NCBI GenBank assembly: GCA_026014875.1 | Contig: JAOZHO010000037.1 | Span: 186,001-250,000, forward strand | Direction: 5' to 3' | Length of the DNA stretch: 64,000 nt | DNA from: Candidatus Bathyarchaeota archaeon | GTDB taxonomy: Archaea; Thermoproteota; Bathyarchaeia; TCS64 | Notes under the pieces: model-generated | Told to the model about the DNA's origin: nothing | Databases searched by the model: none | Seen by the model: only the letters and a program-made list of their open reading frames with translations | Shown here: piece by piece, positions 1-64,000 of the stretch | Layout of the letters: each line of letters starts with the position of its first letter | Numbering within the stretch: position 1 is the first letter of the stretch | Translations under genes and position numbers: made by a program

Positions 1-20
1 CCGAATCCAGTACGGGCGCA

Positions 21-1298
21 ATGATCCGGGACATCCTCGTCATAGGAGCCGGGGTGCTGGGCCTCAGCTCGGCCCTCCACATCAAGCGGCTCAACCCCGA
101 GAGATCCGTGGCGGTCATCGACAGGCTCCCCGGTCCGGGACAGGGGAACACCGCTAAGGCCGCGGGTATCTACCTCAACCTCCACACGACCCGGGTCAAC
201 TACCTCCTCGGGGACTCCACCATTGACTGGCTCCACCACCTCCAGGGCGACCTCGGATACCAGATCGGACTCCACCAGTACGGCTACCTCTACCTCCTGG
301 ACGAGGGAAGATACGAGAAGCTGAAGCAGGCCATCCCCCGGGCCAGGGGGCTGGGGGTCGAGGTGAAGACCTACGAGGCCGAGGAGCTGAGGCCCCTCAT
401 CCCGGACCTCACATTGGAGTTCGGGGACGAGGAGGCCGAGCAGATGGGGCTCAAACCCATCGCAGGGGGGGTCCTCGGGGTGAGATGCGGGAACGTCGAC
501 CCCGACGCCCTCGCCCAGAGCCTCGAAGCCGAGTTCACCAAGCTCGGGGGCGAGGTGTTCTACGGGACGGAGGCCAAGGGACTCACCATCAAACCCAAGA
601 GGGAGCTGGGGCTCCCCGGCGAGCCGTACGTCTGGCAGGACCTCACGGTGACGGGGGCTGAGACTAGCCGTGGGCTCATCGAGGCGGAGACCACCGTCGT
701 CGCGGCGGGGGTCTGGGCGGAGAGGCTCCTCGCCCCCCTGGGGTTCGACCCCCTCATGAGGCCCAAGAACCGTGTGATCTTCGTCTTCGACGATCCCCGC
801 CTCAGAAGGCTGAGGCTGACCTCGGGGTTCAGCGAGGTTGGGTCCCTCCCCTTCACCAGTATTCCGGGGATCAGCGTCTACCTCAAGGCGGATCCCTCCG
901 AGGGGACCCTCTGGCTGGGGTGCGCCGACGACCTGGGGAGGAGGTATGGCCTAGAGGACGACCCCCAGCCCGAGCGGGGGCTCTACGAGGACGACATGTA
1001 CCACGCCCTGGTCAGGTATCTCCCCTGCTTCGAGGGGGTCCGCCCCGTGAACTCCTGGGCGGGGCAGAGGGCCGTCAACATGCTGGACAGGAGCCCCGTG
1101 GTGGCTCCGGGGCCAGGGATGATCTACGTCGGTTCCGCCTCGGGGTACGGGATCACCAAGAGCGATGGCCTGGGGAGGGTGGTGGCCGCGGTCTACGGGG
1201 GGGAGGAGGAGGCGGAGCTCTACGGGGGGAGGCGCATCAGGGTCAGCGACATAGGGATCGACGGGCGGAACGTGGGCAAGGAGACCTTCAAGGTCTGA
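21..1298 (+). CDS. FAD-dependent oxidoreductase, DAO family
   Basis: A flavoprotein of the glycine/D-amino-acid oxidase (DadA / L-2-hydroxyglutarate oxidase) fold, 425 aa. The N-terminal dinucleotide-binding motif GAGVLG lies at about residues 9-14 and is followed by the acidic end of beta-2 (VIDR). The C-terminus carries the usual FAD-contacting glycine segment (GSASGYGITKSDG). No signal peptide or membrane segment is visible, so it is cytosolic or peripheral. It should oxidise a C-N or C-OH bond of a small amino or hydroxy acid, but the substrate cannot be read from sequence. The ATG is only 20 bases into the window, so any upstream operon partner is out of view. Family assignment is firm; function is generic. 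Confidence 0.85.
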   Translation: MIRDILVIGAGVLGLSSALHIKRLNPERSVAVIDRLPGPGQGNTAKAAGIYLNLHTTRVNYLLGDSTIDWLHHLQGDLGYQIGLHQYGYLYLLDEGRYEKLKQAIPRARGLGVEVKTYEAEELRPLIPDLTLEFGDEEAEQMGLKPIAGGVLGVRCGNVDPDALAQSLEAEFTKLGGEVFYGTEAKGLTIKPKRELGLPGEPYVWQDLTVTGAETSRGLIEAETTVVAAGVWAERLLAPLGFDPLMRPKNRVIFVFDDPRLRRLRLTSGFSEVGSLPFTSIPGISVYLKADPSEGTLWLGCADDLGRRYGLEDDPQPERGLYEDDMYHALVRYLPCFEGVRPVNSWAGQRAVNMLDRSPVVAPGPGMIYVGSASGYGITKSDGLGRVVAAVYGGEEEAELYGGRRIRVSDIGIDGRNVGKETFKV

Positions 1299-1372
1299 GG
1301 GCTCCTCCATCGCCAGCCGTTCCCCGGGGTTAAGGTTGATAAACCGCCGTTCTGCATGCTCTCAGGTTCGTT

Positions 1373-1777
1373 ATGGAAAAACGGTCTCAGATGATCGTCG
1401 TCTTCGCGGGGATGGTCCTCGCCGTAGCGGCGTACTATGTGCAGATGGGCTCGGGGGGCTCCGGCTACGGGAACGTCGATGTGGCGGAGGCCTGGGACCT
1501 CATCGCGGATAAGGCTGACCTCGTCATCCTCGACGTCAGGACGGTCTCCGAGTACGAGAGCGGCCACCTGGAGGGGTCCATCAACATCCCCGTCGAGGTG
1601 CTGAGAGGGCGCCTCTCGGAGCTCAACCCGGACGACGAGCTGCTGGTCTACTGCAGGACGGGGAACAGGAGCACCACCGCCGTGGGAATCCTCAGGGAGA
1701 ACGATTACGACCATGTCTACCACATGGACGGGGGCATAACCGCTTGGATGAGCGCGGGGTTCCCCACCGTCTCATAG
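1373..1777 (+). CDS. membrane-anchored rhodanese-domain protein
   Basis: 134 aa. One hydrophobic segment at about residues 8-22 anchors or exports the protein. It is followed by a single rhodanese domain (about 35-134) with the active-site loop CRTGNRS, where Cys would carry a persulfide, and the conserved LDVRTVSEYESGHLEGSINIP segment. Known single-domain rhodaneses transfer sulfane sulfur or act as sulfur carriers. With an N-terminal anchor this one probably faces outside or the membrane surface. A TATA-like stretch (GTTGATAAACC) lies about 35 bases upstream. It follows the FAD oxidoreductase by 74 bases and is probably transcribed separately. Confidence 0.85.
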   Translation: MEKRSQMIVVFAGMVLAVAAYYVQMGSGGSGYGNVDVAEAWDLIADKADLVILDVRTVSEYESGHLEGSINIPVEVLRGRLSELNPDDELLVYCRTGNRSTTAVGILRENDYDHVYHMDGGITAWMSAGFPTVS

Positions 1778-1822
1778 ATCAGACTCTTTTCAAGCTGTTA
1801 TTCTCAAAAAAGATGGGTGGCG

Positions 1823-2389
1823 CTACCTCTGTCTAGTCACGACGCCCGGGGCGCCCTGGGCGAGGCGCTTCCCGGCGTGCTCGAGCATGGGGAGCTTGTG
1901 GTCCCTCGAGAACTTGGTGATTGTGACGAGGTCCACGAGCTCTAGGCCCACCCGCTTCAAATAGTCCTCGAGGTTGTGGAGGGCCCGCGCAGCCCCGTTC
2001 CCGCTCCCCCCGGCGGCTGTGACCCCTATGGTCTTGGTCCCGACGAACGTGTCCCGGCCGCTGAAGGTCTCGACCCTCCGTATGCGGTCCAGGAACCTCT
2101 TCGCGGACTCGCTGAGGTCGTGCCAGTAGACGGGGGTGACGAAGACGAACGCGTCGGCCTCCCTGATCTTCTCCCTGATGGTTTCCAGGTCGTCCTCCTG
2201 GATGCAGGTTCCTTCCCGGCACTGGCCCCAGCCCCGCTCGCAGGCCTTGCAGGGCTTGATGTCCATGTGGTTGAGGTGGATTAGCTCCACGTCGCCCCCC
2301 TCGGAGGCGAAGCCGTCGAGGACCGCCTGGGCGGTTGCCGCGGTGAGCCCGTCGGTGTTGGGGCTCGTCTGGATTGCTAGGCACTTCAT
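1823..2389 (-). CDS. flavodoxin-fold NAD(P)H-dependent FMN reductase
   Basis: 188 aa, similar in layout to iron-sulfur flavoproteins and NADPH-dependent FMN reductases. The N-terminus IQTSPNTDGLTAA is the FMN phosphate-binding loop. The segment CKACERGWGQCREGTC at about residues 47-62 gives four cysteines (CX2CX6CX4C) that could bind a cluster, though the spacing is looser than the classical Isf motif. TPVYWHDLSESAKRFLDR is the conserved second FMN loop. It is probably a cytosolic electron-transfer or quinone/flavin reductase. It is convergent with the rhodanese gene and divergent from the MFS gene. Whether a cluster is really bound is open. Confidence 0.8.
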   Translation of the reverse strand: MKCLAIQTSPNTDGLTAATAQAVLDGFASEGGDVELIHLNHMDIKPCKACERGWGQCREGTCIQEDDLETIREKIREADAFVFVTPVYWHDLSESAKRFLDRIRRVETFSGRDTFVGTKTIGVTAAGGSGNGAARALHNLEDYLKRVGLELVDLVTITKFSRDHKLPMLEHAGKRLAQGAPGVVTRQR

Positions 2390-2473
2390 GGTTCTACTCT
2401 CGGGGTAATCTATGAGATAAAGCTTATCAGGTCACCGGCGGATCCGGGTTATCCATTCGGAGGGCTCGGTGAA

Positions 2474-3649
2474 TTGGCGGGTGAGGGTTCGTTGAGGAGG
2501 AACGTCGGGGTCCTCGCGGGGGGCTTCCTCGCCTTCTTCTCCCTGAACATCCTGAACACCTCCTACTCCATCGTGATGGCCCTCATCAAGGCCGACCTCG
2601 ACCTCACATACACCATGAGCGGCGCCCTCACCTCAGTCTACTTCGTGGGCTACGCCATCGGGCAGGTCCCCTGGGGCGCCCTGGCCGACCGGATCGGGAG
2701 CAGGAGAGTGATGGTCGCCAGCATCCTGGGCATCGCAGTCAGCACCATCCTCTTCGGCTTCGCCCAGGGATTCTGGCAGGCAGCCCTCGCCCGGCTCGTA
2801 TCGGGGCTCCTCGGGGCGGGGGTCTTCGTCCCCGGTGTGAGGCTCGTCTCCGGGTGGTTCCCCCCGGAGGAGAGGGGCACCGCCCTCGGGATCTTCAGCA
2901 TCGGGGCGAGCGTGGGGCTCATCTCCTCCTCCACCCTCTCGCCCTACATCGCGAACATCATCGGCTGGAGGGCCACCATCATGGGGATCGGGTTGCTGGG
3001 GCTCACGTTGACGGCGGTGATGTGGGTGACCCTGAAGGACAACGAGGCGGAGGAGAGGACCGGGGGGGACGGGGACCTGAGGGACGTCCTCGCCGACAGG
3101 AGCTTCTGGGCCCTCGGGGCAATACAGATGGCACGGCTGGGGGCGAACTATGTCTTCATCGCCTGGCTCCCCCTGCTCCTCCAGGAGGAGTTCGGGATGA
3201 CCATCGTCGCCGCCGGGGCCGCCTTCTCCCTCTTCAACATCGCGGGGATGGTCTCCAACCCCCTCGGGGGCATCATATCCGACCGGCTGGGGGAGAAGAT
3301 CGTGCTCCTCGTCTCCTTCGCGGTCCTCTCGGTGGCCTCCTTCGCTTTCACCCTGGTGAAGGGGGGGCTCCCCATGTATCTGGTGATCCTGGTCATGGGA
3401 TGGTTCATCAACTTCGTGAGGAGCCCCAGCTTCGCGTTGATCCCGCGGCTCTACGGCGTCGAGAGGGCGGGGAGGGTCTCGGGGCTTCAGAACACCTTCG
3501 CGAGCATCGGGGCCCTTGTGCTCCCCTTCCTCATCGGCTACATCAGGGACACCACCGACTCTTACTGGGCGGGCTGGATCGCCCTCGCGCTGATCCTGGG
3601 AGCCGTGGCGGTCTCAGCCCTCTTCCTGAGGACTGCCCCAGAAGACTGA
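2474..3649 (+). CDS. MFS transporter
   Basis: 391 aa, 12 predicted membrane helices, major facilitator superfamily. The loop 2-3 motif appears as GALADRIGSRRVM and its half-repeat as GGIISDRLGEK, the classic MFS signature after helix 2 and helix 8. The start is TTG, preceded by GGAGGGCTCGGTGAA, which contains Shine-Dalgarno matches. Sequence style is that of anion/organic-acid or nitrate/oxalate-like carriers, but the substrate cannot be assigned. It is followed 56 bases later by the GNAT gene on the same strand. A second, distinct MFS gene is at 24.2 kb. Confidence 0.85.
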   Translation: MAGEGSLRRNVGVLAGGFLAFFSLNILNTSYSIVMALIKADLDLTYTMSGALTSVYFVGYAIGQVPWGALADRIGSRRVMVASILGIAVSTILFGFAQGFWQAALARLVSGLLGAGVFVPGVRLVSGWFPPEERGTALGIFSIGASVGLISSSTLSPYIANIIGWRATIMGIGLLGLTLTAVMWVTLKDNEAEERTGGDGDLRDVLADRSFWALGAIQMARLGANYVFIAWLPLLLQEEFGMTIVAAGAAFSLFNIAGMVSNPLGGIISDRLGEKIVLLVSFAVLSVASFAFTLVKGGLPMYLVILVMGWFINFVRSPSFALIPRLYGVERAGRVSGLQNTFASIGALVLPFLIGYIRDTTDSYWAGWIALALILGAVAVSALFLRTAPED

Positions 3650-3705
3650 CTGAAAACCCTAAATTCACGGCATCCCAGATCACCTGAACCGGGAGGAGCC
3701 TGTCC

Positions 3706-4557
3706 TTGTCGAGCGTAGACATCCGGGAGATGACCGCGGGAGACCTCGACTTCTGCCTCGAGATGTTCGGGATCACGGGTTGGGGGAACACCGCCGACGA
3801 CGTCCGAAGGATGATCTCCTACGAGCCGGGGGGCTGCTTCGCCGCCAGCCTGGGGGGCGAGGACGTGGGCATGGTGGGGAGCATCAGGTATGGGGAGGTG
3901 GGCTACCTGGGGAACCTCATCGTGCTCCCCGAACACCGGGGACGGGGGATCGGGGCCACACTGATGAAGGCGACCATGGGGCACCTCCTCGACTCCGGGG
4001 TAAAATCGATCCGCCTCGACGCCGTGCCGAAGGCGATATCCCTCTACGAGCGCCTCGGGTTCAGGGAGGAGAGCCTCTCCCTCAGGTTCACGGGGCGCGC
4101 ATCCGAGAAAGGGTCCACGGGATGCGAGCGGATGAGGGATTCCGATCTCCCGGCGGTCCTGAACCTAGATCAAGAATTCTTCGGGGCCCCGAGGGGCAGG
4201 GTCTTGAGGAGAGTCTACGAAGACTTTCCAGGGCTCTGTTTCGTGGCCCGGCAGGGCTCGAGGCTTGTGGGGTTCATCATGGCCAAGGAAGGGGAGGGTC
4301 GAAGCAGAATTGGGCCTTGGATCTGCGAGCCCGACGAGGGGGGGATCGCCGAGAATCTGCTGCATCGGCTAATGGACGAGGTGGCGGGTAGCATGCTGTG
4401 GGCTGGAGTTCCTGAGGGGAACCGGGGCTCCGTCGAGATACTGGAGCGGAACGGCTTCATCAGTGGCGCCTCCAGCCACCGGATGTGCCACGGCGAGGGC
4501 GGCGAGACTGGGATAATAGAGGGAATATTTGGCGTCGGCGGTCCCGACAAAGGCTAG
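3706..4557 (+). CDS. tandem-domain GNAT acetyltransferase
   Basis: 283 aa with two GNAT folds. The first (about 1-130) has the acetyl-CoA pyrophosphate loop LPEHRGRGIGATLM and the following SIRLDAVPKAISLYERLGF. The second (about 140-270) is degenerate at the CoA loop but keeps the C-terminal VEILERNGF. The TTG start is supported by GGGAGGA eight bases upstream. The first domain probably catalyses and the second may be structural or bind the acceptor. The acceptor is unknown. It is co-oriented with the MFS gene and could be co-transcribed. Confidence 0.8.
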   Translation: MSSVDIREMTAGDLDFCLEMFGITGWGNTADDVRRMISYEPGGCFAASLGGEDVGMVGSIRYGEVGYLGNLIVLPEHRGRGIGATLMKATMGHLLDSGVKSIRLDAVPKAISLYERLGFREESLSLRFTGRASEKGSTGCERMRDSDLPAVLNLDQEFFGAPRGRVLRRVYEDFPGLCFVARQGSRLVGFIMAKEGEGRSRIGPWICEPDEGGIAENLLHRLMDEVAGSMLWAGVPEGNRGSVEILERNGFISGASSHRMCHGEGGETGIIEGIFGVGGPDKG

Positions 4558-4570
4558 TTAGCCCTAGCGG

Positions 4571-4996
4571 TTAGGCTTTAGTGATCTCGATGGTGTCTCC
4601 GACCTCGATGGGGCCTGCGTCGAGGGTCTCAGACTTCACGAGGACGTTCATGTGGTTGGGCATGTGGGTCATGTCGTAGCCCGCCACCCGGCCCAGCGGC
4701 CTGCCCCCTATCGAGACCTTGTCCCCGACGACGGCGAGGCCCCCCTCCGTGACCTCGAAGAACGCTATCGCAGAGACCCGGTCCGCTCCTCCCCCGGGGC
4801 TGACATCCTCCTCGTCTGTGATCATGAGCTCGTGGATCTCGTTCCTCCGGAGGCCCCTGCTCCGGGACGGGATGAGCTCCAGGTTCCGGTCCTCGAATAT
4901 GATATGGAGGAGAGCGACGATCTCCCCGGTGACGGGGCGGCGGTCCCCGTATACTGAGGGGGTGATGAGGTTGGGGTCGTATGGGGGCTCTGCCAC
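4571..4996 (-). CDS. small beta-rich protein of unknown function
   Basis: 141 aa, not recognised with confidence. Predicted beta strands dominate. The C-terminal half has a barrel-like rhythm (VGDKVSIGGRPLGRV ... VLVKSE ... VGDTIEIT) reminiscent of MOSC or other small beta-barrels. It lacks the catalytic cysteine of MOSC proteins. There is no signal peptide or membrane segment. The 3' end is convergent with the GNAT gene. The 5' end lies just downstream (8 bases) of the asparaginase-family gene on the same strand, so the two are likely one transcript. Confidence 0.7.
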   Translation of the reverse strand: MAEPPYDPNLITPSVYGDRRPVTGEIVALLHIIFEDRNLELIPSRSRGLRRNEIHELMITDEEDVSPGGGADRVSAIAFFEVTEGGLAVVGDKVSIGGRPLGRVAGYDMTHMPNHMNVLVKSETLDAGPIEVGDTIEITKA

Positions 4997-5003
4997 GGCT
5001 TCA

Positions 5004-5945
5004 TTACTCCTTGACCCAGACGCCCTGTCGTTCCTCGGGCTCCTGGGAGTCGATGTCCATGTAGTAGTGGATGGACTCCCGGGATGTGGAGGCGGACATG
5101 GTGTTCCCGTCCTTGTCGAGGGAGAGGCAGTTCATCCCCCCGGTCTCGTTAAGGGAGATGATATCCTTCATCGCCTGGATGCACGCCTCCTCGACGCTCC
5201 TCCCGTTCTCCATGTAGCTTATTATGGTGCGGGCCGTGGAGCGCCTGATCGCCAATTCTCCCCTCCCGGTGCAGGCTGCTGCGCCAATCTTGTTATCGCA
5301 GTAGTTCCCGGCCCCGATGATGGGGGAGTCCCCTACCCGGCCCGGCATCTTGTAGGCGGTGCCGCTGGTGGAGACCCCGCTGCAGATGTTCCCCTCGGCG
5401 TCCATCGCCATGATGTTCACCGTGCCGTGCTGAGCGTCGGTGAGCTTCTCGTACCAGTCATGGAGCTTGAACCGGGTGTACCGTTGGGCCCAGTTGGTCC
5501 TCTGCTTGGTCTCCTCATCCAGCTCATCGAAGGTATCGTTCACGAACGCCTCGTAAGCGGCCCTGCTCCTCTCCGTGAAGAGATCAGACTTCTCGAACCC
5601 CTCCACCTCAGCGAACATCGCCGCCCCGGGACCCACCAGGAGGACGTGGGGGGAGACCTCCATGACCCTGCGGGCGACCGAGATGGCATGCAGGAAGCCC
5701 TCCAAGGCCGCGACGGCCCCGGAGCGCATCTTCTCCCCGTCCATGATCGAGGCGTCCATCTGGGGCACCCCCAGCATGTTGGGTAGGCCCCCCAGGCCGA
5801 CGCTGGTGTCCTCGGGGTTCTCCTCCACCGCGTTGGTCGCGGCCTCCACGGCGGATATGGCCGAGCCCCCGTTCCGGAGGATCTCAACCCCCCGGTGGAG
5901 CATGTTCTTCGAGTTGCGGGTGCCGATAATGAAAGGCTTCACCAT
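5004..5945 (-). CDS. N4-(beta-N-acetylglucosaminyl)-L-asparaginase / isoaspartyl peptidase family Ntn hydrolase
   Basis: A precursor of the aspartylglucosaminidase family. The HGT tripeptide, at about residue 183 in the longer reading, supplies the nucleophilic Thr released by self-cleavage. PGRVGDSPIIGAGNYCDN and AACTGRGE are the substrate-pocket segments of the beta chain. It would hydrolyse an asparagine side-chain amide or isoaspartyl bond. The ORF track starts at GTG 5969. A TATA-like TTTTTATAG (about 5976-5985) would place transcription start near 5954, downstream of that GTG, and GGATGATC precedes ATG 5945, so ATG 5945 (MVKPFIIG) is preferred. Confidence 0.85.
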   Translation of the reverse strand: MVKPFIIGTRNSKNMLHRGVEILRNGGSAISAVEAATNAVEENPEDTSVGLGGLPNMLGVPQMDASIMDGEKMRSGAVAALEGFLHAISVARRVMEVSPHVLLVGPGAAMFAEVEGFEKSDLFTERSRAAYEAFVNDTFDELDEETKQRTNWAQRYTRFKLHDWYEKLTDAQHGTVNIMAMDAEGNICSGVSTSGTAYKMPGRVGDSPIIGAGNYCDNKIGAAACTGRGELAIRRSTARTIISYMENGRSVEEACIQAMKDIISLNETGGMNCLSLDKDGNTMSASTSRESIHYYMDIDSQEPEERQGVWVKE

Positions 5946-6044
5946 CTGATCATCCAACTTCGGTACCACGAGGTCCTATAAAAACAGGGGCCCGTGGCAA
6001 GTCTTATTATGGCTGCGGCGTGAAATGCTCCGCGTTGGATAGCC

Positions 6045-6614
6045 ATGTCGAATGAGGCCAAGACCGTCTACTTCAAGGGGAAAGGGAAGGAGTTCACCGA
6101 GGAGACGCTCCGCCTGGCGAAGGAGAGGGCGGACCAGCTCGGAATCAGGGACATCATCATCGCGAGCTACACGGGCTACACCGCCCTCAAGGCACTAGAC
6201 TACTTCCAGGGCTACAACCTGGTCGTTGTCGCCGGGGTCTTCGGGTTCAGGGAGCCCAACCAGGACAGGCTCCCCCCCGAGGTCAAGGCGGAGATCGAGG
6301 TGGGAGGGGGAAAGATCGTCCGGGCGGCCCACGCCTTCGGGACCCTGGGGAGGGCGGTGAACCGCCGCTTTGGGGTGATCCAGATAGACGAGATCATCGC
6401 CCACGTCCTCAGGGTATTCAGCCAGGGGGTGAAGGTGGGCTGCGAGTGCGCATGCATGGCCGTGGACGCGGGGCACGTCAGCGCCGGCGATGAGGCGATC
6501 TCCATCGGGGGCACCAGCACGGGCGCGGACACAGCCATCGTGCTGAAGCCCAGCAACACCCACACGTTCTTCGACACACGGGTGCTGGAGATAATCTGCA
6601 AGCCCCGGGAGTGA
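6045..6614 (+). CDS. pyruvate-kinase C-terminal-domain-like protein
   Basis: 189 aa, a stand-alone version of the alpha/beta C-terminal domain of pyruvate kinase, with no barrel or catalytic residues of the kinase. Recognisable pieces are the N-terminal TVYFKGKGKEFTEETLRLAKERA, SYTGYTALKAL, and the C-terminal SIGGTSTGADTAIVLKPSN. In pyruvate kinase this domain binds allosteric effectors. Free-standing archaeal copies have no established role, so a sensory or ligand-binding role is inference only. It stands alone, divergent from the asparaginase gene and convergent with the pilin-like gene. Confidence 0.75.
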   Translation: MSNEAKTVYFKGKGKEFTEETLRLAKERADQLGIRDIIIASYTGYTALKALDYFQGYNLVVVAGVFGFREPNQDRLPPEVKAEIEVGGGKIVRAAHAFGTLGRAVNRRFGVIQIDEIIAHVLRVFSQGVKVGCECACMAVDAGHVSAGDEAISIGGTSTGADTAIVLKPSNTHTFFDTRVLEIICKPRE

Positions 6615-6625
6615 GAAAGCAGCGG

Positions 6626-7177
6626 CTAGGTCGCCGACTCCACGTTGCACTCGGTGATGTACTGGGAGAGCCCCGTGAACACCGAGAAGCTCACCGTGGT
6701 CCCGATATCGTTCACGTCGACGTTGCCGGGCCCCTTGACGTAGATCAGAAGCTCCCCGCCAGACATCAGCGGAATATCCGACGAGGCCTGAGTATAATTC
6801 TTCCCGTCAATGGTGACGCCCGCCCCGATCAGGTTGCTGTAGCTCGTAACGTTAAAGTCCCCGCCGATGGTGGTGCCCGAGGGCACCCTGTAATAATAGA
6901 CGTTGGACCACCCCGACTCGACCCCCCGGACCTCCATCTTGTCGATGAGGATGTCCCGTCCCCCGAGGTTCTCAACCCTGAAGGCCCCCACGGCCCCCGT
7001 GCTGTTGACCCAGACATGCTGCTTGCTGAGGCGGATCTCCTCGGTCTGGACCCGGGTGGAGATGAGGTTGACCGAGTAGTAGACCACGACCCCGGAGAGA
7101 AGAATGGAGACAACGAGAAGTATCAGTGTGGTGACCACCTGGGCTAACGCCCTCCTCCTCGCCGCCTCCGCGCTCAC
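6626..7177 (-). CDS. archaeal type IV pilin-like protein
   Basis: 183 aa. The N-terminus has a short basic leader (RRRALAQ) directly followed by a hydrophobic helix (VVTTLILLVVSILLSGVVVYY), the class III signal peptide layout processed by an archaeal prepilin peptidase. The rest is a beta-rich ectodomain with several N-glycosylation sequons (NST, NVT, NYT). It probably assembles in or anchors a surface filament. No assembly ATPase or membrane platform gene is nearby, so it is an orphan pilin or a pseudopilin-like surface protein. The GTG start gives the correct leader length. Confidence 0.75.
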   Translation of the reverse strand: MSAEAARRRALAQVVTTLILLVVSILLSGVVVYYSVNLISTRVQTEEIRLSKQHVWVNSTGAVGAFRVENLGGRDILIDKMEVRGVESGWSNVYYYRVPSGTTIGGDFNVTSYSNLIGAGVTIDGKNYTQASSDIPLMSGGELLIYVKGPGNVDVNDIGTTVSFSVFTGLSQYITECNVESAT

Positions 7178-7306
7178 ACGAACCCCGATCGGTGATCCAG
7201 ATTAACGACCTATATCGCTGTGTATGTAGCCCTGATCTACATCAATGACACTGATTACCGATCAGTGAACGCGGACACGCCCCTCATCCCGACGTGCGAA
7301 CGAGGC

Positions 7307-8200
7307 TCAGAAAGCCTCCCGTTGCATGAACTCCTCGACGACCTGACGGTCCTCCCCAGGAGGCAGAGGCCTGAGGGGCCGTCTCGGGACGCCCGCCGGG
7401 TGGCCCAGGGATGCGAGGGCGGCTTTCACGGCTGCGATCTGGCTGTGCTCCCGCACCAGGACCTTGTTGACGTAGGAGACCTGGAGCTGGAGCCTCCCCG
7501 CCTCCTCCAGGTCCCCCCGGAGGGCAGCCTCGTAGAGCGCGACGCAGGTCTCCGGGATTGCGTTGGCCACCGCGAGGATGGCGCCTTTGCCGCCCATGGT
7601 GAGGGTTGGGAGCGTCATGTCGGCGGCCCCGGAGAGGACGCTGATCTTGGAGCCGAATAGCCGTATGTTCTCCGCCTGGTTCCCGGGGTTCCCGCTGCTG
7701 TCCTTGATCCCCACCAGGTTGCTGCACTCGTCGGCGATCCTGTTCACCACCCGGGGCGGGACCCCGTATCCTGTGAACTTGGGGACGTTGTAGAATATCA
7801 CGGGGAGGTCCACGGAGCCCAAGAGGGAGGTGAAATGCCTGTAGACCTCCATATCCGTGGGCCTGTAGAAGAAAGGGGGAGCCACCAGGGCGGCCTCTGC
7901 CCCCGCCTCCTTGGCGTCCCGGGTGAGCTCGATGGTCTCCCGGGTCCCTATGGCCCCGGTGCCTGCGACGAGCCTCCCCTTCCCGCCCATCCTGTCCTTC
8001 ACATAGCTGATGAGTTCGACCCTCTCCTCCCGGGACAGCAGGGGCGCCTCCCCGGTGCTCGCGTTCACCACGATCCCGGAGACCCCCGCTCCGAGCCAAA
8101 AGTCCACGAGGTCGCCTAGCTTTTCGTAGTCGATGTGTCCCTGCCCGGTGAAGGGGGTGACGTTGGGTACGAAGATTCCATTCAGCTTCACGGATACCAC
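7307..8200 (-). CDS. dihydrodipicolinate synthase / N-acetylneuraminate lyase family aldolase
   Basis: About 297 aa, a class I aldolase TIM barrel. The Schiff-base lysine is in GIKDSSGN, the catalytic tyrosine is in FYNVP, and the GxxGE motif appears as ASTGEAPLL. The family covers DapA, sialate lyase and 2-keto-3-deoxy-sugar-acid aldolases. The substrate is undetermined because no lysine-pathway genes adjoin. The ORF track extends far upstream to 9430, but that extension is antisense to the acyl-CoA ligase and is low-complexity, so it is rejected. A TATA-like TTTTATC near 8225 would put transcription start near GTG 8200; GTG 8191 is the alternative. Confidence 0.85.
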   Translation of the reverse strand: MVSVKLNGIFVPNVTPFTGQGHIDYEKLGDLVDFWLGAGVSGIVVNASTGEAPLLSREERVELISYVKDRMGGKGRLVAGTGAIGTRETIELTRDAKEAGAEAALVAPPFFYRPTDMEVYRHFTSLLGSVDLPVIFYNVPKFTGYGVPPRVVNRIADECSNLVGIKDSSGNPGNQAENIRLFGSKISVLSGAADMTLPTLTMGGKGAILAVANAIPETCVALYEAALRGDLEEAGRLQLQVSYVNKVLVREHSQIAAVKAALASLGHPAGVPRRPLRPLPPGEDRQVVEEFMQREAF

Positions 8201-8281
8201 GCCAACTATTGAGGCCGCAGGAGATAAAACACTGGTGGGCGCCACGTTTTTAACGGGTTCACCCTCGTAGACTGTGAAGCC

Positions 8282-9961
8282 ATGGAGAAAGGCAGGCACC
8301 CCGGCGGCGTCCCCATCAGCATCAGCTACCCCGAGATTCCCCTCCACGCATTCCTCGAGAACACGGCCAGGAAATACCCCGACAGGACCGCCGCCATATT
8401 CTACGGCAACAGGATCTCCTACGGCCGCCTCTGGGACGAATCCCTCCGACTCGCAGGAGCCCTCAGAGGTCTCGGCCTCGAGAAGGGGGACAGGGTCGCC
8501 ATGCTCCTCCCCAACGTCCCCCAGTTCATCGTCGCCTATAACGGCATCCTCGCAGCAGGCGGAGTCACAGTCCCCATCAACCCTCTGAACCCCATCGAGG
8601 AGATCGCCAGAGAGATCACGGAAACAGGGGCCGAGACCCTCATCGCCCTCGACAGGCTCCTTGACAGGGTTCCTGAGGAGCCCCCGAAGAATCTGATCGT
8701 CGCCGAGGCCGCCGCCTACGTCCCCTGGCACCTGAGAATCCTCAGCCGACTCAGGGGAGACCGGAGGAGAACCGAGGGCTCCATGAGCTTCGAGGGGCTG
8801 CTGAAAGGCCCACGGATGAACGAGACGCCCTTGATCGACCCAGGGGAGGACCTCGCGGCCATCCTCTACACCTCGGGGACCACCGGCCCCCCCAAGGGCG
8901 TCATACTCACTCACCGCAACCTCGTCGCGAACGCCCTCCAGTCCTACCACTGGCTCAGGGGCTGGGGGTACAGCGCGAAGCCCCAGCCTGCGGGGTGGCC
9001 CGTCGTGGTCTGCGCCGTCCCCTTCTTCCACAGCTACGGGATGACCGTCGCCCTCAACGAGACAGTCCAGTACGGCTGCACCCTCGTCCTTGTCCCCGAA
9101 CCCGGCCCCGACGCCATCATGAAAGCAATCCAGGACCACCATGCCACCCACCTCCCCACCATCCCCCGGTTCATCCAGGAGATCCTCGACCACCCGGACC
9201 TCCCCGGCAGGGACCTCACCAGCCTCACCAGCATAGTCTCCGGAGGCGCACCCATCGAACCCGGCCTCGTCGAGAGGTTCGAGGAACTCACCGGAGCCAC
9301 GATCTACCAGGGCTACGGCCTCACCGAGGCGGGCCCCAGCACCCACTGCACCCCGATCGAGGGCTCCCCGAACCGCCGCACCGTGGGCCTCCCCTTCCCC
9401 GACACCGAGGCCCGGGTCGTAGACCTCCAATTGGGGGAAATAGAACTCGGCCCCGAGGAGAAGGGAGAGCTCCTAGTCAGGGGCCCCCAGATCATGAAGG
9501 GGTACTGGAAGGATCCCGAGGCGACCGCCCGGGTGCTGAAGGACGGCTGGCTCCACACCGGGGACATCGTCGAGAAGGACGAGGGGGGCTTCCTGTACAT
9601 CGTCGGGAGGAAGCTGGACCGGATCGTCGCAGCTGGGCACACTGTCTGGCCTTCCGAGGTCGAGGAAGTTCTGGGGGCTCATCCGGGCGTGGAGAGGGTC
9701 GTTGCCATCGGTGTCCCCGATCCCCTGAGGTGCGCCACCGACGTGGAGGCCTTCGTCATGCTGAGGACGGGCGTGGAGCCTGAAGGCATCGAGGAGGAAC
9801 TCTTGGATCTCTGCGCCCGGAGCCTCGACTACTTCAAGGTCCCCGCCAAGATCACCGTGGTGGCTAGCCTACCCCTCACTGCCCTCGGCAAGGTCGATCG
9901 CGTCGCCGTCGAGGCCGAGCTCGAGCGGCGCCTCCAGGAGCGCTGGGCCCCCGGTCCCTAG
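8282..9961 (+). CDS. AMP-forming acyl-CoA synthetase (ANL superfamily)
   Basis: 559 aa, a complete adenylate-forming ligase. The P-loop-like A3 motif is YTSGTTGPPKGVILTH, A5 is YQGYGLTEAGP, and A7/A8 are WLHTGDIVEKDEGGFLYIVGR with the hinge following. The adenylation lysine near the C-terminus is in LTALGKVDR. It would activate a carboxylic acid to acyl-AMP and then acyl-CoA, probably a medium- or long-chain fatty or aryl acid; chain length cannot be read. It is divergent from the aldolase gene across 81 bases containing both promoters, and its 3' end overlaps the convergent HTH gene by four bases. Confidence 0.9.
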   Translation: MEKGRHPGGVPISISYPEIPLHAFLENTARKYPDRTAAIFYGNRISYGRLWDESLRLAGALRGLGLEKGDRVAMLLPNVPQFIVAYNGILAAGGVTVPINPLNPIEEIAREITETGAETLIALDRLLDRVPEEPPKNLIVAEAAAYVPWHLRILSRLRGDRRRTEGSMSFEGLLKGPRMNETPLIDPGEDLAAILYTSGTTGPPKGVILTHRNLVANALQSYHWLRGWGYSAKPQPAGWPVVVCAVPFFHSYGMTVALNETVQYGCTLVLVPEPGPDAIMKAIQDHHATHLPTIPRFIQEILDHPDLPGRDLTSLTSIVSGGAPIEPGLVERFEELTGATIYQGYGLTEAGPSTHCTPIEGSPNRRTVGLPFPDTEARVVDLQLGEIELGPEEKGELLVRGPQIMKGYWKDPEATARVLKDGWLHTGDIVEKDEGGFLYIVGRKLDRIVAAGHTVWPSEVEEVLGAHPGVERVVAIGVPDPLRCATDVEAFVMLRTGVEPEGIEEELLDLCARSLDYFKVPAKITVVASLPLTALGKVDRVAVEAELERRLQERWAPGP

Positions 9962-10257
9962 TCTGCGAAGCGGATCATCGCCCCCACAGGTTCATCGCCG
10001 AGCAGCCTCAGAACGAAGGAACCGAGCTTCTCCACCTCAGCGGTTTTCTTCTCCCGGGTCGAGCCGTAGGAGATGAGGTTGAGTTCCCGTAGGATCCTGG
10101 CGTTGAGCTTCAGCGTGGATAGGGGGATCTCCCGTTCCTCGGAGAGATCCTTCAGTAGGCTGGTCAATGACCGCCTCTGGGAAGCTACGCTTGTCAGGAT
10201 AAGAAGCTGGTTTTCGTTCAGGGTTCTCAGGATGAGCCTGCGGAGATCATTGACTCC
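9958..10257 (-). CDS. winged-HTH-like small regulator, start codon unclear
   Basis: The ORF track gives only 69 aa from TTG 10167, but the same frame stays open upstream to 10300. It reads VNDLRRLILRTLNENQLLILTSVASQRRSLTSLL before joining the tracked peptide. Together these about 100 residues look like a complete helix-turn-helix domain (IPLSTLKLNARILRELNLI is the recognition half) with a short wing. There is no in-frame ATG, GTG or TTG before residue 30, which is odd. A TATA-like CTTTAAGG lies at about 10297-10304. The coordinates given cover the part that reads as protein. Either a non-canonical start (ATA or ATC) is used, or the 5' end carries a mutation. Confidence 0.45.
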   Translation of the reverse strand, partial: GVNDLRRLILRTLNENQLLILTSVASQRRSLTSLLKDLSEEREIPLSTLKLNARILRELNLISYGSTREKKTAEVEKLGSFVLRLLGDEPVGAMIRFAD

Positions 10258-10419
10258 GCCCGTAGATATTGGAGTTGATGCACATCCTCCACCTGCCCCT
10301 TAAAGAGTGGGCATTTGTTTTTAAGGATACTGGACATGCCACTTGACCGCGGAAAGCGTTTAATACCCATTGAGTGGGAAGGAAGTCATTCCACGGGGGA
10401 AGGGGACGCTGAGAGGGTA

Positions 10420-10980
10420 ATGGGAACCAAAGAAAGGAAGACCGTACGACTCACTGGGACAGCGATCCTCGCGGCCCTCGCCGTCGTCTTCGACTACGCC
10501 CTCAAGTTCTCGGGGTTGAAGATACCTTTCCCTTGGATGCCCTTCCTCAAGTTCGACTTCACAGGGGTTCCCATCGTGACCGCATTCCTCATGTTCGACC
10601 TCACATCCGGAACCATCACCACCATCGTCGCCGTCCTCGGCATAATCGCCAGGAGCGGCGACCTGGTTGGGGGGGCCATGAAGGGGATAGCCGAGGTCTC
10701 CACCGTCACGGGGCTGGCAGGGGGGAGGTACCTCTCACGTAGGTTGGGCCTCGGCGCGGGACCGAGCCGCTTCTTGTCCTATGTAACCGGGGTCGCCCTC
10801 AGGATAACCATTATGAGCGTATGGAACCTGCTCGTCCTCCCCCGCTACTATGGCATCCCCTTCAACGTCGCCGTGGGCATGATGCCCCTCCTAGCCTTGT
10901 TCAACGGGATGCAGGGAGCCCTCACCGTCGTCCTCGGGACCCTCCTCCACGAGGCCTACGTGAGGCGGGTACCCCGCTGA
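10420..10980 (+). CDS. ECF transporter S component (RibU-like)
   Basis: About 186 aa, six predicted membrane helices, a substrate-binding S component of an energy-coupling factor importer. The segment FPWMPFLKFDFTGVPIVTAF resembles the RibU/ThiT-class helix 1-2 region. The ATG at 10420 is preferred over the tracked start at 10315 because a TATA-like TTTAATACC (about 10355) lies downstream of the latter and GAGGGT precedes 10420. No EcfA/EcfT genes adjoin, so it presumably shares a module encoded elsewhere. Riboflavin is a plausible vitamin, but only by resemblance. No riboswitch-sized leader is present. Confidence 0.75.
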   Translation: MGTKERKTVRLTGTAILAALAVVFDYALKFSGLKIPFPWMPFLKFDFTGVPIVTAFLMFDLTSGTITTIVAVLGIIARSGDLVGGAMKGIAEVSTVTGLAGGRYLSRRLGLGAGPSRFLSYVTGVALRITIMSVWNLLVLPRYYGIPFNVAVGMMPLLALFNGMQGALTVVLGTLLHEAYVRRVPR

Positions 10981-11026
10981 GCCCGGGGACCATTATTTTA
11001 TACCCTCTCAAAACGTTTCTAAGACC

Positions 11027-12451
11027 ATGTCAAAGGAAACAGCATTTTCCTGGATAGACGAGAACGAGAGAAAGCTCATCGGACTCAGCGACAAGGCATG
11101 GGAGTACGCCGAGGTGGGCCTCCTTGAGTACCAGACCTCCAAACTCTTCGCGGACGCCATCGAGAAGGAGGGCTTCAGCGTCGAGAGGGGCGTCGCCGGG
11201 ATGCCCACGGCCTTCGTGGCCACATGGGGCAGCGGGAGCCCCACCATCGGGGTAATGGGGGAGCTCGACGCCCTCGCTGGGGTCTCCCAGAAGGCGGTGC
11301 CCTACAAGGACCCCGTCGTGAAGGGGGGGCCCGGCCATGGCTGCGGCCACAACATCCACGGCGCCTCAGGGCTCGCCGGAGCCATCGCCCTCAAGACCGC
11401 GATGGAAGCCGACAACATCCCCGGCACCGTCAAGTTCTACGGCTGCCCCGCCGAGGAGACCCTCGTCGGGAAGGTCTGGCTGGTCCGGGACGGCTACTTC
11501 GACGGCGTGGACGCCTGCCTCAGCCACCACCCCAGCTCGGCGAACTCCGCTGGGACGGGGAGCAGCAACGCGATGAACAGCGTCAAGTTCCACTTCCATG
11601 GCAAGACGGCCCACTCCGCGGGGGACCCCGAGAACGGTATCAGCGCCCTGGACGCGGTGGAGCTCATGAGCAATGGTGTCAACTTCATGCGGGAGCACAT
11701 CATCGAGAAGGCCCGGATCCACTACGTCACCGAGGTCGGTGGAGACCAGCCCAACGTCGTCCCCGCCTACGCCAGGACCTGGTTCTATGTCCGGGCCCCC
11801 GAGCGGGAGCAGGTGGACTACATCTATGACTGGGTCCTCCAGATCGCCGACGGGGCCGACAAGATGGCCCGCACCACCCACGAGGTGCAGTTCCTCACCG
11901 GCTGCTACAACATGCTCCCCAACAAGGGGCTCGCAGACCTCATCGTCGGGAACATGAGGGAGATCGGGGCGCCGGTGCACACGGAGGAGGAGATGGAGTT
12001 CGCGAAGAAGCTCAACGAGTCCATCCCCGCGCTCTCCAAGAAGGAGGGGCTCCGCAAGTCGGAGCGCCCCGGATGGGAGAACATGCTCGACGAGCTCTTC
12101 GACGAGCGGGTCCTCGACGACTACAGGGCAGGCAAGGTGGGCGCGGGCAGCACCGACGTCTCCGACGTGAGCTGGGTCACCCCCACCAACGAGTTCGGCA
12201 CCACATGCTGCATCCTGGGCACCCCCGGCCACAGCTGGCAGTTCACCGCCCAGAGCGGGATGAGCATCGGGCATAAGAGCCTCATCTTCGCTAGCAAGGT
12301 CATAGCGGGCACAGGCCTAGACCTCATGACGGACGCGAGCCTTCTCAAGGCCGTCAGGGATGAGTGGAAGGAACGCCTCGCAGGGAGAATCTACGAGCCC
12401 CCCATCCCCGCGGACCTCGCCCCGCCCCTGGACCAGCTCAAGAAGGACTGA
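11027..12451 (+). CDS. M20 family metallopeptidase, AbgB-like amidohydrolase
   Basis: 474 aa, an M20 di-zinc hydrolase closest in layout to AbgB (p-aminobenzoyl-glutamate utilisation). Metal-ligand motifs are GHGCGHNIHG at about residue 104, then the conserved PAEETLVGK, and STDVSDVSW near residue 375 as in AbgB. The central lid (dimerisation) domain starts at KFHFHGKTAHSAGDPENG. It would cleave an amide such as a C-terminal glutamate or an N-acyl amino acid. The gene is monocistronic with a TATA-like TTATTTTATACC about 33 bases upstream of ATG. Confidence 0.88.
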   Translation: MSKETAFSWIDENERKLIGLSDKAWEYAEVGLLEYQTSKLFADAIEKEGFSVERGVAGMPTAFVATWGSGSPTIGVMGELDALAGVSQKAVPYKDPVVKGGPGHGCGHNIHGASGLAGAIALKTAMEADNIPGTVKFYGCPAEETLVGKVWLVRDGYFDGVDACLSHHPSSANSAGTGSSNAMNSVKFHFHGKTAHSAGDPENGISALDAVELMSNGVNFMREHIIEKARIHYVTEVGGDQPNVVPAYARTWFYVRAPEREQVDYIYDWVLQIADGADKMARTTHEVQFLTGCYNMLPNKGLADLIVGNMREIGAPVHTEEEMEFAKKLNESIPALSKKEGLRKSERPGWENMLDELFDERVLDDYRAGKVGAGSTDVSDVSWVTPTNEFGTTCCILGTPGHSWQFTAQSGMSIGHKSLIFASKVIAGTGLDLMTDASLLKAVRDEWKERLAGRIYEPPIPADLAPPLDQLKKD

Positions 12452-12581
12452 GCGCCTCCCTTCCCCTTTTTCCCATTCTTTTGGTTTCAAACATGCAAGA
12501 TTGCGGGGTGCACATTTTTCTATTCGAGACCCCCTTTCAGATTAAAGCCCTCCCACGGGGCGATATGGAGCACAATCGGGA

Positions 12582-14165
12582 TTGAGCGAACTCGACAGGG
12601 CCGCCGAGAAATCTGCGAGGGGAAGCATCTACCTATTCATGGGTAACTTCGTCTCGGAGATCATCAACGCGGTCGGCGTGGTCCTGGTGGCCCGCCTCCT
12701 CACCCCCGAGGAGTACGGGGTCTACAACGTCGCGTTCGTCCTCCCGTTCCTATTCGTGATGTTCTCCAACTGGGGAGTCGGCGCAGCCCTGACGAGATTC
12801 CTCGCGAGGTACCAGGAGGAAGGAAAATGGAGCAAGATCAGAGGCATGGTAACGAAGGGCCTAGCGTTCAACGGCGGCCTCGCAGTCCTCCTGACCGCCA
12901 TCATGTACGTCTCCGCAGATTTCCTGGCCGAGACGATCCTCTTGCGGCCCGGCCTCGGCGGCCTCGTGAGGCTCACCGCAGGCATCGTGTTTCTCTTCTC
13001 ATTGTTCAACACGATTAACGCGATCTATTTCGGGCTCGAAAGGATGGATATCATCGCCGCCCTGACTGTGGTTACATCTCTTATCAGGTCAGTAATGTCG
13101 CCCCTCCTCGTGAGCATGGGCTACGGAATCCCGGGAGCCCTGATCGGGTACATGGTGGGATACGGTGTCGCTCTTTTCATCGGCCTGATACTCTTAGGCA
13201 GGGAGTTACGGAGAGAAGACCTGAGCGCCGACCTCTCGGGGGAGGGCTCCCTCGGGGACATGCTGAGGTTCGGCTTCCCCCTCTTCATCGGGAGCTTCGT
13301 CATGGGCCTCGGGCTCCGTTATCAGGGGCTCCTCCAGGTCTGGTTCGCATCGGACCTCGTGATCGGGAACCTGAATATCGCCACCAAGTTCAAGTCCCTG
13401 GCGGGGCTCTTCACGGTGCCCATCGCCTCCTCCATCTACCCAGCTTTCTCCAAGTTCAGATTCGATGAGAGGAGGGAGGAGATGGCCAAGATGTTCGGCG
13501 CCTCGGTGAGGTACGCGACGATGATTGTGATCCCCGTGACCCTCCTCGTCATGGTGGTAGCCGAGCCTGTCGTGGTCGCCCTTTTCGGGAGAGAGTACGC
13601 CCTGGCCCCCTTCTTCCTAGCTATCGCCGTGCTCGAGTTTCTCCCGGTGGGGCTCGGTTCCCTCTCGGTGCTCCCCTTCCTGAACAGCCAGGGGGACACC
13701 GGGACCACCCTCAGGCTCAACCTCGTGAGCGTGGGGATCATGGCGACCCTGTGCACGGCGCTCACCTGGCAGTTCGGCATCACGGGACTCCTGGTGGGGA
13801 TCGTGGTCTCGGCGGTGCTGGGGAACGCCTACAACCTCTTCAGGACTCTGAGGAAATACGAGCTGGGCTTCGACCTGCTCCAGACTCTCCGGGTCGCAGC
13901 CTTCTCCGTGCTGGCGGCGGGGTTGACATACGCGGTTATGGAGTACGTCAGCCTCGGGAACCCCCTCGTCCACGCCTTCGCTGCATCATTCATCTTCCTC
14001 GCCCTCTCCATGGTCCTCGCCCCGCTGACGGGGGCGTTGACCCAGCCGGACATCCAGATGATCAGGGGAATCATCCAGAGGGGGTTCAGGGGCTACTCCC
14101 TGTTAGCTCCATTTCTCGACCTCGAGGAGCGCATAATCCAGCTTTTCCAGAGAAGCAGCGAGTGA
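12582..14165 (+). CDS. flippase-like oligosaccharide/polysaccharide exporter (MOP superfamily)
   Basis: 527 aa with about 14 predicted helices, a Wzx/MATE-type flippase. The N-terminus (GSIYLFMGNFVSEIINAVGVVLVARLLTPEEYGVYN) is characteristic of archaeal and bacterial lipid-linked oligosaccharide flippases. It probably moves a lipid-linked glycan across the membrane for S-layer or pilin N-glycosylation; sequons are abundant in the secreted proteins of this window. The start is TTG after CAATCGGGA, so the start is less certain than the frame. No glycosyltransferases adjoin. Confidence 0.82.
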   Translation: MSELDRAAEKSARGSIYLFMGNFVSEIINAVGVVLVARLLTPEEYGVYNVAFVLPFLFVMFSNWGVGAALTRFLARYQEEGKWSKIRGMVTKGLAFNGGLAVLLTAIMYVSADFLAETILLRPGLGGLVRLTAGIVFLFSLFNTINAIYFGLERMDIIAALTVVTSLIRSVMSPLLVSMGYGIPGALIGYMVGYGVALFIGLILLGRELRREDLSADLSGEGSLGDMLRFGFPLFIGSFVMGLGLRYQGLLQVWFASDLVIGNLNIATKFKSLAGLFTVPIASSIYPAFSKFRFDERREEMAKMFGASVRYATMIVIPVTLLVMVVAEPVVVALFGREYALAPFFLAIAVLEFLPVGLGSLSVLPFLNSQGDTGTTLRLNLVSVGIMATLCTALTWQFGITGLLVGIVVSAVLGNAYNLFRTLRKYELGFDLLQTLRVAAFSVLAAGLTYAVMEYVSLGNPLVHAFAASFIFLALSMVLAPLTGALTQPDIQMIRGIIQRGFRGYSLLAPFLDLEERIIQLFQRSSE

Positions 14166-14171
14166 TGCGCC

Positions 14172-15824
14172 TCACAGCTCGATGACAGACCTCAGTCGGG
14201 TGGAGACGAAATATAGGGAGGCCAGTGATATCAGCCAGGCTCCGGCTATCCAAAGGGGGTTCAGTGTACTGTGGGGCACCAGACCGGAGCCCTCCTCGAA
14301 GGGCGCCGATGTGATGGGGTTGAGCAAGTTCTCCGCGGGGGCGTAGTCATCAGTCAAAACGAGTTCGCTGTCGGAGGCCAGCTCGAGGTCGAACAGTGTA
14401 TCTGCGTATCTCTCGAGGGGGACTCCCTCCACGGGGTGGGCCTCGGCCGCCTCCATCAGATCCACTTCGTTGAATCTGGTGGGGCTCTTGGTGGCGACGA
14501 GAATGATGTTCTGGAGAAGGCTGAGCTGCCCGCTCCTAGTGGGGAAGAGGTAGACCTGGGAGAGGACGCCGGCGACGGTGTTGACCTCAGCCTTGAGCAG
14601 GTCCGAGGTGTCCCCGATCAGTGAGGATATGAGGTTGGAGACCACGACGCCGCCCGGGGCCAGGTGCTCGTCGAGGGACTCGAAGAACTCCCGGGTCATC
14701 AGATGGAAGGGGACATATGTCTTCGAGTAGGCGTCGAGAACCACGATGTCATAGGTCCCCGCATCCCTGAGGAATGAGCGCCCGTCCATCATGAAGATTC
14801 TCATGCGGGGGTCATCGGTGACGCCGAAATAATCCTTGGCCACGGCCACAACGTCCGGGTCGATCTCCACCACGTCGACGGTCGCGTTGGGGTAGTGCTC
14901 CAGGAACTGCTTGGGGCCTGAGAAGCCGCCGCCCCCGAGGAATAGGACCCTCTCGGCCTCGGGGTTGAACAGGAAGGCCACGTTGAAATAGTCGGTGTAC
15001 CGGAAGACCGCCCTGTTGGAGCCGTTGAGGTACATGGCGCTGTGGGGCATGTTGTTCAGGTACATGGTCCTGATCCCCTTGGCCTCGCTGTCGATGACCG
15101 TCAGTGTGCTGTAGGGGGTGTCCTTCCGGATCACTGTGTTCCCCGAGATACCCAGGAAGGGCCCCCCGCCCGCAAAGAGGGAGGGCATCAATAAGACCAG
15201 TACCAGCGTGAAGATGAGGCCCTTCTCCACCCAGGTCATCCCGACGACGGCCACTGCAATGAGGACCACCCCCAGGGAGAAGACGATCTGCCGGACCCCG
15301 AAGCTGGGGATGAGGACGAAGACGGTGAAGAAGGTCCCGAAGATGCTCCCCGCCGTGGAGATGGAGTAGAGGCTCCCCGAGATGCCCCCCAGGTTGAAGA
15401 TGCTCTCCGCGGACATTCTCACCGAGTACGGGGAGATCATCCCCAGGAGAGTGGTGGGGACCGCGAGGAGAAGGAGGGAGGCGAAGATGGGCCCGTACTT
15501 ATCCCCCACCCCTGAGAGGTAGACCACCTCGAGGATGAGTGGAGAGGAGAGGGGGATGAGCATGATCAGCACCCCCGCCGAAACCAGGATCATGCTGAAG
15601 ACCCCGTAGCTGGGGCGCCGGTCCGCCATCCTCCCCCCCACGTAGTACCCCAGGGACAGGGCGGCCATGACCACCCCGATGAGGGCCCCCCAGACGAAGA
15701 TGCTGTCCCCGAAGACGGGGGCGAGGATCCTGCTCCCAACCAACTCCAGGGCCATGACTACGGCACCCGAGACGAAGACGTTGAACCTGATGCCCCAGAT
15801 CGAGCCCCGACCGACCCCCATCAA
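14172..15824 (-). CDS. membrane-bound spermidine-synthase-like protein
   Basis: 550 aa. Residues 1 to about 215 hold seven or so membrane helices with MFS-like loops (LGYYVGGRMADRRPSYG). Residues about 265-480 form a Rossmann methyltransferase/aminopropyltransferase fold with VLFLGGGGFSG, the acidic VVEIDPDVVAVA and the active-site-like DIVVLDAYSK. A last helix lies near the C-terminus. These fused proteins are common but poorly understood; the soluble half resembles SpeE, yet polyamine synthesis is not demonstrated for the fusions. Its stop is seven bases from the convergent flippase stop. Confidence 0.82.
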   Translation of the reverse strand: MMGVGRGSIWGIRFNVFVSGAVVMALELVGSRILAPVFGDSIFVWGALIGVVMAALSLGYYVGGRMADRRPSYGVFSMILVSAGVLIMLIPLSSPLILEVVYLSGVGDKYGPIFASLLLLAVPTTLLGMISPYSVRMSAESIFNLGGISGSLYSISTAGSIFGTFFTVFVLIPSFGVRQIVFSLGVVLIAVAVVGMTWVEKGLIFTLVLVLLMPSLFAGGGPFLGISGNTVIRKDTPYSTLTVIDSEAKGIRTMYLNNMPHSAMYLNGSNRAVFRYTDYFNVAFLFNPEAERVLFLGGGGFSGPKQFLEHYPNATVDVVEIDPDVVAVAKDYFGVTDDPRMRIFMMDGRSFLRDAGTYDIVVLDAYSKTYVPFHLMTREFFESLDEHLAPGGVVVSNLISSLIGDTSDLLKAEVNTVAGVLSQVYLFPTRSGQLSLLQNIILVATKSPTRFNEVDLMEAAEAHPVEGVPLERYADTLFDLELASDSELVLTDDYAPAENLLNPITSAPFEEGSGLVPHSTLNPLWIAGAWLISLASLYFVSTRLRSVIEL

Positions 15825-15930
15825 CCGAACTCCTAGATTTGGAATGTAGATACATGGGCAGTTAATGGTTTAGAGTTTTCGAGGCCACCACCCGACCGAG
15901 AAAACGAGCCTCCCCCCGATTGAAGGGGCA

Positions 15931-17520
15931 TCAGAAATCCGCCTTCGCCTTGTACCTGAACTGAGCCTCGTAGAGCTCAAGGACCCTGTCGAGGGGGTCC
16001 GCATCCCCGGCGGCCTTGTCCTCCCTGATCCGGGTGACCCTCGCAAACCGGAGGGCGAACCCCGACGCGTAGTGGGGGCTCCTCTGGATCTCGTTGAAGG
16101 TGACCTCGACGACGAGCTCCGGGCGGACGTGGACGGTCCCCGGGGTCTCCCGGACCTTGAGGTCCTGAAGCCTCTCGGTCATCCAGAGGAACTCCTCGTC
16201 GGTGAGCCCCTTGAAGGTCTTCCCGATCACCCTGAACCCGCCGCCGTCCCTCGCCGCGAGATGGTAGTTGCTCAACCACCCCGTCCTCCGGCCGTAGCCC
16301 CAGTCCGCCGCCGCCACCACGAGGTCCAGGGTCTCCACGGGCTTGAGCTTGAACCAGCGCTTCCCCCGTTTCCCCGGGGAGTAGACGCTGTCCAGCCTCT
16401 TCGCCATGAGCCCCTCGTGGCCCGCCTCCACCGCCTTCCGGAGGAAATCCTCGACGAGTTCGATATCACCGGTGATGACTTGCTCCACTAGGAGTTCGGG
16501 GGGGCAGATCTTCTCCAGCAGCTCCCGCCGTTTGGTGTAAGGCTCGTCGATGAGCAGGGCACCATCCAGATACAGGACGTCGAAGAGGTGAAGACTCAAG
16601 GGGATCTTCTCCACCATCGCCTCGACGTCGTGGACCCTCCTGAACCGCCTCATCAAGTCTTGGAAAGGCAGGGGCTTCCCCCCCTCCCCGACGGCGACGA
16701 CCTCCCCCTCCAGCACCGCGTTCTCTGACACAACACTCTCATGGACGAGGGCGACGATGTCCGGGAGGCTCTCGGTGACGTCGGAGAGGCGCCTGCTGAA
16801 GACCCGTACCTCGGCGCCCCGCCGGTGTATCTGGATCCGGGCCCCGTCGAGCTTGAACTCGAAGGCCGACTCGCCGCCGTGGGCCTCGAGGACCTCGGCG
16901 ACGTCGTAGGACATGGAGGCGAGCATGGGTTTCAACGGGGTGAAGAGGCTCATCTCGACCCCCTTGAGCCCCGTCTCCCCGGACTTTAGGGCGATCTCCG
17001 CGACCCTCCCCAGGTTCCCGGTCATCATGAGGGCCCTCCTAACCAGGGAGGACTCGACCCCGGCGGCCTCGGCGATGCCCCCCAGCATCACTCCCTCGTT
17101 GACCCCTATGCGCATCTCCCCGAAGATGATCCTGACCAGCACCTCTGCCTCCCCGGGGTCGGCCTCGTTGAGGAGCCCCTGGAGGAGCCCCGTCTTGACC
17201 CGCCTCGACCCTGGGCCCCCCGCCTCAGCGATCCGCTCTAATGTCTCGTACACCCTCATGACGGTGAGGGGCTCGGAGAACAGGGTGGTCTGCCTGCTTC
17301 CCTCGAGGGCCCCCTTCACGGTCCTCCCTCCCACCTCGAGAGCCCGGGAGTCGAACTCGGGGAAAACGGAGCCTACAACTAAGAGAACGGAGGGACCTAC
17401 TTCCTCTGGCTCCAGTCCCCTCAGGAACTCGGCTAGGAGCCGGGTCTTCTCCTTGCGCTTCGGGGTCGCCTCTAGGGCCCTGCACAGCGCTGCCAACTCG
17501 GAGAAGGGCGTGGGTGTCAT
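15931..17520 (-). CDS. lig: ATP-dependent DNA ligase
   Basis: 529 aa, an archaeal DNA ligase I. The N-terminal helical DNA-binding domain (1-200) is followed by the adenylation domain with the catalytic lysine in FKLDGAR. Further nucleotidyltransferase motifs are VLYLDG, EGLMAK and RWFKLKP, and an OB domain follows. It seals nicks using ATP at replication forks and in repair. The ATG begins at the base immediately after the FEN-1 stop codon, so flap cleavage and nick sealing, the two last steps of Okazaki-fragment maturation, are encoded as one transcription unit with zero spacing. Length is slightly short for the family (about 560-600). Confidence 0.95.
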   Translation of the reverse strand: MTPTPFSELAALCRALEATPKRKEKTRLLAEFLRGLEPEEVGPSVLLVVGSVFPEFDSRALEVGGRTVKGALEGSRQTTLFSEPLTVMRVYETLERIAEAGGPGSRRVKTGLLQGLLNEADPGEAEVLVRIIFGEMRIGVNEGVMLGGIAEAAGVESSLVRRALMMTGNLGRVAEIALKSGETGLKGVEMSLFTPLKPMLASMSYDVAEVLEAHGGESAFEFKLDGARIQIHRRGAEVRVFSRRLSDVTESLPDIVALVHESVVSENAVLEGEVVAVGEGGKPLPFQDLMRRFRRVHDVEAMVEKIPLSLHLFDVLYLDGALLIDEPYTKRRELLEKICPPELLVEQVITGDIELVEDFLRKAVEAGHEGLMAKRLDSVYSPGKRGKRWFKLKPVETLDLVVAAADWGYGRRTGWLSNYHLAARDGGGFRVIGKTFKGLTDEEFLWMTERLQDLKVRETPGTVHVRPELVVEVTFNEIQRSPHYASGFALRFARVTRIREDKAAGDADPLDRVLELYEAQFRYKAKADF

Positions 17521-18549
17521 CTAGGGCCTCCCTACCATCCAGTCGCTGAGGCTCCTCTGCTTTTTGGAGCGCTCGATCCTCTCGACCACCGACTCCACCC
17601 GCTCCCTTGAGAAGCCTCGTTCGTCACAAAGGAAGCCGATAAGCCCTTCCCCGTCGAGCTCCCCGGGGGCGACGGTGTAATCGGCCGTGACCTCGGGCTC
17701 CAGGAAGAGCCGCCGAATCTCGGGGTACTCCGAGGGGAGCCGGGAGGCCACTTTCTCGGGCATATCCTCGAGGCGCCCATGCGTCCTCACCAACTTGAGG
17801 GCGGTTTTGGGCCCGACGCCCTTGATCCCGTCGTTGAAGTCGGTGCCCATGAGGATCCCGAGGTCCACCAGCTGCTCCCGGGTGATCCCGTGGTGCCCCA
17901 GAAAGGCCTCGAGGTCGATCAACTCGGGCTCCAGCCTCCTGGCCCTGCCCTTGCTGGGGAGCCACTCCTGGCCCTGGATGGTGAGGTACCTGACGAGCCT
18001 CGGGGTCCCTAGGAGGAGGGAGTCGTAGTCCCGGCTGCTCGAGGCCCAGACGTCCCCGCGCCGTGCCATGTGGGCGGCCTGGGCTTCCCCTTCGGAGGGG
18101 GCCTGGACCCAGGGGACCCCCAGGAGGTCGAGGAGTCTCTTGGAGTCCTCCACCATCTCCCGGGTGAGGCGCCCGGTCTGCACCGCCTTGGAGTGGGCCT
18201 TCGCGAGGTCCCCCGCCTCTATCGCCTCGGCGTACTCCTCCTCGGCCCGTCTCCTCAGCGCCCTCCGCCTGTCCACCTCGCCCTTTTTCAGCTGGGGCGG
18301 CTTTCCGTCGAAGACGAAGATGAGACCCATCCTGTGGTCTGCGATGAGGCGGGTGGTCCTGAAGACGAGGCCCACGAGGTGGGAGGTGACCCGGCCCCGG
18401 GGGTCGCTGAGGGGGGTGCCGTCCCGGGTCCTGATGAGGGCGAGGAACTGGTGGAGGACATTGAATGCGTCCACCGCCATGGATTTCCCGCTCAGGGCCT
18501 CTAGGCTGGTGACCCGCTTCACGATGATGGGGGTGAGGTTGACTCCCAA
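17521..18549 (-). CDS. fen: flap endonuclease 1
   Basis: 342 aa, archaeal FEN-1. The N-terminus MGVNLTPII keeps the buried Gly2 end, which fixes the TTG start. The metal-binding acidic cluster is spread over VDAFN, VFDGKPP, PSEGEAQAAHMARRG, SSRDYDSLL and GTDFNDGIKGVGPKTAL (the H2TH/helix-two-turn element). A C-terminal PCNA-interacting motif is visible as QRSLSDWM, with Trp-Met at the aromatic pair. It removes 5' flaps and RNA primers. A TATA-like ATTTATTCTG is about 35 bases upstream. It directly precedes lig. Confidence 0.95.
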   Translation of the reverse strand: MGVNLTPIIVKRVTSLEALSGKSMAVDAFNVLHQFLALIRTRDGTPLSDPRGRVTSHLVGLVFRTTRLIADHRMGLIFVFDGKPPQLKKGEVDRRRALRRRAEEEYAEAIEAGDLAKAHSKAVQTGRLTREMVEDSKRLLDLLGVPWVQAPSEGEAQAAHMARRGDVWASSSRDYDSLLLGTPRLVRYLTIQGQEWLPSKGRARRLEPELIDLEAFLGHHGITREQLVDLGILMGTDFNDGIKGVGPKTALKLVRTHGRLEDMPEKVASRLPSEYPEIRRLFLEPEVTADYTVAPGELDGEGLIGFLCDERGFSRERVESVVERIERSKKQRSLSDWMVGRP

Positions 18550-18622
18550 CTGGACCGATCACGGTTCTCTCGGTACAGAATAAATCGATTTGCATCCAGC
18601 GAGCGCGAAAAAAAGGGGGGGG

Positions 18623-19918
18623 TTACTGTATCTCCACGGCCTGGAACCGGGCCACCCTGTGGTTCCCGTGGCCGAAGGACATGTTGTTCACGATGGTCCT
18701 GTCCCAGGCGGCGAGGCGGATGATGTAGCAGCAAGGGATGAGCTTGGGCTCCTTCCATGGCTCCCAGTCGATGTATCCCGTTTCCCCCTTCACAGCGGGG
18801 TTGCCGCCGTAGGTTTTGCTGTAGATGGGTATCGTGAGGCTGTTAGCGCCCATCGCGACGATGTCGAAGTAGGCAAAGTTCTCGTCGTGGACCTCGTAGG
18901 TGATCCTCAGCTTCCCCTGCTCTTTTGTGATGCCCTCGCAGAATATCTCTTCGAGGTCCCCGTCGGGCTGAAGTATCATCAGGTTCTGGAGGTCGATCGT
19001 GGGGCGGGTGTTGTCAATCATCACCGTGACGGCATCGCTAAAAAAATCGGAGCCCCCGGAGCGGACGGTGAGTCGTAGGTGGTGGGTTCCCTCCATCCCG
19101 GCAGTGTTCCAATGGGTCAGGAACTGGGGATCGCACATCTCGGACACCGTGTACCACCCGTTTGCGTCGGGGCTCATGGTGCCCAGGTTGAGGCAGGGCT
19201 CCTTGTTCTTGATGTTCGCCGAGATAGGGTTCCAGGAGCTGAGGTCCGTGGAGTGCTCCACCCTGTACTTTTCGGGGCTTGAGACGCGTAATCGCCCGTT
19301 TATGATGACCCTGCCGCCGAAAGGGTGGTGCCCCCTGCCCATGGAGTAGTCGTCCGGGGGTGTCGATGTGCCGTCGTAGCTGGGGCCGTCGGCGTATCCC
19401 AGGGTGTCGATCTGTTCGACGGGGATCCGGCCCACCTTGGTGATCTCGGGCATGTCGGGGCACAGTTCACGGCAGATGAGCCTGCACCGGTAGAAGGAGA
19501 ACCAGCGGCAGAGCTGCCTGCAGAAGGGCTTGAGCTTGTACTCCTCCACGAGGCTCCGCCACCTTTCGATGTCCTGGCGGTCGTAGGCTCCGATGAACTC
19601 CCTGAAGACTTTGGGGTCCTCGGTGATCCTGAGGGTGACCTGGGCGAACTCCATCATCTCTTCGATGGTGTCCTTAACTGCGATGTCTTCGGGGCAGAAG
19701 CGCCTGCAGATGAAAACGGAGACTTTGGTGCAGTACCAGCGGCACACCCAGCGGCAGATGGGGATCAGCTTCAGTCTGGCGAGGACGGCCTGGTAGGTCT
19801 TGGCGTCCCGCTCCTCAACCGCCTGGGCGACGGCTTTGAAGTCCTCGGGGTTCTCTAGGAGCACCTCGATGGCGTGCCTGAACTCCCGTAGCTTATCGAT
19901 GTCTAACTTCATTTTCAT
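18623..19918 (-). CDS. Cys-rich two-repeat protein with beta-sandwich C-terminal half, unknown function
   Basis: 431 aa, not recognised. The first about 165 residues are a duplication: each unit is a helical stretch followed by a Cys/Arg/Trp knot (CRWVCRWYCTKVSVFICRRFCP and, 75 residues later, CRQLCRWFSFYRCRLICRELCP). Each knot has five or six cysteines and ends in CP. The rest is beta-rich with Ig-like pieces (YRVEHSTDLSSW, VTVMIDNTRPTIDL). There is no signal peptide and no membrane helix, so the cysteines probably bind metal or form disulfides after non-classical export. GGAGG five bases before ATG supports the start. It stands alone between fen-lig and the DUF401-like permease. Confidence 0.75.
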   Translation of the reverse strand: MKMKLDIDKLREFRHAIEVLLENPEDFKAVAQAVEERDAKTYQAVLARLKLIPICRWVCRWYCTKVSVFICRRFCPEDIAVKDTIEEMMEFAQVTLRITEDPKVFREFIGAYDRQDIERWRSLVEEYKLKPFCRQLCRWFSFYRCRLICRELCPDMPEITKVGRIPVEQIDTLGYADGPSYDGTSTPPDDYSMGRGHHPFGGRVIINGRLRVSSPEKYRVEHSTDLSSWNPISANIKNKEPCLNLGTMSPDANGWYTVSEMCDPQFLTHWNTAGMEGTHHLRLTVRSGGSDFFSDAVTVMIDNTRPTIDLQNLMILQPDGDLEEIFCEGITKEQGKLRITYEVHDENFAYFDIVAMGANSLTIPIYSKTYGGNPAVKGETGYIDWEPWKEPKLIPCCYIIRLAAWDRTIVNNMSFGHGNHRVARFQAVEIQ

Positions 19919-20050
19919 TTAGCCTCCGGTAAAAGTCGTACCGAGGCGATCCGTTGTAGCCCGGATATCAGTTTAAAATGAGTGCCACCAGCGAATGGCC
20001 CTCGAATCCACTCGGGTTTTAAAAAAACCAGATTGAGGGTGGATCCCGGG

Positions 20051-21256
20051 CTAAGCGGGGATGCCCCCGTTCATGAAGATATAGTAGGCCATCGCTGAAA
20101 CATAGAGGGCGACAGCCGAGGGCATCAGGTATCGGTAGACCTTGCGCAGCTCCGACTTGTAGTAGCTATTGGTGAGGACCAGGCAGAGGTGCATCGGGGA
20201 GGCGAGGTAACCCGCGATGAGCCCCACGTAGATGATGCCCACGACGTAGACCCCGTAGTCCCCGAGGAGGGGCAGCAGGAGCGGGAGAATCATGCCCAGC
20301 CCCATTGTCGGAGTCCCGGAGATCGACCCCGCGAGCAGGGGGACCACCACCAATATCGCAAACAGGGGAACCCCTAGACCCGTCGCCGCATCGAAGAGGG
20401 CGACCACCGAGCTCGACGAGGCCACCACGAACCTGAAGAAGAACATGGAGACCGCCGCGGCGGCGAGGTCCCACTTTACACCTGCTTTGGTGATCTCAAC
20501 GGCTTCCCTCGACTGAACGCCTTTCAGGAGGAAGACCAGGGCGACGGCGGGCACCAGGGCGAGGCAAACGGGGACACCCACAAGGGTCAGTATAATAGCC
20601 GTGGCGATGGGGGTGAGGCCTCGGGCAACGCTCCCCAATCCACCCCCGCTCCCCCTTCCCACCCCCCCGTCCCTGATGAAAGTCCCCCCGACTATGAAGC
20701 CTATCGCGAGGACCACGGCGAGGAGGGGGAGCTGGGCCCTGAGGTACTCGGTGAGAGTAAAGCCCGCCAGGCTAGCCGCTAAGATAAGGGCAGGGGAGAG
20801 GGGGGAGGCCCAGTACCAGAGGTGGCGGAACCAGACGTTGATGTAGGTCTTCTGCTCGGGGCTGAGGCCCAGCCTGTCCGCCTCGGGCTCGTTGAAAGGC
20901 GCCGACATCAAGGCTCCCCCCGGCACCGTGAAGAGCCCAAACATCGCCGGGATGGCCGCCAGTAACACCCGGGCAGGGAGTATCCCCCTGAGCCCCTCAA
21001 TGAGCTCCGTCATCATGCCCGTCTCCTTGAGACTGTACCCCAGCACCGAGATCAGCACCACGGCCACGGTGAGGTTGATGGTGTCAAAGTCGGTCAGAGT
21101 CTTCTGGCTCGCCTCGACGAGGACCCCGACGGGGTCAGAGGAGGTCAGGGCGATGATGAGGGCCCCCGTCAGGATGGACAGAGAGAAATCTACGTTCCTG
21201 AGGCGGAGGGTGACGATCACCGCGAACGCGGCGAGGACGCCGAGGATATCTAACAT
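20051..21256 (-). CDS. DUF401-type integral membrane permease
   Basis: 401 aa with about 11 helices. It resembles the DUF401 family within the ion-transporter-like (gluconate/citrate permease) group, with SVLGYSLKETGMMTELIEGL, FTVPGGALMSAPFNEPEAD and a second-half GSISGTPTMGLGMILPLLLP. These read as paired re-entrant substrate loops. The substrate is unknown. The ATG follows a short leader, and a TATA-like GGTATAAATGTC (about 21291-21302 on the plus strand) may be read on this strand too. It is flanked by unrelated secreted proteins. Confidence 0.8.
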   Translation of the reverse strand: MLDILGVLAAFAVIVTLRLRNVDFSLSILTGALIIALTSSDPVGVLVEASQKTLTDFDTINLTVAVVLISVLGYSLKETGMMTELIEGLRGILPARVLLAAIPAMFGLFTVPGGALMSAPFNEPEADRLGLSPEQKTYINVWFRHLWYWASPLSPALILAASLAGFTLTEYLRAQLPLLAVVLAIGFIVGGTFIRDGGVGRGSGGGLGSVARGLTPIATAIILTLVGVPVCLALVPAVALVFLLKGVQSREAVEITKAGVKWDLAAAAVSMFFFRFVVASSSSVVALFDAATGLGVPLFAILVVVPLLAGSISGTPTMGLGMILPLLLPLLGDYGVYVVGIIYVGLIAGYLASPMHLCLVLTNSYYKSELRKVYRYLMPSAVALYVSAMAYYIFMNGGIPA

Positions 21257-21343
21257 GCAGGGGACCCGTGATTTTCTTCACTAGGAGACATCGGTATAAA
21301 TGTCTTTCAAGAAGGAAAAAAAAGAAAGCATCCGGCTGCTGCG

Positions 21344-22570
21344 TCACTCGTTCTCCTGCGAGTTATTGGAGTGCCCTATCTTCAAGCCACCGTTGCTTTT
21401 GCCGTTACCCTTCCCCTTGTTGCCCTTGTCGGGTTTAGCGTTGGAGCCCCTGCCCTTCGGGTCCTCGCCTGTTTCCGGCTCTGGGTCGCTCGGGGTGGGA
21501 TCGACGCCCTCAGGTCCTCCCTTTTCCTCGTGGTGTGAAATTCTTGCCCAAACCTTGTAGGCTTTCTTCATGTACTTGGCGGTGTCCGTGTCGCCTTCTC
21601 CCAATATCTCGAAGATATCGTCGGAGCACTCCTGGAGACCTTCGAATCCGCTCAAGACGGCGCTCAGGTCGCCGCCCTCCAGCAGGTCTTTGAGTTCCCG
21701 GTTCTTCAGGTGGGCGTCCTCTAGCGCCTTCAGGAGGGCGTCAAAGTCCTCCGGCTCAAAGGAGAGGGGATCGATGAGGGAAAGGATCTCTTCCTCCAAG
21801 CGCTCTAGGCGCCACTCCGAGTTCGCGAGGAAACCAGCGGTCTTCATGGACATCAAGTCCTCGTTCAGGGTCTGCATCAATGTCATGGCGCCATCGAGGA
21901 CCGCGAACGCCGACTCGAGATCCTCCTCGGCTCCCTCGGCATCGCCCTGCGCCAGGAGTTCCTCGGCTTGGACGAGGAGGGCTTCGGCCATGTTCAAGAG
22001 ACCATCAACCTGTGACACATCGACTCCGGCCTCGGCCAGATCTCGAGCCGTATCGTTAACGTCGTTGAGATACGCGTACCCCCTATTCAGGGAGTCCCAG
22101 AGCTCCTGAGCATCCGAGGAATTTTCCTCCAGAATGCTTTCTAGAACCCCGTAGTTAGAGTCCAAGGCCATCTGGAGAACCTCCCCGTAGAGTTGGAGCG
22201 CCTCGGTGGCCTTCTCAGAGACCTCCGGGTACATCCCACTTTCCATGAGGAAGAGGGCCTCCGCCGCTGCTTCCTCGGCCAGGGAGAAGGTCACATATGC
22301 CGCGTTGGGTATCACTGCGCCGTCGAGGGCGAGTTGTTCGAGGATCGCCTCGACTTGGGAGCGGCTCGCATTGAGGAGGGAGAGGAGCTCCTCGGCGAGC
22401 TCGATTCCAGGGTCATCCACTGTATCGGCGAAGGCCGCGGGGCTGTATGAAAACGAAACGAACAGGATTAAAACTAGGATTGAAAAGTAAAATCTCGCAT
22501 CGAGGCAGAGATTTTTCCTAATCGTCAGAGAACGCAGCTCCGAGGGAACTGAATCTACCCATGAACTCAC
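21344..22570 (-). CDS. secreted helical (coiled-coil) protein of unknown function
   Basis: Up to 408 aa. After about 30 polar residues a hydrophobic signal segment (FYFSILVLILFVSFSYSP) ends at AFADT. The mature part is acidic and almost entirely helical, with repeated AEELL/AEEAL units. The C-terminal 60 residues are Gly/Lys/Asn/Pro-rich and probably a disordered tail. The only canonical start that includes the signal is GTG 22570, which overlaps the 72-aa ORF upstream. It is third in a same-strand cluster starting with the membrane wHTH protein and shares its helical AEEA-type composition, so the two may interact outside the cell. Confidence 0.65.
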   Translation of the reverse strand: MSSWVDSVPSELRSLTIRKNLCLDARFYFSILVLILFVSFSYSPAAFADTVDDPGIELAEELLSLLNASRSQVEAILEQLALDGAVIPNAAYVTFSLAEEAAAEALFLMESGMYPEVSEKATEALQLYGEVLQMALDSNYGVLESILEENSSDAQELWDSLNRGYAYLNDVNDTARDLAEAGVDVSQVDGLLNMAEALLVQAEELLAQGDAEGAEEDLESAFAVLDGAMTLMQTLNEDLMSMKTAGFLANSEWRLERLEEEILSLIDPLSFEPEDFDALLKALEDAHLKNRELKDLLEGGDLSAVLSGFEGLQECSDDIFEILGEGDTDTAKYMKKAYKVWARISHHEEKGGPEGVDPTPSDPEPETGEDPKGRGSNAKPDKGNKGKGNGKSNGGLKIGHSNNSQENE

Positions 22571-22736
22571 TTATGTCCGTCATCTTCCTGATGGCCGCGT
22601 CCTCGACATCCCGAGGACCCAGCAGGAAGGTCAGGAAGGCATCCATGAAGGACTCTTCAAGGCCGGAGACTTTGTGTGTTCGGGGCACAGAGAGGGTCTT
22701 TATCGCCAAGTTACTCACCATCCATAGCTGACCCAT
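22518..22736 (-). CDS. possible small protein between membrane wHTH gene and secreted helical gene
   Basis: 72 aa ORF that overlaps the end of the upstream gene by 26 bases and the start of the downstream gene by 53. The latter two-thirds (ESFMDAFLTFLLGPRDVEDAAIRKM onward) has the G/C-ending codons typical of genes here; the first third does not. No family is recognised. It may be a real coupled gene, possibly starting at the internal ATG (MDAFLTFL), or a chance frame. The double overlap argues both ways. Confidence 0.35.
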   Translation of the reverse strand: MGQLWMVSNLAIKTLSVPRTHKVSGLEESFMDAFLTFLLGPRDVEDAAIRKMTDISEFMGRFSSLGAAFSDD

Positions 22737-24084
22737 GGGTTTGATAATAAGAACCAGCCGGAACCATCTGGAACGATGGTCCCAGGAGCTCCGGGTCCAG
22801 GTACCTGGAGCTTATCCGGACGAAGGTCTCCCGCCCCACCTTCTTGGTCTCGAAGACCCCCTCCCCCTCCAGGCGGCGGATCATCCTCCAGCAGCTCGAC
22901 TTGGGGAGGCCGAGGTGGGACCTGAGCTCGGAGGCGAAGATGCCGCCCCCGTTCTCGGCGACCAGGGTGAGGGCCTCCTTGTCGTCCATCCTCAGGTACG
23001 GGTGTTCATCGAGGATCATGTTGATATCTATGTTTGGAGCCGAGGGCTCTACCGTGACCGCAATGGGTGCGCTCTTCCTCCTCCTCAGGAGATAGGCGGC
23101 GATCAACGGGGCTGTCGCCACGGAACCTAACAGTGGAACGACGGGGATGCCCGTGTACCAGGGGGCGGTGGTGGAGAGCTGGGCGATGATGGACGCCTGC
23201 TCCGCCCGACTTCTCGCCTCCAAGAAGCCCCCCTCATCATACAGGTTATGAGCGGCCTGAAGGGTCTCCCTCGCCTGGTCGAGGGACGAGGTTCTCCCGT
23301 CGTACTCGGCGGTGGATATGGAGGCAGCCGCGGCTTCTAGGGCCGCCATGGCGTCCCGGGAGGCGATCCGGGTCTCATCGATCCAGGCCTTGACATCCCC
23401 CGAGTACTCCTCAGCCAGGACGTAGCGCCCCTCATGAATGGCCTCCTCCGCCTCCTGTAGGAGGGTGTCGGCTTCCTCGACCTCGAAGCCCTCATCACGG
23501 AAATCCTCTACGGCGTCCTCCGCCTCTTTCTGGACCACGAGGGCGTGATCCTTGGTCCCCACGACGCCCTGGAGATAAGATACGGTGACCTCGCCCATGG
23601 GCATGGTGAGGCTCGTCCTGTCGTCGACGGTCCTGATTCGCAGCGGGGAGGGGCTGAGGCTGATGACAGTGGCGTCCCGAGGAAGCTGAACGTTGACGCT
23701 CATCGGGGTCAGGAGGCTGAGGCTCCAGAGGGCCCCCTGCTTGTCCGTGAGATCCGACGTGGAGTAGTCGATTTCCACCATGTCGGATCCAAGGGTGTAG
23801 ACGACCAGATGGCCCAGATGGACACTGTATTCAAGGAGGAGACCTTCTCCGTCCCTCACGATGAGGCTGCCAAAGGTCCACCCGAAAAGGGAGACGTTAA
23901 CCAGGGGGAGTGAAGGGTCCACCGCGACGCTGTAGTCCACGTCGACTACGCCATCGAAATATAATTTGAGGCTCAGAGCCTCGGGGGAGGAGGGTTCCTC
24001 GGCGCCGACGGGGAGAGCACTGGCTAGCATAACTATGATTAGCACTAGGCTGCAGTGAGGCCTTCCTAGCTGGATCTGGTTCAC
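22711..24084 (-). CDS. membrane-spanning one-component regulator with cytoplasmic winged HTH
   Basis: 457 aa. Order: signal peptide (to ALPVGAEE), about 190-residue beta-rich ectodomain, a helical AEEA-rich stretch (about 190-300), one membrane helix (WYTGIPVVPLLGSVATAPL), a basic RRRK stop-transfer, then a cytoplasmic winged helix (EALTLVAENGGGIFASELRSHLGLPKSSCWRMIRRL). This layout is known in archaea as an extracellular-sensing transcription factor without a kinase. It is first in a cluster with the 72-aa ORF and the secreted helical protein, which could be its ligand or target. The nature of the signal is unknown. Confidence 0.78.
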   Translation of the reverse strand: MNQIQLGRPHCSLVLIIVMLASALPVGAEEPSSPEALSLKLYFDGVVDVDYSVAVDPSLPLVNVSLFGWTFGSLIVRDGEGLLLEYSVHLGHLVVYTLGSDMVEIDYSTSDLTDKQGALWSLSLLTPMSVNVQLPRDATVISLSPSPLRIRTVDDRTSLTMPMGEVTVSYLQGVVGTKDHALVVQKEAEDAVEDFRDEGFEVEEADTLLQEAEEAIHEGRYVLAEEYSGDVKAWIDETRIASRDAMAALEAAAASISTAEYDGRTSSLDQARETLQAAHNLYDEGGFLEARSRAEQASIIAQLSTTAPWYTGIPVVPLLGSVATAPLIAAYLLRRRKSAPIAVTVEPSAPNIDINMILDEHPYLRMDDKEALTLVAENGGGIFASELRSHLGLPKSSCWRMIRRLEGEGVFETKKVGRETFVRISSRYLDPELLGPSFQMVPAGSYYQTHGSAMDGE

Positions 24085-24237
24085 CCTCTCCCCCGGGAGT
24101 TTCCGGGTTCGCTAAAGAACATTATGAACAGCTCTTACTGCCCGGAGAAACCGTGCTCTCCCATGGAACAAGGGTAGGGTTTAGAGCCTTTGAGCCTCCC
24201 AAGGGTCGCCGGAGAGGGCTAACTCAAATTATTTCTA

Positions 24238-25467
24238 GTGGATGAGAGGATAGGAGCCGTATCTGAGGTTTCACACGGGGCTGAGGGCGTGCTCGAGAAA
24301 AAATGGAGTTACAGCCACACGGTCCTCACCCTCTGCTGGTTCGGGTGGATCGCGATCTACCTCTGCCGCTCCGTCCTGGCCCCGATCCTCCCCGTGGTCT
24401 CGGGGGAGCTGGGGCTCTCCCACGCCCAGGCCGGGATGCTGGAGACCGCCTATCTCTTGGGCTACATAGTGATCAAGATGCCGGCGGGGGTCCTCGGCAA
24501 TAGGATCGGCATCAAGAGGACCCTCACCTTGGGAATGGTGGGCTACGCGCTCGCAACGGCCCTCAACTTCTTCGCGACGGGCTTCCTCCACCTCTTCGTC
24601 CTCCGGTTCCTGGTGGGCCTCTTCCAGGGGGTCCACCTGCCCCTGGCGAACACCCTCCTCTCCGAGAGGTTTGGGGACCGCCAGGGACGGGCCATCGGGT
24701 TCCACGAGTCGGGGCCCAACGTGGGGAACTCCATCGCCTATCCCCTCACCGTCGCGATCGCCTCCTCCTGGGGCTGGAGATACGCCTTCCTCCTCCTCTC
24801 CCTGCCCGCCTTCGTCCTAGCGGGGGTGGTGACACTGATCCTCAAGGACGAGAGACAGGGCTCCATGGTCGTGAACGAGGAGCCCGCTGGTGGAAACCAA
24901 ACCCTCGGAATGTACTTCCGCCTACTGGCCCCCCTCGCCCTAGCCCACGCCGTCTACAACCTCTGCCTCCGGGCTCTCCTCACCTTCGCCCCTTCCTACC
25001 TCGTGGAGTACAGGGGAATGGGGCTCGCCGCGGCGGGGTTCGTCGCGATGCTGATGCCCGCGGCGGGGTTCTTCGCCAAGGTCTCCAGCGGCTTCATCGC
25101 GGAGAGGGTTGGCGGGAGGAACTCGATCAGCGCCGCTATCCTGCTGAGCGGTGTCTTCATATTCACCCTCACGAGGGTCAGCGGCCAGGGACCTACCTCG
25201 GTGAATTTCGTCGCCCTCGGGCTCGCCCTCTACTCGTTCTCCCCCACCATCTACGCCTCGGTCACATCGGGGCTGCCGACGCATCTGAAATCCATGGGCT
25301 TGGGGGCGGTGACCATGACGGGGAATATCTTCGGGGCCTTCTCGGCCTCGCTGATAGGTTATCTCATCGATACCCTGGGTTACCAGACGGCTCTGACCAT
25401 GATCTCAGGGACGGTCATAGCTGCGACAGCATTGATCTATGCTGTGATGCGGGAGAGTCCCGGATAA
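24238..25467 (+). CDS. MFS transporter
   Basis: 409 aa with 12 helices and an N-terminal cytosolic tail of about 30 residues. Motifs are GVLGNRIGIKRTL after helix 2 and GFIAERVGGRNS in the second half. FHESGPNVGNSIAYP in helix 5 is typical of the organophosphate/organic-acid MFS branch. The start is GTG. It is not closely similar to the MFS protein at 2.5 kb. The substrate is unknown. It is convergent with the thioredoxin gene, with T-rich DNA between them on the minus strand (CCCTTTTTTCTCTC) that probably ends trx transcription. Confidence 0.85.
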   Translation: MDERIGAVSEVSHGAEGVLEKKWSYSHTVLTLCWFGWIAIYLCRSVLAPILPVVSGELGLSHAQAGMLETAYLLGYIVIKMPAGVLGNRIGIKRTLTLGMVGYALATALNFFATGFLHLFVLRFLVGLFQGVHLPLANTLLSERFGDRQGRAIGFHESGPNVGNSIAYPLTVAIASSWGWRYAFLLLSLPAFVLAGVVTLILKDERQGSMVVNEEPAGGNQTLGMYFRLLAPLALAHAVYNLCLRALLTFAPSYLVEYRGMGLAAAGFVAMLMPAAGFFAKVSSGFIAERVGGRNSISAAILLSGVFIFTLTRVSGQGPTSVNFVALGLALYSFSPTIYASVTSGLPTHLKSMGLGAVTMTGNIFGAFSASLIGYLIDTLGYQTALTMISGTVIAATALIYAVMRESPG

Positions 25468-25518
25468 ACCTGAGAAAACAAGAGAGAAAAAAGGGCTATA
25501 CGCCGAGTCTCGGCGTCC

Positions 25519-25833
25519 CTAGGCCGTGAACTTGTCGATGCGTTCCTCGAGGGCCGACTTTGGGTATGCGCCTATGGTCTTGTCCACGAGCTTCCCGTCC
25601 TTGAAGTAGAGGAGGGTGGGTATGCTCATTATGCCGTACTTCGTGGGTGTGCTCCTGTTCTGGTCGACGTCGAGCTTCCCGAAGGCGACCTCCCCCTTTT
25701 CCTGGGAGAGTTCCTCGATGACGGGGCTCAGCATTCTGCAGGGTCCGCACCAGGCCGCCCAGCAGTCGATGACTGCGTGCTTGTTGTCGGCGACGAAACT
25801 TTCGAAGGTCTCGTCGTTAACTTCCGTAACCAT
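25519..25833 (-). CDS. trxA: thioredoxin
   Basis: 104 aa, a canonical single-domain thioredoxin with WCGPC in AAWCGPCRMLSPVIEEL and the cis-Pro loop SIPTLLYFKDG. It is a cytosolic dithiol reductant. The ATG lies about 30 bases from a TATA-like CTTTATATTTC that also reads on the opposite strand for the divergent HTH gene, so the two genes share a compact bidirectional promoter containing a palindrome. A redox role for the neighbouring regulator is possible. Confidence 0.93.
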   Translation of the reverse strand: MVTEVNDETFESFVADNKHAVIDCWAAWCGPCRMLSPVIEELSQEKGEVAFGKLDVDQNRSTPTKYGIMSIPTLLYFKDGKLVDKTIGAYPKSALEERIDKFTA

Positions 25834-25861
25834 TTAGATCGGGGATGTGGTCCGTTCGGGC

Positions 25862-25905
25862 GAAATATAAAGGTATTTAAAGGTGTTCAACATCATTGAA
25901 CATGT
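25862..25905. promoter_or_regulatory. bidirectional promoter with palindromic operator
   Basis: AAATATAAAGG and TATTTAAAGG are two TATA-like boxes, at about 25863-25873 and 25874-25883. Immediately downstream is a perfect inverted repeat with 7-bp arms, TGTTCAA-N5-TTGAACA (25884-25902). It sits between TATA and the regulator ATG at 25907, the position expected of a repressor site. The adjacent HTH protein is the obvious candidate ligand. Confidence 0.7.
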
Positions 25906-25906
25906 A

Positions 25907-26329
25907 ATGTCTCTGAAAGACCTCCAGTCCCTCATCACCACCCCCGACATGAGCGCCAACCAGATCATGAAATGCGCCCTCGGAGTCAGGACAACCGAGA
26001 TCGAGGCATACTGCACCATCGTCACCGGCGGAGCCTCCACGGTCCAAGAGGTCGCGGACAGGCTCGGGAAGAGCAGGTCCACGGCCCAGCGTATCCTCCA
26101 GAACCTTGTGGACAAAGGGCTCGCCCGGAGGGAGGAGAAGCTCATCGGCCTCGGGGGATACCAGTACGTCTACCGGCCCGTCTCCCCTGAGACCATGAAA
26201 AAAGCGGTCAGGCAATCCCTGGACAGATGGTATGAGAGGATGATCGGCGAACTGGATGCGCTCCCCGAGAAGATAGAGGAGATGGGGAGGAGCTGCATGG
26301 ACCGCTACGATCAGCAGCGCACTAAATAG
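25907..26329 (+). CDS. TrmB/MarR-like HTH transcriptional regulator
   Basis: 140 aa from ATG 25907; the track's GTG start 25883 falls inside the operator and close to TATA, so it is less likely. The winged helix is TTEIEAYCTIVTGGASTVQEVADRLGKSRSTAQRILQNLVDKGL. A dimerising helical C-terminus carries two cysteines overall (positions near CTIV and SCMD). It is probably an autoregulated repressor acting at the palindrome in front of it and possibly on divergent trxA. The 3' end overlaps the convergent glutamine synthetase by 19 bases. Confidence 0.82.
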   Translation: MSLKDLQSLITTPDMSANQIMKCALGVRTTEIEAYCTIVTGGASTVQEVADRLGKSRSTAQRILQNLVDKGLARREEKLIGLGGYQYVYRPVSPETMKKAVRQSLDRWYERMIGELDALPEKIEEMGRSCMDRYDQQRTK

Positions 26330-27693
26330 CGCTCCAGCTCCCACGTTGTGATCTCGGGTCTGCTCTCCGCCCAGCTCTTACCCGTGTACTCGCCGTACTC
26401 TTGGAACTCCTTCGCCTTCAGTCGGACCAGATTCTTGGTGAGGTAGCTCCCCAGAGCATCGGTGATCACCGAGTCCTTCACGAAGCAGTCGATGGCCTCC
26501 CCCAGGTGCTCAGGGAGAATCTCTATGTTCAGCTTGTCGAGCTCCGCTTCGGAGAATTCATACACGTTGTCGGAATGGGGCTCGGGGGGGTCGATCTTGT
26601 TCTTGACGCCGTCCATCCCCGCTTTGATCATCGACACCGCCGTGAGGTAGGGGTTGCAGGAGGGGTCGGGGTGGCGGTACTCGATCCGGGCCGTCTTGTC
26701 CATCCCCTCGGGGTATCGGGGCACCCTGACGAGGGCCGACCTGTTCTGGAACCCCCAGGCGATGTAGACGGGGGCCTCGTAGTGGGGCACAAGCCGTTTG
26801 TAGGAGTTGACCGTGGGGGCCACCACGAGGGACATGCCCCGGGCGTGGCTCAGGATGCCGCCGATGTATCTGACGGCCATATCGGAGATGCCCTCGTAGT
26901 CGCCAGACCCATTGAAGGCGTTCTCCCCGGTCTCCAGGTCCAGGAGGCTCTGGTGGACGTGGCAGCCGCTCCCGTTCATCCCCCAGAAGGGCTTGGGCAT
27001 AAATGTCGCGAGCTTGCCATGCTTCTGTGCGATGGTCTTCACGCACAGCTTGTAGAGTAGGACGTTGTCCGCGGTCTTGAGAGCGTCGGAGTAGCGGAAG
27101 TTGATCTCCTGCTGGCCCTGGGCAGCCTCGTGGTGAACCTTGTCCAGCTGGAACCCTGCGGCCTCGAGGCACATCATGGTCTCCATCTTGATGTCCTCGG
27201 TGGGGTCCAGCGGGGGGAGGTCGAAGTAGGCTCCTGAGCCGAAGGGGGCGTATCCCCCATTCTCCTCAGAGATGTAAAAGAACTCCAGCTCGGGGCCGGT
27301 GTTGAAGCCGTAGCCCTCATCCTCGAGCTCCAGGACAGCCTTCTTGAGGAGCCCCCGGGGGTCCCCCTCGAAGAGCTCCCCGTCAGGCTTACCGATGTAG
27401 CAGAACATTGTGGCTATGCCCGGGGTCTCCCACATGGGGACAAGAAACGTGGAAGGGTCGGGGTGGGCCACGAGGTCGCTCTCGTTCACATCCCTGAATC
27501 CGGCGATGCTGGAGCCGTCGAAGCCGATCCCCAGGGTGAGGGCGAACTTCATCTCGTACTCGGGGATGAGCTGGGCCCTCGGGTTGCCGTCGAGGTCCAC
27601 CACGATGAGCCTGATGTACTTGATGTCCCATTTCTTGAGCAGGCTGTCGATGTGCTCAAAGGCCTCCTCGTGGGTCAGCTTGAAATCAACCAT
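26311..27693 (-). CDS. glnA: glutamine synthetase type I
   Basis: About 460 aa. The GS-I beta-grasp and catalytic motifs are all present: GIGFDGSSIAGF, GPELEFFYI, HHEAAQGQQEINFRY, NGSGCHVHQSL, and VPRYPEGMDKTARIEYRHPDPSCNPYL. It makes glutamine from glutamate, ammonia and ATP. There is no clear adenylylation loop of the bacterial beta type (the region reads NVYEFSEAELDKL). The tracked start (27720) overlaps the TATA element ATATTAATATA (about 27721-27731). MVDFKL at 27693 gives a short leader and the usual GS N-terminus, so it is chosen. It is divergent from an Lrp regulator across about 360 bases. Confidence 0.95.
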   Translation of the reverse strand: MVDFKLTHEEAFEHIDSLLKKWDIKYIRLIVVDLDGNPRAQLIPEYEMKFALTLGIGFDGSSIAGFRDVNESDLVAHPDPSTFLVPMWETPGIATMFCYIGKPDGELFEGDPRGLLKKAVLELEDEGYGFNTGPELEFFYISEENGGYAPFGSGAYFDLPPLDPTEDIKMETMMCLEAAGFQLDKVHHEAAQGQQEINFRYSDALKTADNVLLYKLCVKTIAQKHGKLATFMPKPFWGMNGSGCHVHQSLLDLETGENAFNGSGDYEGISDMAVRYIGGILSHARGMSLVVAPTVNSYKRLVPHYEAPVYIAWGFQNRSALVRVPRYPEGMDKTARIEYRHPDPSCNPYLTAVSMIKAGMDGVKNKIDPPEPHSDNVYEFSEAELDKLNIEILPEHLGEAIDCFVKDSVITDALGSYLTKNLVRLKAKEFQEYGEYTGKSWAESRPEITTWELERYLVRC

Positions 27694-28052
27694 AATGACA
27701 CAGCCCAAAACTCTACTCATATATTAATATATTGAAGTAAAAACTAGATACGTGACTACTTTTCAAGTCAAATACTATACATTTGTTTAATTTCGAGGGT
27801 GATGGAGACGCTCATCTAAACAAAATCGTATTCAAGCCCCGGTCATCTTGAGGCGTCCGGGGGAGCGCCTCGCATGCAGAAATGGGAGCAGGGAGATCGC
27901 TCGAGGTCCCCAGGAAAACAGGGAGGAGATTTTCCTCGCGAATGTATAGGATATCTTCTCTGTGCTCAATATACATTCAGATAATGGGTAAATTCATATA
28001 CAACTGTTCAATAATTCACGATATCCAGCACATATGTATTGAAGGTGGAAAC
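27694..28052. promoter_or_regulatory. glnA / lrp divergent intergenic region
   Basis: About 360 bases, AT-rich in both flanks with no gene in it. It contains the glnA TATA (CAATATATTAATAT, read on the minus strand) and, near the Lrp gene, AT-rich stretches with GAAGGTGG as the ribosome site. The middle (27830-27900) is G/C-rich. The long divergent spacer next to an Lrp family gene suggests binding sites for that regulator, but no single palindrome stands out. Confidence 0.55.
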
Positions 28053-28511
28053 ATGTTCGCATTGGACGAAATCGACAGGAAGCTCCTCATAGAGCTGCTC
28101 ATGAACTCGAAGAGATCCTTCAGGGAACTCGCAAAGTCCATCGGGGTCTCACCCGCTACGGTGATCAATCACGTCCAGAGGCTCGAATCGGGGGGCGTCA
28201 TCAAGGACTATTCGGTCCGGCTCGACCACGAGAGGCTGGGCTATGAGCTCACCGTGGTGACGGAGATCATCGTCTCCAAGGGGAAGCTCTTGGAGACCGA
28301 TGCCGAGATCGCGAAGATCTCCAACGTCTGCGCGGTCTACGACATCACGGGGGAGACGGATGCGATGGTGGTCGCGAAGTTCAAGAGCCGGAGCGACCTC
28401 AGCGATTTCACCAAGAAGCTCCTCTCGATGCCCTACGTGGAGAGGACTAACACCCACGTCGTCCTCACCACGGTGAAGGAGGACTTTCGGATGCAGGACG
28501 ATATCTCCTGA
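28053..28511 (+). CDS. Lrp/AsnC family transcriptional regulator
   Basis: 152 aa. The N-terminal HTH is LDEIDRKLLIELLMNSKRSFRELAKSIGVSPATVINHVQRLE, followed by the RAM ligand-binding domain. GGTGG six bases before ATG 28053 and the canonical Lrp N-terminus make this start better than the tracked 27882. Lrp-type proteins sense amino acids. Its position divergent from glutamine synthetase suggests control of nitrogen assimilation, which is inference from context. Confidence 0.9.
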   Translation: MFALDEIDRKLLIELLMNSKRSFRELAKSIGVSPATVINHVQRLESGGVIKDYSVRLDHERLGYELTVVTEIIVSKGKLLETDAEIAKISNVCAVYDITGETDAMVVAKFKSRSDLSDFTKKLLSMPYVERTNTHVVLTTVKEDFRMQDDIS

Positions 28512-28545
28512 TCCCCCTTTTTTCTCAAAAAAATATTTTGAAAGC

Positions 28546-30123
28546 TCAGCGGCCTTTCCTCAGGGCTCTCCCGGGTAGAGCCCCGGTGTGTTCTCCCCCG
28601 TCCACCACGAGTTCCCCGTTCACCATCACGTAGGGGATGCCTGAGGCGAACCTGTGAGGGTCAACGAACGTGGCTTCGTCCTTCACCTTCTCCGGGTCGA
28701 AGACCGTGATATCGGCCTTGAAACCCTCCCTGAGGAGCCCCCGGTCCCTGAGGCCGAGGCGCTGGGCCGGGGCCGATGTCATCTTCCGGACAGCCTCCTG
28801 GAGGCTAAGGACCCCCTCCCTCACGTAGTGGCCTATGACCCGGGGAAAGGTGCCGTAGAACCGGGGGTGGGGCTTCCCCCTCCCCAGGATTCCCCACGGA
28901 GCGGCGGCGCTCCCGTCGGAGCCCACCATGCCGTGGGAGCTCCTCATGACGCGGCGGACGTCCTCCTCGGACATCCCGAAGCTCACCACCGAGACCTGGG
29001 CGTCCTCGGCGAGGAGGAGATCGAAGACAGTCTCGTAGGGCTCTTTCCCCTCGAGTTCGGCGATCTCGCTTATCCGTTTCCCCTCGTACTCGGGGTGGTT
29101 CTTCGCCGAGGCCACCATGATGATGTCCCATGTCCTGTAGATGCCGCCCTGGTCCTCCCTGATTCTCTCCCTGGTCTCGGGGTCCCTGAGCCGTTCGAGG
29201 AGCCTGTCGGCGCCCCCCTCCTGGGCCCAGCGGGGCATGTAGGCGGCGAGGCCCGTGCTCGAGGCGACGTAGGGGTACTGGTCGAAGGTGACGTCTACTC
29301 CTTTCTCCCGGCCCTCAGCCACGAGCCTCAAAGAGTCCACGGTCTTCCCCCAGTGGGGTTTCCCGGAGGCCTTGAAGTGGGCGATCTGGACGGGGACATC
29401 CGCCTCTTTACCGATCTGGACCGCCTCGTTGACCGCCTCGAGGAGAGTCTCTCCCTCACCCCGGATGTGGCTGAAATAGACCCCGCCGTACCTCCTGAGG
29501 ACCTTCGCGAGCTCTACGATCTCCGGAGTCCCCGCGTAGATGCTGGGGATGTAGATGAGGCCCGTGGACATCCCCCAAGCCCCGTCCTCCATGGCCCCGG
29601 AGACGAGCGCTTTCATCTTCCCGAACTCCGACTGGGTGGGCTCCCTGTCCTCGTAGCCCATCACGTTCTGGCGGACGGTTCCCTGGCCCACGAGAGGGAT
29701 GACGTTGAAGGAGGCCCCCGAGGCGTCGATGATGTCGACATAGTCCCCCATGGACTCCCAGTTGAATTGGAAGTCGTCGCCGAGGCGGGCCCTCATGTAC
29801 CTCTCCCGGTAGGCCCTGACATCGGCGTTCATGGGGGCGGCGGAGCTCCCGCAGTTCCCCACCACCTCGGTGGTGACCCCCTGGCGGACCTTGCTCTCCA
29901 CCCTGGGGTCGATGATGACGTTGTAGTCAGAGTGGCTGTGGATGTCGATGAAACCCGGGGCCACCACGAGCCCGCTGGCATCGATGATCCTCTCGGAGCC
30001 CGACCCCGAATGGGGCCCCACCGCCTCGATTTTATCCCCCTTCACGCCCACGTCGGCCTTGAACCAGGGGTTCCCCGTCCCATCGATCAACTTAGCATTC
30101 ACGAATAGAAAGTCTAGATCCAT
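28546..30123 (-). CDS. N-acyl-D-amino-acid deacylase / D-aminoacylase family
   Basis: 525 aa, amidohydrolase superfamily. Metal-site motifs are GFIDIHSHSD at about 58-67, VGNCGSS, FSHIRGEG and IAHFKASGKPHWGK. The C-terminus closes with the small beta-sandwich common to D-aminoacylase and dihydroorotase-like enzymes (FKADITVFDPEKVKDEATFVDP). It would release D-amino acids from N-acyl forms, which fits peptide-fermenting metabolism (M20 peptidase and RidA elsewhere in the window). It has its own promoter with a TATA-like GATTTAAGACC near 30160. Confidence 0.9.
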   Translation of the reverse strand: MDLDFLFVNAKLIDGTGNPWFKADVGVKGDKIEAVGPHSGSGSERIIDASGLVVAPGFIDIHSHSDYNVIIDPRVESKVRQGVTTEVVGNCGSSAAPMNADVRAYRERYMRARLGDDFQFNWESMGDYVDIIDASGASFNVIPLVGQGTVRQNVMGYEDREPTQSEFGKMKALVSGAMEDGAWGMSTGLIYIPSIYAGTPEIVELAKVLRRYGGVYFSHIRGEGETLLEAVNEAVQIGKEADVPVQIAHFKASGKPHWGKTVDSLRLVAEGREKGVDVTFDQYPYVASSTGLAAYMPRWAQEGGADRLLERLRDPETRERIREDQGGIYRTWDIIMVASAKNHPEYEGKRISEIAELEGKEPYETVFDLLLAEDAQVSVVSFGMSEEDVRRVMRSSHGMVGSDGSAAAPWGILGRGKPHPRFYGTFPRVIGHYVREGVLSLQEAVRKMTSAPAQRLGLRDRGLLREGFKADITVFDPEKVKDEATFVDPHRFASGIPYVMVNGELVVDGGEHTGALPGRALRKGR

Positions 30124-30257
30124 CAGGATTCCTCGTATCAGACTCTTGGACGGGTCTTAAATCGTTTTTCAGGGTTCCATGTCCAAAGGGTGAAGTAAGA
30201 AGTGAATTGGTTGTCCAGACCCCTCACTGGTGACCCTCCGATGCTCTCCGGGTTCTC

Positions 30258-30464
30258 CTACTCCCGCTTCTTGGCCTTGAGGAAAGTCTGCTTCTTCTTG
30301 CTACCCGGGGTCGCATGCCTCCTAGAGGCCTCGACCAACCCCTTCTCGATGAGGCGGGGTATGACCCCCGCCATCTTGAGGGGGACATCCTTGGCCATCA
30401 GGTCCCCCGCGCGAAGGATGAGTTCGTAGACCGTCCTCTCGACCTGGGACAGGCTCTCAAGCAC
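30258..30464 (-). CDS. small HTH-like basic protein
   Basis: 68 aa. The sequence LSQVERTVYELILRAGDLMAKDVPLKMAGVIPRLIEKGLVEASRR reads as a compact winged helix, followed by a Lys-rich tail (GSKKKQTFLKAKKRE). The GTG start comes after a G-rich stretch that could serve as ribosome site. A TATA-like TATATTTTTAA is about 50 bases upstream. An in-frame stop (TGA) close upstream fixes the maximum length. It is probably a DNA-binding protein; no more specific family is recognised. Confidence 0.6.
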   Translation of the reverse strand: MLESLSQVERTVYELILRAGDLMAKDVPLKMAGVIPRLIEKGLVEASRRHATPGSKKKQTFLKAKKRE

Positions 30465-30532
30465 AGGTTCGGCCCCCCTGGGCCCCCTGATCTGTCATTA
30501 GTCAATCAACATTAAAAATATAGCTCAGGGGC

Positions 30533-30733
30533 TCAGCCGCCCACGATGACCGGGAAGACGACAACCCGATCCCCGGGTTTAAGCCTCGCGGAGGGCCAGA
30601 GACGGCGACCATTCACGAGGAGCCAGACCACTTTCCTGTCGAAAGCGTACGGAACGTCCTAGCCGAGGGACGCGATGAACTCCCCGAGGGTGGAGGGCTT
30701 CACCACAATTGTGACTGTGAGGCGCGGGTACAT
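30533..30733 (-). pseudogene. MoaD/ThiS/SAMP-like ubiquitin-fold protein interrupted by an in-frame TAG
   Basis: This is not in the ORF track because codon 25 is TAG (plus-strand CTA at 30659-30661). Reading through gives 66 residues: start MYPRLTVTIV, then TLGEFIASLG-stop-DVPYAFDRK, then VWLLVNGR, ARLKPGDRVVVFPVIVGG and TGA. The C-terminal Gly-Gly and the beta-grasp pattern are those of MoaD, ThiS and archaeal SAMP sulfur-carrier/protein-modifier proteins. G/C-ending codons continue on both sides of the TAG, so decay is recent, or the codon is read through. It sits just downstream of the amidohydrolase on the same strand. Confidence 0.7.
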
Positions 30734-30783
30734 CCATCATCCACGGGGAAGGCGGATGAATTGTTTTCGCGAGAGTATGAGGC

Positions 30784-31710
30784 TCATAGATTCTTGGGGG
30801 TGAAGCCGTTGAGCCTCAGAATGTTCCCCCGGAATATGGCGTCGATGTCCTCCACGCTCACGATGGCGTCGGAACCCACACTTAGCGACTTCACGGCCTC
30901 GTACTGCTGCTCAAGGATGTTGATCCTGAAGCCCCGGGGGAAGAACGTCGAGTCGGTCCCGAAGATCACCTTCTCCGCGCCCCCCGTGGTGATGGCTCTC
31001 TCGAAGATCTTCCTGAGGTCGAGGTCGTAGGGGAGGTACCTCATCCATGAGTTGGAGCCGCTGGAGTCCATGTAGACGTTGTCGGCCTGATACTGGAGCA
31101 GCAGGAGCTCCCTGAAGAACCCGGCCCCGAAGTGGGCGATGACGAAGTTAAGGTCGGGGAAGTCCCGGGAGGGAACCTGGATGTCCAGGGGGTTTCCGTG
31201 GCGGAGGTCCGCCTGGCCCCCGATGGTGATGCCGAAGTGGAGGAAGACGGGGAACCGATGCTTCAGGGCCGCCTCGTAGACGGGGTAGCAGGCCGCGTCG
31301 TAGGCGTGGAGCTCGGGCCATGAGGAGGGGTAGAGCTTGATGCCCTGGAGGCCGTCCCTGGCCGCCTTGTCGACCTTCTCTGCGGCCTCTGTGTCGCCGG
31401 GGTTGATGTTGGCGTATCCCATGAAGCGCCCGGGGAATCTCGCCTTAGCCTCGAGGAATTCGTCGTAGGCCTCAGCTCCCACCATGAAGCCCATCGCCGT
31501 TATCCCGTACCTGTCCATCTCGTCCACCCACATCTGGGCGACATCGGTGGACTCGTCGGGGAGCTCGATGGAGGTCATGTCTGTCCTGGAGCGGGTCCTC
31601 TGCTCGAAGCCCTCCCGGGTCCTCCCCCTCAGGTTCCAAGCCTTCAGCGTGCTCGCGGTGAAGAAGTGAGCGTGGGCGTCCACCACCTCGATCCCGACTT
31701 TCGACAACAT
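30784..31710 (-). CDS. TIM-barrel metal-dependent amidohydrolase (amidohydrolase_2 type)
   Basis: 308 aa. The N-terminal metal motif is VDAHAHF. Later ligands are HFGITIGG and IAHFGAGFF, and the terminal acid is in FGTDSTFF, as in the ACMSD/uracil-5-carboxylate-type amidohydrolases. It would hydrolyse or decarboxylate an aromatic or cyclic acid; the exact reaction is not determinable. It is followed 50 bases downstream by the interrupted MoaD-like ORF. Confidence 0.85.
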   Translation of the reverse strand: MLSKVGIEVVDAHAHFFTASTLKAWNLRGRTREGFEQRTRSRTDMTSIELPDESTDVAQMWVDEMDRYGITAMGFMVGAEAYDEFLEAKARFPGRFMGYANINPGDTEAAEKVDKAARDGLQGIKLYPSSWPELHAYDAACYPVYEAALKHRFPVFLHFGITIGGQADLRHGNPLDIQVPSRDFPDLNFVIAHFGAGFFRELLLLQYQADNVYMDSSGSNSWMRYLPYDLDLRKIFERAITTGGAEKVIFGTDSTFFPRGFRINILEQQYEAVKSLSVGSDAIVSVEDIDAIFRGNILRLNGFTPKNL

Positions 31711-31946
31711 CTCAGATATCCGTCCTGCGGTTACCCTTGAATAGCGGAGGCCTGATTGATATCTTTACTGCCTTCAACATATGTGGAAAGGCCGTTTTCT
31801 CAAAGTGTCAGTTATTAGAGGCTTATTTCGGCTTGCTTTCGTCGTATCAACTTAATTTAGTCATTTTTCAGGTTATTCCCGCTGATTCAGGGTTCTAGTC
31901 ACGAATATTATTTATACAGTTCTCCCGAGCTTCGATATAGATACAA

Positions 31947-33332
31947 TTGAATGAACGTCAAAGAATCGGCAGTGGGGATGCTATCAAAGTTCTACACCTT
32001 GAAGACCCTGAGCAACTGAACTGCGTGAAGCGCTTCCTAGGGGAAATGGAGGAGAGCTTAGAGATCGAGTCAATTGCATCACCCGACGAAGTCCCCTCGA
32101 TGATTCTGAATGGAACGTTCGACGCTATACTGGCGAATTACAGGATGTTAGAGAGGAATGGAATCGAGTTCGAGGAAAGGGTCCGACGGATCAAAGACAT
32201 CCCCTTCATTGGGTACCCGGGGCCAGGGAAAGAGGCTGTGATGGATGCCAACCTTCGAGGTGCGGAAGCCCAGCATGAGACTGACCCGAGACACTTCAGG
32301 ATCCTCGCAGACAGGCTCGTCGAGGCCGTAAAGAAAGACAGGGAGATCAGATGTCAAAAGGTCTCCCTGAAGGTGTTCGAGGCCCTGACCCGGGGTTCGG
32401 ATCTCCAGTCAACCATCGGAGAGATCATGAGGATCGTCCGTGAGGCATTTGGCATCGAGGCTGTGGGGATCCGCCTCCAGGAGGGGGAGGACTATCCCTA
32501 CTTCGTCTTCGACGGTTTCCATGACGAGCACATCCTCTTGGAGAACGAGCTCTGCGTAACCGACCTGGAGGGGCAATTGATGCGGGACGACGTGGGGAAC
32601 CCCGTCCTCGACTGCATGTGCGGCAACATCCTCAGGGGGCGCTTCGACCCCTCCAAGCCCTTCTTCACCGAGGGGGGGAGCTTCTGGACCAACTCCACCA
32701 CCGAGCTCCTCGCCTCCACCACCGTCGAGGACAGGCTCGTCAGGACCAGGAACACCTGTCAGGGCGAGGGCTACGAGTCGGTGGCCCTCATACCCATCCG
32801 GGACGACGGCGAGACACTTGGGCTCCTCCAGATGAACGACCGCCGCCCCGGATGCTTCAACATGGAGACGATCGGATTCCTCGAGGGTCTGGGGAAGATC
32901 ATCGGGAACAGCCTGGGGAGGGACACCAGGGGGCAGGAGGCCTTGGAGGAGCTGGAGATTCACAGGGAGACCCTCAGGAGCGCGCCCATACCGTCCCTCG
33001 TAATCGATCCCGACGACATGTCCATCCTCGGCGCGTCCTACTCCGCGGCCCAGATGACGGGCATCCCACTTGAGGAGTTACATGGGATCCCCTGCTACGA
33101 GGCCCTCAAGGGCTACGAATCCGTATGCGAAGACTACGGCGAGGAGTGCCCCCTCATGCAGATGCTCGAGAGGCGGGAGCAGACCTCCACGACGGCGAAC
33201 CCCCGCACAGGAAAGAGCGGCAAGGGGGGATTCATCGAGGAGTCGGCGAGCCCCATCAGAGGCCCCGACGGGGTCATAGAGCTCGTCTATCTCATGGTCC
33301 GGGAAGACTCTGGCCCCTCTAGGGCGATATGA
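31947..33332 (+). CDS. pseudo-receiver / GAF / PAS sensory protein without kinase
   Basis: 461 aa. Residues 12-125 look like a response-regulator receiver (VLHLEDPEQL), but the phosphoacceptor position reads ILANYRM where an Asp is expected, so it is probably not phosphorylated. About 145-320 is a GAF domain with a conserved-looking CMCGN ... FDPSKPFFTEGGSFWTN ... TRNTCQGEGYESVALIPI block known from methanogen and deltaproteobacterial sensors. About 335-455 is a PAS domain with CYEALKG and CPLMQML cysteines. No HisKA/HATPase follows. The TTG start is nearly leaderless after TTATTTATACAG. It ends 14 bases into the convergent NikR-like gene. Confidence 0.75.
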   Translation: MNERQRIGSGDAIKVLHLEDPEQLNCVKRFLGEMEESLEIESIASPDEVPSMILNGTFDAILANYRMLERNGIEFEERVRRIKDIPFIGYPGPGKEAVMDANLRGAEAQHETDPRHFRILADRLVEAVKKDREIRCQKVSLKVFEALTRGSDLQSTIGEIMRIVREAFGIEAVGIRLQEGEDYPYFVFDGFHDEHILLENELCVTDLEGQLMRDDVGNPVLDCMCGNILRGRFDPSKPFFTEGGSFWTNSTTELLASTTVEDRLVRTRNTCQGEGYESVALIPIRDDGETLGLLQMNDRRPGCFNMETIGFLEGLGKIIGNSLGRDTRGQEALEELEIHRETLRSAPIPSLVIDPDDMSILGASYSAAQMTGIPLEELHGIPCYEALKGYESVCEDYGEECPLMQMLERREQTSTTANPRTGKSGKGGFIEESASPIRGPDGVIELVYLMVREDSGPSRAI

Positions 33333-33759
33333 GGGATGGCTTCACCTGTTTGACCCCTTTCATCACCATCAGCTCCTGGGTCAGCCGTTTGATCTCCTCC
33401 ACCTCTCCCTCGACCGCTATGACCTCCATCACTTTGTTCTCCTCGACATAGAATTGCTGAGTAGACCGCACCACCTGCCTGAACCTGTGCTGCACGAGGG
33501 CCACCCTCTCGATAAGGGTGGGCTTGTTGAGATAGTATAGGACGAGGATGGTGCCGACCACTATCCCGGTCTCTCGTGTTTTCCATTGGACGTCGGTGAT
33601 GAAGCTCCTTATCGCGTCATGGACGGCCTTGGACCTGTTCTCGTACCGCACGCTCCGCCAGGTCTCGTCGAATTCTTCGACGAGGGTCGGGGGGAGGGAT
33701 ATGCTGAATCTCCTCACGCTGCCGTCGTTGGACAAACTAACACCGGAGATATGTTGCAT
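33319..33759 (-). CDS. NikR-like ribbon-helix-helix regulator lacking canonical nickel ligands
   Basis: About 146 aa from ATG 33759; GTG 33717 is an alternative and the tracked 33813 is too far upstream. The RHH domain is RRFSISLPPTLVEEFDETW ... NRSKAVHDAIRSFI, as in NikR. The C-terminal ACT-like domain follows (MEVIAVEGEVEEIKRLTQELMVMKGVKQVK). Aligned to E. coli NikR, only the His of QHR remains; positions of His87, His89 and Cys95 read Gln, Tyr and Val. It therefore probably senses another ligand. It is divergent from an ECF S component with a symmetric element between, so it likely controls that importer. Confidence 0.82.
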   Translation of the reverse strand: MQHISGVSLSNDGSVRRFSISLPPTLVEEFDETWRSVRYENRSKAVHDAIRSFITDVQWKTRETGIVVGTILVLYYLNKPTLIERVALVQHRFRQVVRSTQQFYVEENKVMEVIAVEGEVEEIKRLTQELMVMKGVKQVKPSLISP

Positions 33760-33786
33760 GAGGAGGGGATAACGTTTTTTAAATGG

Positions 33787-33812
33787 TGTTACGATCGGAT
33801 TAACTCGTAACA
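33787..33812. promoter_or_regulatory. inverted repeat, candidate NikR-like operator
   Basis: TGTTACG-N12-CGTAACA, perfect 7-bp arms, in the short divergent region. It lies downstream of the shared TTTTTTAAAT (33774-33783) as read toward the ECF gene and upstream as read toward the regulator. NikR-family tetramers bind widely spaced half-sites (E. coli GTATGA-N16-TCATAC), so the geometry is similar but the sequence differs. Confidence 0.65.
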
Positions 33813-33831
33813 TTTACGGGTTGATTCAATC

Positions 33832-34353
33832 ATGAACAGGACTAAAGTGTTGACAGTCGCGGCTCTCATGGCGGCGTTATCGAATATCCTCTCGATGGAG
33901 CCCTTCACCATCCCGATAACCATTGGCCCCTTCGTCTCAAGAATCCACTTCACCCAGATACCCATATTCCTCAGCGGGTATCTCGCGGGTCCATGGGCGG
34001 GTCTGTTGACGGGGGCTATTGGCGGGTTGTACATGAGCTTCATGATGGTACCTTTCGTCTTCGGGGGGCTGGCTCTCCTCGGTTTCTCGACGGGCTACAT
34101 CGCTAAACGGCTGAAGCTTAGGCCGTTCCTCTCAGCGATCCTCGCGTGGGCCATCCAATCGGTCTACGTCTACATCACCGATTACTACTGGTTCGCCTCA
34201 GTGCAGGGGATGCCGGGGCATGTGGCGATGGGGGTCGTCACGTCGATCTTGACGAAATTGACGGTTGAAGCGGTGATAGCCGCGATCTTTGTCGAGGTTG
34301 TGATCCTCTCTCTGGGGAGAACGGGCCTCCTATCCGTTCTCGGTGAGCGCTAG
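33832..34353 (+). CDS. ECF transporter S component
   Basis: 173 aa with about five to six helices, an energy-coupling-factor S protein (VAALMAALSNILSMEPFTIPI, FTQIPIFLSGYLAGPWAGLLTGAIGGL). These domains capture vitamins or metals and dock on an EcfT/EcfA module, which is not in this window. Regulation by the divergent NikR-like protein is likely, but that protein's missing nickel ligands argue against simple nickel import. It is distinct in sequence from the S component at 10.4 kb. Confidence 0.78.
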   Translation: MNRTKVLTVAALMAALSNILSMEPFTIPITIGPFVSRIHFTQIPIFLSGYLAGPWAGLLTGAIGGLYMSFMMVPFVFGGLALLGFSTGYIAKRLKLRPFLSAILAWAIQSVYVYITDYYWFASVQGMPGHVAMGVVTSILTKLTVEAVIAAIFVEVVILSLGRTGLLSVLGER

Positions 34354-34409
34354 AAGTCAGGGCCCCAAGATAATTATACGCCTTTCCGGGATTACAGCTT
34401 GTATCTGAA

Positions 34410-35627
34410 ATGGTTGATGCCGATAAGTTCTATTCGGAGCTGGGGAAGACGTTTGAGCCCGGGATAATTACTCAGGTGGTCCTCGCCGCGATGGATTCGG
34501 CGAAGCAGGGAAAGAAAATCATCGGGTTGACGGGTGGCATGTACGATCCCCCGTCCCTGCCTGGAGAGGAGGTGAGCAGGGTCCTGGCTGAGGCCTCGGA
34601 GGAGGATTGGAGGGAGATGCTCCAGTACGGGGGCACCGTGGGCTCTTTGGAGCTGAGGGAGGAGCTCTCCAAGTTCATGGCGGGTCACGGGATCGAGGCG
34701 GACCCCAACGGGGAGATCATCGTCACCACGGGGTCTCAGCAGGCGCTGGACTTGGTGGCGAGGGTCTTCCTGGATCCGGGGGATGTTGTTATCGTCGGTG
34801 CCCCTACGTATCTCTCTGCGTTGGGGGCGTTCAGGCAGTTCAACCCGGAGATCAGGTCGGTGGAGATCGATGAGGGGGGGATGAACGTGGAGGCCCTGGA
34901 GGCGGAGCTCGGAAGGATCGAGGCGGAGGGGAAGTGGGCCAAGCTCCTCTATCTGGTGCCGTCGTTCCAGAATCCGACGAGCACGATGCTCACGGTGGAG
35001 AGGAGGAAGAGGATCGTGGAGCTCGCGGAGGAGCACGACTTCATCATCCTGGAGGACAACCCCTACGGCTACATCTGTTTCGAGGGGGAAATGCCTACCC
35101 CGGTGATGGGGCTGGACGAGGGGGGGAGGACGATGTATACCAGCACCTTCAGCAAGATCGTGTCCCCGGGTATGAGGATCGGTTGGCTGGTGGCCCCCAG
35201 GGAGTTCATCTCCAAGATGGTGGAGGCGAAGAGCAACGTGAGCATCTGCAACGACGGGATCACCCAGTATGTGGCGGCTCAGCTGTTCAAGAGGGGGGAG
35301 GTGGAGAGGCAGATCCCCAAGGTTACCGAGGTGTACAGGCGTAAGAGGGATCTGATGCTGGAGGCGATGAAGACGAGCTTCCCTGTGGAGGCGGAGTGGA
35401 ACGATCCGGAGGGGGGGTTGTTCCTCTGGGTGAAGCTGCCGGAGCACGTGAACACCACGGAGATACTGATGGAGGCGGTGGAGAACGGCGTCGCCTTTAT
35501 CCCGGGGTCCAACTTCTTCGCCGAGCCGGTGCACAACTATATTCGGCTTAACTATAGCTTCCCGTCTGAGGCGGATATCGTTGAGGGTATCCAGATTCTG
35601 GGCGGGCTGCTGAAGAAGGCGGTCTAG
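34410..35627 (+). CDS. PLP-dependent aminotransferase, class I/II (LysN/2-aminoadipate type)
   Basis: 405 aa, fold-type I aminotransferase of the MocR/LysN-like subgroup. The PLP lysine is in STFSKIVSPGMRIGW; the phosphate/ring contacts are TTGSQQALDLVARVF, VPSFQNPTST and EDNPYGYI. Members use 2-oxoglutarate and aromatic, branched or aminoadipate donors; specificity cannot be read. It ends in a T-rich tract that should terminate transcription. It lacks the N-terminal HTH of MocR regulators. Confidence 0.9.
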   Translation: MVDADKFYSELGKTFEPGIITQVVLAAMDSAKQGKKIIGLTGGMYDPPSLPGEEVSRVLAEASEEDWREMLQYGGTVGSLELREELSKFMAGHGIEADPNGEIIVTTGSQQALDLVARVFLDPGDVVIVGAPTYLSALGAFRQFNPEIRSVEIDEGGMNVEALEAELGRIEAEGKWAKLLYLVPSFQNPTSTMLTVERRKRIVELAEEHDFIILEDNPYGYICFEGEMPTPVMGLDEGGRTMYTSTFSKIVSPGMRIGWLVAPREFISKMVEAKSNVSICNDGITQYVAAQLFKRGEVERQIPKVTEVYRRKRDLMLEAMKTSFPVEAEWNDPEGGLFLWVKLPEHVNTTEILMEAVENGVAFIPGSNFFAEPVHNYIRLNYSFPSEADIVEGIQILGGLLKKAV

Positions 35628-35639
35628 GGGCCTTTCCCT

Positions 35640-35685
35640 CCCCCGTTTTTTTAGGGGGTTTTTGTTTGTTTTCTGGGTGTTTGAC
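35640..35685 (+). terminator. T-rich terminator after the aminotransferase
   Basis: The stop codon is followed by CCCCCGTTTTTTTAGGGGG and further T-runs (TTTTTGTTTGTTTTC). Archaeal RNA polymerase ends at such T-tracts; the C5/G5 flanks could also pair. The whole spacer up to 35.8 kb is G/T-rich and holds no gene. Confidence 0.6.
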
Positions 35686-35829
35686 GGTGTTTTCGGGTTG
35701 CTTTCGGGGTTGTTTTGGTACTGGATAGCACTTGTATGGCTACTGAATGGCTTGAATGGGGGTGGGGCTGTTTTATCGCGCGGGCGTGGACAAGAGTTAT
35801 AGAAGGATGTCACCCATCAGTTCTTGAAT

Positions 35830-36339
35830 ATGAGACTGGAAAAGAAGGATCTCAGGCTCCTCACCGTGGGAGACATCATGGTAAAAAAAGTGTTCACCAT
35901 AGATGCCGACGAGTCGATAAGACACGCTGCCGATCTGATGACGAGGCGAGGAATCGGCTGTCTCGTGGTGACTGAGAATGAGGCGGAGGGCGGTATAGCC
36001 GGTATCTTGACGGAGTCGGACATCTTGGGGAGGGTCGTGGCCGTGGGAGCTGACTCGGGGGAGACGCGGGTCAGGGTTGTGATGTCGAGGCCCTTAGTGG
36101 TTGCCGGCCCCGAGCTTCCCCTGGCGGATGCGGTGCGGCTTATGTTCGTCCACAAAGTCAAGAAGCTGCCTGTCGTGGATGGAGAGGGGGGATCTAAGCG
36201 GCTCGTTGGGCTGGTGACGTTGACGGATATCGCGGGTGTGCAGCCGGCGCTGATAGCGACGTTGAAGGAACTTTATGAGGATAAAGGGGAGGCTCCGCCC
36301 CGGACAATCAAGAAAGTGATGGATTACTACATCGTCTAA
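35830..36339 (+). CDS. tandem CBS-domain protein
   Basis: About 169 aa, two CBS motifs: TVGDIMVKKVFTIDADESIRHAADLMTRRGIGCLVV ... GILTESDIL, and VMSRPLVVAGPELPLADAVRLMFVHKVKKLPVV ... GLVTLTDI. The pair forms a Bateman module that binds adenine nucleotides or SAM. Stand-alone archaeal copies have no fixed role. ATG 35830 is chosen; TTG 35824 would add two residues. A TATA-like GTTATAGAAG about 40 bases upstream suggests an almost leaderless mRNA. Confidence 0.88.
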   Translation: MRLEKKDLRLLTVGDIMVKKVFTIDADESIRHAADLMTRRGIGCLVVTENEAEGGIAGILTESDILGRVVAVGADSGETRVRVVMSRPLVVAGPELPLADAVRLMFVHKVKKLPVVDGEGGSKRLVGLVTLTDIAGVQPALIATLKELYEDKGEAPPRTIKKVMDYYIV

Positions 36340-36477
36340 AGAGCGCCGCGCACGTTTATGCGTAAAGTAGAACCATGTGTACTATAGTGTATGTGCAAAG
36401 TGACTCTTCTTTCCTCTTTTATTGATCTGTGATAGCACTGGCAGAATATGAAAAAAGATAGATTGCCGTCGTTTACT

Positions 36478-37002
36478 CTAGCTCCAATAGAATTCAGGGA
36501 ATCTGGGAACGTACAGGAAGACGTGGATGAAGAGGAAGGAGGCCCCCATGAGCACCAGTAGGATGGCTTTCCCTCGGTGGGACTTCAATATCCGGTGGGA
36601 GAGAAGCCCCCACGTGAACACGTAGAGATCGTTCGCCACGATGTAGACCGGCAGAGTGGCCCCCGCCCCGTTCTTGATCAGGTGTTCGGCATCGTTCATG
36701 TAGGGAATGACCGCGCCGACCACGGCGAAGATCGCCAAAGCCAGAACCCGGATGACCACCCGGTTCTCCCGTTCACCGTACCCGTAGAGCCTCAACGTAA
36801 GATATGTGCCCAGGGCGGCGAGGGAACCATTGGCCGCGTGCCCCCACACGGTGAAGCCCGGGGGGACCCACGGGCCATAGGGCTGGAAATTGAAGCCGTA
36901 AATGAGGGACAGGCCCCTGTCCAGGATCATGAAAGAGAAGTAGAAGATGCCGACCGTGAGGAGAGCGGAGACTAGGGAGTCTTTCTTGGGGATCCGTGAC
37001 AT
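36478..37002 (-). CDS. four-helix integral membrane protein, unknown function
   Basis: 174 aa with about five hydrophobic segments (SALLTVGIFYFSFMILD, AANGSLAALGTYLTLRL, VVIRVLALAIFAVVGAVIP, LPVYIVANDLYVFTWGLL, GKAILLVLMGASFLFIHVFLY). No family is recognised. Codon use is ordinary for the window, so it is native. It is isolated, with about 140 bases of gene-free DNA after it and 340 before it. Confidence 0.65.
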   Translation of the reverse strand: MSRIPKKDSLVSALLTVGIFYFSFMILDRGLSLIYGFNFQPYGPWVPPGFTVWGHAANGSLAALGTYLTLRLYGYGERENRVVIRVLALAIFAVVGAVIPYMNDAEHLIKNGAGATLPVYIVANDLYVFTWGLLSHRILKSHRGKAILLVLMGASFLFIHVFLYVPRFPEFYWS

Positions 37003-37345
37003 CTGAAAGAATCTGGACGATGGAGATAATAAGATAGTTTACGCAGGCGATGCTAAGCTAGCTCCTAAATATCTGGGTGATTCTCCGGGTATTCCGCGCT
37101 TCGCGCACGAAAAAAGGGAGATGTCTCCGCTGGAGCGTACGTATAGTAAGAAACTGCGGGGGGGTCATGCGTCGCCTCCGGTACCCTGCATTCTCGCGTC
37201 AGCCTGTGGCCACAATGGTTTGGCGCCCATCCTGGGGGTGAACGGTCTCCAGGAGTATGCGAGGCGGAACACGCAGACTCATCCATAACACCAGCGGCCA
37301 CAATAGTCAAAATTTATAACTCATAAAGGAAGATTCGATCTGACA
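37003..37345. other. gene-free stretch
   Basis: No convincing gene. The 81-aa minus-strand ORF here has no start signal or family and is rejected. The stretch has GCGCTTCGCGC (small stem-loop), two copies of GGCCACAAT, and at its right end AAAATTTATAACTC, the TATA of the RidA gene. Confidence 0.5.
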
Positions 37346-37669
37346 ATGTCCAAACCACTAATCTCAAGGGCACGCAGAGCGGGTAACCTCCTCTTCCTCA
37401 GCGGAGTGATCGGGAAAGGCGATGACAAGGAGTCCAAGTTCAGGGACACCTTCGAGAAGATCAAAGGAGTGCTGGAGGAGAACGGATTGTCGCTGGAGAA
37501 CGTCGTGAACGCAACCGTCTACCTGGAAGACATCGACGACAGACCCAAGCACCTGAACCCCCTGTGGAGAGAGTATTTCCCGGGCATACCCCCGACACGC
37601 ACATGCGTCGAGGCGGGCCTCAACGGAGGCCAGATAGAGATAACCGTCGTAGCCGCGATACCTGACTGA
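37346..37669 (+). CDS. RidA family enamine/imine deaminase
   Basis: 107 aa, slightly shorter than usual (about 125) but complete. The substrate-binding Arg is in IPPTRTCVEAGL, with N-terminal RAGNLLFLSGVIG and ENVVNATVYLEDI. RidA hydrolyses reactive 2-aminoacrylate-type intermediates from PLP enzymes, fitting the aminotransferase nearby. It has its own promoter (ATTTATAAC about 38 bases upstream). Confidence 0.9.
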   Translation: MSKPLISRARRAGNLLFLSGVIGKGDDKESKFRDTFEKIKGVLEENGLSLENVVNATVYLEDIDDRPKHLNPLWREYFPGIPPTRTCVEAGLNGGQIEITVVAAIPD

Positions 37670-37836
37670 CACCTACGCACGCGTCAATCAACCCTTGACG
37701 CTCCATATCAAGGGTATAGAAACGGGAGACATATCCACTAGGGGCAGGGTTCGAACCCCACATCCTCTACCTATTTTGGGACATTCATGTCATAAAATAT
37801 ATATTCGCCGTTCCTGCCACAGGTGGGGGAATCAAA

Positions 37837-38016
37837 GTGAAACCATGTAATGCGTGCATAGAAGCCTTCGGCGAACCCGCGTGCAACCCCATGAAACACT
37901 GTTCACTCGAAGACGTCCCAGGCCTGTCCCCCGAAGAGGCTCTAGCCCACGTAGTCTCGGCGAAGCCCCTGCCCGATATCAATCAAAAGATCGTCCTGAA
38001 ACTGGCTCAGGACTGA
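37837..38016 (+). CDS. small Cys-rich (zinc-binding-like) protein
   Basis: 59 aa, one residue too short for the ORF track. GTG start with AGGTGGGG about seven bases upstream and a TATA-like AAAATATATAT about 35 bases upstream. The N-terminal third has four cysteines (KPCNACIEAFGEPACNPMKHC: CX2CX8CX5C), suitable for one zinc or iron-sulfur site; the rest is a helical LSPEEALAHVV region. Codons end mostly in G/C. Function is unknown. It is co-oriented with RidA but probably separately transcribed. Confidence 0.7.
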   Translation: MKPCNACIEAFGEPACNPMKHCSLEDVPGLSPEEALAHVVSAKPLPDINQKIVLKLAQD

Positions 38017-38054
38017 CCATGCATAGAAAAAGAATGTAGAAAAGGGCCGAGGGA

Positions 38055-38441
38055 TCAGTACTCGACCGGAACCTGCTGCATCACCTGGAACAGCCTGAGG
38101 AACGCCTTGCTGTACCGGATGATCTCGCTCATGTTCCCCTTGAACATGAGCTGCCGGGTCATGATCGCGTTGGCCCCCTCGATCTCCCCCTTGTTCACCT
38201 GAGTCCAGATATCGTAGGGACCCTCCAAGGTGAAATCGGTCTTCTCCCCCTCCGCGAGCTCCCTCACCTCGGCGACCTTCCCGTTATCGAATTTTAAATA
38301 GATCGCCGGGACATCCGAGCCCTCGGTGACATTGAAAGTGAAGCTCGCGACGAAGGTTCGGGCCTTGATCTCGAACTCCTCGTCCCCGTTCGCGATCTCC
38401 TCCACCTTCATCCAATAATCCAAGCCCAAAAATCTGACCAT
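38055..38441 (-). CDS. SCP2 sterol-binding-domain protein
   Basis: 128 aa. The fold reads as an SCP2-like lipid-binding domain: beta strands with FTFNVTEGSDVPAIYLKF, then FTLEGPYDIWTQVNKGEIEGANAIMTRQLMFKGNMSEIIRYSKA, which is the conserved second half. Members bind hydrophobic ligands or act as acyl-group carriers/activators in acyl-CoA metabolism. It is near the acyl-CoA synthetase alpha subunit at 38.9 kb, though on the other strand. Confidence 0.8.
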   Translation of the reverse strand: MVRFLGLDYWMKVEEIANGDEEFEIKARTFVASFTFNVTEGSDVPAIYLKFDNGKVAEVRELAEGEKTDFTLEGPYDIWTQVNKGEIEGANAIMTRQLMFKGNMSEIIRYSKAFLRLFQVMQQVPVEY

Positions 38442-38577
38442 AGAATATCCTCCGATGTTCGATCAAGAAGAGAGAACTGATATTAAATTGATTGCATCGG
38501 GGCGCCCCTCCCTGGAACAGCCATTCCAATGGGTTCCGGGGGGTTCCTGATATTCAGCGGACCCCTCATTGAACACG

Positions 38578-38742
38578 ATGGACTCCCTGATCAGGTACAT
38601 GATCTTCTTCCTAGCCTGCATGGCGGTAATCGTCCTGCTCACGTATCTCCCGAACCGAGGAGACGAGAGATCCGAGGAAACAGAGGAACCATCAGAGACC
38701 ATGGAGCAGGGGCTCGATCCCCTGCATCAGATCGAGGACTAG
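38578..38742 (+). CDS. small single-helix membrane protein
   Basis: 54 aa, below the ORF-track cutoff. A membrane helix (YMIFFLACMAVIVLLTYL) at residues 7-24 is followed by an acidic, charged tail (GDERSEETEEPSETMEQ). G/C-ending codons dominate, supporting coding. No strong ribosome site is visible, so confidence is moderate. Topology should be tail inside, head near the outer face. Function is unknown. Confidence 0.45.
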   Translation: MDSLIRYMIFFLACMAVIVLLTYLPNRGDERSEETEEPSETMEQGLDPLHQIED

Positions 38743-38850
38743 CGGCGAGTCGGGTCTCCCCCTGCGGTCACGGGAGGCGAAGCCGGTCAGCCACCCAAAT
38801 TTATATAGGGATAAGGGGTTGTCTGATGAATCGTCTCAGAGGTTTTGTAT

Positions 38851-40275
38851 ATGGAAGCCAGGGAAGCCCTTGACAAGATACTGATGCCCAGGAGCGTCGC
38901 CGTCGTGGGAGCCTCCACCGACCCCTTCAAATGGGGGAACATGCTCCTCGCAGCCCTCCAGAAAACAGGCTTCGAGGGAACCATCTACCCCGTCAACCCC
39001 CGGGCAGAGGAGATCCTCGGACTCAAATGCTACGCCAACGTCCGGGACATCCCCGGCGACATAGACTCCGCCCTCGTCGTGGTTCCCGCCCGCTTCGTCC
39101 CCGGCGTCTTCGAGGACATGGTCGCCAAGGGCATCAAGGGAGCCGTCGTCATCACCAGCGGCTTCAGCGAGACCGGCGAGGAGGGGAGGGAGGCCATCCG
39201 GCAGATCAGGGAGACCTCCCAGGGGAAGCTCAGGTTCATCGGCCCCAACTGCATGGGGGTCACCAGCAGCCCCGGGAAACTCAGCGCCCTCATGATACCC
39301 TTCCTCCACGAGTCCGGGGACGTCGCGTTCATCAGCCAGAGCGGCGGCTACGGCCTCCAGCTCTACCTCCGCGCCTCCGCCCTGGGAGTCGGCGTCGGCA
39401 ACTTCGTGAGCAGCGGCAACGAGTCCGACCTCAAGAGCTGGGAGTACCTCAAATACTTCGGCGAGGACCCCGGCACCAAGATCATCGCGATGTACATCGA
39501 GGGCCTCAAGGCCGGCCGGAAGTGGTACGAGGAGGCCAAGAGGATCACCCCGGAGAAGCCCATCGTCGTCATCAAAGTGGGGATCACAGAGGAGGGCTCC
39601 AAGGCCGCCGCCAGCCACACCGGGAGCATCGCCGGCAGCGACCAGATCTACGACGCCGCATTCAAACAGGCGGGGGTCGTCAGGGCCGGGGACGCCGTGG
39701 AGATGTTCGACTACGTCAAGGGGCTCCTATACTGCGACCTCCCTCAGGGACCCAACATCGGTATCGTCTCCAATAGCGGGGGGGTCGCCGTGGAGACCGC
39801 GGACCGCATCATCCAGAACGGCATGAAGGTCCCCACGCTGAGCGACGAGGCCCAGGAGGAGATTCTGGGGGTCATCCCGGCCTTCGGGAACCCCAAGAAC
39901 CCGGTGGACCTCACCGCGACGCTGAACATGAACAGCTTCCTCAACGTCCCCGGGATGGTCCTGAAGCAGCCGGAGATCCAGGGACTGGTCACCATCGGCC
40001 TCGGCACCGCCATCCTCAAGACCATGTTCCCCGACGTCCCCCAGGAGGACCTCGCAGGCATCTACCAGTGGCTCAACGGCCAGCTCATCAACAGCTACCA
40101 GAAGCACGGCAAACCCGTGATAGTCATCGACCCCTCGGCCGACGTGGACCCCGAGTCCGCCAAGATCATGGAAGCCTCCCGGATACCGGTGTACACCACC
40201 CCGGAGAGAGCCGCCGACGTCATGGGGGTCCTCTACAGGAGGAAGCTCTACCTGGACAAGGTCAGGGGCGAGTGA
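38851..40275 (+). CDS. ADP-forming acyl-CoA synthetase, alpha (CoA-binding) subunit
   Basis: About 474 aa. The CoA-binding domain is SVAVVGASTDPFKWGNMLLAALQKTGFEGTIYPVNP. The two succinyl-CoA-ligase-like domains follow, with the phospho-accepting His in AASHTGSIAGSDQIYDAAFKQAGVVRAG. In two-subunit archaeal ACS enzymes this chain works with an ATP-grasp beta subunit to make ATP from acetyl- or aryl-CoA. No beta gene adjoins, so it is presumably elsewhere. TATATAGGG is about 45 bases upstream. ATG 38851 is preferred to the tracked TTG 38845. Confidence 0.87.
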   Translation: MEAREALDKILMPRSVAVVGASTDPFKWGNMLLAALQKTGFEGTIYPVNPRAEEILGLKCYANVRDIPGDIDSALVVVPARFVPGVFEDMVAKGIKGAVVITSGFSETGEEGREAIRQIRETSQGKLRFIGPNCMGVTSSPGKLSALMIPFLHESGDVAFISQSGGYGLQLYLRASALGVGVGNFVSSGNESDLKSWEYLKYFGEDPGTKIIAMYIEGLKAGRKWYEEAKRITPEKPIVVIKVGITEEGSKAAASHTGSIAGSDQIYDAAFKQAGVVRAGDAVEMFDYVKGLLYCDLPQGPNIGIVSNSGGVAVETADRIIQNGMKVPTLSDEAQEEILGVIPAFGNPKNPVDLTATLNMNSFLNVPGMVLKQPEIQGLVTIGLGTAILKTMFPDVPQEDLAGIYQWLNGQLINSYQKHGKPVIVIDPSADVDPESAKIMEASRIPVYTTPERAADVMGVLYRRKLYLDKVRGE

Positions 40276-40299
40276 GCCCCGTCATCCAGTTTAAACGTA

Positions 40300-40461
40300 A
40301 TTTCGTTCAAGCCCTCCTCAGGAGGGATCTCTTCGAGATCTGGCTTGGCCGTGTAGCGTCATCTCAGGCGGTCTTCCACGGCGTAGGCGCGGTCAGGCCT
40401 CTTCACGAGGACCCTCCGCAGGGGCTCCACCATGCTCTGGCTCCCGTAGGGGACGCTCATG
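40300..40461 (-). pseudogene. truncated amidinotransferase (DDAH/arginine-deiminase-like) gene remnant
   Basis: From ATG 40461 the frame reads MSVPYGSQSMVEPLRRV, LVKRPDRAYAVEDRLR, then TGA, then RYTAKPDLEE. This matches the N-terminus of the N,N-dimethylarginine dimethylaminohydrolase/amidinotransferase family, where the residue before xYTxxPDLE is normally Trp, so TGG has become TGA. Beyond about 40330 the similarity fades and the 3' end of the acyl-CoA synthetase gene intervenes. Only about 45 of 250 or more codons survive. GAGGAGATCCC precedes the ATG, so the old ribosome site is still readable. It overlaps no other gene. Confidence 0.68.
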
Positions 40462-40480
40462 GGATCTCCTCAGCCGGATC

Positions 40481-40780
40481 TCAGGATTGTCTGGCGTAGT
40501 TGATCTGGAGGTCCGCGACCAAAGACCTCAGGCCCGCCAGCTCCCCCTCCGGGAGTCTCGGAGCCAGCTTGTCCACCATCACCGAGATGCAGTCTATTGC
40601 GGCGGAGGCCTTCACGAGGTCCTTCTCCGCTTCCTCCTTGCCCGGGGAGAGGCGGAGGCCCATGTACTGCCAAGCCTTCGCGGATAGGATGCCTATGAAG
40701 AGGCCCAGGAGCTGGTCGAGGTCTAGGGCGGTGAGGTCGACGGGTTGCGGTGAATCCCCGGGGGGCTCAGGGTCTGACAA
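40481..40780 (-). CDS. DUF1844-like helical protein
   Basis: 99 aa. LDLDQLLGLFIGILSAKAWQYMGLRL ... EEAEKDLVKASAAIDCISVMVDKLAPRL ... LRSLVADLQINYA matches the DUF1844 pattern. The family is widespread, with no known function. The TTG start has GAGGAATATATT upstream. It lies head-to-tail upstream of the amidinotransferase remnant, which could once have shared its transcript. Confidence 0.75.
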   Translation of the reverse strand: MSDPEPPGDSPQPVDLTALDLDQLLGLFIGILSAKAWQYMGLRLSPGKEEAEKDLVKASAAIDCISVMVDKLAPRLPEGELAGLRSLVADLQINYARQS

Positions 40781-40944
40781 ATATATTCCTCAGGAATCTC
40801 TCTTCGCCGTCACAGGATAAAACTCTGTGGTTCCCGTTTCCAAGCGGGATTCCCGTTCAAGACCGGATGCTGGCTCGGATGGTACGCGTCCGTTCATGGA
40901 ACCTTGTTTCCACTGTTTGGATAAATAAAATAAAAAAGGGGGGA

Positions 40945-40963
40945 AGCGGGTGTTTAGCCCGCT
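40945..40963 (-). terminator. hairpin terminator of S-layer-like gene 1
   Basis: On the minus strand AGCGGG-CTAAACA-CCCGCT forms a 6-bp stem that includes the TAA stop codon, followed by TTCCCCCCTTTTTTATTTTATT. Nearly the same element ends the second S-layer-like gene. Confidence 0.65.
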
Positions 40964-43900
40964 ATCTTTTTGCTTATCTGCATTAGAGATACTATCGCTG
41001 CGAGAGCTGCTATCAACGAGGCGCCTATCGCGCCGTAAACCAGGCTCTCTAGTCCTTTTGCAGCGTCGCCCGCACCCTCGGCCGCAGTCGCGGCGTCGGC
41101 AGCGGCGTCAGCTGCTTCTTGAGCTGCATCCAAGGCACTGTTCGATGCGTCCGCGATGTCGCCCATGGAGTCCTCGAGATCGCTAAAGGAGTCCTCCAGA
41201 TCCGCGACCGCGTCACTGGCGGCGTTGCCCGCGTCTGTTGCGGCGGCGATCTCGTCGGATAGGCCGTCGATGTCGTCCGCGAAGTCAGCGGATAGGCTGG
41301 CGATGTCGTCCGCAAAGTCAGCGGATAGGGCGTCCATGTCGTCCGCAAAGTCATCGCTCAGGCCAGCCATATCTTCCGCGAGACCGGATAGATCAGATCT
41401 GACGTCCTCTAGCAGGACGTCAACCTGGGCGGCTGTTGAAGGACCGACCGCGAATGTACCGTTCATCAGTTCATCGTCGGCTGTGTCGTAGAAGAAGTAT
41501 GTCCAGGTGCCTAGGGGCGCGTCGCTTGCGAGATCCATTGGGTTCTCGTTGGCAGTCTGTCTATAGTAGGGAACTGTGTACAGCAAGTCTGGTTGGATCC
41601 ACATATCCGCAACGAGCAGATCGGTAATCCACCATAGAGTATCGTCGGGACTGTAGATCTCGATGTAAGAATTGGGAAGATCGAAGTCGTTGCTGATGTC
41701 GAATTTGACAGTATTACCTCTATCGAAGAGCGCCTTAGTGGGGTTCACTTCGACGCGAGCGGCAACAACGCTGAAAGGCAGCTGGACGAGAAGTCCTTCG
41801 CTTCCAGTTATGTTGATGGTATATTCTCCGATGCTTAGTTCATCGAGGACTTCCCACCAGCCTGTGAAGTTACCGTCATCAGTCTCAACAGGGACACCAG
41901 GATCTCCGTTCATTCGGACATCCATGGGCCAATCATCTGTTGAGTTGTAAATCACCAGTTCTACAAGATCGTCTACATCTGCGAAGTTGTTACCTGAGAA
42001 GGTTATATTGTATTCATTCGGTGCCATAGCTGGATCAGCTGAAGCATAGGATGATTCTGTAACTGTAAAGTGTACTGTTAGCTCATTTTCAACTGAGTCG
42101 ATGACCATTACTTCGTAGGTTCCAGGATCAATATTTGGGATATAGAAGATATCCGAAATAGCTTCTCCTGTTACGCCATCGGAACCAACGCCATCCGTAT
42201 AGTCCTCGTATAGCTCGTCTCCGAATGTCAGATTGTAGAGGCCATTTTCAAAGCCAATTCCGGTAATAGCCATTTCAGTTCCAGCCGCGCCTGAGATTGG
42301 ATTCACGATCAATGCGATCAGACCGACCTTAAAGGCGTCATCTGCGTCGATGAAATACTCGTCAACGGCAGTTACAGTGTATGTAATGAATCCTACAGCA
42401 GGGGCCACGAACGTAGCCTCAAAGTTACCATTTGCATCTGTCTCAGCAGTAACTAAATCTGAAGTTGGGGTAGAGTCCAGTGTTACATAGACCTCGGTTC
42501 CGGCAATCTGTGTAAAGTTGGTTCCTGTTACTGTGATAACTGCGCCAGGAGAACCATAGGTCGGGTCAACCTCGATCTCTGGTTCACCATCAACCTCAAA
42601 GTCAGCCTTTGCAGTCTTCGCTCCATCATCGACTGTGATATCATAGTCATCCATGGCAACGTCAGGTATTACGAACTCGGCTTCAAATTCTCCTTCCGTT
42701 ACTTCAATCTCGTCTACATCACCATCAACCGGAAGCATATCTGTACCATCAAGCTTCACACTCGATAAGAAACCGTCTATGAAACCTCTACCGGTTATGG
42801 TCACGATAAATCCAGTTGGACCCTGATCGATGTCTGTAGTTATGACGGCTCCGATTGTGAAAGAACTCATGTTCCAGAAGTCTCCGCTACCGACACCGGA
42901 CACTGAGTGTCCGGTCTCGGCTAGATCAGGGATGTCAAAGGTGCTCGACCAGGACCCATCGTCACCGCTTGTAACGGTAGCGTCAGGACTGGTTAGATTG
43001 TAGATTATGCCTTCAACTTTTACATCATCGACATAATATGTTCCTACGACGCCCCAGCCTACCTGTGGACCGACAGCTGATAGGACCCATGAGTCAGAAC
43101 CACCCGATGCTGTATCGATGTCTGACACAGCAGTACCCCAATCAGCAGAGGTGCCGCTGAATGATGATCCATCAGCTTTGTTTCCAAACCACCAAACAGT
43201 GCCTGTCGCTATTGATGCAATCTGCCATGCGGTTGTTGGGTTAGTAGTTGTTGGTATGGTTATTTCAACGTGAGCGCGATTGTTGCTACCTGAATCATAG
43301 GGGTTAACGCAATCAGGATGGGCGAAAAGCAGCGCAATTTCAGGAGAAAGTCCAGTAGCTACCGACTTAGTATAGTAAATCGATAGACCAGTCAAGGACT
43401 CATCAAAGGCAACCAATGTCGGTGCATTAGAAGTCCTATTCATGACTAATGCAGCCGCATTGGAACCATCGACTCCGACAAGCTTCACAACGTCTTCAGT
43501 TCCTCCGATGACTGGGTCTGTGGCCCAATCTGCCGTAGAATCTCCATATCGTTCATCGAGTCTAACGGGAGGACTCCCGAAGTATATCGCGATATCGTCA
43601 TCGTCCAGGTATCCAGTGCCGTCCACCGTTAGCTCTTCGTCAACTAAACCTGAGGAAGCGGAGAGATCCACTTCAGGCAGTACGACTACTCGCACATTGG
43701 CTGTGAGGGATGTTTCCACGTCTTTGACCCAGATCCAGTGTTCTCCAGCGAAAGTATCGGGCACATCCAGCGAGACCGTGAAGGTTCCGCCTGCCGCACC
43801 TTGAGTGTTGTTCATGAGTCCTGCCGAAGTGACGAAGTCCCAATAGACGTTGATTGTTGCACCTGAGGTTACACCCCAGCCTTCAACTGTGATAGTATCA

Positions 43901-44037
43901 CCGACTAGGTACCGAGTGCCGGCAGTTGGAGCGGCTGAGTCAAGTGTAAGTGCGCTTGCTGGCATGATGGGTATCATGCTGATGAGGAATGTTGCGATTA
44001 CGATTATTGATATTGCTCTCTTACTTAGTTTATTCAT
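40954..44037 (-). CDS. S-layer-like secreted multi-Ig-domain protein 1
   Basis: 1027 aa. Signal peptide (SIIVIATFLISMIPIMPASA), then serial Ig/IPT-like beta-sandwich domains (units begin like DPTYGSPGAVITVTGTNFTQIAGTEVYVTL), a heptad-rich coiled coil (DDFADDMDALSADFADDIASL repeats) and an Ala-rich helix ending in a membrane anchor with SLMQISKKIAG. Many N-glycosylation sequons. Relative to its paralogue it has about 190 extra residues (roughly 155-345) that look like a jelly-roll/laminin-G-type domain inserted in an Ig domain. The central DNA (41.6-43.9 kb) is more A/T-rich than the C-terminal part. It is probably a cell-surface lattice or stalk protein. Confidence 0.82.
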   Translation of the reverse strand: MNKLSKRAISIIVIATFLISMIPIMPASALTLDSAAPTAGTRYLVGDTITVEGWGVTSGATINVYWDFVTSAGLMNNTQGAAGGTFTVSLDVPDTFAGEHWIWVKDVETSLTANVRVVVLPEVDLSASSGLVDEELTVDGTGYLDDDDIAIYFGSPPVRLDERYGDSTADWATDPVIGGTEDVVKLVGVDGSNAAALVMNRTSNAPTLVAFDESLTGLSIYYTKSVATGLSPEIALLFAHPDCVNPYDSGSNNRAHVEITIPTTTNPTTAWQIASIATGTVWWFGNKADGSSFSGTSADWGTAVSDIDTASGGSDSWVLSAVGPQVGWGVVGTYYVDDVKVEGIIYNLTSPDATVTSGDDGSWSSTFDIPDLAETGHSVSGVGSGDFWNMSSFTIGAVITTDIDQGPTGFIVTITGRGFIDGFLSSVKLDGTDMLPVDGDVDEIEVTEGEFEAEFVIPDVAMDDYDITVDDGAKTAKADFEVDGEPEIEVDPTYGSPGAVITVTGTNFTQIAGTEVYVTLDSTPTSDLVTAETDANGNFEATFVAPAVGFITYTVTAVDEYFIDADDAFKVGLIALIVNPISGAAGTEMAITGIGFENGLYNLTFGDELYEDYTDGVGSDGVTGEAISDIFYIPNIDPGTYEVMVIDSVENELTVHFTVTESSYASADPAMAPNEYNITFSGNNFADVDDLVELVIYNSTDDWPMDVRMNGDPGVPVETDDGNFTGWWEVLDELSIGEYTINITGSEGLLVQLPFSVVAARVEVNPTKALFDRGNTVKFDISNDFDLPNSYIEIYSPDDTLWWITDLLVADMWIQPDLLYTVPYYRQTANENPMDLASDAPLGTWTYFFYDTADDELMNGTFAVGPSTAAQVDVLLEDVRSDLSGLAEDMAGLSDDFADDMDALSADFADDIASLSADFADDIDGLSDEIAAATDAGNAASDAVADLEDSFSDLEDSMGDIADASNSALDAAQEAADAAADAATAAEGAGDAAKGLESLVYGAIGASLIAALAAIVSLMQISKKIAG

Positions 44038-44142
44038 TTTTTTTCTTTCCTTTTTTCACTCGGTGGATATGAATGATTAAAATGGAATAAAACTCCACTT
44101 TATATCCATCATCTTCACCGATCGCATCCTTAAGTTTTATAT

Positions 44143-44412
44143 GTATATTTAAATCTATGTATACATGAATAGTGTCGTTGTATACATCAACATATTTTAT
44201 CTACATATTACGTTGATTTGTGGACAACACATATTATTTGGTATACATACTTAACTAAAATGTATTCAGAATAACATATTATATTACAAATCTTATTAAT
44301 TGTATATGGATATGCAAATAAGTATACAAATAATATTAGTATGTATACAAATATTGGCATCGGAACCTACTACATGAAACGGTATACAAAACCAAGATAG
44401 TTATATACTAAT
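44143..44412. promoter_or_regulatory. AT-rich divergent regulatory region with six GTATACA sites
   Basis: GTATACA occurs at 44159, 44180, 44241, 44322, 44343 and 44382 (start positions), with partial variants (TGTATATGG, TGTATTCAG) between. GTATAC is self-complementary, so each is a short symmetric site. The region separates S-layer-like gene 1 (TATA GGATATAAAG near 44100, minus strand) from the RHH gene (TATA AGTTATATACT near 44400). It holds no gene. The clustering suggests cooperative binding by the RHH protein. Confidence 0.75.
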
Positions 44413-44432
44413 ATCAGAATAACAGTAAACGA

Positions 44433-44624
44433 ATGGGAATGAGTGCTACCAAACAGGAAAAACGACGCCCAAGAGACACGCGCGTCGTCTCCGGAAGAGT
44501 CAGCCCCCAGATGTTCGAAGCCGTAATAAAAATAGTGGATTCAGGCAACTACGTCGACATGACAGACTATCTCAGAGACATGATCCGGAAAGACCTCAAA
44601 GAAAGAAAAGTAATCATACAATAA
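44433..44624 (+). CDS. ribbon-helix-helix (CopG-like) transcriptional regulator
   Basis: 63 aa. After a basic arm, TRVVSGRVSPQMFEAVIKIVDSGNYVDMTDYLRDMIRKDLKER is a full RHH domain: one beta strand and two helices, acting as a dimer. ATG 44433 is about 30 bases from TATA (TTATATACT) and so nearly leaderless; ATG 44439 is also possible. It lies between two S-layer-like genes, and the GTATACA cluster lies on one side of it with a further copy in front of S-layer-like gene 2, so it is the likely regulator of both. Confidence 0.82.
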   Translation: MGMSATKQEKRRPRDTRVVSGRVSPQMFEAVIKIVDSGNYVDMTDYLRDMIRKDLKERKVIIQ

Positions 44625-44977
44625 CGCGTAAAAACGTCACAAAATCAAAGAATAAAACAATCAACACCATCTCTAAAACGACCTAAACTAATAGACCCTT
44701 TCTCCTACATTATTCTACAAAAAATCAAATATTTAGAGATAAATAAATGAGATTAACCCACATTATCATAACCCCTCACCCATCCCGAGTTCAAACTCCT
44801 CTACCATAAAAACGGGATTAAAGTTCTAACAAAAAAACTAACGGAGTCAACATAAACAACATCCTTCGAGAGGAAACATAGCCAAAGCCCCCAATAAATC
44901 GACAAACAAAGTCACCCAAACGAACACCCTAATATCCACTAGTTGAAGAAAAAATAAAAAAGGGGGGGAGCGGGGGT
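44625..44977. other. AT-rich gene-free stretch
   Basis: About 350 bases downstream of the RHH gene with no ORF or strong repeat. A GAGTTCAAACTC near 44790 resembles a tRNA T-loop but no cloverleaf can be built. The right end joins the terminator of S-layer-like gene 2. Confidence 0.5.
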
Positions 44978-44987
44978 TTAGCCCGCT
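44969..44987 (-). terminator. hairpin terminator of S-layer-like gene 2
   Basis: On the minus strand AGCGGG-loop-CCCGCT overlaps the TAA stop and is followed by CCCCCCCTTTTTTATTTTTTC. It is the same design as at 40.95 kb and part of the duplicated 3' block. Confidence 0.65.
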
Positions 44988-47560
44988 ATCTTTTTGCTTA
45001 TCTGCATCAGTGAAACGATTGCCGCAAGGGCCGCTATCAACGAGGCGCCTATCGCACCGTAAACCAGACTCGTCAGCCCTTTTGCAGCGTCGCCCGCACC
45101 CTCAGCCGCAGTCGCGGCGTCGGCAGCGGCGTCAGCTGCTTCTTGAGCTGCATCCAAGGCACTGTTCGATGCGTCCGCAATGTCGCCCATAGAGTCCTCC
45201 AGATCACTCAAGGAGTCATCCAGATCCGCGACCGCGTCACCGGCGGCATTACCCGCGGCTGTCGCAGCGGCGATGTCGTCAGCGAGGTCGCCGACGATCT
45301 CATCCTTCAGGCCGTCGACGTCGGATGCCACGTCCCCGATCTCCGAGGATAAGGCGTCGATGTCGTCCTCCAGGTCTGTTGTTACGCCTGCGATGTCGAC
45401 AGCGAGGTCAGCGATGCTTCCCTCGACGTCGGATAGCCGGGCGTCGACCTGGGCGGCGGTTGTGGGCAGTATCTCTATTGTGCCGTTCTTGATGACGTCG
45501 TCATCGACATCGTAGAGAGTCCAGACCCATGTTCCTGTGTCGCCGTCGCTCGGGATCATCAACGGATTAAGCGAGCCGTCCTGTACCTGGTTGGGTATCC
45601 TGACGACCTGCCATCCACTGATCTCCTCCCACTCAATTCCGGCGAATGTGCTGATGAAGATCTGTTCCTCGCTTGGATCAACGATCTCCAGATACGAGTT
45701 TACCTTTTCGAAAGTCGCCTTGATGGTGAAGGTTATCGTGTCACCGAGACTGTAGGACGCCTTGTTGGGATTGATCTCCACTTCCTCCTCGACTACTGTA
45801 AAGTCGAACTCGGCGTAGAGGTCGTTGGCATCTGTAACGTTCATGGTGTACGTGTTCCCCAGGAGCATTGTATCAGGTACGACCCAGTAGCCTGTGAAGT
45901 TACCGTCGGCACTCGACGTCGACGCGACACCAAAGGTCTCGTTAACGACAATAGCCGTGGTCATTCCCCACGTGGCATTGTATGCGTAGAAAGTCAGAGC
46001 TGTGGCGGCTACCTCAGTGAAGTGCTCACCGTAGATGCTCATGTTGTATCCAACGGCGATATCTGAGGGAGTTCCGGCCAGGCTCGTGGTTGCTGTAACT
46101 GTGAATGTTCTGGATAGTGTGTTCTCATCCTCGTCGACGACGGTCACGGTGTACGTGCCCGGATCAACGGTGGGAACGACGAAGTCATCGGAGATCTGTT
46201 CGGAGGTTACAGCCTGATTGTCTAGAAGCAGATCGTCTTCGAAGGTCATGTTATACAAGCCGTTGGTGAAGCCTATGCCTGTCAAACTGACTTCTGTACC
46301 GGAGGGTCCAGATTCCGGGTTGATGAGCATGGCTATGAGCCCGATCTTGAAGGTGTCTGTCGCATTTACTGTATACTCGTCCACGGCGTCTACATCGTGG
46401 GTCTTGAACTCGGTTGCAGGAGCGGTGATTGTCACGGTGAACGTACCGTCGGCTAGTGTATCAACGGTTTCGGTAGTTGTGTTCAGCGTGATCGTGACCT
46501 CTGTGCCAGCGATCTGAGTGAAGTTCGCACCAGTCACAGTGATTCCTGCGCCTGGAGAGCCGTAAGTGGGATCAACCTCTATGCTTGCTGTACCGTCGAT
46601 AGTGAAGTTGTCCTCAGCCCAGTTGGTTCCATCGGTAACCTGTACACGCCAGTCGCCTACGCCCCACGAGGGAGCGACGATCTCTCCTGTGAATTCGCCG
46701 TCTGCATTTATGTCGGGGTCATCGACCCAGGTTAGATTTCCATCAGATCCATAAGCACCTGCTGGACCGTCCCATGTGACGTTCCCAACGGTCAATGTTT
46801 GATCAGCCTCGAAGCCTCTGCCAACTATCTCGATGACGAAGCCCTCGGGGCCCTCGTCCTCGGTTAGCGTGATAGATGCACCGATAGTGAACGCAGTTGT
46901 GACGTTGAAGCTGTCACCGGCTGCGGCGCTGCTCACGTTGAAGAAGTAGTCATCGTATGTGAGGACCGAAGCTGGAATATCCACCTCGATCTCGAACGAA
47001 CCGTACACGTCCGTTTCCTCGTCGTTATCCACAACGAGGGCTACGCTTGTATCCATATTTCCTGCAGTTATGTTGAAGATCGAGACGTTGAATCCGGCCT
47101 CAGCATCGAAACCATAACCGGTAAGGGTAACGGTGTCTCCGGGCAGGCCGCTCGTAACATCGACCTCCAGCGTAGGATCTACGTTTACGTCTAGGGAGCC
47201 GTTGTTCAGGCCAGTCGCCACGTCAACGACCCAGATGTAGTGGTCACCGACTTCCGTTTCAGGCACATCGATGTTTACTTCGTATGAGCCGTCCGGGTCA
47301 CCCGTCGTGGTGTTCAGCAGCCAGGCGCTCGCGCCTGTGGCATAGTCCCAATAGACCTTAACCTCTGACCCTGATGTGACCTGCCCCGCTGCCCCCGTCA
47401 AGGTGATCGTGTCACCGACTTCATAGGGACCAGCCGGAGCGGGCGTGGGTTGATCGAGAGCGCTGACTGAGACGAATGGCACTATGAATGATAGAGTAAG
47501 TATAGCAATTACGATTATTGATAGCATTCCTTTAGAGTTTCTTTTCATTTTTCTTTTCAC
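44978..47560 (-). CDS. S-layer-like secreted multi-Ig-domain protein 2
   Basis: 860 aa, paralogue of the 1027-aa protein. Signal peptide (MLSIIVIAILTLSFIVPFVSVSA), repeated Ig/IPT-like domains (DPTYGSPGAGITVTGANFTQIAGTEV again), a coiled coil (DDIDALSSEIGDVASDVDGL) and the same Ala-rich anchor. Its last about 90 codons and the terminator are nearly identical at DNA level to gene 1, while the middle domains have diverged. It lacks the jelly-roll insertion and its G+C is higher. It probably co-assembles with, or replaces, protein 1 in the cell envelope. Confidence 0.82.
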   Translation of the reverse strand: MKRKMKRNSKGMLSIIVIAILTLSFIVPFVSVSALDQPTPAPAGPYEVGDTITLTGAAGQVTSGSEVKVYWDYATGASAWLLNTTTGDPDGSYEVNIDVPETEVGDHYIWVVDVATGLNNGSLDVNVDPTLEVDVTSGLPGDTVTLTGYGFDAEAGFNVSIFNITAGNMDTSVALVVDNDEETDVYGSFEIEVDIPASVLTYDDYFFNVSSAAAGDSFNVTTAFTIGASITLTEDEGPEGFVIEIVGRGFEADQTLTVGNVTWDGPAGAYGSDGNLTWVDDPDINADGEFTGEIVAPSWGVGDWRVQVTDGTNWAEDNFTIDGTASIEVDPTYGSPGAGITVTGANFTQIAGTEVTITLNTTTETVDTLADGTFTVTITAPATEFKTHDVDAVDEYTVNATDTFKIGLIAMLINPESGPSGTEVSLTGIGFTNGLYNMTFEDDLLLDNQAVTSEQISDDFVVPTVDPGTYTVTVVDEDENTLSRTFTVTATTSLAGTPSDIAVGYNMSIYGEHFTEVAATALTFYAYNATWGMTTAIVVNETFGVASTSSADGNFTGYWVVPDTMLLGNTYTMNVTDANDLYAEFDFTVVEEEVEINPNKASYSLGDTITFTIKATFEKVNSYLEIVDPSEEQIFISTFAGIEWEEISGWQVVRIPNQVQDGSLNPLMIPSDGDTGTWVWTLYDVDDDVIKNGTIEILPTTAAQVDARLSDVEGSIADLAVDIAGVTTDLEDDIDALSSEIGDVASDVDGLKDEIVGDLADDIAAATAAGNAAGDAVADLDDSLSDLEDSMGDIADASNSALDAAQEAADAAADAATAAEGAGDAAKGLTSLVYGAIGASLIAALAAIVSLMQISKKIAG

Positions 47561-47912
47561 ACTCTTTGTTTATCGTTCGAGCCCGGCAAAAGACACGCTC
47601 AGAGAGCCACCTCTAACCGACTCGACGATTGGTTCAAAAAACCATAAGCCGATTACTTAAGTCTATGTCTACAGGGACCACACCCGTGTATACAAACTGC
47701 GCAAAAAAACCGTGAAAACATGAAAGAAAAAGGGCGCCCGCATAGAAGTAGGTGCTTTTCACCCTCGAAAAACAGTATTAGAACCATAAGGAACGCCTCC
47801 GACGGAGAGCCCCCGTAGAAGAGGAGCGTCTAACCAGATTTACTTGAAGGTAAAGGAGTTAAAATCAAAGATTCACATTCATAAAATTAACAAATACGGG
47901 TAAAACCCCGAT
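47561..47912. promoter_or_regulatory. upstream region of S-layer-like gene 2 with one GTATACA site
   Basis: About 350 bases without a gene. CCGTGTATACAAACTG at about 47684-47699 holds one GTATACA (47688-47694), the same motif as the cluster at 44.2 kb, about 130 bases upstream of the gene start. No other structure stands out. Confidence 0.5.
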
Positions 47913-48515
47913 TTATTTTCCGTTATACGTGCGGAAAACCCTCTCGAAGCTCAGCTTCGCCAGCCCCCTGATGAACTCCCCCTCCCTTCTCTCGTAGCCC
48001 AGCGATCCCATCACACCAACGACATAGCTCACCAGGAGCTCCGTCACCTCCTCGGAGAGGGAGAAGGAGGCGAGCCTCAGCTCCGCCTTCATCTCGTCGT
48101 GCCTCATATCGACCTCGTCGAGGTTCCAGGAGATCTTCAGGGCTCCCCCGATTACCTCGATGGCATTCTCGCCGAAGAGGGTTCGGAGATACTCCCCGTA
48201 CCATTTCCCGGTCTCGGCCCAGTCCGAGAGAGTCGCCTCCTTGTCTGAGGCGAAGAGGCTTTTCACCACGGTGTCGAGGCTCTGGCGTGGGACTTGGACT
48301 GCCCCCGCTGCGAGTTGGACCCGGAGGATCCGATACGATTCGATGGCCTCGTCGAGGGGCACGCCGTTGTCCTCGGCCTTGAGGGCTTCCTCGAGGTTCT
48401 CCGCAGAGTAAGCCGTCAGGGATAGGCCCTTCCGGGAGGCCGCTCGCTGGAGCCTGTCGACGAGCTCCTCAGGCAGAGATATGAGTTTAAAATCTGATTT
48501 GGTTCCGGGGATCAT
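47913..48515 (-). CDS. RHH-like regulator with unknown C-terminal domain (paralogue B)
   Basis: 200 aa from ATG 48515; the tracked upstream extension is a shadow of the next gene. N-terminal ribbon-helix-helix-like segment (SDFKLISLPEELVDRLQRAASRKGLSLTAYS) and a C-terminal domain of about 130 residues with SDWAETGKWYGEYLRTLFG. The same ETGKWYGxY box occurs in the adjacent protein, so the two are diverged tandem copies. GGTGA, which includes the upstream stop, serves as ribosome site; translation is coupled. The C-terminal domain is not recognised and may bind a ligand. Confidence 0.7.
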   Translation of the reverse strand: MIPGTKSDFKLISLPEELVDRLQRAASRKGLSLTAYSAENLEEALKAEDNGVPLDEAIESYRILRVQLAAGAVQVPRQSLDTVVKSLFASDKEATLSDWAETGKWYGEYLRTLFGENAIEVIGGALKISWNLDEVDMRHDEMKAELRLASFSLSEEVTELLVSYVVGVMGSLGYERREGEFIRGLAKLSFERVFRTYNGK

Positions 48516-48520
48516 CGCGT

Positions 48521-49096
48521 TCACCGGGGCCCCGTGAATGTGAGCCGGATCATCCCCTTGCCGTTCTCGGTTTCGACGTGCTCCCAGCCGAAGGTCTCCA
48601 GGACCCCGCGGATGAAGAGTCCGTGCATCTCGGTGAACCCGTCGGTGTAGAGCTCCCCGACGCAGGAGACGACGAGGCGCCCCCCGTTCTGCTTCTCGAT
48701 GCTGGTGACGGGGTTCCCCAGGGAGAGGAGCTCCATCGCCTCCCTGAAGAATTCGATAGGGTCGCCCCCCTTGTCCGCAAAGTACCTCCCATACCACTTG
48801 CCCGTCTCGAGCCAGATCTCCCCGAGCTTCTTCCCGGCCTTGTCGTGGGCGAGCCCCACCACCTCGTAGAGGAGCTTCTCGATGGTGAACGTGAAGCCCA
48901 TCCCCTTGGCCTTCTCCATCTTCTCCCAGTTCTCGATGACGTAGTTGAGGTTGAGGCCCATCTCGTCGGCGCGGAGCGCCTGCTGGAGGATCTCGTTCAG
49001 CGTGCCGTAGACCGTGGAGCCCCGCCTCTTGGCGATCTCGACGATCTTGTTGGCTATGTCTTCGTCGGCGGCGAGCATCTTTCTCCTAGACGACAT
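48521..49096 (-). CDS. RHH-like regulator with unknown C-terminal domain (paralogue A)
   Basis: 191 aa. RHH-like N-terminus (RRKMLAADEDIANKIVEIAKRRGSTVYGTLNEILQQAL) and a C-terminal domain with WLETGKWYGRYF then an alpha/beta stretch (LVVSCVGELYTDGFTEMHGLFIRGVL). GAGGTGAC six bases before ATG is a strong ribosome site; a TATA-like CTTTATAATGAG lies about 140 bases upstream. First gene of a two-gene operon with its paralogue, six bases apart. It probably forms heterodimers with it, by analogy to other RHH pairs. Function is unknown. Confidence 0.72.
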   Translation of the reverse strand: MSSRRKMLAADEDIANKIVEIAKRRGSTVYGTLNEILQQALRADEMGLNLNYVIENWEKMEKAKGMGFTFTIEKLLYEVVGLAHDKAGKKLGEIWLETGKWYGRYFADKGGDPIEFFREAMELLSLGNPVTSIEKQNGGRLVVSCVGELYTDGFTEMHGLFIRGVLETFGWEHVETENGKGMIRLTFTGPR

Positions 49097-49296
49097 CTTG
49101 TGTCACCTCGTGGGGGCCGGTGCGCCCCCGCTCCATAATCTAGTGGATGATGCCCTCAAGTACCTTGCTGGTGTCTGCAACGTCAGCCGACCTTCTGCCA
49201 ACGAACCCGGTTTAATTTCCCCCGACTCATTATAAAGCTATAGATTAGAACATGGGGACGAGGGGTGGTTACAGTCACTCTTCCGTGAAGGTTAGG

Positions 49297-51270
49297 TTAC
49301 TCCCTTCTCCTGAGGTAAAAGACGATCCCTCCACCCGCGAGCCCCACGACCCCGATGATCCCATATAGGAAGGGGGGCTTGAGGAAAGGCGCAGCCCTCC
49401 CCATCAGCGCACCGGGGATTCGGGTGAGGGTGGTAGAGAGGCTGGGCTCGACCACCGTGAGAGAGAGGGGGGCGCTCTCCGATCCGGCGTAAAGGAAGCC
49501 GTCTCCGATTACCCTCGCATTGATGGTGTACTCGCCCTTGGTGGGTGGCTCAAAAGATCCCGTGAAGCATCCGAGAGAGTCGGTTTTTGCGATGATCTTC
49601 TCAGACTCGTTTCCATGGATGACGGAGATCTCGACGGTGACATCCGGCTTCTCCGGGTCCAGGGATCCGGTGACTGCCACGGTCTTACCCGACTCGACGG
49701 TCTCCAGATCGAGGCTGCAGGCGATGGATGTTTGAAGGCTTGAGACGGTTAGGTTTACGGGTTCGGTGTAGGCGGCATGGTACGCCTCGCTCCCGTTGAA
49801 ACTGGCTTGGAGGGTCCAGTTCCCCGTGGCCGTAGGCTTGAAGGGGTAATTGAAGCGCCCGTCGGGATCCGTTGCCAATGTCATGTTGATGAGTGTATCT
49901 CCGTTGATGATCGAGACGTTGATGGACTCCCCGCCTGGGTTCAGCCTCCCCCTGATCTCGGCCTCCTCCCCGGCCGTCAGCTCCTCCTCGCTGAAGCCGA
50001 TCTCGAGAGTCGATGTTCCCATCGCGTAGAAGCTTCCCAGGGTCTCGCCGCTGTTTCCCATGGCGTCCTCCGCCTCGATGATGTACTCGACGGTGGTTCC
50101 GGGGTTTACCGGGGGAAATTTGACCCTGAGGGTTCCGTTCCCGGTCGTGGAGGGGTTTAGCGTTCGAAGGGTCTCCCCTCCGTCGGTTGAGTAGCTGAAT
50201 TCTAGACCGGTGACCTCCGTCTGTTCGTTCACCTCGAATTCCAGGGGCGTCGGGTTATGGGCTTCGACGATCTCCGGGGGATCGAGGACGGTGACGTTGG
50301 GGGGGTCGAAGTCGGTCTGGACGATGAACTCGATGCTACCGATCCCGTACTCGGCGATGAGGGCGAGATGGTAGAGGATCTCTCCCTCTGCCTGGGCGGT
50401 GTAGTCGATGACCATGTCCTCGCCGCTCCTTTCGCAGCTCGCCATGGCCCCCACGTGTCTGAAGCCCGTCTGGTCGAGGTTGAAGCCGCCGTAGGAGCCC
50501 TTCAGCTCGCCCCTGAGCCCGGGCTCCCATGCCACGGGGATACCCCGGATCCTCTCCCCTATGCCTGCCTCGGGGTTGGCCATGGCGTAGAGCCTCGCCT
50601 CGTACATGTCGAGGGTGTCCGGGACGTCGATCTGGACTCTTATCCGGGGGGCGGTCGTCGTGAACTCGTAGGACCAGAATGTGGTGGGCTGGGGCTCCTC
50701 GTCTATCTTTCCCTCCATCCATCTCTCGTGCCACTCGTTCGTCTGGATGCTCTCGAGGACCATGAGGGTGCCGGGTTCCGCGGCGAGGCTCTCGAGGACG
50801 TCGTTCCTGACCGTGATGTAGTATAGCCCGGAGGAGTCGGGGGTGAAGAACCTGCCCCAGGGGTCGTTGCCCACCTGCTCCAGGAGGCCCGCGGCCTCGG
50901 TGTGGGTGGAGAGGAGGGTGGAGGAGTAGGCGTCGTACTCGTAGACGTAGAGGTCGTAGTCGGTGGCGTGATTCTCGGGGTCCGCCCATTCACCGGAGAG
51001 GTAGACGTGGTACGTGTGACCTTTCTCGAGCCTGTAAGAGTATGTGTGGGCCTCGCCGACGGGGATGAAGCCCTCCTCGATGACCACCGCCGGGACGGGC
51101 TCCCGGACCACCGTGATGCCTCCGAAGGGGTCTACGTTCTCGTCGCCCCAAGCCCCACGTATCGAGGATCCAAGGAGACTTGTGAGGACTAGGGCTGTGA
51201 CCGCGATTTTCAGCAGCGGAGCCCTTCTGAAGACTAGTAGGATGTGTGGGGCTCTTGACCAGTTCTCCAT
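49297..51270 (-). CDS. secreted, membrane-anchored multi-beta-domain surface protein
   Basis: About 657 aa from ATG 51270; the tracked start (51336) lies upstream of TATA CCTTTATCGATACC. Signal peptide (LLKIAVTALVLTSLLGSSI) then a prepeptidase-like beta domain (YSYRLEKGHTYHVYLSGEWADPENHATDYDLYVYEY), Ig-like domains (EFSYSTDGGETLRTL, LTAGEEAEIRGRLNPGGESINVSI, VTGSLDPEKPDVTVEISV) and a C-terminal membrane helix with RRR. Many NXS/T sequons. The C-terminal anchor with short basic tail resembles archaeal surface adhesins. Its binding partner is unknown. Confidence 0.72.
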   Translation of the reverse strand: MENWSRAPHILLVFRRAPLLKIAVTALVLTSLLGSSIRGAWGDENVDPFGGITVVREPVPAVVIEEGFIPVGEAHTYSYRLEKGHTYHVYLSGEWADPENHATDYDLYVYEYDAYSSTLLSTHTEAAGLLEQVGNDPWGRFFTPDSSGLYYITVRNDVLESLAAEPGTLMVLESIQTNEWHERWMEGKIDEEPQPTTFWSYEFTTTAPRIRVQIDVPDTLDMYEARLYAMANPEAGIGERIRGIPVAWEPGLRGELKGSYGGFNLDQTGFRHVGAMASCERSGEDMVIDYTAQAEGEILYHLALIAEYGIGSIEFIVQTDFDPPNVTVLDPPEIVEAHNPTPLEFEVNEQTEVTGLEFSYSTDGGETLRTLNPSTTGNGTLRVKFPPVNPGTTVEYIIEAEDAMGNSGETLGSFYAMGTSTLEIGFSEEELTAGEEAEIRGRLNPGGESINVSIINGDTLINMTLATDPDGRFNYPFKPTATGNWTLQASFNGSEAYHAAYTEPVNLTVSSLQTSIACSLDLETVESGKTVAVTGSLDPEKPDVTVEISVIHGNESEKIIAKTDSLGCFTGSFEPPTKGEYTINARVIGDGFLYAGSESAPLSLTVVEPSLSTTLTRIPGALMGRAAPFLKPPFLYGIIGVVGLAGGGIVFYLRRRE

Positions 51271-51374
51271 TTCTCGAGCGGAAAGATGTGACACAGGTAT
51301 CGATAAAGGGATTATGAACTCGTGATCTTTGTCCATAATCCACGTTCTCGCCCAGGTGACGAGGGGCTTCCAGG

Positions 51375-51866
51375 TTACCAGGGATTGCTCTTTAGTTTCA
51401 GGGCCCAGGCGATTAGATTTGTTAGGTAATGGATGGGCATGGTCGCGACGAGGATGCCCACAGCCTGGTCCCAGGTGGGTGGCTGCTCCGTGAAGCTGAC
51501 CAAGAACACCGCGAATATTATGAATCCCATCTGGTCGATGACGGGGAGAAGGGTTCCCGGCTCCATGTTTATTCTCCGTTTGAAGAAGGAGCCGATGAGA
51601 TCGCCCCCGATGGCCCCGATGGAGAGGAGGGCCCCCCTGAAGGGGCTCCCCTGGGCGAGGCCGATGAGGAAGCCCGCCGCGAGGCCGGAGACGGTCCCAC
51701 GGAGGGTCTTGTGGTCCCCGAAGAGGGGTTTCCCGTCGATCCAGTTCCTGTCCCCGTCAAGGGAGCCTCCGCCGCTGAGTAGTACGGGGGTCGCGTTCGC
51801 GATGTAGGCGGGGAGGTAGACGTAGATGGTCTCCAGGAACCAGGTCAGGAGGGGGATGTTCACCAT
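51375..51866 (-). CDS. carS: CDP-archaeol synthase
   Basis: About 163 aa with four helices (DUF46/CarS). Motif DGKPLFGDHKTLRGTVSGLAAGFLIG and the following FFKRRINMEPGTLLPVIDQMGFI carry the CTP/Mg site. It activates 2,3-di-O-geranylgeranylglyceryl phosphate with CTP in archaeal ether-lipid synthesis, strong evidence that the host is archaeal. ATG 51866 lies five bases after the RadB stop, so the two are co-transcribed; the tracked start would overlap RadB. Confidence 0.9.
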   Translation of the reverse strand: MVNIPLLTWFLETIYVYLPAYIANATPVLLSGGGSLDGDRNWIDGKPLFGDHKTLRGTVSGLAAGFLIGLAQGSPFRGALLSIGAIGGDLIGSFFKRRINMEPGTLLPVIDQMGFIIFAVFLVSFTEQPPTWDQAVGILVATMPIHYLTNLIAWALKLKSNPW

Positions 51867-51871
51867 GTCAT

Positions 51872-52552
51872 TCAGGCCTCCTCGATGCCCGCCTCGCCCA
51901 GCTTGAACCTGCACGACCTCCGCTCCTCCCCCGGCTTCTCGAGGATCGCCTGGCGGACGCCCTGGATGGAGGTGGTCTCGAGCTTCAGTATGGTGTCTGA
52001 CCAGTATCCTAGGAGCCTATGGGCCACGGGTTCCACCTCCGGGGGGTCCCTGTCCAGGATGCTGTGGACCTGCCCCGTGATGAGGATCGCAGAGTCTTTG
52101 GTTTTAGCGGTCTCGGAGAGGAAGCCCAGCTGCCTGTTCAGCTCCTTGTTGGCTCTGAATGTCTTGGCGGAGTTCCCCGCTTCGAGGCGGTAGGGGCCCG
52201 TGATGGAGTCGACCACGACCGGGATGTTCCCGTTGGGGAGGAGGTCGGGGAGGCTCTCGATGGTCCTGCCCTGCTCGGGGAAGTTCATCGACCTCCAGAT
52301 CAGCAGGCGCTCCAGGACCTGGGGGTCCTGGGTGATCTGGGTCAGCCGGTTGGTGGAGAGCTTGTTGTCCGAGTCGATGTAGTAGGCTTTCGCCCACGGG
52401 TCAGTCTCGAGGTGCCTCGTCAGGGTCGTGATGGCGAGGGTGGTCTTCCCCGTGGAGGCCTCCCCGTAGATGAGTGAGACGGCTCCGTATCTGAACCCTC
52501 CCCCCAGTATCTCGTCCAACGGGGTGAGTCCTGTGGGGAGGCGTCGTTCCAT
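51872..52552 (-). CDS. radB: RadB-like RecA-superfamily ATPase
   Basis: 226 aa, a core RecA fold without the N-terminal HhH domain of RadA. Walker A is GEASTGKTTLA; Walker B is VVVDSITGPYR; sensor-like ILITGQVHS. RadB is a RadA paralogue that assists homologous recombination. KaiC-like ATPases are an alternative, but the length and HhH-less layout fit RadB. TATA CTTATATAAAC is about 30 bases upstream, inside the end of the PfkB gene. First gene of a pair with carS. Confidence 0.82.
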   Translation of the reverse strand: MERRLPTGLTPLDEILGGGFRYGAVSLIYGEASTGKTTLAITTLTRHLETDPWAKAYYIDSDNKLSTNRLTQITQDPQVLERLLIWRSMNFPEQGRTIESLPDLLPNGNIPVVVDSITGPYRLEAGNSAKTFRANKELNRQLGFLSETAKTKDSAILITGQVHSILDRDPPEVEPVAHRLLGYWSDTILKLETTSIQGVRQAILEKPGEERRSCRFKLGEAGIEEA

Positions 52553-52582
52553 CTTGAATCCTGTTGATTATATTTCACGTGT

Positions 52583-53623
52583 TTATATAAGTCGCCTTCC
52601 GGACCGGATGCCGGCTCTGACTCTGTCGCCCTGATCCTTCATCAGGGAGTCGACGTTCTCCCGGGTCACCGCAGTTGTGGCCCCGGTGGAGGCGACGCAG
52701 GCGGCTCCCGCCGCGGAGCCTTTGAGCAGCATCGTCTTCGCGTCCTCGACGGAGAGTTCTCGGATATCGTTGAGGAGATCGGGGTGATCCAGCAGGGAAT
52801 CGATGACCCCCGCACAGAAAGCGTCCCCCGCCCCGGTAGGGTCCACCGAATCGACCTCGAATACGGGAACTCGGAGCAGGTTTTCACCCCATCCGGCCAC
52901 GAGCCCTCCGGACCCGAGGGTTACCATGACTAGCCCCGCGCCCCTCCGGACCAGGGTTTCGCAGGCGGTCATAGGGTCCTTCTCTCCCGTGAGGACTTTG
53001 GACTCGTATCCATTGCAGTGAAACACGTCGATGAGATCGAAGGCGGCGAGGAGACCGTCCCATCCCCCATTGTAGGGTGGAACGACGTCCAGCACCGTGA
53101 CCGCTTCCATGGCCTTCGCCTCGGATAGGATTGTGCCTATCTCGCGGTCCAGCAGTTTCAGGCCGCCCACGGTGCCTTGGTAGAGGACCTCGGGGCGGGT
53201 CTCATTCAGGGTCGACAGGACATGGCCCGGGGTGAGCAGAGTGTTCGCGGATAACTCTGCGTAGAATCGGCGGTCCTCTCCCTTGACGATGAGGACGAGA
53301 TTCTTGGCGGTGTGGGCCCCCGGGATCCTTTCGGGGTAGACTTGAAGGCCTCGGCGGATGAGCTCGGATTCGATGTAGCCGCCTAGGACGTCGTCCCCTA
53401 TGCCTCCGACCACCGCGGTATCTTTGCGTCCCAGCTGGGCGAGGTCGATGGCGACGTTAGCGGAGTGGCCTCCGGGGTGGAGGCTTATGCCTCCTGGGGG
53501 GTAGATGAGGTCTCCCGGGCTCCCCATTCCGGGGAGGTCGGCGGCGATGAAGTCGCAGATGAAGCTGCCCGAGCAGAGGACCCTCGTCAATTCGTTCCTG
53601 TATGGGTTTGAGGGTGCTTTCAA
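52583..53623 (-). CDS. PfkB family carbohydrate/nucleoside kinase
   Basis: 346 aa. N-terminal GGHSANVAIDLAQLG (substrate lid and sugar contact) and the C-terminal ATP/anion-hole motif DPTGAGDAFCAG with catalytic Asp. The family phosphorylates sugars, nucleosides or 2-keto-3-deoxyacids. It is divergent from a nicotinamidase-NAPRTase operon, so a nucleoside (for example nicotinamide riboside) kinase role is possible but not shown. The start is TTG. Confidence 0.85.
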   Translation of the reverse strand: MKAPSNPYRNELTRVLCSGSFICDFIAADLPGMGSPGDLIYPPGGISLHPGGHSANVAIDLAQLGRKDTAVVGGIGDDVLGGYIESELIRRGLQVYPERIPGAHTAKNLVLIVKGEDRRFYAELSANTLLTPGHVLSTLNETRPEVLYQGTVGGLKLLDREIGTILSEAKAMEAVTVLDVVPPYNGGWDGLLAAFDLIDVFHCNGYESKVLTGEKDPMTACETLVRRGAGLVMVTLGSGGLVAGWGENLLRVPVFEVDSVDPTGAGDAFCAGVIDSLLDHPDLLNDIRELSVEDAKTMLLKGSAAGAACVASTGATTAVTRENVDSLMKDQGDRVRAGIRSGRRLI

Positions 53624-53706
53624 GGATTATGATCCATTGATCAACTGAGAGAAGAGAGTATAGATGATTAATAGGAGGGTCTTGCGGAGTCATAGATGAT
53701 GATAGC

Positions 53707-54267
53707 ATGGTCACTGCGGTTCTCGTTATCGACATGATCAAAGAGTTCGTCACCGGGAGGCTGGGAAACCCCCGGGCACAGACGATAGTGCCCACCGTGG
53801 CGAGGCTGCTAGAGGCGGCGAGGAGGGACGGGGCCCTCGTGGTCCATCTCACGGACAACCATCTCCCCGGGATCGACCCCGAGTTCGAGATCTGGGGGGC
53901 CCACGCCGAGGCGGGCTCCGAGGGGACCGAGATCATCCCGGAGCTCCGTCTCGAGGAGGGGGACCACCGCATCTATAAGCGCCATTACAGCTGCTTCTAC
54001 GCCACGGGGCTCGACGCACTGCTCAGGGAGCTCGGGGTCACGCGGATCGTCATGACAGGGGTCCTCACTAACGTCTGCATTCAGCACACCGCTGCAGATG
54101 CTTATTTCCGGAGGTATGAGACCGTTGTGCCCTCCGATTGCGTCGACGCCCTCACCGAGGAGGAGCACGTCAACAGTCTCGCCTTCATGGAGCGGATGTA
54201 CGGGATCGAGCTGACGACGTCGGATGAACTCATCGCCGATGGGCTCACGGGGGGAAGCAGCCAATGA
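53707..54267 (+). CDS. pncA: nicotinamidase / isochorismatase-family hydrolase
   Basis: 186 aa. Catalytic Asp in VLVIDMIKEF, Lys in IYKRHYSCF and Cys in TNVCIQHTAADAYFR, with VPSDCV. Metal ligands read DNHLPGIDPEF...HAE. It converts nicotinamide to nicotinate. Its stop overlaps the ATG of the NAPRTase gene (ATGA), so both steps of NAD salvage are translated together. This neighbour makes nicotinamidase more likely than the other isochorismatase activities. Confidence 0.9.
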   Translation: MVTAVLVIDMIKEFVTGRLGNPRAQTIVPTVARLLEAARRDGALVVHLTDNHLPGIDPEFEIWGAHAEAGSEGTEIIPELRLEEGDHRIYKRHYSCFYATGLDALLRELGVTRIVMTGVLTNVCIQHTAADAYFRRYETVVPSDCVDALTEEEHVNSLAFMERMYGIELTTSDELIADGLTGGSSQ

Positions 54268-55457
54268 GCGGTTTCCACGTGGCATCCGAGGAGGATATAA
54301 AGTCCGGGAGAACCACCGACGTTTACTTCAAGAGGACCAGAAGGGTCCTCGAGGCGAAGGGGATGACGGGGGTACGGGTGGCGGCGGAGGTCACCACGTC
54401 GTCGATCCCCGGGGGCTCGGGTTGGGGGGTCCTCGCGGGGGTCGAGGAGGCGGCCCGCCTCTTCGAGGGCGTCCCTGTGAACGTATATTCGATGCCGGAG
54501 GGGAGCGTCTTCCGCCCCGGGGACCACCGGGGGATGAGGGCGCCGGTGATGGTGGTGGAGGGAGCCTACTACGATTTCTGCGAGCTCGAGACGCCCCTAA
54601 TCGGGTTCCTGTGCCAGGAGTCGGGAGTAGCGTCCCGGGCGGCGGCGGTGCGCCTGGCGGCGGGGGACAAGCCTGTGGTCGCCTTCGGGGCGAGGAGGGC
54701 CCACCCGGCCCTGGCGCCCGCGCTGGACAGGGCGGCCTTCATCGGGGGGCTCGACGGGGTGAGCACCATCCTGGGGGCCGAGGCGATCGGGGAGGAGCCC
54801 ATGGGGACGATGCCCCACTCCCTGATGATCGTCTTCGAGGACCAGGTGAAAGCCTGGAAGGCCTACGACGAGACGCTGGGGGAGGAGGTGCCCCGTGTGG
54901 CCCTGGTGGACACCTACTGGGACGAGAAGGTGGAGGCGGTCCGGGCCGCCGAGGCCCTGGAGGGGCGCCTCTCCGGGGTGAGGCTCGACACGCCCAGCAG
55001 CAGAAGGGGAGAGTTTCCCACGATCATCAGGGAGGTGCGCTGGGAGCTGGACCTGAGGGGCTTCGAGGATGTCGGGATCTTCGTCTCGGGGGGGCTAGAC
55101 GCCGAGGCGGTGACACGGCTGGGGGAGGCGGGGGCCGACGGCTTCGGCGTCGGGACCTGGGTGAGCTGCGCCCCGCCGGTAGACTTCGCGCTCGACATAG
55201 TCGAGGTGGAGGGGAAACCCGCCGCGAAGAGGGGGAAGCTCGGCGGGAAGAAGCAGGTCTGGAGGTGCCACGACTGCCTCGTGGACACCGTGCTGAGATA
55301 TGAAGATGATGCGCCGGCCTGCCCGCGCTGCGGCGGGGAGACCGAGGCGATGCTGAGGCCCCTCATCGAGGCGGGGGAGATCGTGGGGGAGCTCCCGGAG
55401 CCCCGGGCGATCAGGGAGCACACTCTGGGGCAGCTCGGCAGGCTGCCGGGTGGCTAG
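54264..55457 (+). CDS. pncB: nicotinate phosphoribosyltransferase
   Basis: 397 aa, archaeal type II phosphoribosyltransferase barrel: ETPLIGFLCQESGVASRAAAVRLAAG, FGARRAHPALAPALDRAAFIGGLDGVS, and PMGTMPHSLM are the substrate loops. The C-terminus has CHDCLVD ... CPRCGGE, a four-Cys zinc knuckle as in the Thermoplasma enzyme. It makes nicotinate mononucleotide from nicotinate and PRPP, feeding NAD synthesis. Translationally coupled to pncA. Confidence 0.92.
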   Translation: MSGFHVASEEDIKSGRTTDVYFKRTRRVLEAKGMTGVRVAAEVTTSSIPGGSGWGVLAGVEEAARLFEGVPVNVYSMPEGSVFRPGDHRGMRAPVMVVEGAYYDFCELETPLIGFLCQESGVASRAAAVRLAAGDKPVVAFGARRAHPALAPALDRAAFIGGLDGVSTILGAEAIGEEPMGTMPHSLMIVFEDQVKAWKAYDETLGEEVPRVALVDTYWDEKVEAVRAAEALEGRLSGVRLDTPSSRRGEFPTIIREVRWELDLRGFEDVGIFVSGGLDAEAVTRLGEAGADGFGVGTWVSCAPPVDFALDIVEVEGKPAAKRGKLGGKKQVWRCHDCLVDTVLRYEDDAPACPRCGGETEAMLRPLIEAGEIVGELPEPRAIREHTLGQLGRLPGG

Positions 55458-55483
55458 GAATCTCCCACGGTTTCCTGTTCAGC

Positions 55484-56056
55484 CTACTTCATCAATGGGT
55501 TCTTGTAGTCCTTGCTATCGGGGCAGCCGTAGCACCAGTCGTTCTCGTATCGGTGGCAGTCGGCGCAGACCATTCCGCAGGGGGTTTCATCGAGGCCCTT
55601 CAGGTCGAGTCTGAGGATGAGGCCCCCCTTGATGGGGGAGCCCAGGTAGTTGATGTCGATGATGTCCACGTTGGAGATGTCCCTGAAGGACTCGACGGTG
55701 GAGTTGATCGTCTGGTCGTTCTCCCCCCAGACCACGAGCTCTAGGTTAGCCTTCTTGGGAGACCTGAATATTGCTTGGACCCTGGGGCATTTGCTCAGGA
55801 CCTCGATTGTCTCCTTGCGGCTCTCCTCCGTCTTGACCTCGAGGCCGACGACGGCAATCTTGTAGCCTAGGCTTATGAAGTTGAGGCCCCCCACGACCTC
55901 GAGGAGGCCCAGCTCCTTCATTCTTTTTAGGCGGTTGGTGACCGTGGGGCGGGACGACTGGGACTTTATGGCCAGGTCGGTTATGGATGTCCTGCCGTCC
56001 GTGGTCAGCTCCCGGAGAATCTTGAAGTCAAGGCTGTCTAGTTTATCTAGAACCAT
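55484..56056 (-). CDS. Lrp/AsnC regulator with C-terminal Cys cluster
   Basis: 190 aa. N-terminal HTH (LDFKILRELTTDGRTSITDLAIKSQSSRPTVTNRLKRM), a RAM-like middle, and an added C-terminal CGMVCADCHRYENDWCYGCPDSKDYK. Its five cysteines (CX3CX2CX7CX2C) should bind a metal, in the manner of TRASH-type tails. It therefore probably senses a metal ion or redox state rather than an amino acid. Convergent with pncB; there is no obvious target besides its own promoter (TATA AATATTTAATCC near 56070). Confidence 0.8.
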   Translation of the reverse strand: MVLDKLDSLDFKILRELTTDGRTSITDLAIKSQSSRPTVTNRLKRMKELGLLEVVGGLNFISLGYKIAVVGLEVKTEESRKETIEVLSKCPRVQAIFRSPKKANLELVVWGENDQTINSTVESFRDISNVDIIDINYLGSPIKGGLILRLDLKGLDETPCGMVCADCHRYENDWCYGCPDSKDYKNPLMK

Positions 56057-56206
56057 CTCCTAGTAGGCGAGGATTAAATATTTAACAATTTGTAAACATC
56101 ATCCATCCTAGAAGTTGATTTAGGGGAGCTGATCCGGGGGACTCCGTCCGTTTCCGGAGGGCTTTATTGCTCCAGTTGTTTTTCTGCAGTCTAGGCGGTT
56201 GCGGGG

Positions 56207-56689
56207 TCAGACGATCTCCTTGGGGCGACGGGTGTAAACGCTGGGGTCGTAGGCGATGGGCTCTCCTACGCTCCAGAGGAATATGTGGGCGGTGCCCGCG
56301 CCGACCCGTTTCATGAGGCTGCGGAGGGTCTTGACGACTCTGTCGTAGTTGTTGGATTTGTCGAGGGACTCGAGCCAGGCCTTGAAGCTTCCGTGGTCCC
56401 GTCGGATGCGCTGGAATTCCCGGGCGTTGTGGAGTGTGGCGAGGATCTTCTGGCGGTTCCGGATGATGGAGGCGTCCCCGTTGAGGCGCTTGATCTCCTC
56501 GACGCCGTAGGCGGCGACCCTGTCTACGTCGAAGCCGCTGAATGCGGGGGGAAAGTTGGGCCACTTGTTCGCTATGATGCGCCAGCTCATCCCGGCCTGG
56601 AATACGACGCGGGTGAGGTTCTCGAAGTAGGTCCTGTCGTCCTCGGGTTTCCTGTCCCGGTGAACCCACGGGGGGAGGTTCTCGGGCAT
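56207..56689 (-). CDS. DNA-3-methyladenine glycosylase I-like protein
   Basis: 160 aa. TYFENLTRVVFQAGMSWRIIANKWPNFPPAFSGFDVDRVAAYGVEEIKRL and IIRNRQKILATLHNA are the helical core of the Tag/COG2818 family. The zinc-binding N-terminal Cys and the C-terminal His pair of E. coli Tag are not obvious (the protein starts close to the core), so it may be a derived repair glycosylase. It is isolated between regulators. Confidence 0.75.
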   Translation of the reverse strand: MPENLPPWVHRDRKPEDDRTYFENLTRVVFQAGMSWRIIANKWPNFPPAFSGFDVDRVAAYGVEEIKRLNGDASIIRNRQKILATLHNAREFQRIRRDHGSFKAWLESLDKSNNYDRVVKTLRSLMKRVGAGTAHIFLWSVGEPIAYDPSVYTRRPKEIV

Positions 56690-56876
56690 GGTTAATTCTC
56701 CTGGCTTGGGATACTAGTGGGTTTGGATTCGCCGGGGTCCTGGTGGCGTAAACGGGGGGATTCGGAGGGGGTCTCGGTGCGTGCAATGTCTTTCCCCTTT
56801 TTTTAAGGCGGCTCAGGCGTTGAATAGATTGGTAACGTTATTCTTTCGGCTTCGGTATGTGTGTACTCGAGAGCGG

Positions 56877-57545
56877 ATGCGTAGAGCGTTATGGGCGTCG
56901 CTGATACTGATCGTGCTCCAATTCGCAACGGCGTTCTATCTTTATCCCGGGATGCCTGAGAGGATGGCGGTCCACTGGGGCCCCTCCGGGGAGGCGGACG
57001 GGTTCGGCTCGAGGTTCGAGGGCCTCTTCATGATCCCCATAGTCTCCGCCGTTCTCCTCCCTATCTTCCTAGCGCTGCCTAGGCTTGACCCCAGCGGGGG
57101 GATCGAGAGATTCCGGGGCGGGTTCGACTGGTTCGTGTTCGGGATGTTGGGTTTCATGTCGTATCTCTTCGGGCTTACTCTGCTCTGGAATCTGGGGTGG
57201 AGATTCGACTTTTTGAGGGCCTTTGCCCCGGCCCTCGGGGGGATGTACTATGGTATCGGGGTGTTTATGGGGGGGTTTAGGATGAACTGGTTCGTGGGGA
57301 TCAGGACGCCCTGGACTCTTAGCAGCGAGGAGGTCTGGGACAGGACCCACGAGTTGGGTGGGAGGCTGTTTAAGGTCTGTGGGGTTCTGGCTCTGGGAGG
57401 GGTGTTGGTGGGGGGGTGGATGGCCTTACTGCTGACGGTGGCTCCGGTGATGACAGCGGTGATGTACTTGTTCTACTATTCATACGCCGAGTTTCACAAG
57501 CGGGCTCCGGACGTTTCCCGTCCGGGTGATGTCTCGCCCCCTTAG
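56877..57545 (+). CDS. DUF1648/SdpI-like membrane protein
   Basis: About 222 aa from ATG 56877; the tracked start has a composition unlike protein. About six helices. YPGMPERMAVHWGPSGEADGF is the DUF1648 signature after helix 1, and WFVGIRTPWTLSSEEVWDRTHELGGRLFK is the SdpI-type loop. In Bacillus SdpI gives immunity to a peptide toxin and senses it; archaeal copies have no known role. Confidence 0.82.
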   Translation: MRRALWASLILIVLQFATAFYLYPGMPERMAVHWGPSGEADGFGSRFEGLFMIPIVSAVLLPIFLALPRLDPSGGIERFRGGFDWFVFGMLGFMSYLFGLTLLWNLGWRFDFLRAFAPALGGMYYGIGVFMGGFRMNWFVGIRTPWTLSSEEVWDRTHELGGRLFKVCGVLALGGVLVGGWMALLLTVAPVMTAVMYLFYYSYAEFHKRAPDVSRPGDVSPP

Positions 57546-57587
57546 AGAGCCCTGAATCGGGTGTCTGTGCGTGGGATATTGGTTAGA

Positions 57588-58307
57588 TCATAGTTTGCCG
57601 AGTATTTCGGGTAGCGTGAGGATCTGGTTCAGCTTGGTGATCGTGTAGTCGGGTTGGGTATGTTCTGGGGCGGTTTTCCCCTCGGTTTGCACCCAGACGG
57701 CTTTCATCCCGATGGCCTGGGCTCCGGCGATGTCGGTCCTGAGGAGGTCTCCCACGTGGATGGCCTCGTGGGGCTCGGCGTAGAGTTCCCGGAGGGCTCT
57801 CCGGAATTGGGTGGGGTGGGGTTTGCAGTATCCCGTCTCGTCGGAGAATACGGTTGATGCGAAGTGGTGGAGGAGGCCTCTTTGGTCCAGGTGCCCCCTG
57901 ATGAGGGTTCCGGGGGTGACCCCTGTGTCGCTGATGATTCCGAGGCGGTATCTGCCGGTGAGGGCGTTCAGTGTCTCCTCGACCCCCTCCTTGAGGGTGG
58001 GGGGGTCCTCGAGGAAGCAGTCCTCGAAGCGGTTGATCATCTCCTGGATGAGTTCTTCCTCGGGTTTCACGTGGAGCCCCTGGAGCATGTGGCGTATCCT
58101 GCGGTCGACTGTCATGTGGCGGTGGTCTTCTTCCCACTCCCGGCGGTAGGCGCGGGCGGCGGAGCGGTAGGCCTCCTTTACCTCCTCGGGGCTCCTGGGG
58201 GTGCCGTGGTAGCGGAGGGCTTCGGCGGTGGCCTGGAGCCTGGGGGCGTTGAAGTGCTTGTCCTCGAGGAGGGTGTTCCAGAGGTCGAATGTGATGGCCT
58301 TGATCAT
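57588..58307 (-). CDS. HAD-superfamily hydrolase
   Basis: 239 aa. Motif I is TFDLWNTLLED, motif II ISDTGVTPG (with T/S), motif III K near ETGYCKPHP, motif IV HVGDLLRTDIAGA. A helical cap sits after motif I. A small-molecule phosphatase or haloacid-type enzyme; substrate unknown. Convergent with the DUF1648 gene. Confidence 0.9.
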   Translation of the reverse strand: MIKAITFDLWNTLLEDKHFNAPRLQATAEALRYHGTPRSPEEVKEAYRSAARAYRREWEEDHRHMTVDRRIRHMLQGLHVKPEEELIQEMINRFEDCFLEDPPTLKEGVEETLNALTGRYRLGIISDTGVTPGTLIRGHLDQRGLLHHFASTVFSDETGYCKPHPTQFRRALRELYAEPHEAIHVGDLLRTDIAGAQAIGMKAVWVQTEGKTAPEHTQPDYTITKLNQILTLPEILGKL

Positions 58308-58420
58308 GGGCTCCCCTGATATGTGGTTCGGGGTGTAGATGAATTTATCCCGTTGCGTCCGGTGGGACTCGTGAACGCGCGCGAACCGTTAAATGCGGTT
58401 GTGAGAACCGGTTGTCGGGT

Positions 58421-58915
58421 ATGCCTTTCACGCCATTCCACCTGGGTCCCGCCCTCTTGATGGGGTTCATTCTTCTGAGGTATCTGGATCTCCCCACGTT
58501 TATCGTGGCGAGCGTTCTGGTGGATCTCGAGCCCTTGGCGGTCCTGGTGTTTGGGTTGCCTTATCCGTTGCATGGGTTCTTCCATTCTTTCTTGGGAGCT
58601 TCCGTGGCGGCCGTTCTGCTGGCTGTGGTTGTGTCGGGGGTGAGGGGGTCTCTCGGGTTTTTGGATGGATTCCTTGGCCCGGGGGAGAGGCGGGGGCCCA
58701 GGGGGTTCCTGGTTGCAGCCCTGCTGGGGACGTGGTCGCATGTGCTTCTCGATGCTCCTCTCTACGGGGAAATGAGGCCCTTCTATCCGTTCGGTGGAAA
58801 CCCGTTCCTTGGGGCCGACCTGTACCTGGGCTTGGGGGCTTATCGTTTCTGTTTCCTGTCCGGGGTGGCGGGGGTTGCTCTGTTTGTCTTCAGATATCTC
58901 TGGACTCGGAGATAG
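58421..58915 (+). CDS. four-to-five helix membrane protein (metal-dependent hydrolase-like, YdjM/DUF457 style)
   Basis: 164 aa. N-terminal MPFTPFHLGPALLMGFILL, then SVLVDLEPL, HGFFHSFLGAS and WSHVLLDAPLYGEMRPFYPF. The pattern of His and Asp in helices fits the LexA-regulated, membrane-bound hydrolase-like family. ATG 58421 gives the standard N-terminus; a TATA-like GTTAAATG lies about 30 bases upstream. Its 3' end borders the repeat-bearing island. Confidence 0.75.
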   Translation: MPFTPFHLGPALLMGFILLRYLDLPTFIVASVLVDLEPLAVLVFGLPYPLHGFFHSFLGASVAAVLLAVVVSGVRGSLGFLDGFLGPGERRGPRGFLVAALLGTWSHVLLDAPLYGEMRPFYPFGGNPFLGADLYLGLGAYRFCFLSGVAGVALFVFRYLWTRR

Positions 58916-58939
58916 CTGGCGTGTGAGAGCGTGGGGTTT

Positions 58940-59030
58940 TCTGTAGTCGGGGACTTGATCTGCTGCGTAGGCTGCGAGGGCGAGGGGCCAGAATCTGTCG
59001 TTGTGGGTACACCACTGGTATTGCGAACGT
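58940..59030 (-). pseudogene. terminase-like C-terminal fragment, copy R1
   Basis: The minus-strand frame reads YQWCTHNDRFWPLALAAYAADQ then VPDYRKPH. It matches the C-terminal end of phage large-terminase-like nuclease domains (HDD...ALALA pattern), but the catalytic HDD is HND. No start codon. The 50-base core (58961-59009) is a degenerate direct repeat of R2 to R4. It is left of the AbiE module. The rest of 58.9-59.18 kb shows no gene. Confidence 0.6.
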
Positions 59031-59184
59031 GATCTCAGTGGGCTAGCGTTGCTCGTTTCTGGTCTTTTCTAGGGTGGCACGGTGGGGTGCGCATTCTGGT
59101 TCCTCTCGTGGGACTCGGTATCCGTCGGCTTCAGGTGCATCTTGGTTAAGAGAGATTGACCATGTGACGTTTGATGACAATGGG

Positions 59185-59958
59185 TCAGATGAACAGGAAC
59201 TTTGTCTGTTCTCTGAGAGGAGGGATTATCGCGTTGAATTCGACGTAGTCTAGGGTTAGGTGCCGTAGCTGCGTCCTCCAAGCCGATTCTATCCTTGCTA
59301 AGACGCCCTCGTCGAAGATTCTCGAGGGGTTATAGTCGTATTCTGTCAGGGCGCATTTTCTTTCGACCATCTCTCTCAGGGACTCGGCGTCTGTATTCGG
59401 CAGGTGCGCCCATAGGTCATAATAGTCTCGGGGGTTCTCTCGTGTCATCGCGGCCCTCAGTTTTTCCGCCATGAGTTCCTTGAAGCCTAGGACCCTGATG
59501 GATGAGGGTAGGTCCTCGCTGAACCCGGATTGGACTTGTCTCTCCTGGGGTGATTGGATGATGTCGTCTCTGAACGAGAGGTCGAGGCGTATGCTGTTCC
59601 TGTGGTTCAATGGGCCCGTGTATGGGAGCCTGTACCTTTTTCCTCCCCGGGTGTACCCTTCCTCGTATATCTCCGTGAATTTAATAGAGTTCACATCGAC
59701 GTTGTTCAGGGACTCTAGCATAGTCTTGGCTTCTTCTTCCATTAGATTCACAGTCGTGAAATCCAAGTCCTCCGAGAACCGGGCTCTGGGATAGTACATT
59801 TTCTTGATGGCGGTCCCGCCCTTGAATATCAGGTGGTTTCTCAGTTCACTTCTGGAGAGGGCGTACAGTGCGCATGTTATGGCTAGGTCTTTCTCGATTG
59901 TGCCTACGGGGACGGCTGTCTCCACGGAGAGTTCGCGAAGCTCTATGTCGTCGATCAT
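59185..59958 (-). CDS. abiEii: AbiEii nucleotidyltransferase toxin
   Basis: 257 aa. The nucleotidyltransferase signature is LIFKGGTAIKKMYYPRARFSEDLDFTTV, with later ELMAEKLRAAMTRENPRDYYDLWAHLP. Type IV toxin of the AbiE system, which adds nucleotides to tRNA in characterised members and blocks phage growth. It starts one base after the AbiEi stop. Codon use is less G/C-rich than in the core genes, fitting a mobile defence module. Complete. Confidence 0.9.
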   Translation of the reverse strand: MIDDIELRELSVETAVPVGTIEKDLAITCALYALSRSELRNHLIFKGGTAIKKMYYPRARFSEDLDFTTVNLMEEEAKTMLESLNNVDVNSIKFTEIYEEGYTRGGKRYRLPYTGPLNHRNSIRLDLSFRDDIIQSPQERQVQSGFSEDLPSSIRVLGFKELMAEKLRAAMTRENPRDYYDLWAHLPNTDAESLREMVERKCALTEYDYNPSRIFDEGVLARIESAWRTQLRHLTLDYVEFNAIIPPLREQTKFLFI

Positions 59959-59959
59959 G

Positions 59960-60757
59960 TTAGATGCTCCTTAGCGACTCGGATGGAATGTTGATTTTTA
60001 GGTTCCACGACGAGTTGTGCTTGAGGACCTCGTGGGGGGCTGTGGGGTCGAGCCAGCTGTAGCCTGGGCTTATCCCGGATCTCAGCCGCTTGATGACATC
60101 CTCGGAGACATCTGTCTCAAGGAGTTCGATGAGGTATCCCAGTCTCTTGTGCACGGTCCTGTTTCCTTGCCTGTCGGCGTACTCGATGATTTTGTTCCAG
60201 TCCAGTTCGTGGGAGAGGGCTTTGGCGACTCCTACTACTCCGCCCGCATACTGTGGGAGGTCGAGTGAGTCTATGACGGTCTTCTCGGGATCGGATACGC
60301 GGAACCGGTGGCGTCCTGCCTCCCCGGTGGTCCATCCGAAATACTTGTGGGGTTTTATGGTTATGAAGTGGACGGGGACAACCCCGTCGTAGACGAAGTC
60401 TCTCCTCCGGGTCGTAATGGCTATGAACGCTGTCCGTGGGATCTGTTCCGTCATGTGCCAGTGGTTCAGCGCGGTCCAGTAGCCCAAGTAGTAGTCCTCG
60501 AGGAGGCTGTCCACCAGCGCATGGATCTGCTCCCTCCACTTGGGTAAATAGCCGGCCTTCGCAGGGATGAGGATGTAGTGGCCTCTCTTTATACGTTGTA
60601 TCCTTCCCTTGAGGGTTAATCTATGCAGGAGCTTCCAGAGTACCTCATCGGAAGAATCCAACAATTCTCTGGCGTCGTCAACTGTGAAAACCGTCCTCTC
60701 ATTGCGTTCAAGGGTGAATATAAGCTCCGCTTCGAGACGACCCAGCTCATATTTCAT
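59960..60757 (-). CDS. abiEi: AbiEi antitoxin / autoregulator
   Basis: 265 aa. N-terminal winged helix (NERTVFTVDDARELLDSSDEVLWKLLHRLTLKGRIQRIKRGHYIL) then the AbiEi C-terminal antitoxin domain (SLLEDYYLGYWTALNHWHMTEQIPRT ... PEKTVIDSLDLPQYAGG). It neutralises AbiEii and represses the operon. A perfect 12-bp inverted repeat covers its start codon and promoter. First gene of the pair. Confidence 0.9.
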   Translation of the reverse strand: MKYELGRLEAELIFTLERNERTVFTVDDARELLDSSDEVLWKLLHRLTLKGRIQRIKRGHYILIPAKAGYLPKWREQIHALVDSLLEDYYLGYWTALNHWHMTEQIPRTAFIAITTRRRDFVYDGVVPVHFITIKPHKYFGWTTGEAGRHRFRVSDPEKTVIDSLDLPQYAGGVVGVAKALSHELDWNKIIEYADRQGNRTVHKRLGYLIELLETDVSEDVIKRLRSGISPGYSWLDPTAPHEVLKHNSSWNLKINIPSESLRSI

Positions 60758-60799
60758 GTAACGAAACTTCCCTTACAGTAAATTATTGTTACATGAAAT
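60751..60799. promoter_or_regulatory. abiE promoter with 12-bp-arm inverted repeat
   Basis: ATTTCATGTAAC (60751-60762) and GTTACATGAAAT (60788-60799) are perfect complements separated by 25 bases. The left arm contains the abiEi ATG; the right arm touches the TATA element (ATATTAATATA, 60798-60808). AbiEi proteins are known to bind paired inverted repeats in their own promoter, so this is the likely operator. Confidence 0.78.
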
Positions 60800-60878
60800 A
60801 TTAATATACTTTGGTGGAAATAGGTTACCCACACCATAAGCGATTCTCATCAAGGGATTGACAGCCACTACACCAACG

Positions 60879-61040
60879 TCAGGCAGTCTTTGCCTCAGGC
60901 CTGCTAGCGGTAGGCTGCACTGCTGCGTAGGCTGCAAGGGAGAGGGCCCAGAACCGATCGTCGTGGGTTCCTTGAGGATGGTTGAAAAGCAGCTTACCTG
61001 AAGTTGAGAACTCGTATCGCTCCAGATTCAGCTCGTGTGC
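60879..61040 (-). pseudogene. terminase-like C-terminal fragment, copy R2
   Basis: An open frame between two stops with no start codon, 53 codons: ELNLERYEFSTSGKLLF, NHPQG, THDDRFWALSLAAYAA, VQPTASRPEAKTA. The order (hydrophobic strand, SGK, short loop, HDD, ALALA helix) is that of large terminase C-terminal nuclease ends. It keeps the intact HDD and is the best preserved copy. It shares a 50-base core (60921-60970) with R1, R3 and R4 in the same orientation. The rest of the 60.76-61.1 kb gap holds nothing else. Confidence 0.68.
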
Positions 61041-61106
61041 TTACCAAGATGTTGATATTCATTAGACCCTTGGGACGAGGCTTGAGATGTGAGGGGGGAT
61101 GGGGGG

Positions 61107-61379
61107 TTACTCGGGGGCTAAGCCCTTCGCCCGGATTAGTTCTTGGGTGTCCCCGGGGAGTGCGTTGAATGCGGGCCTCATCTGGTTCCAGTTCACCATC
61201 TCCCACCACACGGGTCTGGACAGGGTGACCCCGGGGTTGCGTATCTCTATTTTCACTATGTCCCCGTCTTTGAAGGGGAAGGTGGGGTTCTCGATGATCC
61301 CCTGGGGGATGTAGAGTCTGGCCCCGGATTTTTTGTAGTATTTGATCTGGGAGACGGCTATCTCGGCCTGCATATCCAT
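61107..61379 (-). CDS. AbrB/SpoVT-like DNA-binding protein
   Basis: 90 aa. YYKKSGARLYIPQGIIENPTFPFKDGDIVKIEI has the swapped-hairpin AbrB rhythm, followed by an unassigned 45-residue tail. AbrB-type proteins act as transition-state regulators or antitoxins. It is divergent from the small wHTH gene, with three symmetric TTTAC/GTAAA elements between; TATA GCATAAATAG overlaps them. ATG 61379 or 61373. Confidence 0.72.
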   Translation of the reverse strand: MDMQAEIAVSQIKYYKKSGARLYIPQGIIENPTFPFKDGDIVKIEIRNPGVTLSRPVWWEMVNWNQMRPAFNALPGDTQELIRAKGLAPE

Positions 61380-61382
61380 CGG

Positions 61383-61443
61383 GTTTACGTAGTAAACGGA
61401 TCTATTTATGCGTTACTTAGTAAAGAGGTGTTTACTTAGTAAT
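61383..61443. promoter_or_regulatory. three palindromic TTTAC-TAGTAAA elements
   Basis: GTTTACGTAGTAAAC (61383-61397, perfect 6-bp arms), GTTACTTAGTAAA (61412-61424) and GTTTACTTAGTAA (61430-61442). All share TTAC-N-TAGTAA. They sit between the AbrB-like gene and the wHTH gene and overlap the AbrB promoter. Likely operator array for one of the two. Confidence 0.72.
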
Positions 61444-61483
61444 GATAGGGCTTTTAAGTATAAGTATGAGATACTGATTAAAC

Positions 61484-61765
61484 ATGTCGATGACCGGCGA
61501 CACCCTCCCTGAGATCGTGGCCGGTCTACTGGCGCTCTACTACGCGTGTGATGGATCGACTCGTGCTCACGTGCCTGTGCCGGGATTCAGGGCCAAACTC
61601 AGCAAGCCTTACAAACAATTCGCGAGGGCAATCCTGAAAAAGCTGAGAAAAGCAGGCTACATCCACGTGCATAAAGGTCGAGAAGAGTCCTATGGCATTA
61701 ATATGGCTGGCATCGATAAACTCAGAGAACTGGAAAACAGTGGCGTTATCGGGCCTCTTCATTAA
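61484..61765 (+). CDS. small winged-HTH-like protein
   Basis: 93 aa. FRAKLSKPYKQFARAILKKLRKAGYIHVHKGREESYGINMAGIDKL reads as a winged helix: helix, recognition helix, beta-wing, then a C-terminal helix. Nearly leaderless (TATA CTTTTAAGTATAAG about 30 bases upstream). No family is assigned. Partner of the divergent AbrB-like gene. It is flanked by repeats R2 and R3 and its stop overlaps the end of R3. Confidence 0.65.
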   Translation: MSMTGDTLPEIVAGLLALYYACDGSTRAHVPVPGFRAKLSKPYKQFARAILKKLRKAGYIHVHKGREESYGINMAGIDKLRELENSGVIGPLH

Positions 61766-61887
61766 GTCGTTCTAACCATAGACCTACTCGCTGGTTTTTC
61801 CTGTTCCGCGGCGTAGGCTGCGAGGACGAGGGCCCAGAACCGGTTATTGATCGTATGTTGGTGCACGCGTATACTTTCACATAAGAC
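61762..61887 (-). pseudogene. terminase-like C-terminal fragment, copy R3
   Basis: An open frame between stops: LCESIRVHQHTINNRFWALVLAAYAAEQEKPAS ending TT-stop. NRFWALVLAAYAAEQ aligns with R2 and R4; the HDD is decayed to INN. Core 61807-61846. It starts three bases inside the wHTH gene's 3' end, as if joined there by insertion. Confidence 0.6.
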
Positions 61888-61944
61888 TTAAGCGGTTATG
61901 CGCTCCTTGTATAAGGTGCGATAAGCGAAGGGAGTGAGAAGGGT

Positions 61945-62349
61945 GTGAGCGCTAAGCCTTGGTGGTGGAAGCCTCTCTGGGTAACTACTATGCTTTCGAC
62001 CGGCGCTGTAGGGGTTGCGAGCTACTTTCTCTTTCATATTCCGTTAGAGAGAGTGGCGGGCGCATTAGCGATAACCCTTCTGGCGATAGGCTTCGCTTAC
62101 TACATCCGCATAAAACCGTCTAGAAGAGTGAACAGGGGCCTATACATATTCCTCGGATTCAGTCCCATCGGATTCTGCCTATGGTTACTTTACGCTTTTA
62201 GTGGGATCGGCCTCTTCCTGACCACGCTTGGACCTTTAGGATCCCTCACTTCTATGCTGTTTTTCCCCATCCCCTTCATCATGGGAGTGTTCATAGGCGA
62301 CTGGATAGGCAAGCGAAGGAACTATCGCCTTCCGCTGAGCCTCGGGTAG
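61945..62349 (+). CDS. four-helix membrane protein, unknown function
   Basis: 134 aa. Hydrophobic helices are WVTTMLSTGAVGVASYFLF, VAGALAITLLAIGFAYYI, GLYIFLGFSPIGFCLWLLYAF and LTSMLFFPIPFIMGVFIGDWI, with Arg/Lys loops (inside). The start is GTG. Codon use is less G/C-biased than core genes. It is followed by a 33-aa membrane peptide. Lying between terminase-like fragments R3 and R4, it may be defence or immunity cargo. Confidence 0.65.
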   Translation: MSAKPWWWKPLWVTTMLSTGAVGVASYFLFHIPLERVAGALAITLLAIGFAYYIRIKPSRRVNRGLYIFLGFSPIGFCLWLLYAFSGIGLFLTTLGPLGSLTSMLFFPIPFIMGVFIGDWIGKRRNYRLPLSLG

Positions 62350-62393
62350 AAGACCATGCATGCCAGGGAGGACCAGCGGAGGGATTGAGATAG

Positions 62394-62495
62394 GTGTTTG
62401 AGTGGGTTGGCACGACGGAGGCATTGGTCCTCCTTATGATAATAGTGATAATCGCCGGATTTGTGACGGTTTGGGCTGGGAGGAAAAAGAAATGA
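62394..62495 (+). CDS. 33-aa single-helix membrane peptide
   Basis: GTG start preceded by GGAGGGATTGAGATA. The sequence EALVLLMIIVIIAGFVTVW is a single hydrophobic helix followed by AGRKKK and TGA. Too short for the ORF track. 44 bases downstream of the four-helix protein gene, so probably one operon. Size and shape resemble small type I toxin or regulatory membrane peptides. Confidence 0.55.
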   Translation: MFEWVGTTEALVLLMIIVIIAGFVTVWAGRKKK

Positions 62496-62510
62496 CGCTC
62501 TACCCGCGCG

Positions 62511-62672
62511 CTATACCATTCTTGCGATAGGGCCGCTCATTGGCTGTATTTGATCAGCGGCGTAAGTTGCGAGGGCGAGGGCCCAGAACCGGTCGTCGTG
62601 GGTTCTCTGGGGAACAAAGAGCAGTTTTCCAGACTCTAAGAGCTCCTATCTTTCCAAGACCAGTTCAGGGAG
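62511..62672 (-). pseudogene. terminase-like C-terminal fragment, copy R4
   Basis: The frame reads LPELVLER-stop-ELLESGKLLFVPQR, THDDRFWALALATYAADQ, IQPMSGPIARMV-stop. Aligned to R2 (NLERYEFSTSGKLLF), the internal TAG replaces Tyr. HDD is intact. Core 62556-62606. It lies right of the membrane-peptide cargo and left of the AT-rich nuclease gene. Confidence 0.68.
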
Positions 62673-62749
62673 CTATTCTACGTTAATATAAGGTAATGCT
62701 GAAGTCTGGAATATCACTTTTAAATCCGAATATGTCCGCTTTTATTAGT

Positions 62750-63976
62750 CTATGATGAAATTATTATTTTTTTATTCTTTACAGTTAACCATCCCTTTTT
62801 TCCCTTCATTATATTCATAATATTTTTGGTAGTGATATTGGAGTTATCCTTCAGGTCATAAATCATGCATAAATCTATCGTTCTGGTTATGATCACATTA
62901 GTATTAATTGCTTTTTCAATTACATTCCGAGAAAATGGTTCCTGTTTAGCATCGACTGAATTAACCGTCATAAATGTATTAGCGACTAATAATGCTGTCA
63001 TGTTTGGTACTTGTCTTGCTTCTCTATGTTCATCTAATTTCGAAATATCTTGTCTAGTTAAATTTTTATTCTTACCTTTTATTTCAATAATTATTTGCCT
63101 CTCTTTTTTTTCTAAAATCCATAAATCCTCTTCAAATATCTCGTCAATGTGAGTTTCAAATCCTAATCTTATTAGAAAATCATTTACCGCTTCTACTAGT
63201 TTCTTATTTCCTAACCAAAGAATGGATTTTAGTTTGAGATATTTTCCAAGTTCTTTTTCTAAAGGAGTTATAGTCTCGCTTTTTATTCTCTCAATTTTAT
63301 CGCTTACGTCTTTTTCATTAGTAAATTTATAACAAGATATCCAATCTGGAGGTTCTAAGACCATTTTAGAATAATATGAGATTATCCCATTTGCAAGAGT
63401 CTCAGAAAGATTAATGATGTATTGTATTACGTTTGATCCCATTACACAAGGGAGAGATAATAACAACCCTTTTCCAATCTGCTTAGAGAATCCAACAACA
63501 TCATTATTGGGGGTAGTACAAAGTATTTCATCTAAAGATTCTCCACGTAATTTTATAGAGGTACTCCCAACATTTTCGAGAAATGGTTTAAACTCGGATC
63601 TACGAATTTTTAAATCACTAAATAATTGACCATCCCCAATATTTGAAAAATATATGCCATATGAATTTATTACTCTTGAAAATACGTAATCGTCACCATG
63701 AGCTCCAATAAAACACACTATTTTTCCAATTTCTAGTGCTTGACGAATTTCTTTTTCTCTTCGAATTGCTTCAGGAGGAGCATCAAGCATTATTTGTTGT
63801 TGAAAACGTCCAACTGAATATTCAAATTTAAAACTACCTACAAAATAAAGAAGAATATCAAAATTCATGAGATTTGATAAAATGGATTTATCTCCAAAAT
63901 GGATTTCTAGTCCCTTATTAATGTGAGGTCTTATGCCCGATACCCCAAAAACTAAGACTTTTCTGATATCCACCAC
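62750..63976 (-). CDS. AT-rich gene with C-terminal PD-(D/E)XK-like nuclease motif
   Basis: About 408 aa from GTG 63976, which GAGAGGTTGAAC precedes; the tracked TTG is inside that ribosome site. The N-terminal half looks like a Rossmann/flavodoxin-type alpha/beta domain (IVCFIGAHGDDYVFSRVI). The C-terminal third has EEDLWILEKKERQIIIEIKGKNKN, matching D-x(n)-ExK of the restriction-endonuclease fold, then DEHREARQVPNMTALLVANTF. G+C is far below its surroundings, so it was recently acquired. Probably a defence effector with a sensor domain. Confidence 0.7.
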   Translation of the reverse strand: MVDIRKVLVFGVSGIRPHINKGLEIHFGDKSILSNLMNFDILLYFVGSFKFEYSVGRFQQQIMLDAPPEAIRREKEIRQALEIGKIVCFIGAHGDDYVFSRVINSYGIYFSNIGDGQLFSDLKIRRSEFKPFLENVGSTSIKLRGESLDEILCTTPNNDVVGFSKQIGKGLLLSLPCVMGSNVIQYIINLSETLANGIISYYSKMVLEPPDWISCYKFTNEKDVSDKIERIKSETITPLEKELGKYLKLKSILWLGNKKLVEAVNDFLIRLGFETHIDEIFEEDLWILEKKERQIIIEIKGKNKNLTRQDISKLDEHREARQVPNMTALLVANTFMTVNSVDAKQEPFSRNVIEKAINTNVIITRTIDLCMIYDLKDNSNITTKNIMNIMKGKKGWLTVKNKKIIISS

Positions 63977-64000
63977 GTTCAACCTCTCTTTATGATTATG

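Follow-up and report, generated by a model that had tools for sequence, protein, structure and literature searches.

Two S-layer-like genes lie in tandem in a 64,000-nucleotide stretch of a Bathyarchaeia genome (the window hereafter), and GTATACA sites lie upstream of both, raising the question of whether these sites form a shared control element and which protein reads it. The first-pass annotation had proposed a 63-aa ribbon-helix-helix (RHH)-like protein encoded between the two genes as the reader. Comparison across genomes indicates that control of archaeal S-layer genes through the GTATACA motif is genuine and of ancient origin. We estimate at about 77% the probability that its 8-bp sites (TGTATACA) are S-layer promoter operators read by another predicted RHH protein (protein A), most likely acting jointly with a paralogue (protein B).

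S-layer-like genes 1 (40954–44037) and 2 (44978–47548, start ATG chosen by comparing relatives) are both on the minus strand. The product of gene 2 has a signal peptide, Ig-like domains, a coiled coil, and a C-terminal transmembrane segment, the predicted features by which S-layer identity was assigned. Most archaea have no cell wall other than the S-layer (PMC6805947), and no dedicated S-layer regulator is named in the literature searched.

GTATACA occurs 13 times in the window, both strands included, against an expectation of 1.6 and a maximum of 5 across 100 shuffles. As annotated at first pass, six sites fall within 230 bp in the interval between S-layer gene 1 and the 63-aa RHH gene, and a seventh falls upstream of S-layer gene 2 (GTATAC at 44159, 44180, 44241, 44322, 44343, 44382, and 47688). 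The intergenic stretch is AT-rich (24% GC vs 58.8% for the window), yet the excess holds against shuffles of this stretch alone, which yield a mean of 0.4 and a maximum of 3 GTATAC sites where 6 are observed. The repeat unit is the 8-bp palindrome TGTATACA, with exact and degenerate copies spaced on a 20.3-bp lattice whose best score, 6.0, is reached by 0 of 300 shuffles (4.59 ± 0.14). The resulting array (44158–44409, no strand assigned, period ∼20.3 bp) comprises strong sites at 44158, 44179, 44240, 44261, 44321, 44342, and 44381, and weak slots at 44198, 44219, 44301, and 44402. A register near 21 bp points to proteins binding cooperatively along the same face of the DNA, in line with the cooperative filling proposed earlier. 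Tandem duplication was rejected as an explanation of the array, since the spacers differ in sequence and a single short repeat of 1.9 copies is all that Tandem Repeats Finder detects. Nor is the idea of a phase-variation or swap device supported: this short intergenic repeat aside, no invertible element was seen, and no recombinase was noticed among the nearby ORFs. The sole sign of recombination is an ∼300-bp 3′ anchor common to both S-layer genes (40954–41256 in gene 1, minus strand; 91% DNA identity to 44978–45280 in gene 2).

At one end of the array, two perfect TGTATACA sites 21 bp apart (44158–44186, minus strand) adjoin the predicted TATA box of S-layer gene 1 (TTTAAATA, 44146–44153, minus strand). 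S-layer gene 2 is preceded by a genuine two-site element, TGTATACA-N13-TGTAGACA, with distal and proximal sites at 47687–47694 and 47666–47673 (minus strand); the proximal site reads TGTCTACA at 47666, a distance of precisely 21 bp from 47687. Its predicted TATA box (CTTAAGTA, 47654–47661, minus strand), taken from the promoter-alignment consensus, begins 12 nt past the start of the proximal site, the register also found at S-layer gene 1. Across 15 aligned promoters, the distal site is invariant except for its first base, the proximal site and TATA box follow the consensus TGTagACATA-NN-YTTAARTA, site columns approach 2 bits while the 13-bp spacer stays near zero, and the TATA register is constant bar one promoter shifted by one base. 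In the whole 2.5-Mb genome, TGTATACA-N13-TGTATACA with ≤ 2 mismatches has four matches, all at the S-layer 1/2 locus, against a chance count of ∼0.17 at genome GC, or ∼5 were the AT content of the array to hold genome-wide. Singly, TGTATACA occurs eight times, four of them at this locus; copies on contigs C1, C28, C38, and C45 lack a 21-bp partner (≤ 2 mismatches) and were treated as chance occurrences. GTATACA copies at 46370, inside the S-layer 2 coding region, and at 35134 likewise have no partner. The pair is confined to the S-layer locus, and the earlier suggestion of a regulatory site common to both genes is supported.

The operator lies at a fixed distance before the S-layer TATA box in about 12 further Bathyarchaeia genomes, and recurs with 30–31 bp spacing in other families and classes of Thermoproteota. 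Exact matches to GTATACA-N13-TGTADACATA in nine relative genomes sit just downstream of B or before an S-layer gene. The order A-B-operator-S-layer is found repeatedly in many genomes, and where unrelated genes part B from the S-layer gene, the operator remains with the S-layer gene. Within the closest family, an S-layer homologue and A-B occur together in 15 cases, singly in 1 and 3, and neither in 8 (p = 6e-4). Outside that order, a pair of the palindrome TGTNNACA (spacings of 20, 21, 30, or 31 bp; 0.06 predicted overall by shuffles) precedes 12 of 16 S-layer genes adjoining A/B but only 2 of 263 other ORFs at the same loci, both apparently S-layer-type genes themselves. Two S-layer promoters adjoining A-B in other families (L179 and L199) carry no recognizable site.

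This conservation bears directly on the 63-aa RHH-like protein (44433–44624, plus strand; divergent from S-layer gene 1). That it regulates both S-layer genes and itself through the array is unlikely. In favour of such a role are the position of its gene beside the array, whose last slot overlaps the predicted TATA box of the 63-aa gene (44401–44408), its RHH-like motif and weak matches, and the fit of a palindrome to RHH dimers, as had been argued. Homologues of the 63-aa protein are rare (4 of 100 relatives, all weak), none was found in viral contigs, and the site array is absent from the homologue contexts examined, one of which (L002) has a RadA-type neighbour. Most relatives in which site pairs precede S-layer genes have no detected 63-aa homologue; the sister genome breaks inside the locus, so the gene could still be present there. 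The predicted strand of the 63-aa protein, TRVVSGRV, is also unlike the conserved RKMLAA strand of A, which covaries with the sites. We therefore rejected the 63-aa protein as a conserved regulator: the S-layer operators are conserved and its gene is not.

What is conserved beside the S-layer genes of relatives is the A-B pair. Proteins A (48521–49096, minus strand) and B (47913–48515, minus strand; start ATG at 48513–48515, 5 nt past the A stop) are tandem paralogues of ∼190–200 aa whose genes directly precede S-layer gene 2; they belong to an uncharacterized protein type present across the whole phylum Thermoproteota. In A, a conserved RRKMLAA segment is followed by predicted helices at residues 12–25 and 29–45, giving the strand and two helices of an RHH fold within ∼45 aa; the segment is not formed as a strand in the monomer model. 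VIA-align comparison of this N-terminal fold with the PDB returned top matches that are nearly all RHH proteins (Z of 5.1 for PutA, 5.0 for CopG, 5.0 for MatP, and 4.9 for Arc). Foldseek E-values of individual hits to the 57-aa RHH part are near 1, and it is the agreement among the hits that carries the assignment. Pfam and NCBIfam gave nothing above cut-off for A. Among curated RHH profiles, Antitox_RHH weakly matched 1 of 30 A relatives (E = 0.087), the window copy being without a match, and the B N-terminus matched RelB/VapB models below cut-off (E of 0.007 to 0.02). A genome search with PF01402 returned two genes, neither of them A, B, or the 63-aa RHH gene.

The C-terminal part of A is predicted to adopt a V4R/TRAPP/H-NOX-like fold (VIA Z of 9.3 to YslB, 8.6 to Bet3-Trs33, and 8.0 to the PoxR sensor; Foldseek E = 1.6e-3 to H-NOX). 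No histidine is conserved among 30 sequences, and A was rejected as an H-NOX haem sensor because it lacks a conserved proximal, haem-ligating histidine; with no conserved His or Cys, the nickel ligands of NikR are missing too.

A is linked to the operator by covariation between its predicted DNA-reading strand and the site centre, which agree in 29 of 29 promoters. AT-centred sites occur at 18 of 18 loci where A reads RK[M/S/V] and at 0 of 11 with RKT, although the Fisher p overstates this evidence, since the lineages compared are related and were grouped only once the data had been inspected. The switch also occurs inside a single family, f8 (L187 and L188 vs L165, L185, L186, L189, L190, and L192). 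This pattern favours an A dimer that would contact palindromic DNA through its beta strand. It speaks, as does the fit of an 8-bp palindrome to an RHH dimer, against a different DNA-binding protein reading the site while A-B is linked to the S-layer through another role, for instance in cell division or in assembling the envelope. That alternative, which we consider improbable, draws on the neighbours of A-B, which in some Bathyarchaeia include CetZ-like (tubulin-family) or Vps4/CdvC-like ATPase genes, and on single A copies in genomes without a nearby S-layer gene. Some A-B pairs likewise have no S-layer gene beside them, and the region upstream of A yielded no operator pair.

Among the closest known systems, NikR shares the proposed design of A: a one-component regulator whose RHH dimers are carried on a sensor and oligomerization domain. 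Roughly two turns of the helix separate the two half-sites of its operator, a spacing resembling that of the 21-bp S-layer site pair. NikR differs in its C-terminal ACT-like nickel domain, where A has the V4R/TRAPP/H-NOX-like fold, and A-B differs further in consisting of two tandem paralogues with an archaeal S-layer target and spacings of 21 or 30–31 bp. On the modelled folds, A would resemble NikR in its manner of working and is not a member of NikR. The RHH domains of Arc, CopG, PutA, AmrZ, and MatP share the predicted A N-terminal fold but serve other operators, organisms, and effector domains. In haloarchaea, the RHH regulators CdrS and CdrL provide an archaeal parallel, in which a single genomic target of CdrL, cdrS-ftsZ2, is reproducible and adjoins the CdrL locus (PMC7439475); the adjacent target and the link to cell surface or division genes are shared with A-B. 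CdrS, 55 aa long, consists of one RHH_1 domain, CdrL bears a zinc ribbon (PMC7439475), and a V4R-like domain is present in neither. A and B, at ∼190–200 aa with a second domain, fall outside the CdrS group. The C-terminus of A falls in the fold group of V4R, TRAPP-Bet3, H-NOX, and XylR/PoxR sensor domains, although sequence similarity to these is weak and the conserved haem-binding His is missing. V4R domains are known fused to transcription-regulation domains, and Bet3-type proteins form homo- or heterodimers (PMC2253512). Fusion of a V4R-type fold to RHH, or its association with S-layer genes, was not found in the literature searched, whose titles and abstracts describe neither this S-layer operator nor an RHH-V4R S-layer regulator. 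One paper, a census of archaeal two-component systems, reportedly mentions both the V4R domain and ribbon-helix-helix.

Protein A, probably with B, is best read as a sensor-type transcription regulator of S-layer genes, and probably an activator. Its N-terminal RHH dimer would read the palindrome TGTNNACA, and its C-terminal domain may join neighbouring dimers, sense a ligand, or both. Two A dimers 21 bp apart (30–31 bp in other lineages) would occupy the same DNA face directly upstream of BRE/TATA, most likely recruiting or stabilizing TBP/TFB; alternatively, bound dimers could occlude BRE and repress.

Because the array extends from the S-layer 1 promoter as far as that of the divergent 63-aa RHH gene, its filling should affect both promoters. 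Compatible with operator reading by A-B is a two-input S-layer 1/2 switch, a variant of the earlier proposal, in which A-B, as the main factor, and the 63-aa protein would occupy the array in competition or in combination. The S-layer 1 end of the array keeps the register of other S-layer promoters while its far end abuts the 63-aa promoter, and only S-layer gene 1 has an extended array; a long array may, however, simply be a stronger multi-site operator, comparable to the three sites in G021 and G023 and the four to five in G046, and we regard the switch as possible but doubtful. Regularly spaced short palindromes bound by RHH proteins are also known from the ParR, omega, and SegB partition systems. 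A centromere-like or nucleoid-organizing role, in place of a promoter operator, is nonetheless highly improbable, since most copies of the element elsewhere have two sites only, in a fixed 12-nt register to the S-layer TATA box, and no ParA-like gene was noted beside the array.

More tentatively, and at somewhat less than even odds, A-B and TGTNNACA may form an ancient, phylum-wide control dedicated to the S-layer of Thermoproteota, with a ligand-sensing RHH-V4R heteromer setting S-layer output. Ties to CetZ or Vps4/CdvC-type division genes in some lineages could couple cell-coat synthesis to envelope state or division, and here the long array of a second S-layer gene might make the selection of one surface protein over the other sensitive to dose. 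These neighbours make the coat-division link testable. The analysis offers a candidate S-layer regulator family, its operator, the position of that operator relative to TATA, and a one-residue specificity prediction, each of them open to testing in vitro, and it identifies the RHH-V4R architecture as a natural place to seek the signal controlling coat synthesis.

Downstream of the promoters, both mRNA leaders contain a predicted hairpin, at 44058–44124 for S-layer gene 1 (minus strand, z = −4.9) and at 47572–47629 for the 5′ end of the S-layer gene 2 leader (minus strand, z = −2.7). Two-sided changes occur in only 3 of 9 pairs in a MAFFT alignment, in which stem interiors misalign. Individual leader folds are clear despite this misalignment, with z between −2.7 and −6.2 in 10 of 11 other leaders.

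Six copies of GTATAC lie at positions 44159-44387 of the window, between S-layer-like gene 1 (40954-44037, minus strand) and the divergent gene for a 63-aa ribbon-helix-helix (RHH) protein (44433-44624, plus strand), and another lies at 47688, upstream of S-layer-like gene 2 (44978-47548, minus strand), all where the first-pass annotation had placed them. Comparison with chance showed GTATAC to be far in excess in the window, and the excess persisted against shuffles of the AT-rich intergenic stretch itself (mean 0.4, maximum 3, versus 6 observed). The real repeat unit is the palindrome TGTATACA, not GTATACA alone; it forms a lattice from 44158 to 44409 with a period of 20.3 bp, matched by none of 300 shuffles, in which degenerate TGTATACA copies fill most gaps. 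Upstream of S-layer gene 2 the annotated site stands but not its being single, as there are two (47666 and 47687), 21 bp apart. Two TGTATACA copies with a 13-bp spacer and at most two mismatches occur at four places in the 2.5-Mb genome, all in this S-layer locus. The GTATACA observation is correct, and more significant than had been claimed.

In related genomes the same site pair precedes S-layer homologues, and we regard a conserved S-layer operator with high confidence. The named relatives indicate that the organism is a member of the Bathyarchaeia. Fifteen aligned promoters gave the consensus tGTATACA-N13-TGTagACATA-NN-YTTAARTA, with nearly invariant sites, a spacer carrying almost no information, and a TATA box starting a fixed 12 nt from the proximal-site start, except for a one-base shift in genome G010. 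Site number varies: most promoters have two, those of G021 and G023 have three at 20-bp spacing, G046 has four to five, and S-layer gene 1 in the window has a long array. In a genome search, a third, more distant S-layer-type gene (G000:C50:89662-91740, 28% identity) lacked the 21-bp operator pair.

The 63-aa RHH protein, to which these sites had been assigned, is probably the wrong regulator: its gene is not conserved, being found in 5 of 101 genomes including this one, the others weak. Conserved instead are A (48521-49096, minus strand) and B (47913-48515, minus strand), tandem paralogues (27% identical) encoded directly upstream of S-layer gene 2. They are present in about 39 of the 101 relatives, beside an S-layer gene in many, in the conserved order RadB-like, CarS-like, A, B, operator, S-layer; where other genes separate B from the S-layer gene (loci L105, L109 and L110), it is the S-layer gene that the operator accompanies. 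A-type proteins occur in 111 of 300 genomes sampled across the phylum, mostly in one or two copies, and other families and classes also have S-layer-like genes beside them. For A/B no curated family was found. Confidence that A reads the operator is good, and what the evidence supports is a conserved S-layer operator with its likely cognate regulator family.

The structural model of A (pLDDT 83.8) has two domains. The top matches of the first 57 residues, modelled alone, were mostly RHH proteins (PutA, CopG, MatP, Arc, AmrZ), with single Foldseek E-values weak at so short a length, and the B N-terminus gave weak antitoxin-type RHH matches. Residues 55-191 of A resemble YslB, TRAPP Bet3/Trs33, the PoxR sensor and H-NOX, which would place them in the V4R-type ligand-binding group; the aligned A sequences have no conserved haem histidine.

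S-layer genes adjoining A/B in other families carry pairs of TGTNNACA as well, at a spacing of 20 bp or of 30 or 31 bp (three helical turns) and placed almost identically with respect to TATA. Under a fixed rule, a pair was found in 12 of 16 S-layer promoters adjoining A/B versus 2 of the 263 regions upstream of other ORFs in these loci (p = 4e-16, a descriptive value, as the rule was set once the pattern was already apparent at several of them). Shuffles predict 0.06 pairs in all. Two of the four misses (L176, L181) have sites that the rule excludes, with 33-bp spacing in one case and TGTATACG twice in the other. Of the control exceptions, L188:4226 starts like an S-layer gene directly after A-B, and that in L195, a ~1,100-aa ORF beside A, is by inference of the S-layer kind.

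Site centre also covaries with the predicted DNA-reading strand of A. Some lineages have RKMLAA, RKSFAA or RKVLVA as this strand, others RKTFVA, RKTLVA or RKTFAA. In the former group 18/18 promoters have AT-centred sites (GTATACA or TGTATAC), as against 0/11 in the RKT group, a grouping chosen after the strands had been inspected and drawn from non-independent lineages. Within family f8, loci L187 and L188 combine RKMLAA with AT-centred sites, and other members combine an RKT strand with GT, GC, AC, CT or TT centres; this within-family switch of strand and site centre argues that A reads the site directly. Family f38, from another class, likewise pairs RKMLAA with AT centres.

We propose that two RHH dimers would sit on one DNA face adjoining BRE/TATA, with neighbouring dimers of A linked through their C-terminal domains, as in NikR, from which A differs in its sensor fold. 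The bound dimers might contact TBP/TFB, which the exact register to TATA fits. Repression is possible, since the end of the operator extends over the BRE position; we favour activation, with moderate confidence in the sign, because S-layer genes are as a rule highly expressed and the BRE here is poor. At its S-layer end the gene 1 array is in standard register; at the other end, the final slot overlaps the TATA box predicted for the 63-aa RHH gene, which makes coupling of the two promoters likely. Confidence in a role for that protein is low.

The last ~300 bp of S-layer genes 1 and 2 (40954-41256 and 44978-45280) share 91% DNA identity, in contrast to much greater divergence over most of their remaining length, a pattern suggesting a shared or duplicated anchor segment, or recent gene conversion. 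In this genome the locus is flanked by A-B and an acyl-CoA synthetase-like gene; G006 shares this arrangement, as apparently does the sister genome G001, whose contigs end inside the S-layer gene and are therefore uninformative on the presence of S-layer gene 1 or the 63-aa RHH gene. Strong hairpins are predicted at the start of both S-layer mRNA leaders (47572-47629 and 44058-44124, minus strand); their flanks are conserved (AATCGTC...GACGAT in several genomes), their interior is not, and they are possibly mRNA stabilisers. Between the CarS-like gene and A, the window also encodes a 679-aa protein with Ig-like domains (49297-51336), found among the loci checked only in L105 (G006) and L106 (G005).

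Elsewhere, two single-contig genomes of 2-3 Mb (L173, L174), perhaps Sulfolobales, have single A-type proteins encoded at a distance from S-layer genes. One A-B pair (L120) is on a contig labelled Aquificota bacterium, where an adjoining CarS-like gene suggests a binning error. In one Bathyarchaeia family (L161, L162, L163), the two genes after A-B look ESCRT-III/CdvB-like by eye, with no Pfam match for those tested, and a Vps4/CdvC-like ATPase (MIT + AAA) also follows in L161 and L162. A tubulin/FtsZ-family gene directly follows B at L101:2164-3204 (E 3.9e-9), and a divergent CetZ gene lies upstream of A-B at L163:3344-4423 (E 3.2e-38).
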